Of a stretch of 64,000 nt of DNA, positions 1-64,000 are shown piece by piece (position 1 is the first letter of the stretch; every line of letters starts with the position of its first letter). Both the position numbers and the translations under genes were made by a program. The DNA is taken from positions 2,480,001 to 2,544,000 of the forward strand of contig NZ_JAANIJ010000001.1 in assembly GCF_011174705.1 (NCBI RefSeq), read 5' to 3'. Under the pieces are notes generated by a model. The model searched no databases, was not told the origin of the DNA, and saw nothing but the letters and a program-made list of their open reading frames with translations. Source of the DNA: Tessaracoccus coleopterorum. Lineage in GTDB: Bacteria > Actinomycetota > Actinomycetes > Propionibacteriales > Propionibacteriaceae.

Positions 1-1
1 C

Positions 2-67
2 ACCCGTGAGGCGATCGCCGGACGCATCCGGGAGCGACTCGAGCCGCTGCTGTCGGATCGCGACTGA
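2..67 (+). CDS. C-terminal fragment of an unidentified protein, possibly thymidylate kinase
   Basis: An open frame enters from the left window edge and ends at a TGA after 21 codons. The residues read TREAIAGRIRERLEPLLSDR, an amphipathic, arginine-rich helix. This resembles the tail of actinobacterial thymidylate kinases, and tmk often lies just before holB, which occurs here at 1273. The similarity is only in general character, so the identity is an inference from gene order. Confidence 0.35.
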   Translation, partial: TREAIAGRIRERLEPLLSDRD

Positions 68-200
68 GGGCATCGGCCCGCGCGACGCTTTTTATTTCGT
101 TTTCTGCGGCTGGCGAACGCCGCGCTCCGTGGGCGCGTGAGTCGTTCCCAGACGGTGCCCCGGCGTGTTTGACTGGGCCCCTCAGCGAAGGGAGGCCAGC

Positions 201-269
201 ATGATCCGCCTGACATCACGACGCAGCGTCGACTACATGAGGGTCTCCAGCGCCCTGTGTCGCGGTTGA
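201..269 (+). CDS. Putative cysteine-responsive leader peptide (22 aa) upstream of TauE/SafE permease
   Basis: A short ORF starts with ATG six bases after a strong ribosome binding site (GGGAGG at 190-195). It encodes MIRLTSRRSVDYMRVSSALC followed by Arg-Gly and a stop. The pattern of basic residues, then VD, then RV.SA.CR just before the stop matches the small actinobacterial peptides annotated as putative leader peptides upstream of sulphur-assimilation genes. The only Cys codon lies three codons before the stop. The next gene is a sulphur-type permease at 343. I infer translational or attenuation control by cysteine supply. The ORF is too short for most gene callers. Confidence 0.6.
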   Translation: MIRLTSRRSVDYMRVSSALCRG

Positions 270-298
270 TGCCGTCGCCCGCACCGACACCCCGTGCA

Positions 299-323
299 GC
301 GGACGACCCGTCCAACCGTCCGC
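299..323 (+). promoter_or_regulatory. Candidate attenuator hairpins between leader peptide and permease
   Basis: Bases 299-305 (GCGGACG) pair perfectly with 317-323 (CGTCCGC). A competing smaller hairpin pairs 301-305 with 309-313. The two are mutually exclusive. They sit between the leader peptide stop (269) and the permease start (343), where a ribosome stalled on the leader could affect folding. No U-tract follows, so a translational rather than a transcriptional switch is more likely. This is an inference from pairing alone. Confidence 0.35.
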
Positions 324-342
324 GTACACCCCAGGACCTCCC

Positions 343-1265
343 ATGATGAAATTCGTACTTCTGGCCCTCGTCGGGCTTGCGGCCCAACTCGTCGACGGCT
401 CGCTCGGCATGGCCTACGGAGTCACCTCGACCACGTTGCTGCTGGCCGTCGGTGCCAACCCGGCGATGGCGTCGGCCACGGTGCATCTCGCCGAGATCGG
501 CACGACGCTCGCCTCGGGCGTCTCGCACCACCGCTTCGGAAACGTCGACTGGCGGGTGGTGATGCGGATCGGCATTCCCGGCGCGATCGGTGCCTTCCTC
601 GGGCGACGCTGTTGTCGAACCTCAGCACCGGGGTGGCCGCGCCCGTGATGGCGGTGATCCTCCTGCTCCTCGGTGCCTATGTGCTGGCCCGGTTCACGTT
701 CTTCGGCGTCTCGACCCGCAATCTCGGCAGGCACCTGCCCACCCGCTTCCTCGCGCCGCTCGGCCTCTTCGCGGGCTTCGTCGACGCCACCGGTGGCGGT
801 GGCTGGGGGCCGGTCGGCACCCCTGCGCTGCTGGCGAGTGGCCACATGGAGCCCCGCAAGGTGATCGGCACCATCGACGCGAGCGAGTTCCTGGTGGCGA
901 TCGCGGCGAGCCTCGGGTTCCTCGTCGGTCTCGGCGGGCAGGGCATCGTGTGGTGGATGGCTATTGCCCTGCTCCTCGGCGGGCTGATCGCCGCGCCCAT
1001 TGCCGCGTGGCTGGTGCGCCACCTTCCCCCTCGGATTCTCGGGTCGGCCGCGGGCACCATGATCGTGCTCGTCAACATCCGTTCCCTGATCAGTGCGTTC
1101 GACGTGCCCGCGGCGGCTCACACGCCCATCTACCTCGGCGCGGGCCTCGTCGGTGCGGCCGCGATCTCCTGGGCGGGGCGCAGCCATCTGCGCGCAAAGT
1201 CGACCCAGGCGACGCCTCCTGCGGCCGCGGAGGTTCCCTCGGAAGATGGCACCGTCGCCCTGTGA
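343..1265 (+). CDS. TauE/SafE (TSUP) family permease, frameshifted
   Basis: An integral membrane protein of about 307 residues, with hydrophobic segments throughout and the glycine-rich VDGSLGMAYG motif typical of the N-terminal half of TSUP transporters. The second half repeats it as VDATGGGGWGP. The family exports or imports sulphite, sulphonates or related sulphur anions; the substrate here is unknown. The frame breaks near 600, where CTCGGGCGACG should read CTCGGGGCGACG, restoring GAIGAFLGATLLSNLS. The sulphur-type leader peptide just upstream supports a role in sulphur metabolism. Confidence 0.8.
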
Positions 1266-1272
1266 TGGCAGG

Positions 1273-2427
1273 ATGACCCGCATGGGTGACGTCTTCTCCG
1301 AACTGATCGGCCAGGACCGTGCCGTCGAAATCCTCCGCCGCGCGGTGGAGGGTCGGCGACACGCCATGACGCACGCCTGGCTCTTCGTCGGGCCCCCGGG
1401 TCAGGCAGGTCGAACGCGGCGAAGGCCTTCGCCGCCGCGCTGCAGTGCGGCCGCGGCGGCTGTGGAAGCTGCGAGGCGTGCCGCACCACCCTGTCCGGGG
1501 CACATCCCGACGTCACGCTGCTGCGCACCGAGCAGCTCTCCATCGGTGTCGACGAGGTCCGCCAACTGGTGGGCAGGGCCAACGTGACCCCATGAAGGGC
1601 CGCTACCAGATCGTCGTGGTCGAGGACGCCGACCGGATCACCGAACGCGGCGCCGACGCGCTGCTCAAGGGTCTCGAGGAGCCGTCGCCTCGGACCGTGT
1701 GGCTGCTGTGCGCCCCGAGCCCGGACGACGTGATCATCACGGTGCGTTCCCGCAGCCGACTGCTGCGCCTCGTCACCCCGAGCGACGAGGCGGTCACCGA
1801 ACTGCTCGTGACGCGTGACGGCATCGCGCCCGCGCTCGCGGCCCACTCGGCGCGGGCTGCCCAGGGGCACGTCGGTCGGGCGAGGATGCTCGCCCGCAAC
1901 GAGGAGGCCCGGATCCGGCGCCGGGAGATCCTCGCCCTGCCCGGCCGCCTCACCTCGGTCACGGCGTGCCTGGACGCCGCCCAGAACCTCGTGGAGTCGT
2001 CGGGACTCGAGGCCGCGCAGGCGACTGCCGAGCTCGACACCAAGGAGCTCACCGCTCTGCAGGAGGCCCTGGGCCTCGGCGGCAGGGCGCGAAGCCGCGC
2101 AACGCCCAGGCCGCCCTGAGGGACCTGGAGGACCAGCAGAAGGCCCGCGTCAAGCGCCTCCAACGCGACGCGCTCGACCGCGTTCTCACCGAGCTCACGG
2201 GCTACTACCGCGACGTGCTCGCGGCGCAGACCGCGTCGGGGGTGCCCCTGGTCAACTCCGACCTGGCCGACGAGATCGAACCCATCGCCCGCCGGACCCG
2301 ACCCGAGCAGACGGTCCATGCGCTGGACGCCATCCTCAGGGCGCGCACGGCGCTCGAGGGTAACGTCGCACCTCTCCTGGCACTCGAGGCACTGCTCATC
2401 TCGCTCTCGCTTGCCGGGCGGTCCTGA
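1273..2427 (+). CDS. holB: DNA polymerase III subunit delta', frameshifted
   Basis: Subunit of the clamp loader that opens the sliding clamp at the replication fork. The reconstructed protein of about 385 residues begins MTRMGDVFSELIGQDRAVEI and has the degenerate P-loop GPPGSGRSN. It then has a four-cysteine zinc site (C..GRGGCGSCEAC) and KGRYQIVVVEDADR followed by LLKGLEEPSP, the Walker B and sensor region. Three one-base losses break it, near 1400 (GGGG to GGG), 1592 (C run before ATGAAGGGC) and 2093 (AGGGGCG to AGGGCG). The start at 1273 is chosen over 1282 without strong evidence. It follows the permease by 7 nt. Confidence 0.85.
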
Positions 2428-2502
2428 CGGCGTGTCCCCGGCCGCTGCGCGCCCGGCAATGCAAAGATTGCGGAGACTGCCCAGGAAAAGGGGATATTCG
2501 AG

Positions 2503-4229
2503 ATGACCAACAACGAGTGGGTCCAGGAAGGTACCCCCGCGGCGCCGACGACTGGTCTGAGGCACAAGACGACTACGGGGTCCCCGTCGAGCCCTGGGAC
2601 GACTACTCCTCCGAGCAGGGTGTGCCGACGCCGCCGGTGCCGAGCGTGCCCGTCGAGCCCCGGAGTGGAGCCCGCACCTGAGGCCGAGGCTGTCGGGAGG
2701 CGCAGTGGGTCGAGCCGGTGGCCGATGAGCCCGTGGTGGAGCAGGAGCCCGCACCTGAGGCCGGGGCTGTCGGGGAGGCGCAGTGGGTCGAGCCGGTGGC
2801 CGATGAGCCCGTGGTGGAGCAGGAGCCCGCACCTGAGGCCGAGGCTGTCGGGGAGGCGCAGTGGGTCGAGCCGGTGGCCGATGAGCCCGTGGTGGAGCAG
2901 GAGCCCGCACCTGAGGCCGAGGCTGTCGGGGAGGCGCAGTGGGTCGAGCCGGTGGCCGTTGAGCCCGTGGTGGAGCAGGAGCCCGCACCTGAGGCCGAGG
3001 CTGTCGGGGAGGCGCAGTGGGTCGAGCCGGTGGCCGTTGAGCCCGTGGTGGAGCAGGAGCCCGCACCTGAGGCCGAGGCTGTCGGGGAGGCGCAGTGGGT
3101 CGAGCCGGTGGCCGTTGAGCCCGTGGTGGAGCAGGAGCCCGCACCTGAGGCCGAGGCTGTTGAGGAGGCGCAGTGGGCCGAGCCGGTGGCCGATGAGCCC
3201 GTGGTGGAGCAGGAGCCCGCACCTGAGGCCGAGGCTGTCGGGAGGCGCAGTGGGCCGAGCCGGTGGCCGATGAGCCCGTGGTGGAGCAGGAGCCCGCACC
3301 TGAGGCCGAGGCTGTTGAGGAGTCACAGTGGACCGAGCCGGTTGCCGTGCCGATGCCCCTGGCTGAGCCGGAGGTCCCCGAGGTGGATGCAGCCGTGGCC
3401 GGGCCCGGCACCGAAGACCCCTTCGCACGACCCGGGCCGGTGGGCAGACACCCGTCCTGGACGAGGGGATGAGTCCCTCACCGAGACCCGACAGCGTCCC
3501 TCGAGGTCGCGTTCCCTGAGGGAACCTCCGACGAGGAGGTGCTCGCCGCAGGCGTAGCGGCCGCGGCCGCGGCCAGCCAGCCGAGCCCCACGATCGAGGG
3601 GCTCTACCGTCCGGACGCCGATCAGACCCAGGTGATCGACACGCAGAACACCCTCCTGGGCGAGGCCGCAGAGGAACAGAAGCTCGCCGAGCAGCTCAGG
3701 ATGGAACGGGAGGCCCGTGACCAGAGGCTCGGCCTCGTGGCCACCTCCGAGGCCAATGCGCTGCGTGACCCGAACCCGCCCCGCCGCCCGGGCGTCGGTG
3801 GCTTCGGCAGCTTCGGTCTGCTGCTGCTCCGGCTGGTCGTCGCGGGCATGCTGGGCGTCGCCTCCATGCAGATCCTGACGTCGATCAATGCCACCGCCGA
3901 TTACCTCGGCCAGACGCTGATCCCCTACCCCCGCGAGGTGGCGTGGGGCCTTGGGTTCGGGCTCGCCGTCATGGCGGTGATGCTCGTCCTCGGGCTGGGC
4001 GTGCGTGCGGTCGGCCTGCTGCTCGCGCTGCTCGCCATCGGCTCGCTCATCTTCGTGCGATGGGGCCCGTTCCCATCTTCACCGCGGGTATGGAGGGTTC
4101 CGCGGTGACAGGGACCTGCTGCTGGCGGTCGTCGGCATCCTGCTGTTCTCGCTCGGTGGCGGCAAGGTCGGCATCGATGGAGCCATCTCGAAGGCCCGCT
4201 GGAACGCAAAGCTGGACAAGCGGTCCTGA
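2503..4229 (+). CDS. Unknown membrane protein with long acidic repeat domain, frameshifted
   Basis: I do not recognise this gene. It starts with ATG (MTNNEWVQEG) followed by an Asp/Glu-rich stretch. Then come eight and a half 26-residue repeats of the form ADEPVVEQEPAPEAEAVG plus EAQWVEPV. A charged linker (LYRPDADQTQVIDTQNTLLG) precedes a helical segment and at least four hydrophobic helices, and the protein ends WNAKLDKRS. The topology suggests a membrane anchor carrying a long, proline-broken acidic arm. Breaks occur near 2533, 2655, 2695, 3244, between 3440 and 3495, and near 4072 and 4112, all in G or C runs. Corrected length is about 580 residues. Confidence 0.6.
2665..3343 (+). repeat. 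Tandem 78-bp coding repeat, about 8.5 copies
   Basis: Units begin at 2721, 2799, 2877, 2955, 3033, 3111, 3189 and 3266, preceded by a partial unit. Each encodes 26 residues. Copies are nearly identical at the DNA level, differing at GAT/GTT (Asp/Val), GGG/GAG and GTC/GCC sites. Two units have lost one G from GTCGGGGAGG. Such identity suggests recent expansion by slippage or unequal crossing over, and copy number may be mis-assembled. Confidence 0.9.
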
Positions 4230-4302
4230 CCGGATCAGCACCCGGAGGCCCCCGACCAGAGTCGGGGCCTCCGGCGTTTCCGGGGCCGTTAGGCTTGGCG
4301 CC

Positions 4303-5136
4303 ATGGCAAAGGTGATGGCCGTCACGTTCGAGCGGCACGGCCAGCTGCACTACCTCGACCCGGGTGACGGCGACTACGGGGTCGGCGACTGGGTGCTCTA
4401 CCCGACGGTGGACGGGGCGGAGCTCGCCCAGTGCGTCTGGGCCCCGAGGAGCCACGCGAGGGGTTCGGGGAACTGCCGGTCTGCGCCGGAATGGCCTCGT
4501 CTGCCGATCATGAGCGGGACGCCCGCAATCGGGAGATCCGCTCCGACGCCGCCCGGGTCGCGCGCGAGCTCATCGAGCGGCACGGGCTCCCCATGAAGGT
4601 GGTCGGCGTCGACTTCCTCGACCGTTCCGCTGACTTCGACAAGGTGGTGGCCGTCTACTTCACGGCGCCGCACCGCGTCGACTTCCGTCAACTGCTCGGC
4701 GACCTGGCACGAACCCTGGAATCCAGGATCGACCTGCGGCAGGTGGGTGCCCGCGACGCGGCCCGCCTGATCGGTGGCGTCGGCAGCTGCGGCAGGGAGT
4801 TCTGTTGCACCACCTTCCTCACGGACTTCGAGCCGGTGTCCCTCAGACTGGCCAAGGTGCAGGGCATCCCCGCGAACCCGCTGCAGATCGCGGGCGCCTG
4901 CGGCAAGCTGATGTGCTGCCTCAAGTTCGAACACCCCCTCTACGAGCGGTTCCATGCGGAAGCCCCGCCATCGGGGAGACGGTCACTATCCACGGGAGCG
5001 GGCGCGCGTCATCGGCCACCAGGTTCCAGCGGACTCGGTCCGGGTGCGCACCGCATCGGGCGAGGAGTTGAGTTGCCCGCTCGAGTCGGTATGTTCGAGG
5101 CGCAGGGCACGCACCGCCGAGGAGTCGCATGAGTAG
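4303..5136 (+). CDS. PSP1/RicT-like domain protein, frameshifted
   Basis: Homologue of the PSP1 C-terminal domain family (Bacillus RicT/YaaT), iron-sulphur proteins that form a complex affecting RNA processing; the actinobacterial role is unclear. The reconstruction, about 280 residues, contains the family cysteines in GGVGSCGREFCCTTF and GACGKLMCCLKFEH. The start ATG lacks a Shine-Dalgarno, but TAGGCT (4290-4295) lies 7 nt before it, which suggests a leaderless mRNA. Breaks lie near 4440 (C run), 4972 and 5002. The stop overlaps the next start by 8 bp. PSP1 commonly lies near holB in actinobacteria. Confidence 0.8.
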
Positions 5137-6780
5137 AGCCGTCCAGGTCACGCAGGTCATCCTGGCCACCATCGCGATCTCGCTCGTCGCGATCCTGTTC
5201 CTGGGCCGGATGATCCAGGGACAGAGCCCGGACGTGCCCGCCCCGTCGATGACCCGGGACCGCAGACGCCCGGCCCCCTGCCGACGGCGAGCGGATGCCC
5301 GGCATGCCGGAGAAGCCCATTGCGGACCACGCCGTCTTCCCCGCCGAGAAGAACGAGAACGCCGACCGGCAACTCGACTACAAGGCGGCGGGCACACCGC
5401 GCGTCGAGTTCCTCGACTCCCCGGGTGACCATGCCGCCTATGCCGCGCAGGTGGTCAACTGGGAACTGTGCGCCGACTCCGAGACCGATCTGTGCGCGAA
5501 GGTCCTCGCGCCGCTGGTCTGGGACGAGCCGCAGGGCGACGCCATCGAACTCGCCGTGCGACGCATCCCCAACGCGGGATCCAAGCTCGGCCCGCTGTTC
5601 GTGAACCCCGGGGGCCGGGGTTCGGGGGTCAGGACTTCGCCAGGTCGGTGGCCGACCGGTGGACGCAGTACGACCCGTCGGCTGGGATCCGCGGGGAACC
5701 GGGGAATCCACCCATGTCGTGTGCGGAGGACTCGAGCAGACCGATGCCCTCATGAACCTCGACACGAGCCCCGATGACGCCGCCGAGGACGCCGCGCTGC
5801 GCGACGGCTCCGCGCGGTTCGCCCAGGAATGCCGCGACGGCTCCGGGATCCTGCTCGACCACCTCACCACCATCGACGTGGTGCGCGACCTCGACCTGCT
5901 CCGGCACCTGCTCGGCGCCGAGAAGCTCAACTACGTCGGCGTCTCCTACGGCACCTATGTCGGTTCGATGTACGCCACCCTCTTCCCCCACTCGACCGGT
6001 CGGCTCGTGCTCGACGCCGCCGTCGAGATCACCGGAAAGGACGAGGTGCCGCAGGCGGCAGGCTTCGAGTTGGCGCTCAGCAACTTCACCACCTGGTGCG
6101 CGTCCTCCGACCTCTGCGAGCTGGGCGACGACAAGGCAGCCATCGACAAGGAGATCGCGACGTTCCTCGCCAGCCTCGACGCGGCCCCGGTCACCGTCGG
6201 CAACAGGTTGTTGACCCAGTCGCTCGCTGCGAGCGGGGTCGCGCTGTTCCTGTACGCCGATGAGGAGGCCTACCGCAGCCTCGCCACCGTTCTGCAGCAG
6301 GCGATGCGAGGCGAGGGGGCCAACCTGCTCGGCGCCGCCGACTCGCTCAACGGGCGCTACGACAACGGCTACGACACCATCGCCTACTCGTTTCCCGCGA
6401 TGGCCTGCGTGGACGGCGTCGACGAGGGGGTCGCTCCGGTGCTGCAGGACTGGAAGGACACCTTCGATGAGGCCCCGATCCTCGCCCCGAACATGGGCAC
6501 CAGCTACACCTGTCAGCTCTGGACCGCAGGGTCCGCGCCCCAGCTGAAGCTCGACGGCGCGGGTGCCGCCCCGATTCTCGTCGTCGGCACCACAGGTGAT
6601 TCCGCCACGCCCTACCAGCAGGCGGTGTCCATGGCCGGGCAGCTCGAGTCGGGCAACCTGCTGACGCTCGACGGTGCCGGCCACGGTGCCGTCACCGGCG
6701 ACAACGAGTGCATCGCCAAGGCGGTCGAGCGTTACCTCTACGACGGGGTCGTCCCGGATGAGGGAACGACCTGCTCGTAG
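5129..6780 (+). CDS. Membrane-anchored alpha/beta hydrolase with TAP-like C-terminal domain, frameshifted
   Basis: Related to the actinobacterial tripeptidyl aminopeptidase/SCO7095 group of secreted peptidases. A single N-terminal hydrophobic helix (VILATIAISLVAILFLG) should anchor it outside the membrane. The oxyanion region LFVNPGGPG is restored near 5612. The nucleophile elbow is GVSYGT, the acid lies in VVGTTGDSATP, and the catalytic His in GAGHGA near the C terminus. Paired cysteines fit an extracytoplasmic location. Breaks: two between 5250 and 5294, one near 5612 and one near 5671. Corrected length is about 550 residues. The substrate cannot be told from sequence. Confidence 0.8.
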
Positions 6781-6809
6781 CCGGTTCGTCAAAACCCGGG
6801 ACGGTTCGG

Positions 6810-6815
6810 TATAGT
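6810..6815 (+). promoter_or_regulatory. -10 element of the tRNA-Thr gene
   Basis: TATAGT lies 11 bp before the mature tRNA 5' end, a normal distance for a tRNA promoter. A weak -35 (TTCGTC at 6785-6790) is 19 bp upstream. Confidence 0.5.
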
Positions 6816-6826
6816 TCCGTCCTGCT

Positions 6827-6899
6827 GCCGCCCTAGCTCAGTCGGTAGAGCGACGCTCTCGTAAAGCGTAGGTCACGGGTTCGATTCCCGTGGGCGGCT
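6827..6899 (+). tRNA. tRNA-Thr (anticodon CGT)
   Basis: The full cloverleaf can be folded by eye. The acceptor GCCGCCC pairs with GGGCGGC and the discriminator is T. The D arm is GCTC/GAGC. The anticodon arm is ACGCT-CTCGTAA-AGCGT, giving CGT, which reads ACG (Thr). The T arm is ACGGG-TTCGATT-CCCGT. CCA is not encoded. Confidence 0.97.
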
Positions 6900-6904
6900 C
6901 GGAC

Positions 6905-6943
6905 AGCGGGACGGATCCTATGCCTGGATCCGTCCCGCTTTCT
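6905..6943 (+). terminator. Intrinsic terminator of tRNA-Thr
   Basis: A perfect 14-bp stem (6905-6918 with 6926-6939) with a 7-nt loop starts six bases after the tRNA and is followed by TTCT. Confidence 0.85.
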
Positions 6944-7060
6944 ATGCACATCAGGGTGGGCGGCTTAAACGGGGGCGTCCAAGGCCGCGGCCCCGGGCCC
7001 TTGTAGGGTTGGGATACATCACTTGGACGAGCTGGGGCTCCGGTTCTGAAGGAGGAACTC

Positions 7061-8407
7061 GTGTTGGACTGCGCCATCATCGGGCCGGCTTGGCTGGACT
7101 CGCTGCCGCTCAGTACCTCGTTGACCGGGTCTGAAGGTCGCCGTGCTCGAGGGCCGCGACCGCGTCGGAGGGCGCGTCGAGAACCGGGATCTCAGCGATG
7201 GGGGCTACGTCGAGCTGGGCGGCCAGTGGATCGGCCCCGGCTTCGACGCCCTCACCGAGATCATCGACGATCTCGATCTCAGGACCATCGGCCTGCCGGC
7301 TAAGGGCAATCTCGTCGTCCGGCTCCGCGGCCAGGCGCTCGAGGTGCCTTCCACGGACGAGGCACCCGCGCTCACACCCTTCGAGGTGTCCGACCTCGGC
7401 CAGGGTTGCTGCGGCTCCGCCGCCTCGCCGAGCGCCTGCGTGACGACGCGGCCTGGCGTCAGGCGAACCACGCCTGGCTCGGCCAGGATCTCCGCCGCTG
7501 GGTGTCGACGAACCTGCGCACCCAGGGCGCCCAGCGCCGCTTCTCCGAGGTCTACACCGCGGCCTTCGGCCCGATGCCGAAGGGCGCGACGCTGCTCGAG
7601 GGCCTCCACCAGGTCAACTCCGGCCCCGACCTCGAGTCGATGCTCGCCAGCAACGGCGGACTGCACCAGAAGCGCGTCGAGGGTGGCATGGCCACCGTCG
7701 TCGCCGCGCTCGCCGACCGGCTGGGCGACGTGGTCCGGCTCGACGCGGAGGTGGTGAAGGTCCGCTACGACGACCGCTTCGCCACCCTGACGCTCGCCGA
7801 CGGTGAGGAGATCGAGGCCCGCCAGGTCATCTCCACGCTGCCCCCGCGACTCGCGGTCAAGCTCGAGCACGAGCCGGCCCTCCCGAAGTGGCGCCAGGAG
7901 GCGGCGGAAAAGGTCGCTCCCGGCAACGTCATCAAGGCCTTCCTGATCTACGACCACCCGTTCTGGCGTGACCGCGGCTTCTCGGGCCAGTCCAGTGCCG
8001 ACGAGGGTGCCGTGCGCGTCACCTTCGACACAACCGCGGACAACTCCAACCGGGGCCACCTGATGGGCTTCTTCGAGGGCGCCGACGCCGACTCGCTGTC
8101 GCGGCGCTCCATCACGCTGCGCGAGAGGGCGTTCGTGGACTCGGTGGTCCGGACGTTCGGCGAGACCGCCGCGAAGCCGGTGGCCTACATCGAGCGCGAC
8201 TGGTCGTCCGAGCGGTTCACCGGAGGCTGCCACGGGGCGCACTTCTCGCCCGGCGTGTGGACCACCAACGGTCCGATTCTCGCGGAGCCAGAGGGCGTCC
8301 TGCACTGGGCAGGGGCCGAGTACGCCACCCGCTTCAACGGCTACATGGAGGGCGCAGTGCGTTCCGGCCGGGAGGTCGCCGCGGCGGTCGCCCGCGAACT
8401 GGCCTGA
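7061..8407 (+). CDS. Flavin monoamine oxidase family protein, frameshifted
   Basis: FAD-dependent oxidoreductase of the amine oxidase family, about 450 residues. After correction the N terminus reads VLDCAIIGAGLAGLAAAQYL, the Rossmann FAD-binding fold. It is followed by VLEGRDRVGGRVEN, the second FAD motif, and near the C terminus by HWAGAEYATRFNGYMEGA. The start is GTG with GGAGGA at 7051-7056. Breaks lie near 7088, 7130 and 7404, each a GGGG shortened to GGG. It stands alone between the tRNA and the AlkZ-like gene, so the amine substrate is unknown. Confidence 0.85.
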
Positions 8408-8426
8408 GCCGGCCTAGTCTGACGGG

Positions 8427-9503
8427 GTGGCAACACCCCCGCTGACCCGTTCCCGGCTCGTCGCCCAGGCGCTCGTCGGGCCGCCGTCGCCCGACCCGAC
8501 GTCGATGGTGGCCGCGCTCGGCGCGATGCAGGGACAGGACCTCCCGGGCGTCCTCGCATCCGCAGCGCTCCGCTCCACCGGTCGACTGGACGACCTCTAC
8601 GCCGCCCTGGACGACGCCCGTCTCGTACGGGGCTACCCCATGCGCGGCACCGTCTTCCTGATGGCAGCCGCGGATGCCGTCTGGGCCACCGAGCTGTGCG
8701 CAGGGCCGAGCCTGAGATCCGCCGCGAGCCGCAGGCACCAACTCGGGCTGGACGACGCGCAGATCGGACGGGCCGGAGCCGTCGCCGAGGAGGCGCTGGC
8801 GTCGGGCCCCCTGCCACGGTCTGCGCTCTTCGAACTGTGGGACGCGGCCGGCCTCGCCCCGCGGGTGGACGCGGTTACCACATGCTCTTCACGCTCATCG
8901 CCTCGACCCTGCTCGTCTACGGGCCGTGGAACGGCGCCGATCAGGACGTCGCCCTCGTCAGCCGGTGGCTGCCGGGTGCACCCGGCCTCGAGGACAGGTT
9001 CGGCGGGGAGAGGACGCCCGCCGTCGCCGAGTTCCTCCTGCGGTACCTCACCTCACACGGGCCCGCCACGCTCCGCGACTTCGCGTGGTGGACGAAGCTG
9101 ACCCTCGGAGAGATCCGCAGGGCGCTTCCCTCATCGTCGACCGGCTCGAGAGCGACGGCGCCGACGAGCCGAGCTACTGGCGAGCGGGCCTGCCGGACGA
9201 GGTCGCGGCGGTGGGTCGCGCCGTCACCCGGCCGATCCTGCTTCCGGGGTTCGACGAATACATCCTCGGCTACCGGACCGGCTCTTCGCCATGCGGGACG
9301 ACCACCACCGCCGGCTCGTGCCCGGCAACAACGGGGTGTTCAAGCGCTCGGTGGTGGTGGGAGGAAGGGTCGTCGGCACGTGGACCAGGACGGGTGCCGG
9401 TGGTCGACGCAAGCTGCAGGTTGACGCGTTCGAGCCGATCACCGAGGCCACAACGAGGCAGCTCGAGGCGCGGTTCAGCGCGTTCCCGTTCGTGACGCCG
9501 TAG
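8427..9503 (+). CDS. Winged-helix protein of the AlkZ/YcaQ (HTH_42) family, frameshifted
   Basis: The family includes DNA glycosylases such as AlkZ that unhook alkylated bases and interstrand crosslinks. The reconstructed protein, about 360 residues, carries GAMQGQD near residue 34, which matches the catalytic Q-x-Q motif of the AlkZ-like subgroup. Other family landmarks are RGTVFLM, LPGFDEYILGY and NNGVFKRSVVV. The GTG start has TAGTCT (8415-8420) 6 nt before it and no Shine-Dalgarno, so a leaderless mRNA is likely. Breaks lie near 8872, 9124 and 9282. No antibiotic cluster is nearby, so a housekeeping repair role fits better than self-resistance. Confidence 0.75.
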
Positions 9504-9504
9504 G

Positions 9505-9998
9505 TCAGGACACCGTCACGAACAGATCGGTCCGCAGCGTGGCGGGGTCGGTCGTGGGGAGGGTTCGGTCACGTAGACCTCTCCCACCCGATCGCCAGGC
9601 CGCAGTCCCTGATCGGCCAGGAAGGCCGTCAGCCTCGCCCAGGCGGCCGGGAGCGCGTCGTACGGGCCGATGTGCGACAGCACCGCCAGCGAGCCACCCG
9701 GGATGCTGGACGGGCGCACGCCATCGGCCGGTGAGAACGCGCCCGCCACCGGGAAGCCGATCTCGACGGTGAACACCTCATGCGGGTCGCCCACGTAGAC
9801 GGCGACGGCCGGCCCGGTGATCGGGATGTCGAGGGCGACGGTCACGGCCACGACGCGCTGGTAGCCGGCGTCGAAGAGGGCAGGCAGATCGGTGAGGGTG
9901 ACGTCCTCGTGGCGCACCACCGCGGTCGGTGTCGCGGGCACCCCTTCGAGGACGATCGGCTCGGGCCAGCCTTCGGAACCGGCGGGGAAGCTGCTCAT
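9505..9998 (-). CDS. GyrI-like/SOUL-type small-molecule-binding domain protein, frameshifted
   Basis: A stand-alone GyrI-like (AraC effector-binding) domain of about 164 residues that starts MSSFPAGSEGW after a strong AGGAGGACC site. Typical features are the conserved IGPYDALPAAWARL segment and the YVTEP motif near the C terminus. Such domains bind small ligands or antagonise gyrase; there is no fused HTH here. A break near 9557 (CCCC for CCCCC) is repaired to give an ending LRTDLFVTVS. The tail is convergent with the preceding gene, one base apart. Confidence 0.7.
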
Positions 9999-10091
9999 GG
10001 GTCCTCCTCTGTGCGGTGCGTGCTCCGAGCATGACACACGGGCGCCGGGTGGGATATCGATACCCACCCGGCGCCCCTCGTGGCCCGCGGA

Positions 10092-10430
10092 TCAGATCGC
10101 GGCGGATCCGGTCTCACCGGTGCGGATGCGGACGACCTCGTCGATGGGTGTCGACCAGACCTTCCCATCGCCGACGGCGCCGGTGCGGGCCGCCGCGGTG
10201 ATCACCTTGATCACGCCGTCGACCTCGTGATCCTCGACGAGGACCTCGATCCTGGCCTTGGTGATGAAGTCGATGGTGTACTCGGCCCCCCGGTAGATCT
10301 CCTTGTGGCCGCGCTGCCTGGCGTAGCCGGAGCACTCGGTCACCGTCATACCCGCGATACCGTGCTGGGCGAGCGCGATCTGGACCTGGGTCAACATGGT
10401 GGGCTGGACGATTGCGGTGACGAGCCTCAT
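10092..10430 (-). CDS. glnB: Nitrogen regulatory protein P-II
   Basis: Intact 112-residue PII signal transducer that senses 2-oxoglutarate and adenylate state and gates the AmtB ammonium channel. It begins MRLVTAIVQPTMLTQVQIAL. The T loop is complete with GHKEIYRGAEY, whose tyrosine corresponds to the modified Tyr51. The C-terminal signature KVWSTPIDEVVRIRTGETG is present. Its ATG is predicted to overlap the amtB stop by ATGA, so the two are translationally coupled. The modifying enzyme gene glnD, a usual neighbour, does not follow. Confidence 0.95.
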   Translation of the reverse strand: MRLVTAIVQPTMLTQVQIALAQHGIAGMTVTECSGYARQRGHKEIYRGAEYTIDFITKARIEVLVEDHEVDGVIKVITAAARTGAVGDGKVWSTPIDEVVRIRTGETGSAAI

Positions 10431-11754
10431 GCGTCGACCCCTCTCGGTTCGGGACGATAAGCGTCTGACGGACGCCGTAGGTGGAGTAGCCGACGTGGCT
10501 GAGGTCGTAGCCGGACTCGGCGTGCTCAGCGGTGTCGATGCCCTGGGTCTCGACCTCACCGACGACCCGCAGGCCGATGGTCTTGTCGAGGACCTTCGCG
10601 ATCACCAGGGTCACCACGAAGGAGTAGACCATCACGATCAGCGCGCCCGCGACCTGGCGCCACAGCTGGTCGACGCCGCCGCCGTAGAAGAGACCGGCGA
10701 CGCCCGCCGGGGAGGCAGGGTCGGCGAGGAAGCCGATGAGCAGGGTACCGACGAGGCCGCCGACGAGGTGGACACCGACGACGTCGAGGGAATCGTCGTA
10801 GCCGAACCTGTTCTTGACTCCGATCGCGAAGGCGCAGAGGACGCCCGCGGCGAGACCGACCAGGAGGGCACCGAGCGGGCTGACCGAGGCGGCGGCGGGA
10901 GTGATGCCGACCAGGCCGGCCACTATGCCCGAGGCCGCACCCAGGCTGGTGGCGTGGCCGTCACGGAGCCGCTCGACGACCAGCCAGCCGAGCATCGCGG
11001 CGGCGGCCCCGGCCAGCGTGTTGATCCAGGCCACACCGGCGGTCGCGTTTGCGCCCAGCGCCGAGCCGGCGTTGAAGCCGAACCAGCCGAACCACAGCAG
11101 GGCCGCGCCCAGCATGACAAGGGTCAGGTTGTGCGGCCGCATCGGCACCTTGCCGAAGCCGAGTCGCGGGCCGAGCACCAGGCAGAGGGCCAGTGCCGCG
11201 GCGCCTGCGTTGATGTGGATGGCGGTGCCGCCCGCGAAGTCGATCGCCTTGATGGTGTTGGCGATGAAGCCGCCCTTCTCGGCGGTGCCGCCGTCGAAGG
11301 AGAACACCCAGTGGGCCGCGGGGAAGTAGACCAGCAGCGCCCACACCGCGGCGAACGTGGCCCATGCGGAGAACTTCATGCGGTCAGCGACGGCACCGGA
11401 GATGAGCGCGACCGCGATGATCGCGAACGCGGCCTGGAAGCCGGCGAAGACGAGGGCAGGGACGGTGAAGGTGGCCTTCTCGGGATCCATCAGGCCGTTC
11501 AGGAAGGCGAACTCGAGCGGGTTGCCGAAGAGCCCGCCGACCGAGTTGCCGAACGCGATGGAGTAGCCGACAACCACCCACAGGACCCCGACGATCCCCA
11601 TCGTCGTGATCGACATCATGACCATGTTCAGCACGCTCTTCGCGCGCACCATGCCGCCGTAGAAGAATGCGAGACCTGGGGTCATGAGGAGGACCAGCGC
11701 GGCGCTGACCAGGACCCACGCGGTGTCGCCGGTGTCTATTTCGAGGATTTCCAT
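10427..11754 (-). CDS. amtB: Ammonium transporter Amt, one frameshift at the 3' end
   Basis: Eleven-helix ammonium channel, about 442 residues. Visible signatures include FFYGGMVRAKSVLNMVMMS, IHINAGAAALA, the pore-region GAALLWFGWFGFN and GVHLVGGLVGTLL, where the twin-His motif region lies. As given, the frame runs on into glnB. Adding one G near 10452 (GGG to GGGG) gives an ending LIVPEPRGVDA with TGA overlapping the glnB ATG, the normal amt-glnB arrangement. No Shine-Dalgarno is obvious before ATG 11754. Confidence 0.93.
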
Positions 11755-11853
11755 GTGGACGATCCAACAGGCGTCAGGTTTCGGTGGACGCCACGCCCGG
11801 TAACGGTGGAGTTAGCGATTCCGGGCATTGGGTAACGAACCCGGAGCGCGATG

Positions 11854-12345
11854 TTACGGCTGTGTTGCCGGGCGCGTGGTGCCGTCGTAGGCGGGTGTCT
11901 GGTCGCCGAGCAGGTCGATCCAGCTTCCGGGGAGTGTGAACGACGAGTAGGCGGCCGTCGGGAACCAGGAACCGACCCGGTCCGCCTCGCGGGGTTCCCG
12001 GCGTACAGGAGTCGTGCGGCAAGGTCGGGGATGGTGGGGCGTGCCCCACCACGAGCAGGCCCGTGACGGCGTCGTCGGTGGCCGCTATTGCGCTGAGGGC
12101 CGCGTCGGTGCCGCCGAAGTAGAGGTCATCGAGGTAGATGGCCGGGATGTCGAGCCCGAGCGACCCGAACGTCTCGCGCGTGCGCGTCGCCGTCGACACG
12201 AGGGCCAGCTGGAGGCCGAGGCCGCGGAGCGCGAGGCCCGCCGCCTCCGAGTCGCTCCGGCCCGTCCTGGTGAGGCCCTGGCGTGGTCGCTCCCGGGGCT
12301 GTCGTGTTCGGCCTTCGCGTGGCGCATCAGCACGAGTCGTCGCAT
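11854..12345 (-). CDS. SixA-like histidine phosphatase, frameshifted
   Basis: Small histidine phosphatase (about 164 residues) of the SixA branch, which in some bacteria dephosphorylates phosphohistidine proteins. It has the catalytic RHAKAEH motif at the N terminus and the second histidine in LLVVGHAPT. Breaks near 12276, 12046 and 11997 each need one base in a G or C run. The corrected tail reads GSWIDLLGDQTPAYDGTTR. TAGGCT (12352-12357, minus strand) lies 6 nt before the ATG, indicating a leaderless mRNA. Confidence 0.8.
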
Positions 12346-12412
12346 CACCCCAGCCTAGTGTCACGGACGTCGCGGCGCGGGCTCCCGGGCGCGGGCTCCC
12401 GGTGGGGCCGGA

Positions 12413-13428
12413 TCAGGGCTTGACTGCCACGATCAGGTCGCGACGGATCGAGGAGTCGACCCGGTGCGCGAAGCGCTCCCACGGGCCGCCCTCCAGGACG
12501 GTGAGGCCGGCGTCGGCGAGCATGGCGGAAAGGTCCTCGCGGGTGAGGCCGAACGTGTTCCAGGACAGGCCGAGGGCGCCGCCGTGCATCAGCTGGCCCG
12601 TCCACACCGGAAGCGCCTCGCGCAGCAGCCCGGCGGGGAGCGGTCGCGTCGCCCCGAGGTGCCCGGACGTCGGTGGTTGCCCCGTGCGCGACGCCGTAGG
12701 GGCGTCGGTGACGATGGCGTCGAACTTCTTCTTCCCGAACAGGTCCGCGGACTGGCGGGTGTCCCCGGTGAAGGAGGTGAGGTTGAGGCCCGCATCGGGC
12801 AGGTCGATCCGGGCGTCGAAGCGCTTGCCGATGGACTTGCCATCGCGCTTGACGGGGCGCACGTCGGCGGTGTGCTTGATCCGCTTGCGGCGGAGGTACG
12901 TCTTGTAGAAGGAGGCGGCCTGCTCGAACGACTTCGCATCGCCCTCGACGCCGTACGCGTCGTGGCCGAGCATCAGGGCAGTGGAGAGGGTGGTTCCGCG
13001 GCCGGCCAGCGGATCGAGGATCTGCCGGGGCCCGTCGCCTCGCGGGTGACTGCGGCCAGCGTCACGCACAGCAGAAGCTGGGTGAACTGCTCGTTGGTCT
13101 TGCCCTGGTACTTCGGGATGGTCACCAGGTCGTCGTCCAGCACGAACGGGGCGGGGAGCCGGACGGGACGCAGCAGGTCGCCCTCGGCCTCGAAGAGCGC
13201 GAAGCAGGCGGACTGGCGGGCCACCACCGCGAGTTCCGCCTCGCCGAGTTCCGCCGCCTCGAAGGAGAGGTAGTCGACGCCTGCCAGGTCGACGTCGGCG
13301 ATCCCGCTCACATCGGGTGCGGTGATCTCCAGCTCGGCGGCCGAGAGCGGGCCGGACTCGCCGGCATAGACGCGGTTGGCCGACGGGGTGCGCAACATCA
13401 GGTAGCGGGCATCTGGATAGTTTCCCAC
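12413..13428 (-). CDS. TRM11-like SAM-dependent methyltransferase, frameshifted
   Basis: Two-part protein of about 340 residues. The N-terminal half is THUMP-like in position (RYLMLRTPSANRVYAGE). The Rossmann methyltransferase half has ILDPLAGRGTTLSTALMLG for SAM binding and, after repair, VTDAPYGVAHG, the (D/N)PPY-like catalytic motif. The conserved tail GLSWNTFGL followed by HRVDSSIRRDLIVAV agrees with the family. It probably modifies a base in tRNA or another nucleic acid. Breaks lie near 13037 and 12702, with at least one more near 12660. The GTG start at 13428 is tentative. Confidence 0.7.
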
Positions 13429-13469
13429 ACCATCGCTGACCGGGCCGCCGTCGCACCCCCGGCACGGGA

Positions 13470-13498
13470 GCCACGGCCATTTTGGATTGGCCCGTGGC
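13470..13498 (+). promoter_or_regulatory. Hairpin abutting the fluoride channel ribosome binding site
   Basis: GCCACGG (13470-13476) pairs with CCGTGGC (13492-13498), and the AGGGGAGGA ribosome site begins two bases later. It could limit translation or end transcription from upstream. I could not match the known fluoride riboswitch (crcB motif) here. Confidence 0.3.
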
Positions 13499-13517
13499 GG
13501 AGGGGAGGATGTCGGTC

Positions 13518-13874
13518 ATGAGGCTCTGGGTGAAGCTGCTGGTGATCTTCGCGGGCGGTGCGGTCGGCACCGGGCTGAGGATCGCCGTGCTGCGCCTGGT
13601 GGGCGACGAGGTGATCGCGCTTGCGGCGGTGAACTTCATCGGGTGCCTTCTGATCGGGATCGTGTCCGGGCTGCTGGGCCCCCACGCGACCCTCGCCCGC
13701 GTGTTCCTCGCCGTCGGCGGCATCGGTGCGTTCACCTCCTGGTCGACGCTTGCCCTGCAGGGCGTCACCCAGCCCGGCGGCATCCCCATCGTCATCGCCG
13801 AGACGGGCGCCGGGGTCATCTTCGCCGGGCTCGGTCATCTGGCAGGCATGAAGCTGCGCGGGAACGACGGGTGA
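13518..13874 (+). CDS. fluC: Fluoride channel FluC, first subunit
   Basis: Four-helix fluoride exporter (CrcB family), intact, 118 residues from MRLWVKLLV. It shows the family features GGAVGTGLRIAVLR, VNFIGCLLIGI and GGIGAFTSWST, the last containing the pore Phe and Ser/Thr track. The start at 13518 is preferred because AGGGGAGGA (13500-13508) is 9 nt upstream; ATG 13509 would be too close. It overlaps the second copy by GTGA. Confidence 0.88.
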   Translation: MRLWVKLLVIFAGGAVGTGLRIAVLRLVGDEVIALAAVNFIGCLLIGIVSGLLGPHATLARVFLAVGGIGAFTSWSTLALQGVTQPGGIPIVIAETGAGVIFAGLGHLAGMKLRGNDG

Positions 13875-14216
13875 TCACGGTGCTGGCCGCCTGCCTCGCG
13901 GGAGGGCTGGGGCGATGGCCCGGGCCGGTGTCGACGAGGTCGTCACCCGGCGGACCCACGCGTGGAGGAGCACCCTGCTGGTCAACGTGCTCGGTTCCCT
14001 GGTGCTCGGGGTGGCCTCGGCCACCGTCCCGGTGCCTGGCTGACGGTGATCGGGACCGGATTCTGCGGCGGTTTCACGACCTTCTCGACGGCGTGCTGGC
14101 AGGTGGCCCGGGAGATCGGCCTGCGCCGGTGGCGGGTCGGCGTCGGCTACGCGGTGGCGACCATCGTCGGCTGCCTGGCCGCGGCCTGGCTCGGCATCCA
14201 GCTCGGCTCGTGGTAG
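13871..14216 (+). CDS. fluC: Fluoride channel FluC, second subunit, frameshifted
   Basis: Second CrcB-family protein, about 116 residues. Corrected segments are VITVLAACLAGGLGAMARAG, STLLVNVLGSLVLG and GTGFCGGFTTFSTACWQ, matching the Gx-FCGG-FTTFST pore motif. Actinobacteria often have two adjacent fluC genes whose products may pair in one channel. Breaks near 13911 and 14036 are in G or C runs. The following 206 bp (14217-14422) contain no gene I can support. Confidence 0.85.
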
Positions 14217-14422
14217 GGCACCGGGCTCCGACCACATGACTCAGGGGGCGCCGAACTCCACCGGCAGCCCCAGGCAAGAGGCCGCCCCGCTCACCGCCGC
14301 GGGCCCGCCGCGCTGGGAGAACGACGGCGGATCGCCGGCTGACATCGCGTCGCTCCTGCCCGGCTGTTCGACCGGCAGACACGGTCCGGGAGAGCCGGGT
14401 CTGCAGGCGAACGCCCGGTGGG

Positions 14423-15847
14423 TCAGGGATAGATCTCGGCGCGCAGGCGGGACCAGGACGCGCGGCGGTGCGCGTAACGTTCGACGTTGACGGGATCCGG
14501 CTCGAACCGCCCGGAGATGGCGCTCTGTCCGGGGGCACCGGCGAGGATGGCCGCGCCGGCCGCGGCAGCCTCCGGGTTCGCAAGCGTCTCGAGCGGGACG
14601 CCGGTTGTGTCCGCGAGCAGTTGTGTCCATGCCGGGCTCCTCGTGCCGCCCCCGAACACACGGAGAACCGCGGGCCTCTGATGCAGCCGTTCGAGCCAGC
14701 CGGCGACCTGGAAGCCGACCCCTCGAGGACGGCACGGGCCAGGTCGCCACGGCTGCTGCCCAGCCCGAGACCCCAGAAGACGCCTGCGGGTTCCAGCCCC
14801 CACCTCTCGCGGTCGCTCGAGAGGCCGACGCGGGACAGTTCCGGGAGGAAGAGCGGGCGATCATGGCCTGGGTAGGCCTCCAACACGCTGGCTTCGAGGG
14901 CCGCGTAGTCGCCCTCGAAGAGGGCGTGTGCAGCCCAGCGGTGCGCGGCGCCGGCCGTCTCGATCGGCGCCTCCTGCACCCACCTCCCTGGGCCGAGAAA
15001 CGGAAAGACCGGCGCGTCTCCCTGCGGTACAGGCCCGCTACACAGGGCTTCGATGGCTCCCGAGGTTCCCAGCGAGAGGGTCGTCACGCCCATGCCGATG
15101 CCAGCGGCCAACGCGGCACACTTCTGATCCTGCGCCCCGGCGTGGACGGGGATCTCGCTCAACCCCACCGCAGCGGCCACGGAGGGCAGCAGGGTGCCGA
15201 CCAACTCCCGGATGTGACGATCTCGGGCAGCGTCGAAGGCGCGATGCCGACGGCCTCAAGGAGTTCCGTGTCCCACGCGAACGTGTCGAGCCGATAGGCC
15301 ATCGTGCCACCGGCGAGCGTGTGGTCCGTGACAGCGCGGCCCGTGAGACGCAGGAGCAGGAAGTCCATGGGGAGCAGGAAGGAGGAGGTGCGCGCCACCA
15401 CCTCCGGCTCGTGCCGTGCCAGCCAGAGGAGCTTGGGCAGCGTGTAGGAACCGCTGAGAGGCTTGCCCGTGCGTCGTCGCAACTCGCCTGCGCCGACGGC
15501 GTCCGTCAGGGTCGACAACTCGGACTGGCCCCTCAGGTCCAGCCAGGAGATGGCGGGCCGGAGGGCCTGCCATCTCTGCCCACGGGCACCACCGAGATGC
15601 CCTGGGTGCTGAGCGACAGACCCCCGACCCGGCTCGCATCGATGCCGGCCACGGCCCTGCCCATCACCGCGACGGTCGAGTCGAACCACGACTCGGCATC
15701 CTGCTCGACCGTGCCGTCGGGCAGGTAGCGCGGTGGGGCCTCCAGATAGGCGCTGGAGACCGGGGACAGCGCCGCGTCGAAGACGACGCACCGCACTCCG
15801 GTGGTGCCGAGGTCGACCCCGAGCCAGAGGTCTGTGTCCGCGGCCAT
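14423..15847 (-). CDS. FGGY-family carbohydrate kinase, frameshifted
   Basis: Xylulokinase-like sugar kinase, about 475 residues. It begins with the ATP phosphate loop LWLGVDLGTTGVRCVVFD and has the LSTQG and AISWLDLRG substrate-site segments. The second ATPase lobe carries PVHAGAQDQKCAALAAG and TTLSLGTSGA, and the FGGY signature region is VFGGGTRSPAWTQLLAD. Breaks lie near 15565, 15215 and 14725. It starts 4 nt after the NagB-like gene in what looks like a two-gene operon. The sugar phosphorylated is unknown. Confidence 0.8.
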
Positions 15848-15850
15848 CCG

Positions 15851-16780
15851 CTAGTACTGGATCTCGAAATCGGGAATGACCGGCGCAGCGATCGTCTCGC
15901 TGATGTAGAACTCGGCCCCCAACTTCTGCATGATCGAGGTCGGCACCAGGGGCGTGACCGGCCCGTGCAGCGTCAGACGGGAGATCGTGCGCTGCCAGGC
16001 CACGTCGGTACCCCTTGTCGAGATCGCATGTGTCTCGACGCGACGCTTGGTGCGCACAATGTCCAGGGGCCGATGGTCGCTGCGCGGGCGGGACATTCGC
16101 CACGTCGCCGGAGGACCCGAAGCATCCGTGCAGTGAGTTCTGGGCGATCGTCAGCGGGTGGAGTGTGACGATGCGCGCCCCTGGGTCAGGAACTCATCCA
16201 GGTCGGTCGAGAATTCGGGGCTGGGATCGACAAAGGCGACATGGCCCGCCCAACCTGGGCCCTGATAGGCGACGTCCGCGTCGCCGGCCTCGTGGATCAT
16301 CTCCGAGTAGCGGGTGATGTTCTCCGTGGTCGGGAACAGGAACTGCTCTTGAGGCATCCGGAGTTCGGGATCCAGTTCGTCCCAGAAGAACTTCTTGGTC
16401 GAGTTGATGAAGCTGGCGGCGTACTCGACCCCGGCCACATTCCCATCCTCGTCCGCCCATTCATCCATGTTGAAGGTCGTGACGTGGCTCAGATCCATGC
16501 GCATCGCGTTGAGGATGTGCGCGACCTCGCGGTATGCCGGGTTCGGGTTCGGCAGGATCAGGACGCACTTGCGGCCCTCGAGCTTGGCGCGGACGATCTC
16601 CCCGACCATGTCCGCGACGAACCGTCCGTTCAGCTGGTTGTCCGGAAGGACGGTGATCTGGACGTCCGGATTGGGATGCGTCAGGTACTCCTCCCGGGTG
16701 AGTGCGTTCACCCTCGCGATCTCCGCGCGGTCCCTGAAGGGGATGAAGTCGGCGGGCTGGAAGTTCGGATTGAATGACAT
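15851..16780 (-). CDS. NagB-superfamily sugar-phosphate isomerase-like protein with altered active site, frameshifted
   Basis: About 310 residues. Similarity to glucosamine-6-phosphate deaminase centres on HVTTFNMDEWADEDG (NagB TFNMDEY, which holds Asp72) and GPGWAGHVAFVDP (NagB GVGNDGHIAFNEP). The ring-opening Asp141 of NagB is replaced by Ala here, Glu148 by Asp, and the phosphate loop TGGTP by NPNPAY. It is therefore unlikely to be a standard deaminase. The start ATG at 16780 is chosen because GAAAGGA lies 5-6 nt upstream. Breaks lie near 16175 and 16090. It is paired with the FGGY kinase. Confidence 0.65.
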
Positions 16781-16786
16781 GGTCAT

Positions 16787-17042
16787 CCTTTCGGGGTGGT
16801 GGCTGGGCGCGGCGTCCGTGCCGCTTGCTCGTGGGTCGGGCGGCTCGTGGGCGGCAGGCGGTCGCGTCGAGGACGGGCATGGGGCCGGTGCCGTGTCGTC
16901 GGTGGGACATCCTTCTCCTCCGTTGGAGCGTCGATCCCTATCCAACCAATCTTGTCAAAACTTTGCAAGGCCTATCGAAAGCGCGTCACTGGTTGTCAGA
17001 AAATCTCGGACTACCGGGGTGGGACGCCGTGAACGCAGAAAA
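16787..17042 (-). other. Upstream region of the NagB-like/kinase operon
   Basis: No gene is supported here. On the minus strand a very strong ribosome site (CGGAGGAGAAG, 16912-16922) precedes an ATG at 16910. That ATG opens a reading frame of uncertain reality which does not match the NagB-like frame. The part nearer 17000 is locally AT-richer and contains TTTTGACAAG on the minus strand, a possible -35 element. A long leader with a small regulatory ORF is possible. Confidence 0.3.
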
Positions 17043-17070
17043 GAGGTGCCGGGGAGTTCCCCGGCACCTC
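17043..17070 (-). terminator. Intrinsic terminator of ppa
   Basis: A perfect 12-bp stem (17043-17054 with 17059-17070) has a 4-nt loop. On the minus strand it is followed directly by TTTT. It lies 12 bp past the ppa stop. Confidence 0.85.
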
Positions 17071-17082
17071 TTCTCTCCCGGT

Positions 17083-17644
17083 TCAGGCCAGGTTGACGTG
17101 ATGGTGCTCGTACGGCGTGCCCTTCGCGCGCTCGAACGAGGCGGCGACCTCTTCCTCAGCGTCACCGCGACCCGTCCAGGTCGCGCCCTCGACTGACTTG
17201 CCGGGCTCGAGGTCCTTGTAGACCGAGAAGAAGTGCTCGATTTCGAGCAGCATGTGCTCGGGCACGCTCGACAGGTCGGTGATGTGGTGGCGACGGGTGT
17301 CGGCCGTCGCGACGCACAGCACCTTGTCGTCGCCGCCCATCTCGTCGGTCATCCGGAACATGGCCACGGCGTAGCACTCGATGAGGCAGCCGGGGAACGT
17401 CGGGTCGTTGCCGATGACCATCGCGTCGAGGGGTCGCCGTCCTGGCCGAGGGTGCCCTCGACGAAGCCGTAGTCGTACGGGTACTGCGTGGAGGTGAACA
17501 GCGTGCGGTCCAGTCGGATCCGCCCCGTGTTGTGGTCCATCTCGTACTTGTTCTTGGTCCCCTTGGGATCTCTACCGTCACGTCGAACAGGATGCGGCGG
17601 CCCGGATCGATCGGGGTCAGGCCAACTGGCGCCTCTTCGCTCAC
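17083..17644 (-). CDS. ppa: Inorganic pyrophosphatase, frameshifted
   Basis: Family I soluble pyrophosphatase hydrolysing PPi to phosphate, about 187 residues. Reconstructed motifs are [33 protein letters not shown] (the metal-binding DGDPLD site) and [14 protein letters not shown]. Breaks near 17567 (CCC for CCCC) and 17420 (CCCC for CCCCC) split it into three frames. The start is GTG with AGGAG about 9 nt upstream. A terminator follows. Divergent from dacB. Confidence 0.93.
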
Positions 17645-17727
17645 TGCGGCACTCCTATGATTGGGATGGTCGCCCACCGGTCGTTGGTGGGACTTGACCC
17701 TTGCAGGATACCGCCTTGGAGGACGTA

Positions 17728-19151
17728 GTGGAGACTCGCAGAATCGCCGAGTGGGTCGTCACCGGCGTGCTTGCGACTGTTCTGCTCGTCGGCGCCGTTG
17801 TCCTGGTGGCCTTCCGCGACGACGCGGCGGCCGCCGCGGGCTCACCAGGGAGGGCGCTCCCTCCACCGTGTCCCCGTCTCTCTTCGAGCCCCCGAGCGCC
17901 CCGCCGTCCGAACCGGCCGAGGGGTCCGGAACGGGCCTGGTCAGCGCCGCGGAGGAACCCCGGTCGGGGCGGCGCCGCGCAGAGAGGCTCTCGAGGCACG
18001 CCTCAAGGCGCTGGACACGTCGAAGCTCGTCGGGATCGACGGCGCCCCGTAACCGTCGCCTACGAGGTTCTCGACGTGGTCACGGGCGACCTCCTCGCGG
18101 AGCAGGCGGCCACGACCCCCTGATCCCCGCCTCCAACACGAAGACCCTGACCACGCTTGCCGTCATGAACGGCTTCGACGGCTCCGAGACGTTCGCCACG
18201 AGCGTCGTCTCGCCCGCGGCGGGAGCCATCGTGCTGGTCGGGGAGGCGACCCGCTCCTGGCCAGCGTCCCGCGGCCGCCGGTGCCTACCCCCGGCCCGCC
18301 TCCACGCAGGACCTCGCCGCCGCGACCGCGGAGGCACTGAGGGCATCCGGGCAGACCACCGTCACCCTCGGCTACGACGCCACCTACTTCGCCGAGCCTG
18401 GCTGGAACGACGCGTGGCCGTCCACCTACCGCGACCAGGTCACTCAGATCTCGGCCCTCTGGGTGGACGAGGGGAAGTTGGCCGCCGGGGCCGTAGCCGT
18501 ACCCCGCCCTCGATGCGGCGAAGACGTTCGCCAACCAACTCGCCGCCCAGGGATCGCCGTCACGGGTGAACCTGCCGCCGCCGCGGGCGCCGGGCAGGAG
18601 ATCGCGCGGGTCGAGTCGCTCCCGGTGCACGTGCTCGTCGAGACGGCCATGAACCGCTCCAACAACTCCTTCACCGAGATCCTCGGACTCCAACTTGCCC
18701 GCCTCAGTGGTCAGCCGACCACGTTCGCGGGCAGTGTCGCCGCCATCGCGGAGCAGCTGGTCGAGCTCGGCGTCTGGGACGAGGGCACCGTGCTGCACGA
18801 CGCCTCCGGCTTGTCCCGCGGCAACCGGGTCACCGCGAACATGCTCGCCAGGGCCGTCCTGCTGCTCGACAGCGAACCCCGCCTCTCCGTCATTCTGGAC
18901 GGCCTGCCGACTGCGGGCGTCACCGGAACCCTGGCCGACCGCTTCACCGACGACATCTCCCGGCCCGCCCGGGGGTGGCGCGTGCGAAGACGGGGACCCT
19001 CTCGCTGGTGTCGACCCTCGCGGGCACCACCCTCACCGCCGACGGGCGCCAGGTCTCCTTCGCGTTCGTCATCAACGGGCCACCCGACGGATGGGCCGCC
19101 AAGGTGTGGGCCGACCAGGCAACCGGTGTCGTCGCCTCCTGCGGGTGCTGA
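17728..19151 (+). CDS. dacB: D-alanyl-D-alanine carboxypeptidase (PBP4-type), frameshifted
   Basis: Secreted or anchored penicillin-binding protein of the S13 family that trims or cuts peptidoglycan peptides, about 475 residues. An N-terminal helix (VVTGVLATVLLVGAVVLVAF) anchors it. The three active-site boxes are visible: SNTK in PASNTKTLTTL near 18133, SNN in MNRSNNSFTEI near 18658 and KTGT in AKTGTLSLVSTLAG near 18980. At least five breaks occur between 17840 and 18985. The GTG start has GGAGG 7 nt upstream. The stop TGA shares a base with the next ATG. Co-location with a DUF2342 gene and tilS is a common actinobacterial order. Confidence 0.85.
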
Positions 19152-20106
19152 TGGAACACGCGGCGAACATCGATTGGGATCTCGCGCTGCGGGTGGCGTC
19201 CGCGGGCAACCGCGACCTTCCAGATCTCACGGCCCCGAACTGCAGCGCCTCGTGGCCGACCTGCGCGTCACCGCACGCAGGGCCGGCGGGCTGGTGGCCG
19301 CCTACATGGGGATCGACTCGCCGGGTGCGGCGCGGATCAGCGTCGTCGACTGGGCCGGTTGGGGCGTGCCGTGCACGGCATGGTCGAGCACGCCTCCACG
19401 GCGCTGGAGCTTGCCCCCGACGGCCAGGGCCGGTCGCCAGTGTCCGCGGGGTCGGCAACGCCCTGCTGCTCGGAGTCGGCCTCAAGGTGGCAGGCAGGCG
19501 GCTGCTCGGCCAGTACGACGCCTACACCGGGGCGGACACCCTCTACCTGGTGGCACCCACGATCGTCGCGCACGAGCGCGCGCACCGCTTCGACCCGGCC
19601 GACTTCCGGCTCTGGGTCTCCCTGCACGAACAGACGCACTCCCTGCAGTTCAGGGCCGCCCCGTGGCTCCGTGGTTGGATCGCCGGGCGCGCCCGGACTG
19701 TGTTCGAGGACGACTCCTCGAGCCTGCAGGGGCTCGCGGGCTGGGCCCGCACCGGCGACATCGCCTCCCTGCTGGCCACCGGGCCGGCGGGGGAGGCGCT
19801 CGGCGAGCTGGTGAGCGCCATGACCTTCCTCGAGGGGCACGCGGACCACACCGCCGACGCTGTGGGCAGGACGCACATCCCGACGGTGGCGAAGCTGCGG
19901 TCGGCCTTCACCCGCAGGTCGGGACGCGGGCTGAGCCGCGTCCTCGACAAGCAGGCCCAGTACCGCGACGGTCTCGAGTTCTGCAGGAAGGTCACGATGT
20001 ACCGGGACGCCGGGCCCTCCGCGCCGCCTTCGAGGCCCAGGGAAATCTACCGACCGCCGATGAGATCGCGACCCCGCGCGCCTGGGTCGACCGGGTACAT
20101 GGCTAG
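19151..20106 (+). CDS. Zinc-dependent metalloprotease (DUF2342 family), frameshifted
   Basis: About 318 residues. The metalloprotease signature HEQTHSLQF lies near the middle, preceded by TLYLVAPTIVAHERAHRF and followed by TFLEGHADHTAD, which supplies further metal or catalytic residues. The family is annotated as zinc-dependent metalloprotease; its substrates are not established. The N terminus MEHAANIDWDLALRVA fits the family. Breaks lie near 19230, 19365, 19440 and 20010. The corrected C terminus reads EAQGNLPTADEIATPRAWVD. It overlaps tilS by 8 bp. Confidence 0.8.
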
Positions 20107-21041
20107 GCGGGAGCTGGCCCCGACGCGCTGCTGGTGGCGCAGGCCGTCGCCGCCGGGCTGCCCGAAGGCGACGTGATCGTCGGCTGCTCCGGCGGCGCGG
20201 ACTCCCTCGCGCTCGCACTCGGAGCCGACTGGGCCGTCCGGCGCAGGGGTACCGGCGTCGCCACCGCCGTGGTGGTCGACCACGGCCTCCAGGCAGGCTC
20301 GGCACGGATTGCGGAGGGAGCAGTCAACAGCCTCGCCACGTACGGCGTCCGGGCACGGATCGTGCGGGTCGAGGTCAGCCCCGACGGTGACGGCGTCGAG
20401 GCCGCTGCCCGCGAGGCGAGGCTGGTGGCACTCGCTGCCGATGGGCTGCCGGTGCTGCTGGGGCACACCCTCGACGATCAGGCCGAGACGGTGCTCCTCG
20501 GCCTGCTCCGCGGCTCCGGCACCCGGTCGCTCGCGGGATGGCGTCAGTGCGCGGCCCGTTCCACCGACCGCTGCTCGGGCTGCGGCGCGTCGACACGGAA
20601 GCCGCCTGCCGAGCCTGGGGCATCGACTGGTGGAGCGACCCGATGAACGACGACCCGGCCTTCGCCCGCGTCCGCGCCCGGCGGCTCCTGAGTGACCTGT
20701 GCGACGGCCTCGGCCGCGACATCGCCCCGGCGCTGGCACGGGGGCGGTCCTCGCGCGGGCCGACGCCGATGCCCTCGATGCGCTCGCGCAGGCCCACCAT
20801 GCCCCTGACGAGCCCGAATGCTCCGCGCTCGTGGCGCTCCCGGATGCGCTCCGGTGGCGCGTGCTCCACCGCTGGCTCGATGAGCGGGGAGCCTCCCGGA
20901 ACAGGCGCACGTGTTCGCCGTGGACCGCCTCCTGCTCGCCTGGCGGGGCCAGGGGCGGTGTCCGTCACCGGCGGAGAGGTGGAGCGTGTCGCGGGCCGGC
21001 TGGTCCACACCCGGCGTGCGACCCGTCACGAGCCGCGATAG
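20099..21041 (+). CDS. tilS: tRNA(Ile)-lysidine synthase, frameshifted
   Basis: Adds lysine to the wobble cytidine of tRNA-Ile(CAU), making it read AUA; essential in most bacteria. The PP-loop ATP site is [14 protein letters not shown]. Other family parts are [28 protein letters not shown] and [21 protein letters not shown] 20099 ([12 protein letters not shown]) becomes usable after adding one C near 20120. Further breaks lie near 20537, 20745, 20895 and 20955. The tail reads [13 protein letters not shown]. It overlaps the metalloprotease stop. Confidence 0.88.
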
Positions 21042-21051
21042 GCTCAGGGCC

Positions 21052-21603
21052 GTGGATGCTAAAGACGTGTCGCAGGACCTCGAAAAGGTGTTGTTCACCG
21101 CCGACCAGATCCAGGAGCGCATCAACGAGATCGCGCGACGGATCGATGAGGACTACGCCGGCAGGGAAATCCTGCTGGTCGGGGTGCTCAACGGCGCGGT
21201 GATGGTGATGAGCGACCTGCAGCGCGCCATGCGCAGCCACGTCGAGATGGACTGGATGGCCGTCTCCTCCTATGGTGCGGGCACGCAGTCCAGCGGCGTC
21301 GTGCGCATCCTCAAGGACCTCAACGCCGACCTCGAGGGGCGCGACGTGATCGTGGTCGAGGACATCATCGACACCGGGCTCACCCTGTCGTACCTGATGA
21401 GCAACCTGGCCTCCCGCGGCCCGGCCAGCCTCGAGATCATGACGATGTTCCGCAAGCCCGACGCCGCCCAGATGGAGGTCCCCGTCCGGTACGTGGGCTT
21501 CGAGATCCCCAACGAGTTCGTGGTCGGCTACGGCCTCGACTACTCGGGCCGCTACCGCAACCTGCGCGACGTCGGCACGCTCGCCAAGCACGTCTACAGC
21601 TGA
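21052..21603 (+). CDS. hpt: Hypoxanthine phosphoribosyltransferase
   Basis: Purine salvage enzyme making IMP or GMP from PRPP, intact, 183 residues. The PRPP-binding motif VIVVEDIIDTGLTL, LLVGVLNGAVMVMSDL and the C-terminal FVVGYGLDYSGRYRNL are all present. The GTG start has TAGGCT (21039-21044) 7 nt before it, so a leaderless mRNA is likely even though tilS ends only 10 bp upstream. In other actinobacteria hpt also lies between tilS and ftsH. Confidence 0.95.
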   Translation: MDAKDVSQDLEKVLFTADQIQERINEIARRIDEDYAGREILLVGVLNGAVMVMSDLQRAMRSHVEMDWMAVSSYGAGTQSSGVVRILKDLNADLEGRDVIVVEDIIDTGLTLSYLMSNLASRGPASLEIMTMFRKPDAAQMEVPVRYVGFEIPNEFVVGYGLDYSGRYRNLRDVGTLAKHVYS

Positions 21604-21750
21604 GCCTCCACCCCCCAGCGTCACACAGCGTCACACCGCGACAGTCGCGGCGCGCATCGCGGGACCCAGCCCGGCGGGCGCGGGCGGCAGTTCCGCCCGA
21701 GGCTCAGCCGTACTTCCACCGCGGGCGTCACCGCGGGGGATACTGCCCTC
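21604..21750 (+). other. hpt downstream region with small repeats
   Basis: A 10-bp direct duplication (CAGCGTCACA at 21616 and 21626) is followed by an inverted repeat (CCGCG 21636-21640 with CGCGG 21646-21650), which may end hpt transcription without a U-tract. GATACT at 21739-21744 is the likely -10 of the next gene. Confidence 0.3.
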
Positions 21751-22131
21751 ATGGGAAGGGCGACTGACCGGGACCGGCAGGTCGACGACCTGTCCAGGTC
21801 CCTGAACCAGATCGAGGCGGAGTTCCGGGGCGGCCTCGATTCTCTCCTGGTGCTCAGGCTCGTCCAGCTCATGAACCGGGCCAGCCCGCTGCGCCGGATC
21901 AGCGCCTCGCCCGTCGGCAACACCCTGCGACTCGGGTTCGCCGACGGCTTGTCGGTGCTTGTCAGCTCGCCCGACGCGCACGGCCTGCTGCGGCTGCTCC
22001 TACCTCTGCACAAGGGCGCCACCGTCCTCCTCGAGCGGGTGGAACGCACCCCGGACGGCGTCCGCATCACGCTCTGCTGGGACCGCCACCGCGCCTCCGC
22101 CGTCGTCATGGGGTTCGACCAGGCGGACTGA
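21751..22131 (+). CDS. Small conserved-type protein of unknown function
   Basis: I do not recognise this intact 126-residue protein. It begins MGRATDRDRQVDDLSRSLNQ, has an N-terminal amphipathic helix and then an alternating beta pattern (LRLGFADGLSVLV, GATVLLERVERTPDGVRITL), with no signal or membrane helix. A -10 like GATACT (21739-21744) lies 6 nt before the ATG and there is no Shine-Dalgarno. Normal codon usage and position between hpt and ftsH support a real gene. The 156 bp after it hold no gene; TAATCT at 22237-22242 may be the ftsH -10. Confidence 0.6.
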   Translation: MGRATDRDRQVDDLSRSLNQIEAEFRGGLDSLLVLRLVQLMNRASPLRRISASPVGNTLRLGFADGLSVLVSSPDAHGLLRLLLPLHKGATVLLERVERTPDGVRITLCWDRHRASAVVMGFDQAD

Positions 22132-22287
22132 GCTGCCGGTCCCCGGAGCTTGTCGTCCCGACCCGGCCATGGGACCCGAAGCCCGTGGGAGACCCATCAG
22201 GTGGCCAGGTCGGGCCGCAGTAGTTGCTCCCGCTGGTAATCTTTCGGTGCGCTGAAACCCTCGGCGAAACGACGAGATCGGACTGAC

Positions 22288-24316
<2,029 letters not shown>

Positions 24317-24317
<1 letters not shown>

Positions 24318-24881
24318 TGGCTGTCGACCTGCCGCGCGCAGCGGCTGCCGTCCGGGAACTTCTCGCGGCCATCGGCGAGGACCCCGATCGCGACGGCCTG
24401 CGCGACACCCCTCTGCGGGTCGCGAAGGCGTGGATTGAGCTGGGTGGCGGTTACGACACCGACGCCGCCGAGATCCTCGGGACCACGTTCGACATCGACC
24501 ATGACGAGCTGGTGCTCGTCAAGGACATCAGGCTGGTGAGCATGTGCGAGCACCACATGCTGCCCTTCACCGGCGTCGCGCACGTTGGCTACATCCCTCG
24601 GCCGGGGGCGGGTCACGGGACTGTCCAAGCTGGCGAGGCTCGTTGAGAGCTACGCCCGCCGACTCCAGGTGCAGGAACGGTTGACCACGCAGATCGCGGA
24701 GGCCCTCGTCGAGCACCTCGACGCGCGCGGTGTGATCGTGGTGGTCGAGGCCGAGCACACGTGCATGACGATGCGCGGGGTCCGCAAGCCGGGCAGCCGC
24801 ACCGTGACCTCGGCCGTCCGTGGCCAGCTGCGTGATCCCGCGACTCGGGCGGAGGCCATGAGCCTGATCCTGGGGCGCTGA
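24317..24881 (+). CDS. folE: GTP cyclohydrolase I, frameshifted
   Basis: First enzyme of folate synthesis, converting GTP to dihydroneopterin triphosphate, about 188 residues. Zinc and active-site motifs [20 protein letters not shown] and [17 protein letters not shown] are clear. Near 24605 two bases appear lost from a long G run (GGGGG), which breaks [14 protein letters not shown]. It follows ftsH with a TGATG overlap and precedes folP by 4 bp. Confidence 0.93.
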
Positions 24882-24885
24882 CACG

Positions 24886-25705
24886 GTGACCCTCGTGATG
24901 GGCATCCTGAACGTCACCCCGGACTCGTTCTCCGACGGCGGTGAGTTCCTCGATGCCGAGATCGCGCTGGCGCACGCCCGCGAGATGCTCGCCCTGGGGC
25001 GAGGGTGATCGACGTCGGAGGTGAGTCCACCCGCCCGGTGCGGGACGGGTCTCCCTTTCCGAGGAGCTGCGCCGGGTCATCCCGGTCGTGGAGGCGCTGA
25101 GTGCCGAGGGGTGGTGGTCTCGGTCGACACGATGCGCGCGGACGTCGCCCGTGAGGCCATCGCCGCCGGAGCCAGGATCGTCAACGATGTCTCCGGCGGA
25201 CTCGCCGACCCGGGCATGTTCGCCACGCTCGCCCCGACGGATGTCGACTACGTCGTGATGCACTGGCGCGACCACTCGGCACGGATGCAGGAGCAGGCCC
25301 GCTACGCGGATGTCGTGGCGGAGGTGACCGCGGAACTGGGCGCCCGGCGCGACGCGGCGGTGGCCGGTGGAATCGGGTCCGAGCGGATCATCCTCGACCC
25401 AGGGCTCGGGTTCTCGAAGACCGCCGAACACAACTGGCAGCTGCTGCGGCGCCTCGACCGCTTCCAGGAGCTCGGGCACCGGCTACTGGTGGGTGCCTCC
25501 AGGAAGGCCTTCCTCGGCCACCTCCTCGGGGCCGTGAACCGCACGACCGCGACGGGGCGACGGCGGCGCTGTCGTTCTGGTCGGCCCTGCACGATGTGTG
25601 GGGGTCCGCACCCATGACGTCGGGGCCCAGGCCGACGCCATCGCGGTGGCTGTCGAGCTACGAACCCTGCCGCCGTCGCCCAGCCGCCCCGCGACGGTGC
25701 GCTAG
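24886..25705 (+). CDS. folP: Dihydropteroate synthase, frameshifted
   Basis: Joins 4-aminobenzoate to the pterin; target of sulphonamides. About 273 residues. Signatures: VMGILNVTPDSFSDGG at the start, VIDVGGESTRPGA after repair, VSVDTMRADVAREAI, GARIVNDVSGG, RIILDPGLGFSKT and LLVGASRKAFLG. The GTG start leaves 4 bp after folE. Breaks occur near 25003, 25045, 25108, 25556 and 25612. The corrected tail ends SPSRPATVR. Confidence 0.92.
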
Positions 25706-25742
25706 AGTCACTGAGAGAAACAGTCCCCAAGGAGCAGGTCCC

Positions 25743-26099
25743 ATCGATCGCATCAGCCTCACCGGCCTCACGGCAACAGGCCATCACGGCGTCTTCGACC
25801 ACGAGCGCCGCGATGGTCAGCGGTTTGTCGTCGATGTGGTCCTCGAGTTGGAACTTGACACCACGAGCGACGATCTCAGCCGGACGGTCAGCTACGCCGA
25901 CATCGCGGATGAGGTGGAGGCCGTCGTCACAGGTGAGCCCCGCGACCTCATCGAGACCGTGGCGGGTGAGATCGCCGAACGCTGCCTTGCCCACGGCACG
26001 GTGGAGCGCGCCATCGTCACCGTGCACAAGCCCAACGCGCCCCTGAGCCAGACCTTCGCGGATGTTTCCGTCACGATCAGCAGGAGTAGACATGTCTAA
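25743..26099 (+). CDS. folB: Dihydroneopterin aldolase with no canonical start codon
   Basis: Cleaves dihydroneopterin to the hydroxymethyl pterin used by FolK, about 118 residues. Family motifs are DRISLTGLTATGHHGVFDHE, DGQRFVVDVVLELEL, SYADIADEV and VTVHKPNAP. The conserved N terminus would need a start at 25743, exactly 8 nt after AAGGAG (25729-25734), but the codon is ATC. No in-frame ATG, GTG or TTG lies between the ribosome site and this point. Either an AUC start or an assembly substitution is possible. The stop overlaps folK by 8 bp. Confidence 0.85.
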   Translation: MDRISLTGLTATGHHGVFDHERRDGQRFVVDVVLELELDTTSDDLSRTVSYADIADEVEAVVTGEPRDLIETVAGEIAERCLAHGTVERAIVTVHKPNAPLSQTFADVSVTISRSRHV

Positions 26100-26650
26100 C
26101 GGCCCCTTCGATATCGACGTCGACACCCTCGGTAATCTGCGTCCGATCTCCAAGGTGGTGCTGAGCCTCGGGTCCAACATGGGCGACTCGGTCAGCATCC
26201 TGCAGGAGGCGGTCGACTTCCTCGCCGAGACACCCGACCTGATCCTCGTGGAGGTCTCGCCCGTCTACCAGACCAGGCCTGTCGGCGTGGTGGAGCAGGC
26301 TGACTTCCTGAACCTGATCGTCGTGGCCGAGTCAACGCTCGAGCCGCTCACGATCCTCGACCGCGCGCAGGCCATCGAGGACAACTTCGGCCGCACCCGC
26401 GAGGTCCGCTTCGGCCCGCGCACGCTCGACATCGACGTGATCATGGTCGGCAAGCGCATCTCCGAGGAGAGCATCGAGCTTCCGCACCCCGGCCCATGAG
26501 CGCGCGTTCGTGCTGGTGCCGTGGTTGGACGTCGACCCGAACGGTGAGATCGCGGGCCACGGCCCCATCGCCGAGCTGGTCGACGACCTGGATGTCAGCG
26601 GCATTGTGCGCCGCGACGACATCGTCATCTCTGCCAACACGGGATTTTGA
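26092..26650 (+). CDS. folK: HPPK (pyrophosphokinase), frameshifted
   Basis: Transfers pyrophosphate from ATP to 6-hydroxymethyl-dihydropterin, about 186 residues. It has a 20-residue N-terminal extension and then VLSLGSNMGDSVSILQEAVD. Next come EVSPVYQTRPVGVVEQADFLN and the metal/ATP signature REVRFGPRTLDIDVIMVG. One base is missing near 26492 (CACCCCGGCCCATGAG). The stop overlaps the next gene's TTG start. Confidence 0.92.
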
Positions 26651-27133
26651 GCGACAGGCCGAAGCTCGGCCTGACCACCGCCCGCCAGGGCGTCGTCGCG
26701 GTCCTGGCCGGCGCTGTAGTCAGTTGGTTGATGCTGCTCGCTTTCGATGCGGCGGGGTCATTCCCGCCGGTCGTCCCGGTGTCGCTCCCCATCACCGTCG
26801 GGCTGCTCGCCGTCGCCGTCGCCTACTACAGCCGGCTGCTGCCGAAGCGGAGGGAGCAGCGCAAGGCCACGTCGCAGGAGTCGTTCATCGCGTTGAGCGT
26901 CGGGAAGGCGATGGTGATGACCGGGCCGCCGTTGCGGGCGGCCATGTCATCTACGTGATGCGCTACCTGCAGCTCTTCGACGCACCGCTGCCGTCGCAAC
27001 GGGTGATCCTCGGCGCCGTGACCATCGTCGTGTCGCTCCTGCTCGCGGGGCCGGGCTGCTCCTGGAGCGGGCGTGCGTCATCAAGGACGACGATGACGAC
27101 GACGAGCCGCACGGCACGCCGTCACCGATCTGA
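26647..27133 (+). CDS. DUF3180 membrane protein, frameshifted
   Basis: About 162 residues with four predicted helices: VVAVLAGAVVSWLMLLAF, VSLPITVGLLAVAVAYYS, MTGAAVAGGHVIYVMRYL and VTIVVSLLLAGAGLLLE. A run of aspartates ends the protein. The DUF3180 family follows folK in many actinobacteria and has no known function. It starts with TTG inside the folK stop. Breaks lie near 26932 and 27050, both GGGG to GGG. Confidence 0.8.
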
Positions 27134-27192
27134 TCCGGCGACACGCCGACCGGCCCCACGGGCTCCGGCTGACGCGCTCCTATACTGACCCC

Positions 27193-27800
27193 ATGCCTGG
27201 TCGTCGCGCTGCACTCAAGTCCTCTGAACGCACACTCGCGCTCACCATCCTCGCCGTGGGGACGGTGGCGTCGCTCGCGTCCCTGCTCGGGGTGTCTGGG
27301 TGGTGCGTGCCGGTGTGGTCGTGGCCGTTGCGATGGCCTTTGCCGCCGTGTTCGTGGCCTGGCGTGAGTTGGGCGCGGAACGCGTCCGGCACGCCAACGA
27401 GCTCAAGCATGAGATCGACCTACGTTCGCAGCAGGCCGACCGGTTCCATGAGGAGTCGGTCGCGATGATCAGCCGCTTCAACGCCCGCGCCGAGAACCTG
27501 CAGGCCGTCATCGCGAAGCTCCGTGGTCAGCTGGCCTCCGCCAAGTCCGAGCTCAGCTCGATGCGTGGCAACGCCGCGTGGCTGCGGGCCGAGGTCGCCG
27601 AGCGGCAGGCCCGGGTCGAGGCTCTCGAGGTACGCATTGCCGAGCTCGAGGCCGAGGAGACCGCCAATATCGTCACGCTGCCCCGCAAGGCGGTCACACC
27701 CAGCATCGACGACATCTGGGGCGAGGACGAGCACCCGACGCTCGTCGATCTTGCCAAGCTGAATCTCGACGGGGTCCCGGAGCTCCGCCTGCACGCCTGA
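27193..27800 (+). CDS. Membrane-anchored coiled-coil protein, frameshifted
   Basis: About 203 residues. Two N-terminal hydrophobic helices (LALTILAVGTVASLASLLG and VVVAVAMAFAAVFVAW) are followed by a long heptad-rich helix from about residue 60 to 155 (RSQQADRFHEESVAMISRFN, AELEAEETANIV) and an acidic tail with DDIWGEDEHPTLVDLAKL. It may act in envelope organisation, but I do not recognise a named family. TATACT (27181-27186), a near-perfect -10, lies 6 nt before the ATG. One break lies near 27302. Confidence 0.7.
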
Positions 27801-27826
27801 GGTGCCGCGCCCGAGGCGCAGGCGAC

Positions 27827-28930
27827 CTACTTGTCCGCATCCCCGATCGTGTAGCCGAGACTGGCGACCACATCGGGGATGCGGTCTTCTGTGCATCCGG
27901 TGAGCGCGGCGCCGAGCGCGGACAGGTTGGAGAGCGACGGCGTGCGCAGCGCGACGCGCCAGGGTGTCGCGCCACCCCGCGAGACGAGTTGGCATGACGC
28001 GATGCCCCAGGGGCCTCGATGTCGGTGGTGTGCTCCCCTCGGGCACTTTCATCCGGCGCGACAGCTTGACCGAGACCTCACCGGGTGGCGCGATCGCGCG
28101 GAGCATCCGGATCATGTCGACCGACGTGCCGACCTCGTCGATCAGGACGGCGAACCGGGCCTCCGCGTCGCCTGCGGCCCGGCCGTCCACCGGGCGGAAG
28201 GCCTCGCCGTAGGCGAGGTATCCGGTTGCCCTGCGGTCGAGATCCAGGCCCGCCGCCCTCGCGACCGGGCCTGACAGGCCGTACGTGAGGCACATCTCGC
28301 GGTCGAGCACGGCGATCCCTGTGAAGCGCCCGGTGCCGGCGAGGACGCCCGGAGGTCGGCCGCGACCCGTGCGGCGTCGTCCAGCAGATCGTCCATCGCC
28401 TCCAGCCAACCCTCCGGTGCGTCGGCTGCCAGACCGCCCACCCGATTGAGCATGGGATGCACGCGATTACCCGCCCAGCCGAGCATCTGTCGGCGAATGG
28501 AATCGACGACTTCCCACAGCGCTGCGGCGATTCGATCGTCGGCCAGATAACTCAGAAAGGCCAGGTGTGAGTGGATTCGTGCCAGTTCCGCCAGGAGGGT
28601 GCGCAGTACCACTGCCCGTGGGGTGGGGGTGAGCCTCATCGCATTTTCAACTGTGAGAGTCAGGCTCAGTTCGCCGCTGGCGGCGGCGAGCCAGTCGTGC
28701 CTGTCTGCGAGCATGATCATCGATCTGTAGTCGCGCACCTCGAACAGCTTCTCTGCGCCCCGATGTCCGAATCCGGTCGTGACATCCGCGGTGGAGATCG
28801 CTCCTGTGTCGTCGCTGGAAATGTCGATGGTGATGATTCCGGTGCTTGTCGGATGACGATTTCCGAGTGAAACGGGAACATGGTCCGGCAGTGTCAACTC
28901 GCCGATCGTGAGCCTCTGGAGTTTCTGCAT
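27827..28930 (-). CDS. Orphan NuoD-like (complex I 49-kDa/hydrogenase large-subunit family) protein, frameshifted
   Basis: About 368 residues. The N-terminal half reads HPTSTGIITIDISSD, then TTGFGHRGAEKLFEVRDYRS and ADRHDWLAAASGELSL, matching NuoD positions (HPSTHG, LHRGTEKL, DRLDY). The C-terminal half has LRTPSLSNLSAL and ends IPDVVASLGYTIGDADK, like the NuoD R.PSF.N tail. No other nuo or hydrogenase gene is in the window. Breaks lie near 28345, 28035 and 27975. ATG 28930 has an AAGGGA site. Divergent from lsr2. Confidence 0.7.
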
Positions 28931-29004
28931 GAATATCCCTTGGATCTGCACCTTGTTGCTTGTAGGGTCACCATATCCAGTCATCCACCCAATTAGGAGT
29001 CACC

Positions 29005-29334
29005 ATGGCACGCGAGATCCGCGTCATTCTTACCGACGACCTTGATGGCACTGCGGCCACCCAGACCGTCGAGTTCTCCATCGCCGGGAACGCATACAGC
29101 ATTGATCTGAATGACGCCAACGTCGCCAAGCTCGAGGCGGCGCTCAAGCCGTTCATCGACAACGCCGAGAAGGTCCGCGGCGCCCGTCAGGGTGGGGCCC
29201 GCCGTCAGCCGGGTCGCGTCACGCGCGGCGGTACCACGGCCATCCGTGCCTGGGCCAGGGAGAACGGCCACAAGGTGTCCGACCGTGGCCGCATCCCTGC
29301 CGAGGTCCTCGCCGCCTACGAGGCCGCCAACTGA
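29005..29334 (+). CDS. lsr2: Nucleoid-associated protein Lsr2
   Basis: Intact 109-residue actinobacterial H-NS-like protein that bridges AT-rich DNA and silences genes. The N-terminal dimerisation region is MAREIRVILTDDLDG and so on; the C-terminal DNA-binding part has RAWARENGHKVSDRGRIPAE with the conserved RGR minor-groove triplet. Start supported by TAGGAG 7 nt upstream. It lies between the NuoD-like gene and clpC. Confidence 0.96.
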   Translation: MAREIRVILTDDLDGTAATQTVEFSIAGNAYSIDLNDANVAKLEAALKPFIDNAEKVRGARQGGARRQPGRVTRGGTTAIRAWARENGHKVSDRGRIPAEVLAAYEAAN

Positions 29335-29365
29335 TCGACGTTCGCGAGCGGTGAACCATGGATCG

Positions 29366-29393
29366 TTGGATCCCCGCCGAGCGTTAGTAAGCT
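29366..29393 (+). promoter_or_regulatory. Candidate clpC promoter
   Basis: TTGGAT (29366-29371) and TAAGCT (29388-29393) are 16 bp apart, 55 bp before the clpC ATG. No clear CIRCE or HAIR repeat overlaps it. Confidence 0.5.
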
Positions 29394-29447
29394 TGGAAGT
29401 GTTTCTGCCAGGCATGCCACCATGTCGGGCAGCAGGAGGGAAGTTTC

Positions 29448-31951
<2,504 letters not shown>

Positions 31952-31955
31952 TCCC

Positions 31956-31999
31956 GGACGCGAGGGGTGGACCGCCACGGTCCACCCCCTTTCGCGTCC
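31956..31999 (+). terminator. Terminator of clpC
   Basis: A 10-bp perfect inner stem (31964-31973 with 31979-31988) has a 5-nt loop and is followed by CTTTC. Outer arms GGACGCG (31956-31962) and CGCGTCC (31993-31999) extend it. Confidence 0.8.
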
Positions 32000-32078
32000 C
32001 TGCAGACAGGGCGGCTCCCCGGTGTCCGGGTCGGGATCAGCAACAGGGCCGATGTCGGCTACGGGTTGGTGAACGGCG

Positions 32079-32413
32079 TCAGGCGAGGGCGCGGATGAGG
32101 GCGACGACCAGAGCCAGTACGGCCGCCCCGAGCACCACGGTGGTCACGACGAGGGGAGGAGGCCGTCGGGCAGCTTGACCGTGCCTGTCGTGAGCGAACT
32201 GTGCGTGTAGCGGTACCGCTGCCGCGACCAGAATCCGATCGTGATGCCGGCCGCGGCGCCCACGATGGCGCAGATCCAGCTCGCCAGCCCCAGAATGTCC
32301 GACTCCACCCTTGCATAGACGAGCGCGCCGACGGCGATCGAGATGGCGGTGCGTTGCCAGGCGAGCCGTGTCCTCTCGGGCTGCAGGCCGGGGTCGAAGG
32401 GCGCCCCGCTCAT
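32079..32413 (-). CDS. DUF202 membrane protein, frameshifted
   Basis: About 111 residues. The family signature [20 protein letters not shown] is followed by hydrophobic helices ([20 protein letters not shown] and, after repair, [20 protein letters not shown]). Function of DUF202 is unknown. One break lies near 32153 in a C run. Its ATG overlaps the upstream DUF202 stop by ATGA, so the two are coupled. Confidence 0.8.
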
Positions 32414-32771
32414 CGCAGCAGGAATGCCAGGACGACGAGCACCGTGCTGAGCGTCACGCTGACGGTGAGCGGGAGCCCGAACGGCGACGGGGGAGCGGTG
32501 TTCCGGAGCGCAGCGCCCTCTCGTTCCTGGTCCAGCCGAGGTAGGCGAGCGGGGTCGCGATCACCGAGGTCAGCATCAGCACGAGCGCCGCAGCCAACCG
32601 GAGGCCCTCGTGGAGCCCGAGGCCGAGTACCTCCAGCGCGATGCCGCCGGCCAGCAGGGCGAGCGAGGTGCGGATCCAGGCCAGGAAGGTGCGCTCATTG
32701 GCCATCGTGAACCGGGGATCCGGCTCGGATCCGGTTCCGTACACGAACCTGGGGAAGCGCTGCCTTGCCAT
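32410..32771 (-). CDS. DUF202 membrane protein, frameshifted
   Basis: About 120 residues with DPRFTMANERTFLAWIRTSL, the DUF202 signature, and three helices ending [15 protein letters not shown] after repair near 32492. ATG 32771 is chosen over GTG 32780 because TAGTGT (32779-32784, minus strand) stands 7 nt before it, the spacing seen at other leaderless starts in this window. Adjacent DUF202 pairs are common. Confidence 0.8.
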
Positions 32772-32837
32772 GATCGTCACACTAGTGCCCGGGTCGGGCC
32801 GACGTGAACCGTTGGGCGGGACGACTACGGTGGCTGA

Positions 32838-33457
32838 GTGCTGTCCCGCCTCCGCGGCGCCTACGGGCGCGCTCTCACCCCCTGGCCAGGCTCCTGCTGC
32901 GCATGGGGCTCAGCCCCACGGCCGTGACCGTGGCCGGAACCTGTGGTGTGGTCCTCGCCGCGCTGACCCTGCTCCCTGCGGGCCGCCTGGCCGTAGGGCC
33001 GCCGTCATCTGTGTCTTCCTGCTCGGCGACGGGCTCGACGGCACCATGGCGCGGTTGGGTGGCAGGGAGACCCGGTTCGGGGCGTTCCTCGACTCCACCC
33101 TCGACCGGTTGGCCGACGCGGCCGTGTTCGCAGGCATCGTCGTCTGGGCGGCAGGCCACAGCCAGGGCTCGTGTGGCTGGGGCTCGGCGCGCTGATCTCG
33201 GGATTCCTCGTCTCCTATGCCCGCGCCCGTGCGGAGGCAGAAGGGTGGGACGCCTCGGTGGGGCTGTTCGAGCGGACCGACCGCCTCGTGATCACCCTCC
33301 TCGCCCTGTTCGTCGCGGGGCTCGGGTGGGGGACACCGCGCTCGTGGTGGGCCTCGCAGTGGTGTGCGTCGGCAGCGTCGTCACGGTGGGGCAGCGCGTC
33401 GCGGCCGCTAACCGCGCCGCGACGACTCCACCAGCGCCCGCGCGGCCCGCACCGTAG
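32838..33457 (+). CDS. CDP-alcohol phosphatidyltransferase, frameshifted
   Basis: Membrane enzyme joining a CDP-activated lipid to an alcohol, about 207 residues. The diagnostic motif is DGLDGTMARLGG followed by G.FLDSTLDRLAD, which supplies the metal-binding aspartates. It may be a phosphatidylinositol-phosphate or phosphatidylglycerophosphate synthase. TACGGT (32826-32831) is 6 nt before the GTG. Breaks lie near 32880, 33000, 33175 and 33330. The 3' end overlaps the convergent tetR gene by about 50 bp. Confidence 0.75.
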
Positions 33458-33998
33458 CGTCGATCAGGCGATCTGACGGCAGGTCGGATTCGAGGCGCTG
33501 GAACGCGGCCTCGAGGAGCCCGAGCGTGAGCGCGGACTGGATCCTGGCCTCCGTGGGGTCGGGCTCCAACTCGAGCCAGGCCGAACCCAGCGGATCGCGC
33601 AGGATCCGGTGGGCATACTCGGCGACAGCGGTGGTGGCGGTCGAGGTACCCGAGCCACGGGAGATGTCCATCAGCCAGCTGTGCCCGGTGCTGAGGGCCT
33701 GCTCGAGGTTGACCCGCACCCACACCACGATCCGTTCCCCGGGGTCGCTCACGGAAGCGAGCGCACCGGAGACGGCCTCGTCCCAGGCGGGGAGGTACCG
33801 CTCGAGCACCAGGCCGCGGAGGTCGTCGACACGGTCCACGTACCGGTAGATGGAGTTGCGTGCGATGCCTGCCGCCGAGCTGACCGCGCCCGCGGTGAGT
33901 GGGTCTCCGGCCCGCAGGATCGCCTCGGAGGCGTCCACGAGGGCGCCCCGCACCTGCTCGCGGTGTTCGGCGACGGTTGCAGCGGAGATTTTCGGCAT
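33408..33998 (-). CDS. TetR family transcriptional repressor
   Basis: Intact 196-residue protein. The HTH is at residues 24-60: ALVDASEAILRAGDPLTAGA then IARNSIYRYVDRVDDLRGLV, which is typical of TetR recognition helices (NSIYRYV). The C-terminal ligand domain is variable. It is divergent from the DUF2871-MFS operon, and the strong promoter of that operon lies in the gap, so it probably represses it. GACAAT (34004-34009, minus strand) lies 5 nt before its ATG. Confidence 0.85.
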   Translation of the reverse strand: MPKISAATVAEHREQVRGALVDASEAILRAGDPLTAGAVSSAAGIARNSIYRYVDRVDDLRGLVLERYLPAWDEAVSGALASVSDPGERIVVWVRVNLEQALSTGHSWLMDISRGSGTSTATTAVAEYAHRILRDPLGSAWLELEPDPTEARIQSALTLGLLEAAFQRLESDLPSDRLIDATVRAARALVESSRRG

Positions 33999-34018
33999 GT
34001 GGCATTGTCTCACGCTGT

Positions 34019-34047
34019 TTGACGACAGGGTGTCGCGAACATACCAT
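34019..34047 (+). promoter_or_regulatory. Promoter of the DUF2871-MFS operon, probable TetR target
   Basis: TTGACG (34019-34024) and TACCAT (34042-34047) are 17 bp apart, close to consensus. The region also contains TGTC/GACA half sites and the palindrome GACATGTC just downstream, which are candidate operator elements. Confidence 0.6.
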
Positions 34048-34092
34048 TGATAGCGACGACATGTCCCTAAAACCCAAGGAAAAAGAACAGCC

Positions 34093-34533
34093 ATGAGCAA
34101 GGCCATCAAGACCCAGTACTTCCTCGCCTCCGCCTACACCGCCCTCGGGCTCGCCAGCGGACTCTTCTACCGCGAGTTCACCAAGTTCAACGGCTCTCCC
34201 GGTGGCACCCAGCTCGCGGTCGTGCACACCCACTGGCTGACACTCGGCGCCATCCTCGGCCTCATCTTCATGCTGCTCGAGAACCAGTTTGAGCTCAGCA
34301 GCCTCCCCAAGCGCTGGAAGGCCTTCCTCATCACCTACAACGTGGGCGTGTTGCTCACGGGCTCCATGATGATCGTGAAGGGCTGCCTCCAGGTGCTCGG
34401 CAACTCCTTCGCCGACTCGCCCATGATCGCCGGCATGTCCGGCCTCGGTCACATGAGCGTGACCGCGGGATTCGTCCTGCTGCTGCTCATGCTCGGCAAC
34501 AAGATCGGCTTCTTCGGAAAGGAACAGATCTGA
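34093..34533 (+). CDS. DUF2871 membrane protein
   Basis: Intact 146-residue protein with four hydrophobic helices (YFLASAYTALGLASGLFY, HTHWLTLGAILGLIFMLL, FLITYNVGVLLTGSMMIV, MSVTAGFVLLLLMLG) and a conserved-looking HTHW motif. The family has no known function. AAGGAAAAAG precedes the ATG. It shares one base with the MFS start (TGATG), so the two are co-translated. Confidence 0.8.
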   Translation: MSKAIKTQYFLASAYTALGLASGLFYREFTKFNGSPGGTQLAVVHTHWLTLGAILGLIFMLLENQFELSSLPKRWKAFLITYNVGVLLTGSMMIVKGCLQVLGNSFADSPMIAGMSGLGHMSVTAGFVLLLLMLGNKIGFFGKEQI

Positions 34534-36061
34534 TGTCTGATCTCCGCCACGCCGACGCGGAAGCGACGCCGGCAATGGCGCAGACCCTGAGTGGGTCGCG
34601 CCGCTGGGTCGCCCTCGGCATCCTTGCCGTATCGCTCGGCATCGTGGTGCTTGACGGCACGATCGTGGGGGTCTCTCTCCCCGTCATCATCCGCGACCTC
34701 CAGATGTCGCTCACCAACGCCGAATGGGTCAACAGCCTCTACTCCGTGGTCTTCGCGGCGTTGCTGCTCACCGCCGGGCGCCTCGGTGACCGCTTCGGGA
34801 GGCGCACGACGCTCATTGTCGGCATCGCCATCTTCGCGTTCGGCAGCGTGCTCGCCGCCATGTCCGGCGGGGCCGCGGCCCTGATCGGGGCCCGCGCTGT
34901 GCAGGGGGTCGGCGGCGCCCTGATCCTCCCCTCTACGCTCTCGACGGTCAACGCCACGTTCCGAGGCAAGGACCGGGCCGTCGCGTTCGGTGTGTGGGGC
35001 GCCGTCATGTCCGGTGCAGCGGCTCTCGGGCCTCTGCTGGGGGGCTGCTGACCAAGTACGCCACCTGGAACTGGATCTTCTGGGTCAACGTGCCGATCGG
35101 GATCGTGCTGATCGTCCTCACGCTGCTCTTCGTCGACAACACCCGCGGCGACCGCGCGCTGGGCACCGATCTCCTCGGCCCGGTCCTCGCGGCCGTCGGG
35201 TTCGGCGCGCTGGTGTTCGGGCTCATCGAGGGTGCCAACCTCGGCTGGTGGAAGCCTGAGGCCGTGCTGGAGCTCGGCCCGATCACCTGGGGGATGGACG
35301 CGGCCGTCTCGGCGGTGCCTGTCGCGCTGCTGGTCGGAGCCGTGTTCGTTGCCCTGTTCATCGCCCATGAGAGCAGGCTGCGGGCGTCGGCATCCTCGAT
35401 ACCTCGCTGTTCAGCATCCCCAGCTTCGCGTGGGGCAACGTGACGGCCGGGCTGGTCGCCGTCGGCGAGTTCGCCCTGATCTTCGTGCTGCCGCTCTACC
35501 TCACCACCACGCTGGGCCTCGACACCCTGGGTGCGGGCCTGGTGCTCGTCACCATGGCGCTCGGTGCGTTCGTCGCGGGCGCCTCAGCCCGCCACCTCGC
35601 CGCGGCGCTCGGCGCCGCCCGCGTCGTCATCCTCGGCCTCGTCCTCGAGGTCGTCGGGTGGCCGCGACCGCTGGCTTCGTCGCGGTGAAGTCCGGCTCCC
35701 TGTGGGTCGCCCTGACGATGCTCGTCTACGGTGTCGGGGTCGGTCTGGCCTCGGCGCAGGTGACGTCGCTGGTGCTGGGCGACGTGCCCGTCGCCCAGTC
35801 GGGCGCGGGATCGGCCGTCCAGTCGACGGTCCGTCAGGTCGGCTCGGCGCTGGGCGCCGCGATGGGCGGAACGGTCCTGACCGGGGTGCTCGGCACACAC
35901 ATCCTGCAGCAGGCCACCCCGACACGATGGCCCACGCCAGCGCGTGGGCGGTCGCCGCGGCGGCCGTCGTCCTCTCGTTCGGCCTGATCGCCGCGCTGCG
36001 CCTCAAGGCCACCGTCCGCCACGGCTCCGCCGCTGCCATGGAGGAGACCCCGGCGCACTGA
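34533..36061 (+). CDS. MFS drug-efflux-type transporter (DHA2 family), frameshifted
   Basis: About 510 residues, 14 helices expected. Signatures: VVLDGTIVGVSLPVI (DHA2 motif D1), GRLGDRFGRRTTLIVG (motif A), RAVQGVGGALILPSTLS (motif B), WGAVMSGAAALGPLLGG (motif C) and ATWNWIFWVNVPIG. Breaks lie near 35040, 35385, 35660 and 35925. Control by the divergent TetR suggests an inducible efflux pump; the compound is unknown. Confidence 0.85.
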
Positions 36062-36064
36062 GGG

Positions 36065-37039
36065 TCAGGCCGGCACCGGGGCCCCGGTCGCCAGCCTGAC
36101 GCGCACGGTGGGGGTCGCGACCCGGTCGGGCGACGACACCACCGCACGCTGCCCGTCCGGCAGCCGCACGCCGATCTCGACGTCGTCGACGGTGTAGCCC
36201 TGGTCGAGCACCTCGACCTCGGCACCGTCGGCGTCCATCGTGAGCGACCCCGGAAGCACCGCGAGGATCTCGCCGGTCGTGAGCGATCCGGGCCAACCGA
36301 GCGCCCTGGCCGTCGCCTCCGTGATGAACGCCCTGGCCCCCAGGAAGGCGGCAACCTCACGCGAGGCCGGGGCGTGCCGCAGCGTCTCAGGGTCGGCAAC
36401 CTGTAAGAGGTGGCCCTCGCTGAGCACCGCGACGCGGTCGGCCACCGTGTAGGCCTCCTGATGATCGTGGGTCACGTGGACGGCGGTCGTGCCCGTCTCG
36501 CGGAGGATCCGGGCGAGGTCCACGGCGAGCCGACGGCGCAGCCCCGTGTCCAGCGCGGACAGCGGCTCGTCCAGCAGGAGCGCCCTGGGCGACGGGGCGA
36601 GCGACCGCGCCAGAGCGACCCGCTGCGCCTGGCCACCCGACAGCTCCGTGGGCCGGCGGTGGCCGAGCCCCGGAAGCCCGACCAGTTCCAACATCTCCTC
36701 GACCCGGGCGCGCTGTTCGGCCCTACCCAGCCTGCCCAAACCGTAGGCCACGTTCTTTGCCACCGTCATGGTCGGGAACAGCTGCGCATCCTGGAACACC
36801 AGCCCGAAGTTGCGCTTGAACACCTTGACGCCGGCGAGGTCGTTGCCGTCCCAGAGCACCGACCCGGCGGTCAGTGGCTCGAGCCCGGCCATGGCGCGCA
36901 GCAGGGTCGACTTCCCCGAACCCGACGCGCCGAGCAGCCCGACCACCGTGCCCGGTTCGACCACCAGGCTCACACCGTCGACGGCAACCGTCGCGCCGTA
37001 GCGCACCTGCACCCCGCGCACCTCGAGACCCGCTACCAC
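36065..37039 (-). CDS. thiQ: Thiamine ABC transporter ATP-binding protein
   Basis: Intact, 324 residues. Walker A GASGSGKST, signature ELSGGQAQRVALARSL, Walker B ALLLDEPLSALD and the switch HVTHDHQEA are present. A C-terminal regulatory extension follows. The GTG start has AGGAGG 8 nt upstream. Assigned to thiamine because it ends an operon that begins with a TPP riboswitch. It overlaps the permease stop by a few bases. Confidence 0.85.
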   Translation of the reverse strand: MVAGLEVRGVQVRYGATVAVDGVSLVVEPGTVVGLLGASGSGKSTLLRAMAGLEPLTAGSVLWDGNDLAGVKVFKRNFGLVFQDAQLFPTMTVAKNVAYGLGRLGRAEQRARVEEMLELVGLPGLGHRRPTELSGGQAQRVALARSLAPSPRALLLDEPLSALDTGLRRRLAVDLARILRETGTTAVHVTHDHQEAYTVADRVAVLSEGHLLQVADPETLRHAPASREVAAFLGARAFITEATARALGWPGSLTTGEILAVLPGSLTMDADGAEVEVLDQGYTVDDVEIGVRLPDGQRAVVSSPDRVATPTVRVRLATGAPVPA

Positions 37040-38674
37040 GTCGATACCTCCTGGGCCGCAGCCGTTCGGCCGCCGCCATCGTGAGCCCCGCCAATACTGC
37101 CAGCAGCACAGAGGCCGCCAGCGCCATGCCGTAGGTGTCCGACCCGGGGCGGCCGAACAGGCGGAAGATGAGAACCGGCAGCGTCGGGTTGTCGGGCCTG
37201 GCCAGGAACGATGTCGCTCCGAATTCGCCGAGCGAGGTGGCGAACGCGAACCCCGCCGCCAGCCCCAGGCCTCGCCACAGGTGGGGCAGCTCGATGCGCA
37301 GCAGCACCCGCAGCGGCCCGGAGCCGAGGGTGGCGGCCGCCTCCAACTGCCCGGGGTCGACGGCACGCAGCACCGGAAGCAGGATCCGCACGATCAGCGG
37401 CAGCGCCACGACGGCCTGCGCGACGGGGATCAGAACCAGGCTGGATCGCAGATCCAACGGGGCCTGTTGAGCGTGATCAGGTAGCCGAAGCCGACGGTGA
37501 CGGCCGAGACCCCCAGCGGGAGCAGGAAGAGCGACTCGAGCGCAGCCAGCCCCGCGCGGGGAGCCTGCCGTGCGGTCGCCGCGACGCCACGAGGGCGACC
37601 AGCACACCCAGGGTGACGGCGATGCCGGTCGCGGCGAGAGCCGTCACCAGCGATGTCCCCGTGGCGCCCCACAGAGTCGCACCCATCGCACCCTCGGTGG
37701 CGAGCTGGGTGAAGTTGGCAAGGGTCAGCTCCCGCCGCGGTGCAGGGAGCGCCACAGCAGGTTCGCCAGCGGCAGCACAAGCAGCCCGGCCGTCACTGCG
37801 AGGGTCACCGTGAGCGCGCCCCAGTCCCGCCGCACGACGAGTGGCCGCCCGGCGGCCGGGTCGGGCCGGAGCCGCAGCGCCGTCGTCGTGCGCGCCTGCG
37901 CGGCACCGCTCAGCCACAGGGCGAGGGTGACGATCACCAGCTGCGTGACGGAGAGGGCCGCGGCCGCGGGCAGGTCGAGCAGTTGGGTGGTGAGGAACCA
38001 GATCTCGGTCTCGATGCTCTGGTAGGCGCCCTGCCCGAGCACCATCACGATGCCGTACGACGAGGCGCTGAACAGGAACACCAGCGATGCGGCCGACACG
38101 ATCGCCGGCGCGAGGGCCCGCAGCGTCACGGTGACAAGCACCCGGGCGGGGAGGCGCCCAGGGTCGCTCCCGCCTGGGCGGGCCGTGGATCGAGTCGCTC
38201 CCACATCGTCCCGACGGTGCGCACGACCACGGAGTAGTTGAAGAACACCATCGCCAGGACGATGGCCGCGGGCGTGCCTGCGAGCCCCGCCCAGCCGAAC
38301 GGCCCGTCGGGCCGCAGCAGCGCGCCGAACGCGACCCCCACCACGACGGTGGGCAGCACGAACGGGATGCCGACCAGCGCCCGCAGCGCGCCGCGCCCGG
38401 GGAACCGCGTGCGGTACAGAAGGTACGCGCCCGGGAGACCGAGCCCGAGGCACGCCAGGGTCGACACCGACGCCGAGGCGAGCGTGAACCCGACCGCGCG
38501 CCACGTGCGGGCCGACGAGAACACCGACCGGAAGCCCTCCATGGTCCACCCGGTGCCGTCATGGAAGCCACGCAGGATCAGGTTGGCGGCGGGCCAGGCG
38601 AAGAAGACGCCGAGGAAGGCGAGCGGGACGGCGGCCGCGACGGCCCAGCCGGCCCGCCAGCCGACGCGGCTCAC
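37033..38674 (-). CDS. thiP: Thiamine ABC transporter permease (double domain), frameshifted
   Basis: About 550 residues in two homologous halves, each with six helices, as in ThiP. The EAA-loop regions are [11 protein letters not shown] in the first half and [20 protein letters not shown] in the second. Other parts are [20 protein letters not shown] and [20 protein letters not shown]. The start GTG overlaps the thiB stop as GTGA. Breaks lie near 38165, 37735, 37560, 37455 and 37060. The repaired end QEVSTW overlaps the thiQ start. Confidence 0.83.
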
Positions 38675-39705
38675 CCGATGGCCTCGGTCCACTCCCGGAT
38701 CCAGTCGTCCCGCTTGGCGCCGATGGTGTCGGCGGGCACATCGATCGGATTGTCCGACAGCGGCGCGAAGCGGGCCCAGTCGACGGGCAGCTCGACGGTG
38801 GTGTCCACCGGGTACATGTAGAGGTTCTCGGGGACCGCTGCCTGGACCTCCGGGCTCAGCAGGAAGTCGATGAACTTCTCCGCACCCTCGGGTTGGCGGC
38901 GCCATTGAGGACACCGGCGTACTCCACCGCGCGGAAGCAGGTGCCCAGCAACGCCTGCGTGGTGGAGGTGTCGCCGTCGAGGGTGTAGGCGGGGAGGTGG
39001 CGTAGCTCAGCACGAGCGGCCGCGGGCCCTTGCCGTCGGCGCCGGAGAAGTCCGTGTAGTAGGCCTCGGTCCAGCCGGAGGCGATCTTCACGCCGTTGTC
39101 CTTCAGGTCCCGCCAGTAGTCCAGGTAGCCGTCCTCACCCATCTGGCCGATGGTGGCGAGCAGGAACGACAGCCCGGGGCCGACGACGCAGGATTGGTGA
39201 CGACGAGCAGGTCGCGGTACCGCGGGTCCGTGAGGTCCCGGAGCGTCCGGGGGATGGCGAGGCCCCTGTCCTCGAACCAGGCCGTGTCGGCGTTGATGCA
39301 CACATCGCCGAAGTCGACGGGAGTCAGGTGCGCGGCGGCGAACCGTTCCGCCGAGGCGGGTAGCGCGCTCGAGGTGTAGTCGGCGAGCACACCCTCGGAA
39401 GCGGCCCGCGACGCGAAGGTGTTGTCGATGCCGTAGACGACGTCGCCGAGGGGCGAGTCCTTGGTGAGCACCAGCTGGTTGACCAGGCTGCCCGAGTCGC
39501 CCGGGGCGACGTAGGTGACCTCGTAGCCGGTCTGCTCGGCGAAGCTGGTGAGCAGCTCCTCCGGAAGAGTGAAGGCGTCGTGGGTGACCACCGTCAGCTT
39601 CTTCGACGGCTCCGGTGCGGTCCCGGACGAGGTGCCGGCCCCGCCGCAGGCTGACAGCGCGACGGCGGTGAGGCCGACCAGCGCGATGGTTGAGAAACGT
39701 GTCAT
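38671..39705 (-). CDS. thiB: Thiamine-binding lipoprotein of ABC transporter, frameshifted
   Basis: Periplasmic-type binding protein anchored by lipid, about 346 residues. The signal ends in the lipobox LSACGG. The mature domain has [19 protein letters not shown] and [11 protein letters not shown], as in ThiB-like proteins, and ends [20 protein letters not shown]. Breaks lie near 39190, 39000, 38930 and 38895. The gene follows a TPP riboswitch, which makes thiamine or a pyrimidine precursor the likely ligand. Confidence 0.85.
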
Positions 39706-39713
39706 CGGTTTGT

Positions 39714-39726
39714 CTCCTTATCGGAG
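39714..39726 (-). promoter_or_regulatory. thiB ribosome site with adjacent anti-Shine-Dalgarno
   Basis: GGAG (minus strand, 39714-39717) is preceded by CTCC (39723-39726) five bases upstream, and a GC hairpin (CCCGGC...GCCGGG) lies just before it. Ligand binding upstream could expose or hide the ribosome site. Confidence 0.4.
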
Positions 39727-39749
39727 GCCCGGCGCGCGCCGGGGAGGTC

Positions 39750-39838
39750 CCACTCCCTACGCCGGTGTTAACCGGATCAGGTTCGAGGGTCTGCGGTCCC
39801 AGCCCGCACTCTCAGCGCCCCGTGGCGCTCCCCTGTGA
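39750..39838 (-). promoter_or_regulatory. TPP riboswitch (THI element)
   Basis: On the minus strand the aptamer core is complete: ACAGGGGAGC at the 5' side, GCTGAGAG, GACCCTCGAACCTGATC, GGTTAACACC and GGCGTAGGGA at the 3' side. These are the conserved thiamine pyrophosphate-binding segments. TAGTGT (39849-39854) is a suitable -10. It governs thiBPQ, repressing uptake when TPP is high. Confidence 0.95.
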
Positions 39839-39875
39839 TGCGTCGCCAACACTAGCCCAACCGCGACGCGACGGA

Positions 39876-40910
39876 TCAGCCCGTCTCGCTGACGCGCATC
39901 AGGGCATCGCGGATCTGGCGCGCCCGGGTGGGGCCGATGCCGTCGATCTCCATCAGCACGGTGGTGGAGGCACCGAACAGCTCCTGCAGGGAGAAGGCAT
40001 CGATCAGCTTCGACACGAGTGAGGCGGGGAGGCGGCCCATGGTGGTCAGGAGCCGGATGCCGCGCGTGTCCAGGTGCTGCTCCAGATTGGGGTTGGGCCC
40101 GAAGCCGAGCCGCTCCGCGACCAGTTGCCCGCTGAAGAGCTCGTCGTGGGAGAAGTTGTGCAGCGTGCCGAGGTCGAACTCGTCGGGGTCGGCGACGTTG
40201 GGGCGTAGTCCTGTTCGATGAGGTCTCCGAGACCGGAGAAGTTGGCCGCCAGCTCGGCGTGCTGCAGTGCGACCATCCGGCCCTCGACACCGAGGAGGTC
40301 GATGTGGAACTGCATCTCCGAGCTGAGCCGGCGGGCGAGCTCGAGGCGGTGGGCCACCTGGGTGAGGTCACGCAGCGTCACCTGTTCGCCCATCTCCAGC
40401 GCGGAGAACTGCTCCAACAGCTCCGTCAGTCGCGTCGAGACGCGTGAGAGGGCCGCCAGCGTCTGGTTGGCCCGGCTGATCACCTGCTGCACGGTCTCCA
40501 CGACGTGCCGGTGCCCTCGTAGAACACCGAGATGGTTCCCATCGACGCCGACACAGTCACGACGGGCAGACCCGCGGCCTGAGACGTGCGGTCGGCGGAG
40601 CGGTGGCGGGTGCCCGTCTCCGCGGTGGGCAGGTCGCCCGCGGGTACGAGGTGCACGCCCGCCGCGACGATCTGGGACAGGTCGTTGGAGAGAACGATGG
40701 CCCCGTCCAGCTTCGCCAACTCGCGCAGGGCCTGTTCGGTGCAGTCGACGCCGATCCTGAAGCCGCCGGAGCTCACGTGTTGGACGTGCTGGTTGTTGCC
40801 GAGCACGATGAGGGCGCCGGTGCGGCCGTGGAGGATCCGGTCTAGCCCTGCCCGCAGCTGCGTGCCGGGGCCAGCAGCTTCAGGTAGCGGCGGACGGTTG
40901 ACTTCGCCAC
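39876..40910 (-). CDS. disA: DNA integrity scanning diadenylate cyclase DisA, frameshifted
   Basis: Makes cyclic di-AMP and scans DNA for branched structures, about 346 residues. The DAC active-site motifs KLDGAIVLSNDLSQI and TRHRSADRTSQ are present. A long helical spine follows (RANQTLAALSRVSTRLTELL), and the C-terminal helix-hairpin-helix is EIDGIGPTRARQIRDALM. The GTG start has AGGAGG upstream. Breaks lie near 40870, 40505 and 40202. It lies near radA, as in many Gram-positive genomes, but two HEAT-repeat genes are inserted between them. Confidence 0.93.
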
Positions 40911-40985
40911 GGATGTGCCTCCTCGGATCGGGCCCAAGTCTAGTGTTCCTGCGGGGGCGCGCGTGGCCGTGCGGGACGCATCGGT

Positions 40986-41016
40986 TTGACCCTGACGCGA
41001 CGTGAGGGTTTAGCGT
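40986..41016 (+). promoter_or_regulatory. Promoter of the HEAT-repeat gene
   Basis: TTGACC (40986-40991) is followed after 19 bp by TAGCGT (41011-41016), which is 7 nt before the ATG at 41024. A leaderless transcript is likely. Confidence 0.45.
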
Positions 41017-41023
41017 CGTGGCC

Positions 41024-41759
41024 ATGAACGATACCCAGTCCCTGATCCAGGCCCTCGGCAGCCCCGTGGGCACCGAACGTCGGCACGCGGCGCTTGCGCT
41101 CGGCACCGTCCGGGACGGCGCCGTCGCGGAGGCCCTGGTGGAGCGGATCCGGGTGGAGCCCGACTCCTGCGTCCGTGAGGACCTCACCTGGGCCATCGTG
41201 CAGCACGCCTCCGACGCCGGGGAACTGCTCGGCTCCATGCTGGGAAGCGATGAGGCAACCGACCGCCGCACCGCCGCCCACGTGATGAGCAAGGTGGGCG
41301 ACCCGGACCACTTCGAGCGCCTGAGCCCCTGGTCGGCGACCCACACGCCGACGTCGCCATCAAGGCCTACCGTGCCGCCGTCAACACCGGCGGGGCGCGC
41401 GCCGTCGAGGTGCTCGCGACGCGGATCGGCGACGGCGACCTGCTGCAGCGCGATGCCCTGAGCAACGCCTTCGCCGCGGTGGGGGAGGCATCTGTGCCCG
41501 CGCTGGTGGCCGCGCTCCGGAGCGACCGCGTCGGGACCCGTGAGCACGCCGCCGAGGCGCTCGGCCACCTTGGAATGGACGCCGTCGGCGCCGCCGATGC
41601 GCTGGAGGTCGCCGCTGCCGATGCGGACCCGAGGTGCGGATCGCGGCCGTGGCCTCGCTCGGTCAGCTGGGTGAGGATGCGACCGGGCACCTCGGAAGGC
41701 TCGCAGCCTCCTCGGGTGACACCGTCGTAGCGGCAATGGCCCGCCGCTACCTGGCCTGA
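41024..41759 (+). CDS. HEAT-repeat protein, frameshifted
   Basis: About 245 residues made of HEAT/PBS-lyase-like repeats: ERRHAALALGTVRDGAVAEA, REDLTWAIVQHASDAGELL, TREHAAEALGHLGMDAVGAA and a last VRIAAVASLGQLGED. It probably serves as a protein-binding scaffold. It is clearly related to the convergent MerR-HEAT protein (compare REDLTWAIVQ with RETATWAVVQ). Breaks lie near 41325 and 41635. The 3' ends of the two genes overlap by 13 bp. Confidence 0.75.
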
Positions 41760-42816
41760 CGGTCCGCGACCAGGCGACGCGCGAGCAGCCGGGTGCGCTC
41801 ATCGGGGAGCCGACAGCCTCCCCGATGGCGCGCCCGGCCGCCTCATCATCGACCTGCCCCAGCGCGGCGAGCGCCGCGAAGCGCACCTCCGGATCCGGGT
41901 CCGCGAGCGCGACCGCGAGTGCGGGCACCGAGGCCGGGTCGGCCAGCAGCCCCAGGGCGTCGGCCGCCGCCTCCCGGGTCGTCGGATCCTCGGCACCCAG
42001 AGCGCCGACCAACCCTGGGAGCGACCCGGGAATGCGGGCCAGCGAAGCGACCACCTCATCCCTGACCCGGGCCGGGGCTCGCGGAGCGCCTCGACCAGTG
42101 CAGTGACGGCCTCGTCGCCGCCAACCTGCCCGAGGCTGAAGGCCGCCTTCGCGGCGACCCGCTCGTCGGTGTCGGCAAGCAGCTCGACGAGGGTGCCCGC
42201 CGACGCCGCGTCGCGCAACTTTCCCAGCACGTGTGCGAGCGCGTGGCGTGACTGCGCGTCTCCGCCCCGCATCCGCGCGATCAGTTCGCCGCGCGCCTCA
42301 GGCTGCTGCACGACGGCCCATGTCGCGGTCTCCCTCACCCCGGCCACGGGGTCGCTCAGGAGGTCGATCAGCACGTCGACCGGCGCGGCCTCGGGGTCGG
42401 TGAGCATCGCCCGGAACCGGACGGCCGGGTCGGGGTGCCGGAGCCGTTCGGTCAGGGCGATCGCGGCGAGCACCTCGTCCCACCCGCGTCCGCGGCACCC
42501 TGAAGGCGGCGCAGCGTCGCGAGCAGCCTCTGCTCCTCGGCGATCCGGTCCTCGACCACGGCGGCGTGCCTGCCCAGCAGCGCGGAGGCGTCGACGCCCT
42601 CGTCGAGTGCCGCCGCTATCTCGGTGAGCGACAGGCCGAGCGACTTCAGGTTCTGGATTGCGAGCAGCCGCCGCAGATCATCGCGGGAGTAGAGCCGGTA
42701 GTCGACGTCGGTGCGGCCGCTGGGAGTGAGCAGGCCGATCTCGTCGTAGTGCCGCAGCGTGCGGTGTGTGAGCCCGTCCGGGAGGCGACCTGCCCGATGC
42801 GCAGCCACTCCTCCAC
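41747..42816 (-). CDS. MerR-type HTH fused to HEAT repeats, frameshifted
   Basis: About 358 residues. The N-terminal MerR domain reads VEEWLRIGQVASR and GLTHRTLRHYDEIGLLTPSG followed by YRLYSRDDLRRLLAIQNLKS. A coiled linker (VVEDRIAEEQRLLATLRRL) leads into HEAT repeats (PDPAVRFRAMLTD, RETATWAVVQQPEARGEL, AAKAAFSLGQVGGDEAV, TTREAAADALGLLADP). The HEAT part stands where MerR proteins have ligand domains. It starts with GTG 3 nt after the repaired radA stop. Breaks lie near 42788, 42487, 42075 and 41803. Confidence 0.75.
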
Positions 42817-42819
42817 GGG

Positions 42820-44204
42820 TTAGCCCCCAGGATCTTGTCGTACATGCCGAGCGCATCGAGGGCGTCGATCAGCGAACCGACCTCCAGCACCTGCATCCCG
42901 CCCAGGCGGGCACCTTCACGGTCACGTCGCGTGAACCGCGCGGCACAATGGCCCGGTTGATGCCCAGCCTGGCGGCCTCCGCGAGCCTGTGCTCCACGCC
43001 GGGCACCCGGCGCAGGTCGCCCGCGAGGCCCACCTCGCCCAGTACGGCAACCCGGTCGGTGGGTTGCCAATCCAGCCCGCCGACGCCACAGCCACGGCAA
43101 CCGCGAGGTCCACCGACGGATCCGTGATGCGGGCGCCGCCCACGGTGGAGACGTATACGTCGGCGTTCGAGACCTTCAAACCCACCTTGCGCTCCAACAC
43201 GGCCAGCACCATCGAGATCCGGGAGTTGTCGAGGCCATGGGTGGTGCGCCTCGGGGAGCTCGGGTTGGGCGCTGTCGCCACCAGCGCCTGGATCTCGGCG
43301 AGCAGCGGGCGGCGGCCCTCTAGGGTGACCGTCACGCACGTGCCTGGCACCGGCCCGGAGTGCGGGGTCGTGAAAAGGCCCGAAGGGTCGGGCACCTCGA
43401 CGATGCCGCTCTCGCTCATCTCGAAGCAGCCCACCTCATCGGCCGGGCCGAAGCGGTTCTTGGTGGCGCGCACCATCCGGAAGCCGGAGTGCCGGTCGCC
43501 CTCGAACGTCAGCACCACGTCGACGAGGTGCTCGAGCGTGCGCGGGCCTGCGATCGAGCCCTCCTTCGTGACGTGCCCCACGACGATCACCGCCATGCCC
43601 TCCCGCTTGGCCACCCGGGCCAACGCGCCGGTCACCTCGCGCACCTGGCTGGGCCCGCCAGCGGCGCCGTCGGCCTCCGAGGCGGAGATCGTCTGGACCG
43701 AGTCGACCACCAGCAGCGTCGGCCCGACGGCCTCGATGTGTCCGAGCACCGTGCCGAGATCGTTCTCGGAGGCCAGGAACAGCCTGTCGTCCATCGCGCC
43801 GGTGCGTTCGGCGCGTAGCCGCACCTGCGAGGCGGACTCTTCACCGGAGATGTACAAGGTGGTCTGCCCGGAGCGTGCCCACTTGGCGGCCACGTCGAGC
43901 AGAAGTGTCGACTTGCCGACGCCGGGCTCGCCGGCGAGCAGGATGACGGCGCCCGGCACCACGCCGTCGCCGAGCACCCGGTCGAGTTCGGCGATCGTCG
44001 TGGGCCGACGGACTGCCTTGTCCGTTGGCACCTTCGAGATGGGCACCGCCTTGTCGGCGGGCACCAGGGCAGCGACCGACTTCAGTTGGGGGCGCTCCGC
44101 TCGACGACGGTGCCCCAGGCCTGGCACTCGCCGCAGCGCCCGACCCACCTGATCGAGGTCCAGCCGCACTCCGTGCACGCGTACGTGTCCTGCTTCTTAG
44201 CCAC
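42820..44204 (-). CDS. radA: DNA repair protein RadA, frameshifted
   Basis: RecA-like helicase processing recombination intermediates, about 463 residues. Order: zinc finger CTECGWTSIRWVGRCGEC, Walker A GEPGVGKST, Walker B TLLVVDSVQT and the RadA-specific KNRFG motif (TKNRFGPADEVG). The C-terminal Lon-like domain holds DLAVAVAVASA and ends LIDALDALGMYDKILGG. TAGGCT (44212-44217, minus strand) is 7 nt before the GTG. Breaks lie near 44095, 43075, 42900 and 42825. Confidence 0.95.
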
Positions 44205-44239
44205 ATGCGAGAGCCTATGCGACGGCACCGACACCGGCG

Positions 44240-44288
44240 GAACGCGGAGGCGGCCCGGACACCAGGTGTCCGGGCCGCCTCCGCGTTC
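44240..44288. repeat. Perfect 23-bp inverted repeat between VOC gene and radA
   Basis: 44240-44262 is exactly complementary to 44266-44288, leaving a 3-nt centre. It follows the VOC gene stop by about 11 bp and is probably its terminator, though no U-tract follows on either strand. It also sits just upstream of the radA promoter. Confidence 0.8.
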
Positions 44289-44299
44289 GGTGTGGTCGA

Positions 44300-44937
44300 T
44301 CAGATGGTGACGGGCTCACCGGCCGCGTTACGGAACGTGACGCTGTTGATGCCGGGGGTGCCGCGGGGGCCACCAGGTCGAGCTCGACGCCGTCGAGCTC
44401 GGCGCCCACCTCGGTGCCGAGCCACTCGGAGAGCCGGTCGGCCGAGCCGGAGATCTGGATCGAGTCGACGGAGACGTCACCTGGGAGCGCGGCGGGGCGC
44501 AGCGAGTCGTCCGACTTCCACTCCAGGAAGTAGGGCAGCTGCGGGTCGGCGATCAACCCACGGATGCCGATCTGGACCCATTCGAGCCTGCGGCCGTCGG
44601 GGAACAGGCGGGAGCCCGGGACCGCTGAGCGCTCGAGGCGCAGCTCGAAGGGGGCGATGTCGGGGACGCTCACCACCCAGCCGAGCCAGCCGCCACCCAT
44701 GTTGGAGCGGGCCCGCACGGCCTGGCCGAAGGCGGCCTTGTCGGCCGCCGGGTGGTCGAGGACCTCGACCACCTCGATGTAGCGGGCATCGGTGAGGGGA
44801 ATGATGTGGTTACGCGTGCCGAACCGCGGGTGGAACCCGCCGTCCTTGTACTCCGTGCCGAGCGCGTCGGCGAGGCGGGCCGCCTCTGTCTTGAGGCCGT
44901 CCGGACCGGTCGCGAAAATCAGATGGTCGACGTGCAT
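44300..44937 (-). CDS. VOC/glyoxalase-like domain protein, one frameshift
   Basis: About 212 residues. It begins MHVDHLIFATGPDGLKTEAA, like the Glyoxalase_3 domain group, with metal-binding-type positions HVDHLIF and the later TRNHIIPLTDARYIEVVEV. The catalytic activity is unknown. A break near 44355 (one C missing) restores an ending INSVTFRNAAGEPVTI. GACAAT (44944-44949, minus strand) lies 6 nt before the ATG. Confidence 0.75.
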
Positions 44938-45034
44938 GTGGCCATTGTCGCCCCAGGACGCCCAGCCGCGAAATCGGACGGATGCGGAAGCGAACTGCGC
45001 CCTCCGAACGCGGCCCGCGGGTAGGGTGGATGGC

Positions 45035-45833
45035 GTGTCACGCTCGAAGATCCTTCTCTCGACCACCTCGGTCTTCCCTGAGGCGTCCACCAGCGCGTTC
45101 GAGCTGGCCGCAGACCTCGGGTTCGACGGCATCGAGCTGATGGTCGGTGTCGATGCGTTGTCGACCGACATCGACTCGGTGGAGAAACTGGCGGGGTACC
45201 ACGGCGTGCCCGTTCTCTCGGTGCATGCGCCCACGTTGCTGGTCACCCAGTCGACCTGGGGGTCGGACTCCTGGACAAGCTCCGTCGTTCGGGTGAGGCC
45301 GCGCTCCGGCTCGGCGGCGACGTGGTCGTCGTCCATCCGCCGTTCCGCTGGCAGCGCGACTACGGCGCCGGCTTCGTGGCGGGCATCAAGGAGCTGAACG
45401 CCGCGGGCACCGTGAAGTACGCCGTCGAGAACATGTACCCATGGCGCACCCCGGTAGGCACTTCCAGGCGTACCTGCCCGGCTGGGACCCCACGGCATAC
45501 GACTACGACCATCTGACCCTCGACCTGTCGCACGCGTCGACCTCGCAGCGCCAGTCGCTCGACCTCATCCACGCCTGGGGGACGCGCCTGGCCCATGTGC
45601 ACCTGACGGACGGCCGCGGCTCCTTCAAGGACGAGCACCTGATGCCGGGTGAGGGTGACCAGGCCGCGTGGGAGGTCGTCGAATACCTCGCCCGCACCGG
45701 TTTCGAGGGGCACATCGTGCTTGAGGTGTCGTCGCGGCGGGCCCGCTCGCGGCACGAGCGCGAGTCGCTCCTCGGAGAATCGCTGGAGGGGATCCGCAAG
45801 GCCTTCGCGGCAGGGCTGGTGGCGCGGAGTTGA
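45035..45833 (+). CDS. Sugar phosphate isomerase/epimerase-like TIM-barrel protein, frameshifted
   Basis: About 266 residues of the AP-endonuclease-2/xylose-isomerase-like fold. Visible metal-site strands are FDGIELMVG, SVHAPTLLV, VVVVHPPFRWQ, YAVENMYP, LDLSHAS, HVHLTDG and HIVLEVSS. The substrate is unknown. TAGGGT (45022-45027) lies 7 nt before the GTG start; no Shine-Dalgarno. Breaks lie near 45255 and 45453. The stop shares a base with the proline dehydrogenase ATG. Confidence 0.75.
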
Positions 45834-46732
45834 TGTCGACAATCAACACGGCCGCGCGCCGGGTGATCCGGTCGCGGTCCGTGCAGCAGGCCGCCATGAA
45901 CAGCGGCGTCGCCGAGGAGTTCGCCAAGGGCTACGTCGCGGGCCGCGACGCGGCCGAGATGGTCCAGGTCGCCGCGAAGCTGCACCGTCAGGGCTGCTCG
46001 CCTCGTTGGCGTACCTGCCGCGCTCCGACGACGAACTGGAGACTCCGGGGGCGCTGCAGACCGCGGTCGGGTTGCTCGGGAGCCTGGCCGATGGCGCCGA
46101 GATCTCCGTCAAACCGTCGTCCCTCGGGTTGCGTTCCGACGAGGCCAGCGCGGCGGCGCGGCTTGAGGATCTCTGCGCGACCGCGCGCTCCAAGGGGCCC
46201 ACGTGACCCTCGAGATGCAGGGGCTCGAGCTGTACGACAAGACGTTGAGGCTGTGGAGCGGGGCCCGCGCCGCCCACCCCGACCTCGGGCTCACCCTGCC
46301 CGCGGACATCCGGCGGACCGAGCGCGACGCGTCGGCCCTGGCGGCCGACGGCGCCCGGCTGCGCCTCTGCATCGGTTCCTATCCCGTGGCGCGGGGCGCC
46401 GGATACCGCTCGGAGCGGGACAAGTCCAAGGCGCTGGTGCGCTGCATCCGCCGGGTGATGGAGGGCGGCGGGTACGCCATGGTCGCGTCCCACGACCCGA
46501 CGATCATCGACATCACGCAGGATCTGGCCGCCCGCAACGCGGTGGCCGGGTTCGAGTTCCAGATGTTCTACGGCGTGCGCCCGCTCGAGCAGCGCAGGCT
46601 CGCCGACGTCGGGTGCCGCTCGCGCACCTACCTGCCGTTCGGCCCCGCCTGGTTCGAGTACCTCACCACGCGGATCGCGGCCCGACCGCGGACGCTGTTC
46701 AGCTACCTCAGGGCCGTGGGGACAAGCGGTGA
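45833..46732 (+). CDS. Proline dehydrogenase, frameshifted
   Basis: FAD enzyme oxidising proline to pyrroline-5-carboxylate, about 301 residues. Family motifs: ISVKPSSLGL, VTLEMQGLELYDKTL, RLRLCIGSYPVARGAGY, GFEFQMFYGVRP and the C-terminal YLPFGPAWFEYLTTR. Breaks lie near 45993, 46195 and 46722. The corrected end LRAVGDKR overlaps the next GTG as GTGA. No P5C dehydrogenase is adjacent. Confidence 0.88.
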   Translation: MSTINTAARRVIRSRSVQQAAMNSGVAEEFAKGYVAGRDAAEMVQVAAKLHRQGCSPRWRTCRAPTTNWRLRGRCRPRSGCSGAWPMAPRSPSNRRPSGCVPTRPARRRGLRISARPRAPRGPRDPRDAGARAVRQDVEAVERGPRRPPRPRAHPARGHPADRARRVGPGGRRRPAAPLHRFLSRGAGRRIPLGAGQVQGAGALHPPGDGGRRVRHGRVPRPDDHRHHAGSGRPQRGGRVRVPDVLRRAPARAAQARRRRVPLAHLPAVRPRLVRVPHHADRGPTADAVQLPQGRGDKR

Positions 46733-47523
46733 CCGCAGCGGAGGGCTCGACACGGCCGGCGCTGAGGCTGTTCGGCGTCGAGATGGCCATCGTGCTGCTC
46801 CTGTCGCTCGGGCGCTCGGCGATCTACTCGGTGCTGAGCATCATCGACAAGCTGACCCGTGGCCCACGGCTCTCGGACCAGACGACCACCATCAACCCGG
46901 CCCAGACCCCTGACCGGCCGTGGCTCGATGCGATGTACCAGGTGGCCAACCTCGTACTGCCGTTGATGCCCGTCGCGTTGTGCCTCTACCTCCTCGCCAC
47001 GGTGTACCGCCCCGCCGAGGGTCCGTTCCGGGTGATGGGCTTCGATCTGAGGCGCCCGGGCAGGGACCTCCTGCAGGGGTTTGCCATCTTCGCGGGCATC
47101 GGCACCCTCGGCCTCGCGTTCTACCTGTTCGCCGTCGCCATCGGGATCAACACCCAGATCAACACGTCCGGCCTCCAGTTCACGGCGTGGAACGTCACGG
47201 TGCTCATCCTGCGGGCCGTGATGAACGGGGTGCTCGAGGAGGTCGTGATGATCGGCTACCTCTTCACCCGATGGGCGCAGGGCGGCGGCCGGATGTGGGT
47301 GATCGTCGTGGTCAGCGCCGTCATCCGGGGCGGCTACCACCTGTACCAGGGCTTCGGTGGCTTCATCGGCAACCTCGTGATGGGCCTGGTTTTCGGTTGG
47401 CTCTTCCTGAAGGTGCTGAAGGGCCGGGTGATGCCGTTGGTGGTGACGCATTCGCTGCTCGACATCTTCTCCTTCCTCGGGGCGCCGCTGCTGCCCTGGC
47501 TCATGTCGCTGATCGGACGCTGA
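46729..47523 (+). CDS. CPBP family intramembrane metalloprotease
   Basis: Intact, 264 residues, seven to eight helices. The CPBP (Abi) active-site motifs are present: VLEEVVMIGYLFTRW (EE motif), IRGGYHLYQGFGGFIGN (histidine) and VTHSLLDIFSF (second histidine). It overlaps the proline dehydrogenase gene by 4 bp. Possible roles are processing of prenylated or bacteriocin-type peptides; none is shown by context. Confidence 0.85.
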   Translation: MTAAEGSTRPALRLFGVEMAIVLLLSLGRSAIYSVLSIIDKLTRGPRLSDQTTTINPAQTPDRPWLDAMYQVANLVLPLMPVALCLYLLATVYRPAEGPFRVMGFDLRRPGRDLLQGFAIFAGIGTLGLAFYLFAVAIGINTQINTSGLQFTAWNVTVLILRAVMNGVLEEVVMIGYLFTRWAQGGGRMWVIVVVSAVIRGGYHLYQGFGGFIGNLVMGLVFGWLFLKVLKGRVMPLVVTHSLLDIFSFLGAPLLPWLMSLIGR

Positions 47524-47610
47524 GCCGGCCGACCCCTGACCCGGGACCACAACCCGCGTGGCGGGCCTCCCGGTGGTTGCGGGCCTGTTCGCGCTCCGCT
47601 GGGACGGTGA

Positions 47611-49452
<1,842 letters not shown>

Positions 49453-49491
49453 ACGCCGAGGCGTCCACCAACGGTCTGCTCCTGCGCACAA

Positions 49492-49548
49492 TTGTCGGTT
49501 CACCGGCGTGCGCGTTAAGATTTGGTTTCTGACCAGCAATGCTGGTCA
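49492..49548 (+). promoter_or_regulatory. bS22 promoter and leader hairpin
   Basis: TTGTCG (49492-49497) and TAAGAT (49516-49521) are 18 bp apart. Ten bases on, TGACCAGC (49530-49537) pairs with GCTGGTCA (49541-49548) around an AAT loop. The hairpin falls at the very 5' end of the transcript, 44 nt before the GTG start. Confidence 0.55.
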
Positions 49549-49591
49549 CCACGAACATCCGGGGCGCAGCCTCGGCGATGAAAGGCACACA

Positions 49592-49693
49592 GTGGGTTCT
49601 GTTATCAAGAAGCGCCGCAAGCGGATGGCGAAGAAGAAGCACCGCAAGCTGCTGAAGCGCACGCGTATCCAGCGCCGCCGCGCCGGCAAGTAG
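49592..49693 (+). CDS. Small ribosomal subunit protein bS22 (AURKAIP1/COX24 domain)
   Basis: A 33-residue, extremely basic protein, GTG-started ([20 protein letters not shown] and so on, ending RRRAGK). This matches the tiny actinobacterial ribosomal protein near the decoding centre. AAAGG lies 7 nt before the start. The TAG shares a base with the next gene's GTG. Confidence 0.95.
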
Positions 49694-49951
49694 TGCACCA
49701 AGCCCCGCGGGTCCTCGTTCTGACCCGGGTCGGCTGCCACCTCTGTGGGAGGCCGAGTCGGTGGTCAGAGCGACCTGTGGGGAACTCGGGTGGGCTGGCG
49801 CGCGATCGACGTCGACACCGACGAGCAGTTACGGGCGAAGTACACCGACCATGTGCCGGTTACCTTCGTCGATCAGGAACTGCTCGGCTACTGGTTCGTC
49901 GATGAGGTCGCACTGCGCGCTGCCCTCGCCAACGGCACCCCCGATCCATGA
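49693..49951 (+). CDS. Glutaredoxin-like protein, one frameshift
   Basis: About 86 residues. The thioredoxin-fold start VLVLTRVGCHLCG carries the CxxC active site. The fold continues WRAIDVDTDEQLRAKYTDHV and PVTFVDQELLGYWFVDE, with the cis-proline in VPVTF. One base is missing near 49752. It starts inside the bS22 stop; this gene pair is common upstream of haem genes in actinobacteria. Confidence 0.85.
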
Positions 49952-49990
49952 CCGACGACTGGCTGCTGGCGCACCACTGAACGGAATCCT

Positions 49991-51587
49991 GTGACCGAGT
50001 CTTTGCATCCGATGTCCCCGGCATCCCCGCCTGAGTTCGAATCGACCAGCGGGTCCGTCACGTTCGTCGGGTCCGGGCCCGGTGACCTGGGGCTCCTGAC
50101 GCTCTCCGGCAGCCGAGCCCTCAGGTTCGCAGACGTCATCGTCATCGACCAGGAGATGGACGTCGAGCACGTCACGTCGCTGGTCAGCGCCCATGCGCAG
50201 ATCCGCGTGTCGAAGGGCGACGAGGACACCTCCCTCATCCTCCGCTCGATCGCGCAGGGGCTCAAGGTCGTGCGGCTGCACCGGGGTGACTACTTCACCG
50301 ACGCCGACGCCGACTCGGTGCTCGCGGAAGTGCTCGGCGAGGCCGGCCTGCACGCGAACGTCGTGCCCGGCGTCAACCGCTGGAGCGCCGCGCTCTCCTA
50401 CGGTGCCGTCACCGCATCGGCCACCTTCGCGGCCCTCGATGCGACCCTGGACGTGCCCGAGATCGGGAAGTGGCCGACGGCTGAGACGCTGGTCATCCGC
50501 GTCCGGGCGACCAGGCTGCCGCACTGGCCCGGGTCGCCGTGGAGCGCTTCGGCGCCGACGGTGCCGTCCTCTCCATGGAGCGGATGGGCACCACGGCCCA
50601 GGTCAGCGACCTGACCGTCTGGTCGGAGATCGACGACTCCACGGACGAGGAACGCTTCTTCATCGTCGGCCCCGGCATCGACGAGAAGCACCGCAGCAGG
50701 TTCTCCTGGTTCGAGGGCAAGCCGCTGTTCGACTGGCGCGTCATCGTGCCGCGCACCAAGGACGACCTCACGTCGCTCGTCGACGAACTCGACCACTACG
50801 GCGCCACCAGTGAGATCGTGGCCACCATGTCCATCGAGCCGCCCCGTACCGAGCAGGCCATGGAGAAGGCGGTCCGCGGGCTCGTCGACGGCCGCTACCT
50901 GTGGCTCGTGTTCACCTCGCCGCACGCTGTCGCCGCCATCTCGGAGCGGCTGACGGAGTACGGACTCGACTCCCGCGCGCTGTCCGGCATCAGCCTCGCC
51001 GCCGTCGGCAGCGGCACCACCGAGGCGCTCGCCCGGCTGGGGCTCGTGCCCGACCTCACCCCCATCGTCGAGAACACCACCGGCGCCCTCGCCAACGAGT
51101 TCCCGGCCTACGACGACCTGATCGACCCGCTCAACCGCGTCCTCGTGCCGAGCGCAGACGTCGCGGTCGAGCCGCTGCTCGTCGGCCTCAGCCGGCTCGG
51201 CTGGGATGTCGAGGAGGTCACCGCCTACCGCACCGTCCGCGCCGCCCCGCCACCGGCAGAGGTGCGTGACGACATCAAGACCGGCATGTTCGACGCCGTC
51301 CTGTTCACCTCGGCGACCGCCGTACGCAACATGATCGGCATCGCAGGCAAGCCCCATGCGGCCACCGTCGTCGCCGCGATCGGCCCGCCACCGCGGCGGC
51401 CTGCGAGATGCACGGCATGAGGGTCGACGTCGTCGCGGACACCCCGACCTTCGAGTCCGTCGCCGAGGGCCTTGCCCGGTTCGCCGACCGTCGTCGCGCC
51501 GACCAGCTCGCCGCCGGGCTCCCCACCACCAAGCCGTCTCAGCGCAAACGACGCAAGCGACGCAAGGTTGTTGAACCGACGGGATAG
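49991..51587 (+). CDS. Fused uroporphyrinogen-III C-methyltransferase/uroporphyrinogen-III synthase, frameshifted
   Basis: About 533 residues. The N-terminal SUMT-like half has VTFVGSGPGDLGLLTLSGSR and VVRLHRGDYF, for precorrin-2 formation. The C-terminal HemD half has FDWRVIVPRTKD, LWLVFTSPHAVAAISERL, AAVGSGTTEALARLGL and VLFTSATAVRNMIG. A Lys/Arg-rich tail ends the protein. Breaks lie near 50520, 51388 and 51440. The usual neighbours hemA, hemC and hemB are absent from the window. Confidence 0.85.
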
Positions 51588-51605
51588 CCGAATAGGGTGA
51601 GTGGC

Positions 51606-52262
51606 GTGGAAGATACGAGCATCGTGCACGTCATGCGGCACGGCCAGGTGGAGAACCCCGGTGGCGTCCTGTACGGGAGGCTGCCCGGCTTCGGGCTCTC
51701 GGTGCTCGGCCGTGAGATGGCCGAGCGGATGGGAAGCTACTGGGCCGACGTGCCACTGACCCATCTGCGCTGTTCGCCGCTGCAGCGGGCGCAGGAGACC
51801 ATGGCGCCCACCGCGGCCCGCCATCCCGGCCTCGTGATCGTCCCCGACTCCCGCGTCATCGAGGCGGACAACCGCTTCGAGGGCATGGTGTTCGGCAGGA
51901 ACAATGCCGCGCTGCGCGACCCGCGGATGTTCTGGCACATGCGCAACCCCTTCCGCCCGTCCTGGGGCGAGCCTTACACCGAGGTGGCGGCCCGGATGCA
52001 GGCCGCGATCAGCGAGGCCGCCGTGGCCGCGGGCCCCGGAGGGCAGGCGCTCATCGTCAGCCATCAACTGCCCATCTGGATCGCCCGCCGCGCGGCGGAG
52101 GGCCGATCGTACGTGCACGACCCGCGCCGCCGTGAGTGCACCCTGTGCTCCGTGACCAGTTTCACCCTGCGCGACGGCGTCATCACCGGCATCGACTACG
52201 CCGAACCCGTGGCCGACCTGCTCCCCACCACCTCGAAGCGCAAGTTCAAGGTCGGCACGTGA
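51606..52262 (+). CDS. Histidine phosphatase family protein
   Basis: Intact, 218 residues. Catalytic RHG is in VHVMRHGQVENPGG, the acid region is RVIEADNRFEGMVFG, and the second His is in ALIVSHQLPIWIARR. GTG 51606 is preferred to 51597 because TAGGGT (51593-51598) is exactly 7 nt before it. It precedes the cytochrome c maturation genes and overlaps tlpA by GTGA; the substrate is unknown. Confidence 0.85.
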   Translation: MEDTSIVHVMRHGQVENPGGVLYGRLPGFGLSVLGREMAERMGSYWADVPLTHLRCSPLQRAQETMAPTAARHPGLVIVPDSRVIEADNRFEGMVFGRNNAALRDPRMFWHMRNPFRPSWGEPYTEVAARMQAAISEAAVAAGPGGQALIVSHQLPIWIARRAAEGRSYVHDPRRRECTLCSVTSFTLRDGVITGIDYAEPVADLLPTTSKRKFKVGT

Positions 52263-52827
52263 GGCGCCTCACCGCTGCGCTGGCGGCGGGGGTGCTGCTG
52301 CTCGCCGGCTGCTCCGGTGATGCCGGTGGCGGTTCCCAGGCGGGCGATGCCGTCGGGTTTGTCGGGGCGACGGCACCGTCACGATCGTGCCCGCCGACCA
52401 GCGGGAGGCCGCTCCGGTGCTCGCAGGGCCCACGATCGACGGCGGCGAGGCCTCGACCGAGGACCACGCCGGCAGCATCATCGTCGTCAACGTCTGGGGA
52501 TCCTGGTGCGCGCCCTGCCGCAAGGAGGCCCCGGAACTCGTCAACGCCTCGCAGGAACTCGGTGACGAGGTGGTGTTCCTCGGCGTGAACACCCGGGAGA
52601 ACGATGTCGCTCCCGCGCGCGCGTTCGAGCGCAGCTTCGGGGTCGGATACGACAGCATCTACGACCCCGACGGAAAGCTCCTCCTCGGGTTCGGGCAGCT
52701 TCCCCCGAAGGCCATCCCCAGCACCGTCGTGATCGATGCCGAGGGCCGGGTCGCCGCCCGCATCCTCGGCGCCGTCGACGCGCGGACGCTCATCGGTGTG
52801 GTCGACGACGTCAGGGCCGGTTCCTGA
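52259..52827 (+). CDS. TlpA/ResA-like thioredoxin lipoprotein, one frameshift
   Basis: Extracytoplasmic thiol-disulphide protein that reduces apocytochrome c haem-binding cysteines, about 189 residues. The lipobox is LLLAGCSG and the active site VWGSWCAPCRKEAPEL. PPKAIPSTVVID holds the cis-proline loop. One break lies near 52368. It is coupled to ccdA by TGATG. Confidence 0.9.
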
Positions 52828-53580
52828 TGTTGCTGCTCGAGGGCTGGGCGAGCGACGCCCTCACATCGTCGATGCTGGTGGCGGTGCCGGTCGCCATGCT
52901 GGCGGGCATCGTCTCCTTCGCGTCTCCCTGTGTGCTGCCGCTCCTGCCCGGCTACCTCAGCTACGCCTCCGGCCTCGGCACCGCCGAGATCGCCGACGGG
53001 TCGGGCTCGAGGCGGCTGCTCGTCGGCGGCACCCTCGGCTTCATCCTCGGCTTCTCCGTGATCTTCGTGGTCACGGGTGCCGTGATCGGTGGGCTCGGGG
53101 CGGCGCTCCTGACCAACGCGCGCCTCATCACAGTGGTGCTCGGCTTCGTGATCATGGCACTCGGCGCCGCCTTCGCGGGCTGGCTGCCGATGCCGTCGGG
53201 CTGGCGACCGAACGTCGCCCCACGGCTCGGAGTGTGGGCATCGCCCCTGCTCGGAATGGTGTTCGGTCTCGGCTGGACGCCGTGCATCGGGCCTGCCCTC
53301 TCCGTCGTCCTCACCCTCGCGCTCAACGAGGGGTCGGCGGTGCGGGGGGCGTCCTCGCGTTTGCCTATGCGCTCGGCATCGGGCTTCCGCTGCTCGTGCT
53401 GGCGCTCGCGTTCTCCGCGTTTGCGCCGCGGCTCGACTGGCTGAAGCGCCACCAGCGGGGCATCCAACGAGTCGGGGCATCGCCATGATGCTGGTGGGCC
53501 TCGCGATGGTGACTGGGCTGTGGGACAGATTGATGGAGGTCCTGCGACAGTGGGCGGCAGAGTTCGGAACCATCCTGTGA
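52827..53580 (+). CDS. ccdA: Cytochrome c biogenesis protein CcdA, frameshifted
   Basis: Membrane thiol transporter passing electrons from cytoplasmic thioredoxin to the TlpA-like protein, about 252 residues, six helices. The paired cysteines are in VSFASPCVLPLLPGYLSY and LGWTPCIGPALSVVL. Breaks lie near 53348 and 53475. The end AAEFGTIL overlaps resB as GTGA. Confidence 0.92.
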
Positions 53581-55115
53581 GCGGCGGTAACCCGGTGGCG
53601 CAGTTCCTGCGCTGGGCGTGGGGGCAACTGACGAGCATGCGCACCGCGCTCGCGCTGCTGTTCCTGCTCGCGCTGGCCACCATCCCCGGTTCGATGATCC
53701 CGCAGACCACCGTGTCGCCGATCAAGGTGCTCGACTTCAAGAAGGCCTACCCCACCCTCGACAAGGTGTTCGAGCCGCTCGGCATGTACAGCGTCTACAC
53801 GTCGGCAGGGTTCTCGGCCATCTACCTGCTGCTGTTCATCTCGCTGATCGGCTGCATCCTGCCGCGGATCGGCAAGTATCTGCGCGCGGTCCGCAAGCCG
53901 CCGCCCAGCCTCCCCGCACGCATCGAGCGGCTGCCCGAATCGGCGCAGGTCGCCCTGTCCCGTGACGCGCTCATCGCGCTCGACGACGCGGAGGCGTACC
54001 TCAGGTCGCAGCGCTACCGGATCCGCAGGACCGGAGCAGGCATCAGTGCCGAACGGGGCCACCTGCGGGAAGGTGGCAACCTCGTCTTCCACATCTCGCT
54101 CGTGGCAGTGCTGCTGGGGCTCGCCTGGTCGAACCTGCTCGGGTTCCACGGCACGGCGGTCGTCGTGGAGGGGCGGGGCTTCTCCAACGTCATCACCCAG
54201 TACGACGACTTCACATCCGGGGTGCTGCTCGACACGGACCGGCTCGAACCCTTCTCCGTCGACGTCAACAGCTTCACCGCCGAGTTCGAGACCGGCGAGG
54301 TTCAGCGCGGGGCGGCCCGCCGCTTCGATGCCGACGTCACAGTCGAGGACGCCTCAGGCCAGCGCGACGAACTGATGACCGTCAACGAGCCGGTGTTCAC
54401 CTCCGGCGGAACCCAGGTCAACCTGCTGGGCCACGGATACGCGCCCTCGTTCACCGTCAAGGACGGCAACGGCGATGTCGCGTTCAGTGGGCCGGTGGTG
54501 TTCCTCCCGCAGGACGGCAACTTCGCCTCGGTCGGCGTCGTCAAGGTGCCGGACGCGCGTCCGCAGCGGCTCGCCTTCGAGGCGTTCTTCTACCCGACCG
54601 CGGTGCTGAACGAGATGGGCCCGCAGTCCGTGTTTCCCGACGCGCTCAATCCCGAGGTCTACCTGAACGCGTGGAGCGGCGAGCCGCGGGAGGAAACCGG
54701 AGTGCCCGAGTCGGTCTACACCCTCAACACCACCGGCCTCGATCAGGTGAAGGGCGACAACGGCGAACCGCTTCGCGCCGCGCTCCCCGTCGGTGGCGGG
54801 ATGACGCTGCCCGACGGGCTCGGCTCGATAACCTTCGACGGGTGGGACCGTTGGGTCAAGATCCAGATCAGTGACACCCCCGGCAACCTGCTGACGCTGA
54901 TCTCGATCGCGCTCGGAGTGGCCGGGCTGTGCGTGAGCCTGTTCGTCCGTCCCCGCCGCCTGTTCGTGCGGATCACAGACGGGGTGGCTACAGTGGGCGG
55001 TCTCGACAGGACCGACGCAGCGTCGGGCCTCGAAGACCAGGTGGCGGGCCTGCTGGCCGCCACGACAGGACCGGCCCCACGGGAGCCCGGAAGCGATGAG
55101 GAGCAGACCGCATGA
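53577..55115 (+). CDS. resB: Cytochrome c biogenesis protein ResB
   Basis: Intact, 512 residues, one part of the system II haem lyase with CcsB. Helices near the N terminus (ALALLFLLALATIPGSMIP, FSAIYLLLFISLIGCILPRI), a third at ISLVAVLLGLAWSNLLG, a large external domain, and a final helix LLTLISIALGVAGLCVSLFV. The GTG start is set by overlap with ccdA; earlier in-frame starts lie inside ccdA. Confidence 0.93.
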   Translation: MSGGNPVAQFLRWAWGQLTSMRTALALLFLLALATIPGSMIPQTTVSPIKVLDFKKAYPTLDKVFEPLGMYSVYTSAGFSAIYLLLFISLIGCILPRIGKYLRAVRKPPPSLPARIERLPESAQVALSRDALIALDDAEAYLRSQRYRIRRTGAGISAERGHLREGGNLVFHISLVAVLLGLAWSNLLGFHGTAVVVEGRGFSNVITQYDDFTSGVLLDTDRLEPFSVDVNSFTAEFETGEVQRGAARRFDADVTVEDASGQRDELMTVNEPVFTSGGTQVNLLGHGYAPSFTVKDGNGDVAFSGPVVFLPQDGNFASVGVVKVPDARPQRLAFEAFFYPTAVLNEMGPQSVFPDALNPEVYLNAWSGEPREETGVPESVYTLNTTGLDQVKGDNGEPLRAALPVGGGMTLPDGLGSITFDGWDRWVKIQISDTPGNLLTLISIALGVAGLCVSLFVRPRRLFVRITDGVATVGGLDRTDAASGLEDQVAGLLAATTGPAPREPGSDEEQTA

Positions 55116-56021
55116 CGCTGTCCGAATGGTCGTACACCTCCATGGTGGCCGCGGCCGTCGCCTACCTCGTTGCCTTCGCGCTCTGCGCCCTCGAATGGTC
55201 CGCGGCGAGAGGGCTCGCGGCGGAGCGACCCGGGGACGGCCTCGAGGACGTGGCCCGCACCCGGGTGGACTTCTTCGGACGACTGGGGCTCTTCGTGACG
55301 ACGATCGGCGCCTCCTCCACATCGGAGGCGTCGTGTTGCGCGGGGTCGCCGCAGGTCGCGCCCCGTGGGGCAACATGTACGAGTTCGTGACGGCCGCGCT
55401 CGCGTTCGGGTGCTGCTGTACCTGGTGTGTGCCTACCGGTTCGGGATGCGGTGGCTCGGCCTCGGCGCGAACCTGCTGTTCACCGTCGGCCTCGGCGTGG
55501 CCGTGACAGCCTTCTACGTCGATGTCGCGCCTCTGGTCCCGGCCCTGCACAGCGTCTGGTTCGTGATCCACATCGTGGCGGCCTGCATCTCCGGGGCGGC
55601 GTTCAACATCGCCGCCATCACCTCGGTGCTCTTCCTGGTCCGCGACTCAGCCCAACGCAGGGCCGAGGCGGCAGGCACCGGGCTGACGGGCTACCTCGCC
55701 AAGCTGCCGACCGCCAAGCGTCTCGACCTCATCTCCTACCGGTTGATCGCATTCGCGGTGCCGCTCTGGACCTTCACCATCGTCGCGGGATCGATCTGGG
55801 CCCAGTACGCGTGGGGCCGGTTCTGGAACTGGGATCCGAAGGAGACCTGGTCGTTCATCACCTGGATCATCTACGTCGCCTACCTGCACGCCCGGGCGAC
55901 CGCGGGGTGGCGCGGGCGTCCCGTCGCGATCATCTCGATCATCGGCATGGTGGCCTTCTGGTTCAACTTCATCGGCGTCAACCTGCTCTTCAGCGGGCTG
56001 CATTCGTACGCCGGGATCTAG
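55112..56021 (+). CDS. ccsB: Cytochrome c biogenesis protein CcsB, frameshifted
   Basis: Haem-handling membrane protein, about 304 residues. The tryptophan-rich haem motif is WGRFWNWDPKETWSFITW. GRAPWGNMYEFV and the histidines in VWFVIHI and SGLHSYAG are conserved ligands or structural residues. Breaks lie near 55313 and 55412. The ATG overlaps the resB stop by ATGA. Confidence 0.93.
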
Positions 56022-56024
56022 GCC

Positions 56025-57465
56025 GTGGCGGCCGACGAGGGCCCGACTGGCTGGTCCGACTCTACGAGGAGCAGGGGCTACCCTGCACCGGCTTGCCGTG
56101 CTGCTCGGAGCCGAGGAACAGTCGGGTCGCATCGTCCGCGGCGCCCTCCTGACCCTGCACCGCCGAAGCCACCGCATCATCGACCCCGCCGAACGCATCG
56201 AGTTCCTGCAGGAGCACGTGGTCCACGCGGCTCGCGCCGTCCGCCCACCCCAGCAGTCGATCGCCCTACCCGCCGTCGAGGACCCGCGCCAGAACGAGTT
56301 GCTCCGGCAGCTGTCGGTGCTCCCGTCACGCATGTCGGAGCTGGTGGTGGTGAGCCACTACCTGGGAGTGTTCGGGCCCGAGCTCGCCGGCGTCATGCGG
56401 ATGTCGTTGCGTGGGAGCAACCAGAAGCTCGAGATTGTGCGGAAGGCACTCCGGGCCAACGTCGACGACGGCGAGTCACCGCCGGCGGGCTCGAGGCGCT
56501 GTCGCAGGAGGTCACCGCGGCGCTCCGCGCCGCCGCCCGCACTGTCCAGGCACCCGGCACGGAGACGCTGAGGGCCGAACTCGCCCAGTTGGGGGAGCCC
56601 GGGCAGATGCGGATCGGGGCGAGGACGGTGGTGGCGCTCACGCTTGTGGCGTTGCTCCTCGGGCTGGTGCTCGCGGCACTGACCCGACCCGCAGTCGCTC
56701 CCACGGAACCTGTGAATCCGACGCAGGGACCGGTGGCGAGGCCGACGGCGTCACGCTCGATGCCGGCTCAGGTGCGTGGCATCCCCATCTACTACGTGGG
56801 GCGCCAGGACCATGCGCTGTACCGGGAGCAGCGAGACCTCGCATCGTCGGGCGATCTGGTGCGTTCCGCCGTCGAGGCCATCCTCACGGTGCCCCGGCCG
56901 ACCCCGACTACATGTCCATGTGGAATGCCGGGCAGGTGCTCGGCGTGGAACAGTCCGGCGGGTCCCTGATCGTCGACCTCTCACCCGAGGCGTACGCCGA
57001 CCTTGAGGGGGAGAGGGCCTCGGAGCTCGCCCGCAACCAGATGGTCTACACCATCACCGACCTCGTCGCGGATCCGGAGCTCAGCATCCGGTTCCTGTCC
57101 GACGGAGGCACCCCGCCCCGGCGTTCGTCAACCTGGACGGCTTCCGGCGCGGTGATCTCGACCTGATGCCCACGGTGTGGATCACGGCGCCCAGGAATCT
57201 CGCCCGTCTGACCGACGGAGCGGTCATGATCACCGGTGTGGTCAAGCCCGAACACGGCGATCCGCTCATCCGGATCACCGACACCGACAGCGGCAGGGTG
57301 ATCGCGGAGGAGCACGCGCAGACGTCAACGGCCGTGAATCCGGACGGGTGGCTCGCTTGGGGCCTCAGCGCGGAACTGCCACCCGGCAAGTACGAGGTGA
57401 GCGCCCGTCCGGCGGATGCGTTGCCCTCCGCCACGACCGAGACGAAGACCTTCGAGGTCAGTTGA
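56025..57465 (+). CDS. Sigma-like domain fused to membrane helix, GerMN and Gmad2 domains, frameshifted
   Basis: About 482 residues after repair. Residues 1-70 (DWLVRLYEEQGATLHRLAVL) look like a degenerate ECF sigma region 2. Residues 90-140 (LSVLPSRMSELVVVSHYLGV and MRMSLRGSNQKLEIVRKALR) look like region 4. One helix follows (VVALTLVALLLGLVLAAL), then a GerMN-like domain (IPIYYVGRQDHALYREQRDL, LGVEQSGGSLIVDLS) and a Gmad2-like Ig domain (VMITGVVKPEHGDPLIRI). Breaks lie near 56060, 56480, 56897 and 57119. It starts with GTG 4 nt after ccsB and ends 8 bp inside the convergent SDR gene. The function is unknown. Confidence 0.65.
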
Positions 57466-58228
57466 CCCCTGGCGATGCCAGGAAGCGCGCTGCCTTCGCC
57501 TGGAACCACGCGGGAGCGAAGCGGTTTGCGAAGGCGAGGGCAGAATTCCTGGCACCGTCGATGGCGTAGGGGCGGTGCTGCCCCAGGGTCCTGAACGTCG
57601 TGTCGACCACCTGCTGCGGGGTGCGCCGCCTCGCGAGCACGTTGTCGTCGCCGGCCTTCTGGAAGAACTCGGTATCGGTGGGGCCGGGGCAGATGGCCAT
57701 GGCGCGCACCCCTGTGGTTCGCAACTCCTCCCACAGGGCGATGCTGAAGTTGAGGACGTACGACTTCGAGGCCGCGTAGACGGCCATCGTGGGTAGCGGC
57801 TGGAACGCGGCCGTCGAGGCGACGTTGATGATGGCACCATGACCACGGGCCACCATCCCGGGCACGGCGGCGCGCGACAGTTTCGTCAGCGCCACCACGT
57901 TCAGGTTGAGCTCGTCGAAGATCCGGTCGGGATCGGCATCGACGAACTCGCCGATGGTGCCGAAGCCGGCGTTGTTGACCAGGTAGGACAGAGGCTTGTC
58001 CGCCATCACCTCGATCAGGACGTCGCGCTGCTCCCGGACGCCGAGGTCGACGGCGACGGTGGCCGTCTCGACGCCGTAGCGGGAACGGAGGTCGGCGCCG
58101 AGGGCGTCCAGACGGTCGGCGCTGCGGGCGCTCAGGACCACATTGACTCCCTCGGAGGCGATCCGTTCGGCGAATGCGACGCCGAGCCCGCTCGACGCTC
58201 CGGTGACAACGGCCCAGGTTCTGCTCAT
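57458..58228 (-). CDS. Short-chain dehydrogenase/reductase
   Basis: Intact, 256 residues. TGASSGLGVAFAERIA binds the cofactor, LVNNAGFG is the NNAG motif, INVASTAAF supplies Ser and VYAASKSYV the YxxxK pair. The substrate is unknown. TAAGGT (58235-58240, minus strand) is 6 nt before the ATG; no Shine-Dalgarno. Confidence 0.88.
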   Translation of the reverse strand: MSRTWAVVTGASSGLGVAFAERIASEGVNVVLSARSADRLDALGADLRSRYGVETATVAVDLGVREQRDVLIEVMADKPLSYLVNNAGFGTIGEFVDADPDRIFDELNLNVVALTKLSRAAVPGMVARGHGAIINVASTAAFQPLPTMAVYAASKSYVLNFSIALWEELRTTGVRAMAICPGPTDTEFFQKAGDDNVLARRRTPQQVVDTTFRTLGQHRPYAIDGARNSALAFANRFAPAWFQAKAARFLASPGVN

Positions 58229-58321
58229 GGGCCAACCTTATGCGCTGACCGGGGAGGCGGCTCGCCGTCGCATGCCGTCGCATGCCGTCGGACCGGTGAG
58301 GGAGCGTGACACAATGACCCC

Positions 58322-59724
58322 ATGCAGCATTTCGACCTCGCCGTCATCGGCTCCGGATCCGGGAACTCGCTGATCGACGAGCGGTTTGCCGACTGGAACG
58401 TCGCCCTGATCGAGCGCGACCCCATCTTCGGCGGCACCTGCCTCAACCGTGGCTGCATCCCCACCAAGATGTTCGTGCTACCCGCCGATCTGGGCGCCAG
58501 CGCGCCCGAGGCCCAGCGCCTGGGCGTCGACCTGAGGTTCCAGGGCGCCGACTGGTCCGCCATCCGCGACCGCATCTTCGGCCGTATCGACCCCATCTCC
58601 GCCGGCGGGCTCGACTGGCGCGAGCGCTCCGGCAACGTGACGGTGTTCCACGGCGAGGCGTCCTTCACCGGCCCGAAGACGCTGCGCGTCGGGGACGACG
58701 AGATCAGCGCCGACCACATCGTGATCGCCACCGGCTCCAGCCCCGTCGGCTCGACATCCCCGGCCTCGACGAGGTGGGCGACCTCGTCTACACCTCCGAC
58801 GACATCATGCGCGCCGACGAGCAGCCGAAGCGGCTCGTGATCGTCGGCGGTGGCTACGTCGCAGCCGAGTTCGCGCACATCTTCTCCGGGCTCGGCACCG
58901 ACGTCACCGTCATCAACCGCTCGGACGTCCTGCTGCGTGGCTACGACAGGGACATCGCCGCCCGTTTCCAGGAGCAGCTCTCCTCCCGCGTGCAGCTGCG
59001 GCTCAACCAGAGCCTGGCTGCCGTCGAGAAGGACGGCAGGGGCATCACCGTGATCACCACCGACCGCACGGGCGTCGAGTACGAGTACTTCGCAGACGCG
59101 CTACTGCTCGCCGTCGGACGTGTCCGCAACTCGGAGGCACTGAACCTGGATGCCGCGGGTATCGAGACGCGTGACGGCGGCCAGATCAGGGTCGACTCCC
59201 GGCAGCGCACCACCACACCCGGCGTGTGGGCGATGGGTGACGTGTCATCTGACTACCTGCTCAAGCATGTCGCCAACGCGGAGACCCGCACGGTGCAGCA
59301 CAACCTGCTCCATCCGGACGACCTCGTCGAGACCGATCACCGTTACGTGCCGCAGGCCGTGTTCAGCAACCCGCAGGTGGCATCCGTGGGGGCGACGGAG
59401 GAACAGCTCCGGGAGTGGGGGACACCCTACGTGTCCGCGACCCAGCAGTACGCCGACGTGGCCTACGGGTGGGCGCTCGAGGATGAGGGTCACTTCGTCA
59501 AGCTCCTCGCCGCACCAGGCACCTGGCACATCCTGGGTGCCCACATCATCGGGCCGCAGGCATCGACCCTGATCCAGCCCCTCGTCCAGGCGATGACCTT
59601 CGGGCAGAAGGTGCCCGACCTTGCCCGGGGCCAGTACTGGATCCACCCGGCGCTCCCGGAGGTCATCGAGAACGCCCTGCTCGCACTGATGGCCGCCCAC
59701 AAGCCGGCCGAACTGCAGGGATGA
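58322..59724 (+). CDS. mtr: Mycothione reductase, one frameshift
   Basis: NADPH-dependent flavoprotein that regenerates mycothiol, the actinobacterial thiol buffer, about 468 residues. DLAVIGSGSGNSLIDERFAD is the FAD fold with the mycothione reductase-specific SGNS. FGGTCLNRGCIPTKMFV holds the redox disulphide, VIVGGGYVAAEFAHIFSGLG binds NADPH, and WIHPALPEVIENALLAL carries the catalytic His-Glu. One break lies near 58753. CACAAT (58310-58315) is 6 nt before the ATG. It is coupled to nagZ by ATGA. Confidence 0.95.
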
Positions 59725-60933
59725 GACTCCGGACGGGGCTCGCGGCCACCGTCGCCGTCGCAGGGCTCGTCGCCTGCGCCCCGAACTGCCCCTGAACGAC
59801 GGCCGGATCCAGCCACCCGGTACCTCCACCGCGACCGCGACGGGGCCGGGCGGCCAGCCGAGCGCACCCCCGTCTCCGTCGCCGTCGCCGACCCCGGAGA
59901 TCGATGCCTGCCTCGCGATGGCGGAGTCGCTCACCGATGCGCAGCGGGTCGGCCAGCTCTACATGCTGGGGGTCTCGACCGGCGGCCTCGACGAGACGAC
60001 CCGCGCCGCCATCAGGGACAACTCGGTGGGCTCGGTCGTCCTCCTCGGCAACTCCACGGCCGGGCAGGGGCCATCAGGATGTTGACCGCGGAGCTCGGCA
60101 GCCTCGGCCCGGCCGAGCTCCCGCTCCTTGTCTCGGTCGATCAGGAGGGTGGCTCGGTGCAGCGGCTGCAGGGCCGGGGTTCACCCGGATGCCCGCAGCC
60201 CGCGACCAGGGTCTGCTCGCCCCGGAGAGCTGACGCGCGAGGCTGAGACGTGGGGCAGGAACTGCACGGCGCGGGCGTCCTCTACGACCTGGCGCCCGTC
60301 GGCGACGTGGTCCCCGAGGACCGACGCGCCACCAACGCCCCTATCGGCCAGCTGAAGCGCGACTTCGGCTCAGACCCCGACATGGTCGGCGCGAAGGTGC
60401 AGGAGTTCATCGCCGGGATGCACGAGGCCGGGGTGCGGACCTCCGTGAAGCACTTCCCCGGCCTCGGGCAGGTGGAGACAAACACCGACTTCGGCGTCGC
60501 ACTCGACACCGAGGTGACGGCTGACAGCCCCACGTTGGAGCCGTTCCGGGCCGCGATCGACGCGGGCGTCGACTCGGTCATGGTGTCCTCGGCCATCTTC
60601 ACGCTGATCGACAAGGACAATCCGGGAGTGTTCAGCGGGAAGGTGATCACGGAACTGCTGCGGGGCGGTTTCGGCTTCGACGGCATCGTGATCGCCGATG
60701 ATCTGGGCGCCGCCAAGGCCGTCGCCGACATCGAACCGTCCCAGCGTGGCGTGAAGTTCATCGCCGCTGGCGGTGACATCGCGATCAACGCCGATCCGAG
60801 CCTGATGGGTGGGATGGTCGAGGCGACACTCGAGCGGGTCGCTGAGGACGACGGGTTCGCCGCGCGGGTCACGGAGTCCACGGCCCGGGTGCTGGAGTTG
60901 AAGGAGTCGGCGGGGCTGCTCAGCTGCGGCTGA
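59721..60933 (+). CDS. Glycoside hydrolase family 3 beta-N-acetylhexosaminidase-like lipoprotein, frameshifted
   Basis: About 406 residues. Lipoprotein signal TVAVAGLVACAP, a Ser/Pro/Thr-rich linker and then the GH3 barrel: SLTDAQRVGQLYMLGVS, LLVSVDQEGGSVQRLQG, VKHFPGLGQVETNTD (the KHFPG..(H/Q) signature) and FDGIVIADDLGA, whose Asp is the likely nucleophile. NagZ enzymes remove GlcNAc from peptidoglycan fragments. Breaks lie near 59782, 60070, 60175, 60228 and 60253. Confidence 0.83.
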
Positions 60934-60986
60934 CACCACCGACCCTCCGATCGATCCCACCCCGGACCCCGCCACCCGGCTTGTGC

Positions 60987-61058
60987 GGCAGGTGCCGCGT
61001 GTCTGGCAGGTGTCGGCTCGACGGCAGGTGTCCTCAGCAGGGCAGGTGTCGACGGGGA
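60987..61058. repeat. Four tandem 18-bp units with GGCAGGTG core
   Basis: GGCAGGTG begins at 60987, 61005, 61023 and 61041, a strict 18-bp period. The core extends to GGCAGGTGTC in three of four; the remaining 8 bp vary. The array lies in the gap between the converging NagZ-like and pstB genes and ends 8 bp before the pstB stop. Confidence 0.85.
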
Positions 61059-61065
61059 GGCCGAC

Positions 61066-61845
61066 TCAGCCGAAGCGGCCGGTGATGTAGTCTTCGGTGG
61101 CCTTCTGGTCCGGGTTGTGGAAGATCTTCTCGGTGGAGCCGATCTCGATCAGTTCGCCCGGCTGGCCGTGCTGCTTCAGGTTGAAGAACGCGGTCTGGTC
61201 GGACACGCGGGCCGCCTGCTGCATGTTGTGCGTCACGATCACGACCGTGTAGGTCTCCTTGAGTTCCTTGATGAGGTCCTCGATCGCGAGCGTCGAGATC
61301 GGGTCGAGCGCGGAGCACGGCTCATCCATCAGAAGCACGTCGGGAGCGACCGCAATGGCGCGGGCGATGCACAGACGCTGCTGCTGGCCGCCGGAGAGGC
61401 CGGAGCCGGGGCGTTCGAGGCGGTCCTTGACCTCGTTCCACAGGTTGGCGCCGCGCAGCGACCGCTCTACGATCTCGTCGGCCTCGGAGCGGGAGATACG
61501 GGCGTTATTCAGCCGCACGCCGGCCAGCACGTTCTCCTTGATGCTCTTCGTGGGGAACGGGTTGGGTCGCTGGAACACCATGCCGACCTGGCGCCGCACC
61601 CGCACGGGGTCGACGCCGCTGTCGTACAGGTCGACGCCGTCGAGGAGGACGTTGCCGGTGCAGTAGGCGCCGGGGATGACCTCGTGCATCCTGTTGAGCG
61701 ACCGCAGCACGGTCGACTTGCCGCAGCCGGAGGAGCCGATGAACGCCGTGACGGAGCGGGGCTCGATGACCATGTTGACGTCCTTCACGGCGTGGAACTT
61801 GCCGTAGAAGATGTTGAGATCCTGGATCTCGATGCGCTTGGACAT
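61066..61845 (-). CDS. pstB: Phosphate ABC transporter ATP-binding protein
   Basis: Intact, 259 residues. [19 protein letters not shown] begins the domain; Walker [18 protein letters not shown], signature [17 protein letters not shown], Walker [17 protein letters not shown] and the H-loop [10 protein letters not shown] follow. It energises high-affinity phosphate uptake with PstC and PstA. The gene starts 19 bp after pstA. Confidence 0.96.
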
Positions 61846-61864
61846 TGCTTTTCCTTTTCGTGGG

Positions 61865-62944
61865 TCAGCGGCCGGCCTTGGGAGCGAACTTCCAGGCGAT
61901 CAGGCGCCCGATCAGGTTCAGTCCCATGACGATGATGATGAGGGTGAGCGCGCCGCTCCACGCGCGGTCGATGTAGGGCATCGGGTCGGCGCCGGGCGTC
62001 GTGTATTCGTAGTAGACGAACACCGGCAGCGTCGCCATCGGGTTCGAGAGCGGGTTGAGGTTCATCGATGCTGTGATGCCGGCGGTCACCAGCAGCGGTG
62101 CCGTCTCGCCGATGACCCGCGCAATGCCGAGCACGACGCCGGTGACGATGCCCGCCACCGACGTCGGCAGGACGATCCGCAGGATCGTGCGGTACTTCGG
62201 CACGCCGAGGGCGTAGGAGGCCTCGCGGAGCTCGTTGGGAACGAGCCGCAGCATCTCCTCGGTCGATCGCACCACGGTTGGGATCATCAGGACGGAGAGG
62301 GCTGCGGCGCCCGAGATGCCGTTGTTGGTGCCGGGGCCGAGCACGATGGAGAAGATCGTGTAGGCGAAGAGGCCGGCCACGATCGACGGGATGCCCGTCA
62401 TCACGTCGACGAAGAAGCGGATCACCCGGGCCAGGAGAGTCATGCGGGCGCTGCCGCTGTACTCGACCAGGAAGATGGCGGCGAGGATGCCGATGGGTAC
62501 GGAGATCAGGGTGGCGAGGCCGGTGATGATCAGCGTGCCCCAGATGGCGTGCACCGCGCCGCCGCCCTCACCGACGATGTTGCGCATCGACGAGTTGAAG
62601 AACTCGCCGTCGAACCGGGCGAGACCCTTGGAGAGCGTGCCCAGGATGACGGAGAACAGCGGGAAGAGGGCGAGGATGAAGAAGCCGGTCACGACGTTGC
62701 GGGCGAGCCGGTCCTTCGCCTTGCGGGGCCCCTCGACCGCGGCGGACAGGGCGTAGTGGCCGACGAGGTAGACGGCCGCGCCGATGATGATGCCAGCTGC
62801 CGGTGATGTGATCCCGAACAGGGACAGGATCCCGAACGTGACGGCGAGCGATCCGACGAGCATTGCGAGCGTCGCGTACTTCGGCAGCTGCGCCGATGTC
62901 AGGATGTTGCGCGGTTTCTGGGTGGACGCGATCGTGCCGTGCAT
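61865..62944 (-). CDS. pstA: Phosphate ABC transporter permease PstA
   Basis: Intact, 359 residues, longer than the usual 280-300 because of an N-terminal extension with two extra hydrophobic segments ([38 protein letters not shown]). The permease core has [19 protein letters not shown] and the EAA loop [20 protein letters not shown]. It overlaps pstC by TGATG. Confidence 0.95.
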
Positions 62945-63926
62945 CAGTTGGCTCCAGAGAACTCGGCGCGCCGCGCGACGATCGCGCGGGCAGCCATGTT
63001 GACGATGAGGGTGATCACGAACAGGACGAGGCCCGATGCGATCAGCTGGTTCCTGCCGAGCCCGTAGGCCTCAGGGAACTGCAGCGCGATGTTCGCGGCG
63101 ATCGAGTTCGGGTTCGACGAGGTGAGCAGTTTGAGGTGGAAGCCGTTGCCGGGGGACAACACCATCGCAACGGCCATCGTCTCGCCGAGCGCCCGGCCGA
63201 GGCCGAGCATGCACGCGGACACGATGCCGGGGGTACCGAACGGCAGCACGGCCTGGCGGATCATCTCCCAGCGGGTGGCGCCCAGAGCGAGGGACGCCTC
63301 CTCGTGCAGCCGGGGTGTCTGGAGGAACACTTCGCGCGACACCGCCGTGATGATGGGCAGCACCATCACGGCGAGCACGAGGGCGACGGTGAGGATGGTG
63401 CGGCCGGTTCCCGACACCTGACCGCCGAAGAAGATCGACAGCACCGGGACGTTGCCGAACGTCGCGTTCAGCCAGGCGTACAGGGGCTGCACCATCGGTG
63501 CCAGCACGTTGATGCCCCAGAGGCCGAAGACGACTGATGGGACGGCCGCCAGCAGGTCGATCACGTAGCCGAGGCTCTGGGCGAGCCTCCGGGGCGCGTA
63601 GTGGGTGATGAAGAGCGCGACTCCGATGGCCACCGGAACCGCGAAGAGCATCGCGAGCGCGGCGGCCCAGACGGTGCCCGCCGCGTAGGGCAGCACCCAT
63701 GACCAGAAAGCGCCGTATGGAAGGTCATCGGTGGGTGAGACGAGGGCGGGCATCGACAGCACGACCAGGAACGTCGCCACCGCGGCGAGGATCACGAGGA
63801 TGACGGTGCCGGAGCCCGTCGTGACGCCCTTGAACAGCGCGTCGCCGAAGCTCCGTGGGTTCCGACGCAGCGATTCGGGGCCGTGGATGGGCCCGAAAGG
63901 TCCGTCCCGGTGGTGTCGGTGGTCAT
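62944..63926 (-). CDS. pstC: Phosphate ABC transporter permease PstC, one frameshift
   Basis: About 327 residues. Permease parts: PYGAFWSWVLPYAAGTVWAA, LLAAVPSVVFGLWGINVLAP, the EAA loop LHEEASLALGATRWEMIRQA and GRALGETMAVAMVLS. A break near 63880 restores RRNPRSFGDALFKGVTTGSG upstream of the first helix. The ATG at 63926 has AGGAG about 8 nt upstream. The last 74 bp of the window show no gene I can assign; pstS would be expected next. Confidence 0.93.
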
Positions 63927-64000
63927 TGAGCAGTTCTCCTGATGAGGCTACGGGGCCCGGTCCCTGACCCGGCTCGACGCGCCCACCCGGAAAGAGTGGA

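Follow-up and report, generated by a model that had tools for sequence, protein, structure and literature searches.

We propose, with a probability of about 0.7, that the short open reading frame at positions 201-269 of the window (the whole stretch of 64,000 nucleotides from Tessaracoccus coleopterorum analysed here; all features located between 169 and 1265 are on its forward strand) encodes a leader peptide on which ribosomes would stall according to the supply of cysteinyl-tRNA, switching on the TauE/SafE (TSUP) permease gene behind it when that supply is short. With sufficient cysteine, the ribosome would pass the single UGU codon, stop two codons later and leave, and the naked leader RNA would keep the permease gene off; with too little, it would wait at the UGU (258-260), and the permease would be made. 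The proposal is built on sequence comparison, that is, on the conservation of the peptide, the sulphur genes in its company, the restriction of its conserved cysteine codon to UGU and the C-rich linker behind it. From these we infer that the leader is translated, that the ribosome stalls, in which direction stalling acts and how the gene is turned off. The first-pass annotation had suggested a cysteine-sensing switch made up of a cysteine-type leader and a pair of hairpins in front of a sulphur-anion permease. The leader and its place before the permease stand, being kept in relatives, where such leaders also head sulphur operons; the hairpins do not stand as the switch.

Leader and permease gene of the window

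The reading frame runs from the ATG at 201 to the TGA at 267-269 and encodes 22 residues, MIRLTSRRSVDYMRVSSALCRG, with the ending SSALCRG that had been annotated; it contains exactly one Cys codon and no Cys run. Its ribosome site is as strong as claimed: a Shine-Dalgarno (SD) sequence, AGGGAGG, lies at 189-195 with a spacing of 5 nt to the ATG, and the leader therefore looks SD-led rather than leaderless. Further upstream, at 169-174, a TTGACT was picked out by eye as a candidate promoter or operator element; it also precedes the leader in two related genomes (G084 and G095) and in Tessaracoccus bendigoensis, that is, in four Tessaracoccus-like loci counting the window (again by eye). We saw no matching -10 element by eye, and a sigma-70 scan of positions 1-1500 returned no site. 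Over the collected leaders, TANNNT is found just upstream of the start codon in 43 of 140, whereas a control position 20 nt farther upstream gives 5 of 140. An Rfam search of 1-1500 gave no plausible family.

The peptide resembles the NCBIfam model NF042934 ("putative leader peptide", cis_reg_atten) in its motif, its length and its place before a gene on the same strand. It is a short ORF with a DxxRxxSAxC-type end and a gene 3' of it on the same strand, and it scores 21.8 bits (E 1e-4), below the curated cut-off of 27 bits. In a genome-wide search with the same model, the leader position ranked second (E 0.0057) among the eight places listed with E <= 10. Note that NF042934 is independent of the data gathered here, and that the E of 2e-9 which the window peptide reaches with our own profile of 11 peptides is circular, because the peptide is a row of that profile. 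Judged by its sequence, the window peptide belongs with the cysteine leaders of actinobacteria (NF042934), as a form with a single Cys and a score below the cut-off. A second leader in the same genome, MEQFFSRPWVDLRRQASAMCCR, lies 5' of a broken gene that by eye resembles an SDF-family symporter; an SDF-family symporter is also found behind a leader in G095.

Cysteine leaders as such are known. Polycysteine leaderless sORFs of mycobacteria were reportedly described by Canestrari in 2020. A polycysteine leaderless attenuator of the M. smegmatis type has a run of Cys codons and a leaderless start, and the next SD is masked unless a ribosome waits at the Cys codons; its expression responds to a limited supply of cysteine. 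The window leader is like the polycysteine sORFs and the models NF042933 and NF042936 in having a Cys codon near the stop and a place before sulphur genes, although its HMM matches to these two models are weak (18.7 and 15.7 bits; cut-offs 45), and it differs from the sORFs in having one Cys rather than a run and in being apparently SD-led rather than leaderless. Compared with a polycysteine run, a single Cys codon would be a weak sensor, which speaks against a stalling leader.

Cys leaders without terminators, as short ORFs before cys operons, were described for Mycobacterium and Propionibacterium acnes in 2005 (PMC1262725), and Cys-rich uORFs in mycobacteria in 2015 (PMC4633059). The 2005 leaders share with ours the short ORF before cys genes and the absent terminator; they differ in having runs of Cys codons, and in the part of that paper covered no permease is among their targets. 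The uORFC-8-2 of Rhodobacterales cysS (PMC8632094) is likewise a cysteine-codon uORF attenuator with Cys codons in a stem, but it has an intrinsic terminator and tandem Cys codons in which UGC dominates, whereas the present leaders have a nearly invariant UGU. Among the Streptomyces lividans leader peptides listed in the part of PMC8079986 covered, there is no cysteine leader. The window adds a new member, which has one Cys, an SD and a TSUP target.

The annotated TauE/SafE permease is borne out. Its gene starts with the ATG at 343, preceded by an SD (AGGA) at 333-336, and the translation of 343-600 matches PF01925 with E 2.7e-17 and 63.7 bits, compared with a gathering score of 32.6, which places it in the TSUP family; the piece 602-1265 gave no match in a Pfam scan. 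The gene (343-1265) is broken near 600: it is open in one frame over 343-648 and then continues in another to 1265, and the permeases of relatives have longer open frames. The break is probably an assembly indel, since the completeness score of the genome is 60.9% and cysI is found in it as four separate matches. Frame breaks were seen in the permease, in a holB-like gene near 1400 (1273-2400) and in cysI (G000:C1:932375-934018, G000 being the genome of the window), and together they suggest an indel-rich assembly. Between 2700 and 3400 the window also holds repeated coding units of the type AQWVEPVADEPVVEQEPAPEAEAVGE in one reading frame.

The substrate had been called unknown, and this can be softened. 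In 11 loci of the family the same permease ends a cysI-cysH-cysD-cysN operon, as CysZ does, which suggests a CysZ-like uptake of sulphate or sulphite. The C. glutamicum CysZ belongs to the TSUP family (PMC1266029; PMC5840216) and is encoded last in cysIXHDNYZ; a mutant in cysZ cannot grow on low sulphate or on sulphite, whereas thiosulphate supports its growth (PMC1266029). We therefore consider the permease, by analogy of operons, as probably a CysZ-type sulphate/sulphite uptake permease. The likeness is one of gene order and family, and the window differs in that its permease is outside such an operon and apart from the cys genes. Judged by eye, the permease of the window has tmk- and holB-like genes on either side, and the same holds in G084, G095 and T. 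bendigoensis. In G000, G084 and G095, cysI and cysN are found at a place separate from the permease, and a regex scan recognised no leader 5' of cysI in these three genomes (G000 has indels).

Distribution of the leader and the genes behind it

The motif DxxRVxSAxC is found upstream of TSUP genes in close relatives and, patchily, elsewhere. It lies directly 5' of the same permease in G084, G095, G133 and G051, in T. bendigoensis, and in Gordonia, Geodermatophilaceae and Saccharopolyspora. A search with the permease N-terminus matched 49 of 147 genomes of the family, at 51 places. At five of them the leader directly adjoins the permease (G000, G084, G095, G133:C134 and G051); these five leaders are part of the search profile, which was built from 11 peptides including that of the window. 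At 11 more places, all outside the profile (G054, G143, G139, G133:C51, G128, G020, G056, G011, G052, G082 and G057), a leader lies 4.8-6.3 kb 5' of the permease on the same strand, and tblastn gave the order cysI-cysH-cysD-cysN-permease behind the leader in 11 of 11. Note that the operon queries were taken from L210, L209 and L201, so that some of these matches are self-hits; Pfam backs the sulphite reductase (L210), an EF-Tu-type GTPase fitting cysN (L201) and the permease (L201), while cysH and cysD were named by eye. At the other 35 of the 51 places we were not able to find the leader at either position at the threshold used, which counts against a stalling leader.

In named genomes, the leader directly precedes the permease in eight of 80 loci searched: T. 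bendigoensis (L059), Gordonia (L070), Geodermatophilaceae (L081, L088, L119, L127) and Saccharopolyspora (L107, L114). The best named match to the permease N-terminus is that of T. bendigoensis (92%). There the leader frame stays open past the permease ATG and terminates 28 nt into the permease gene, as in no other of 146 loci. A loose pattern matched 19 of 130 permease loci, of which 12 were judged leader-like and seven dropped (L042, L061, L074, L077, L094, L108, L116); with L059 added by eye, this gives the 13 permease loci used below. The leader profile itself matched 49 of 147 genomes of the family (E <= 0.02), nine of 149 genomes across the phylum (E <= 0.002) and 180 of 296 genomes of the class (E <= 1e-4), the last in 77 of 115 genera.

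To see which genes follow the leader, 30 of 69 usable loci were drawn at random and the downstream genes scanned with Pfam. Eighteen belong to sulphur-specific families: sulphite/nitrite reductase (11), Cys/Met PLP enzymes (2), cysteine dioxygenase-like proteins (2), and one each of PAPS reductase domain, rhodanese and PALP (CysK-like). Others are compatible and unspecific, namely two NMT1-type binding proteins, an SDF symporter, DUF4395, an FMN reductase and a flavin reductase; the rest are one DIOX_N, one Trans_reg_C and four genes with no Pfam hit. At L214 (G055:C44) a leader of the same kind precedes a Sulf_transp (TsuA-like) gene, followed by TusA.

Cysteine dioxygenase-like genes (PF05995) lie directly behind the same leader in eight of 12 loci (G018, G041, G059, G088, G098, G120, G135:C2 and G144; for example L152, L159 and L161). 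These do not fit a simple induction by starvation and weigh against the stalling leader: they pose a puzzle of polarity, because a cysteine dioxygenase should consume cysteine and is yet found under a starvation-type leader.

The conserved cysteine codon

The conserved Cys codon (258-260 in the window, with C as the next base), identified by comparison of the leaders as the proposed stall site, is TGT in every one of 65 leaders of distinct sequence. In a larger set, which shares some members with the first and whose Cys column did not enter the score, 142 of 143 leaders have TGT. Both Cys codons were permitted in the leader scans. The smaller set is given without L162 (no leader by that scan) and L188 (a duplicate of L172); the larger consists of 148 loci minus five without Cys at the scored place, namely L155 and L160 (score < 4, mis-placed) and L162, L172 and L304 (GTG, TGA and GGA). 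L172 and L304 have leader-like frames ending in RVCSAI, with the TGA and the GGA where the Cys codon would be expected.

On the other hand, the remaining Cys codons within the same leaders are TGC in 42 cases and TGT in 18, and those of the downstream genes are TGC in 127 and TGT in 12 of 139 (146 genes with script-set frames, before any filter for distance or SD). Fisher tests gave p 9e-65 against the downstream genes and p 6e-28 against the other leader codons; these values overstate the independence of the data because the leaders are related, although the class search did match 77 of 115 genera. The base after the codon is C in 122, T in 17, G in two and A in two leaders, that is, a pyrimidine in 139 of 143.

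We rejected a general nucleotide motif as the cause of the lock, as third bases vary at other columns. Nor does the lock look like a by-product of pairing with the SD: in-silico replacement of TGT by TGC changes the mean accessibility of the SD by 0.002 (sem 0.006, n=81), which points away from SD pairing and towards decoding. The third-base U is predicted to be paired with A in 42 and with G in eight of 81 loci and mostly unpaired in 31, and this leaves room for a local role in the RNA.

UGU is read by wobble via the tRNA with the anticodon GCA. Tentatively, the leader class may, throughout the actinobacteria, depend for cysteine sensing on a single UGU that is obligatory, read by wobble and embedded in a conserved peptide, so that the codon as well as the amino acid would be sensed and UGC would break sensing; in the four Tessaracoccus-like genomes, where the permease is apart from the cys operon, the leader would then control only the step of sulphur entry. 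We met no description of the UGU lock in the literature searched, which takes in part of the work on mycobacterial polycysteine sORFs.

Candidate off-steps and competing readings

The two hairpins flagged in the first-pass annotation, 299-323 and 301-313, can both be drawn (predicted -11.0 and -4.9 kcal/mol), and they exclude each other because both use 301-305. Their stability is ordinary: 14% of all 41-nt segments of the 64 kb match or exceed 290-330 in predicted stability. A longer predicted hairpin, 294-327 (-15.3 kcal/mol), includes 299-323 and excludes 301-313 as well as the leader-SD helix described below. The permease SD lies outside both flagged hairpins. We did not see the pair in G084, G095 or T. 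bendigoensis, and 294-327 is not among their best hairpins. In these three relatives the Cys codon is 58, 48 and 50 nt from the permease ATG, respectively (85 nt in the window). Among predicted hairpins of at most 45 nt in the stretch from UGU to the permease, the most stable one in each (-11.6, -11.1 and -13.5 kcal/mol) begins with the Cys codon or one base further in. We rejected the flagged pair as the switch on account of its ordinary stability, the uninvolved SD and the different place of the relatives' best hairpin.

In two of these relatives, G084 and T. bendigoensis, the predicted pairing is that of UGUC with GACA. Each of four orthologous loci (L009, L010, L011, L059) gives a predicted hairpin with the Cys codon at the base, and three of them show the UGUC-GACA pairing. 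In the minimum-energy fold of 201-372 of the window this hairpin corresponds to 257-290, with arms 257-265 and 279-290 and with 257-261 paired with 286-290; it encloses the leader stop. The short hairpins of greatest stability in the window are nevertheless those around the flagged region. As a candidate, the hairpin predicted at the Cys codon in these four loci is preferable to the flagged pair.

As for the off-step of the family, we place first an attenuation of translation in which the region of the Cys codon pairs with the downstream SD unless a ribosome sits there; we give it somewhat less than an even chance. Such attenuation has been ascribed to the cys genes of M. smegmatis (PMC13236596). 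In the window, a 12-bp helix is predicted by duplex between 254-265 (CCUGUGUCGCGG) and 320-335; it would include the UGU and the AGG of the permease SD, but hairpin 294-327 competes with it and the full fold disfavours it. In the 13 permease loci, cognate leader-SD duplexes are better than permuted pairs (p 0.001), with strong helices in L010, L059, L107 and L114, while four of the 13 (L070, L081, L013, L036) are no better than mid-rank, which argues against masking. A filter for distance and SD reduced the 146 loci to 92, of which 82 are non-redundant; note that, except for the 13 permeases, gene starts were assigned by script, and that two of five checks found the script in error. Over these 82 loci none of 5000 permutations reached the cognate sum (mean cognate -13.8, non-cognate -12.6). 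The advantage of cognate pairing is located about -27 to +27 nt of the Cys codon (n=49), and against synonymous recoding it is weak (mean z -0.23, sem 0.12).

When a ribosome footprint was masked in the predicted folds (results given without L088 and L127), the mean gain in SD accessibility was +0.056 at the codon, +0.044 at -15, +0.035 at +15 and +0.027 at -45; for the 68 loci with room for all offsets it was +0.041 at the codon, +0.040 at -15 and +0.031 at +45. Gains above 0.1 were obtained in 26% of loci at the codon and in 21% at -45. With the Cys codon masked, the SD becomes clearly more accessible in L059, L107, L114, L011 and also L036, despite its duplex being no better than mid-rank, and there is little or no gain in L010, L013 and L081; in the window the predicted accessibility falls from 0.72 to 0.42. 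The effect is thus small on average and not sharply placed, a modest tendency of the family to which the window runs contrary. We lowered our estimate for SD masking because the masking control is not sharp, and the fold of the window speaks against it.

In second place, and possible at somewhat lower odds, is Rho-dependent attenuation in the manner of tnaC, an example of a leader that acts through Rho. Here Rho would load on the linker after translation of the leader and halt transcription before the permease, and a waiting ribosome would hinder it. The linker at 270-330 has 30 C, 15 G, 10 A and 6 T, the C-rich, G-poor stretch after the leader that is looked for in Rho-dependent leaders; an equally large difference between C and G occurs in 1.6% of 61-nt segments on either strand of the 64 kb. 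All of 78 linkers contain more C than G (on average 47% C and 26% G; linkers < 25 nt were dropped from the 82 loci), whereas this is true of 41% of the stretches 5' of leaders, and the excess starts right after the leader end. Between -80 and -14 of permeases, the mean C-G is 0.18 with a leader (n=11, 10 positive) and 0.038 without (n=89; p 6e-5), loci whose match began late being left out (among them L119 and L127 of the 13 leader loci). A scan of 1-1500 found no intrinsic terminator, that is, no terminator hairpin with a U-run, and Rho was suggested for the mycobacterial cys leaders in 2005 (Seliverstov 2005, PMC1262725). On the other hand, a ribosome at the UGU would cover little of the 61-nt linker, and the linkers of G084 and G095, with 46 and 36 nt, are short for a Rho site. 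The C-richness suits Rho, or it may merely keep the RNA unstructured.

Potentially, the ribosome could be held by the nascent peptide instead of by a hungry codon, through the conserved residues D, RV, SA and C. The effector would be cysteine or some other sulphur compound, and the polarity could reverse at some genes. We regard this as unlikely, though the leaders before cysteine dioxygenase-like genes would fit it, and residues far from the Cys are kept (D in 141, R in 142, S in 124 and A in 112 of 143) that a counter of codons would not need; this conservation is partly due to selection, because the search profile and the scoring used those residues. It is very improbable that the frame is a translated but unregulated uORF or is kept for coupling alone, given the conservation, the sulphur context and the UGU lock, even though linkers vary and the leader frame of T. 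bendigoensis runs into its permease.

With cysteine-dependent stalling on the leader as the preferred reading, the uptake of sulphur anions by a poorly characterised permease family would be tied to the supply of cysteine, the substrate being a guess from operons. The surprising feature is the UGU lock, which gives a way to probe what is measured by a leader that senses starvation: should the codon be the sensor, a synonymous change from UGU to UGC would be expected to matter.
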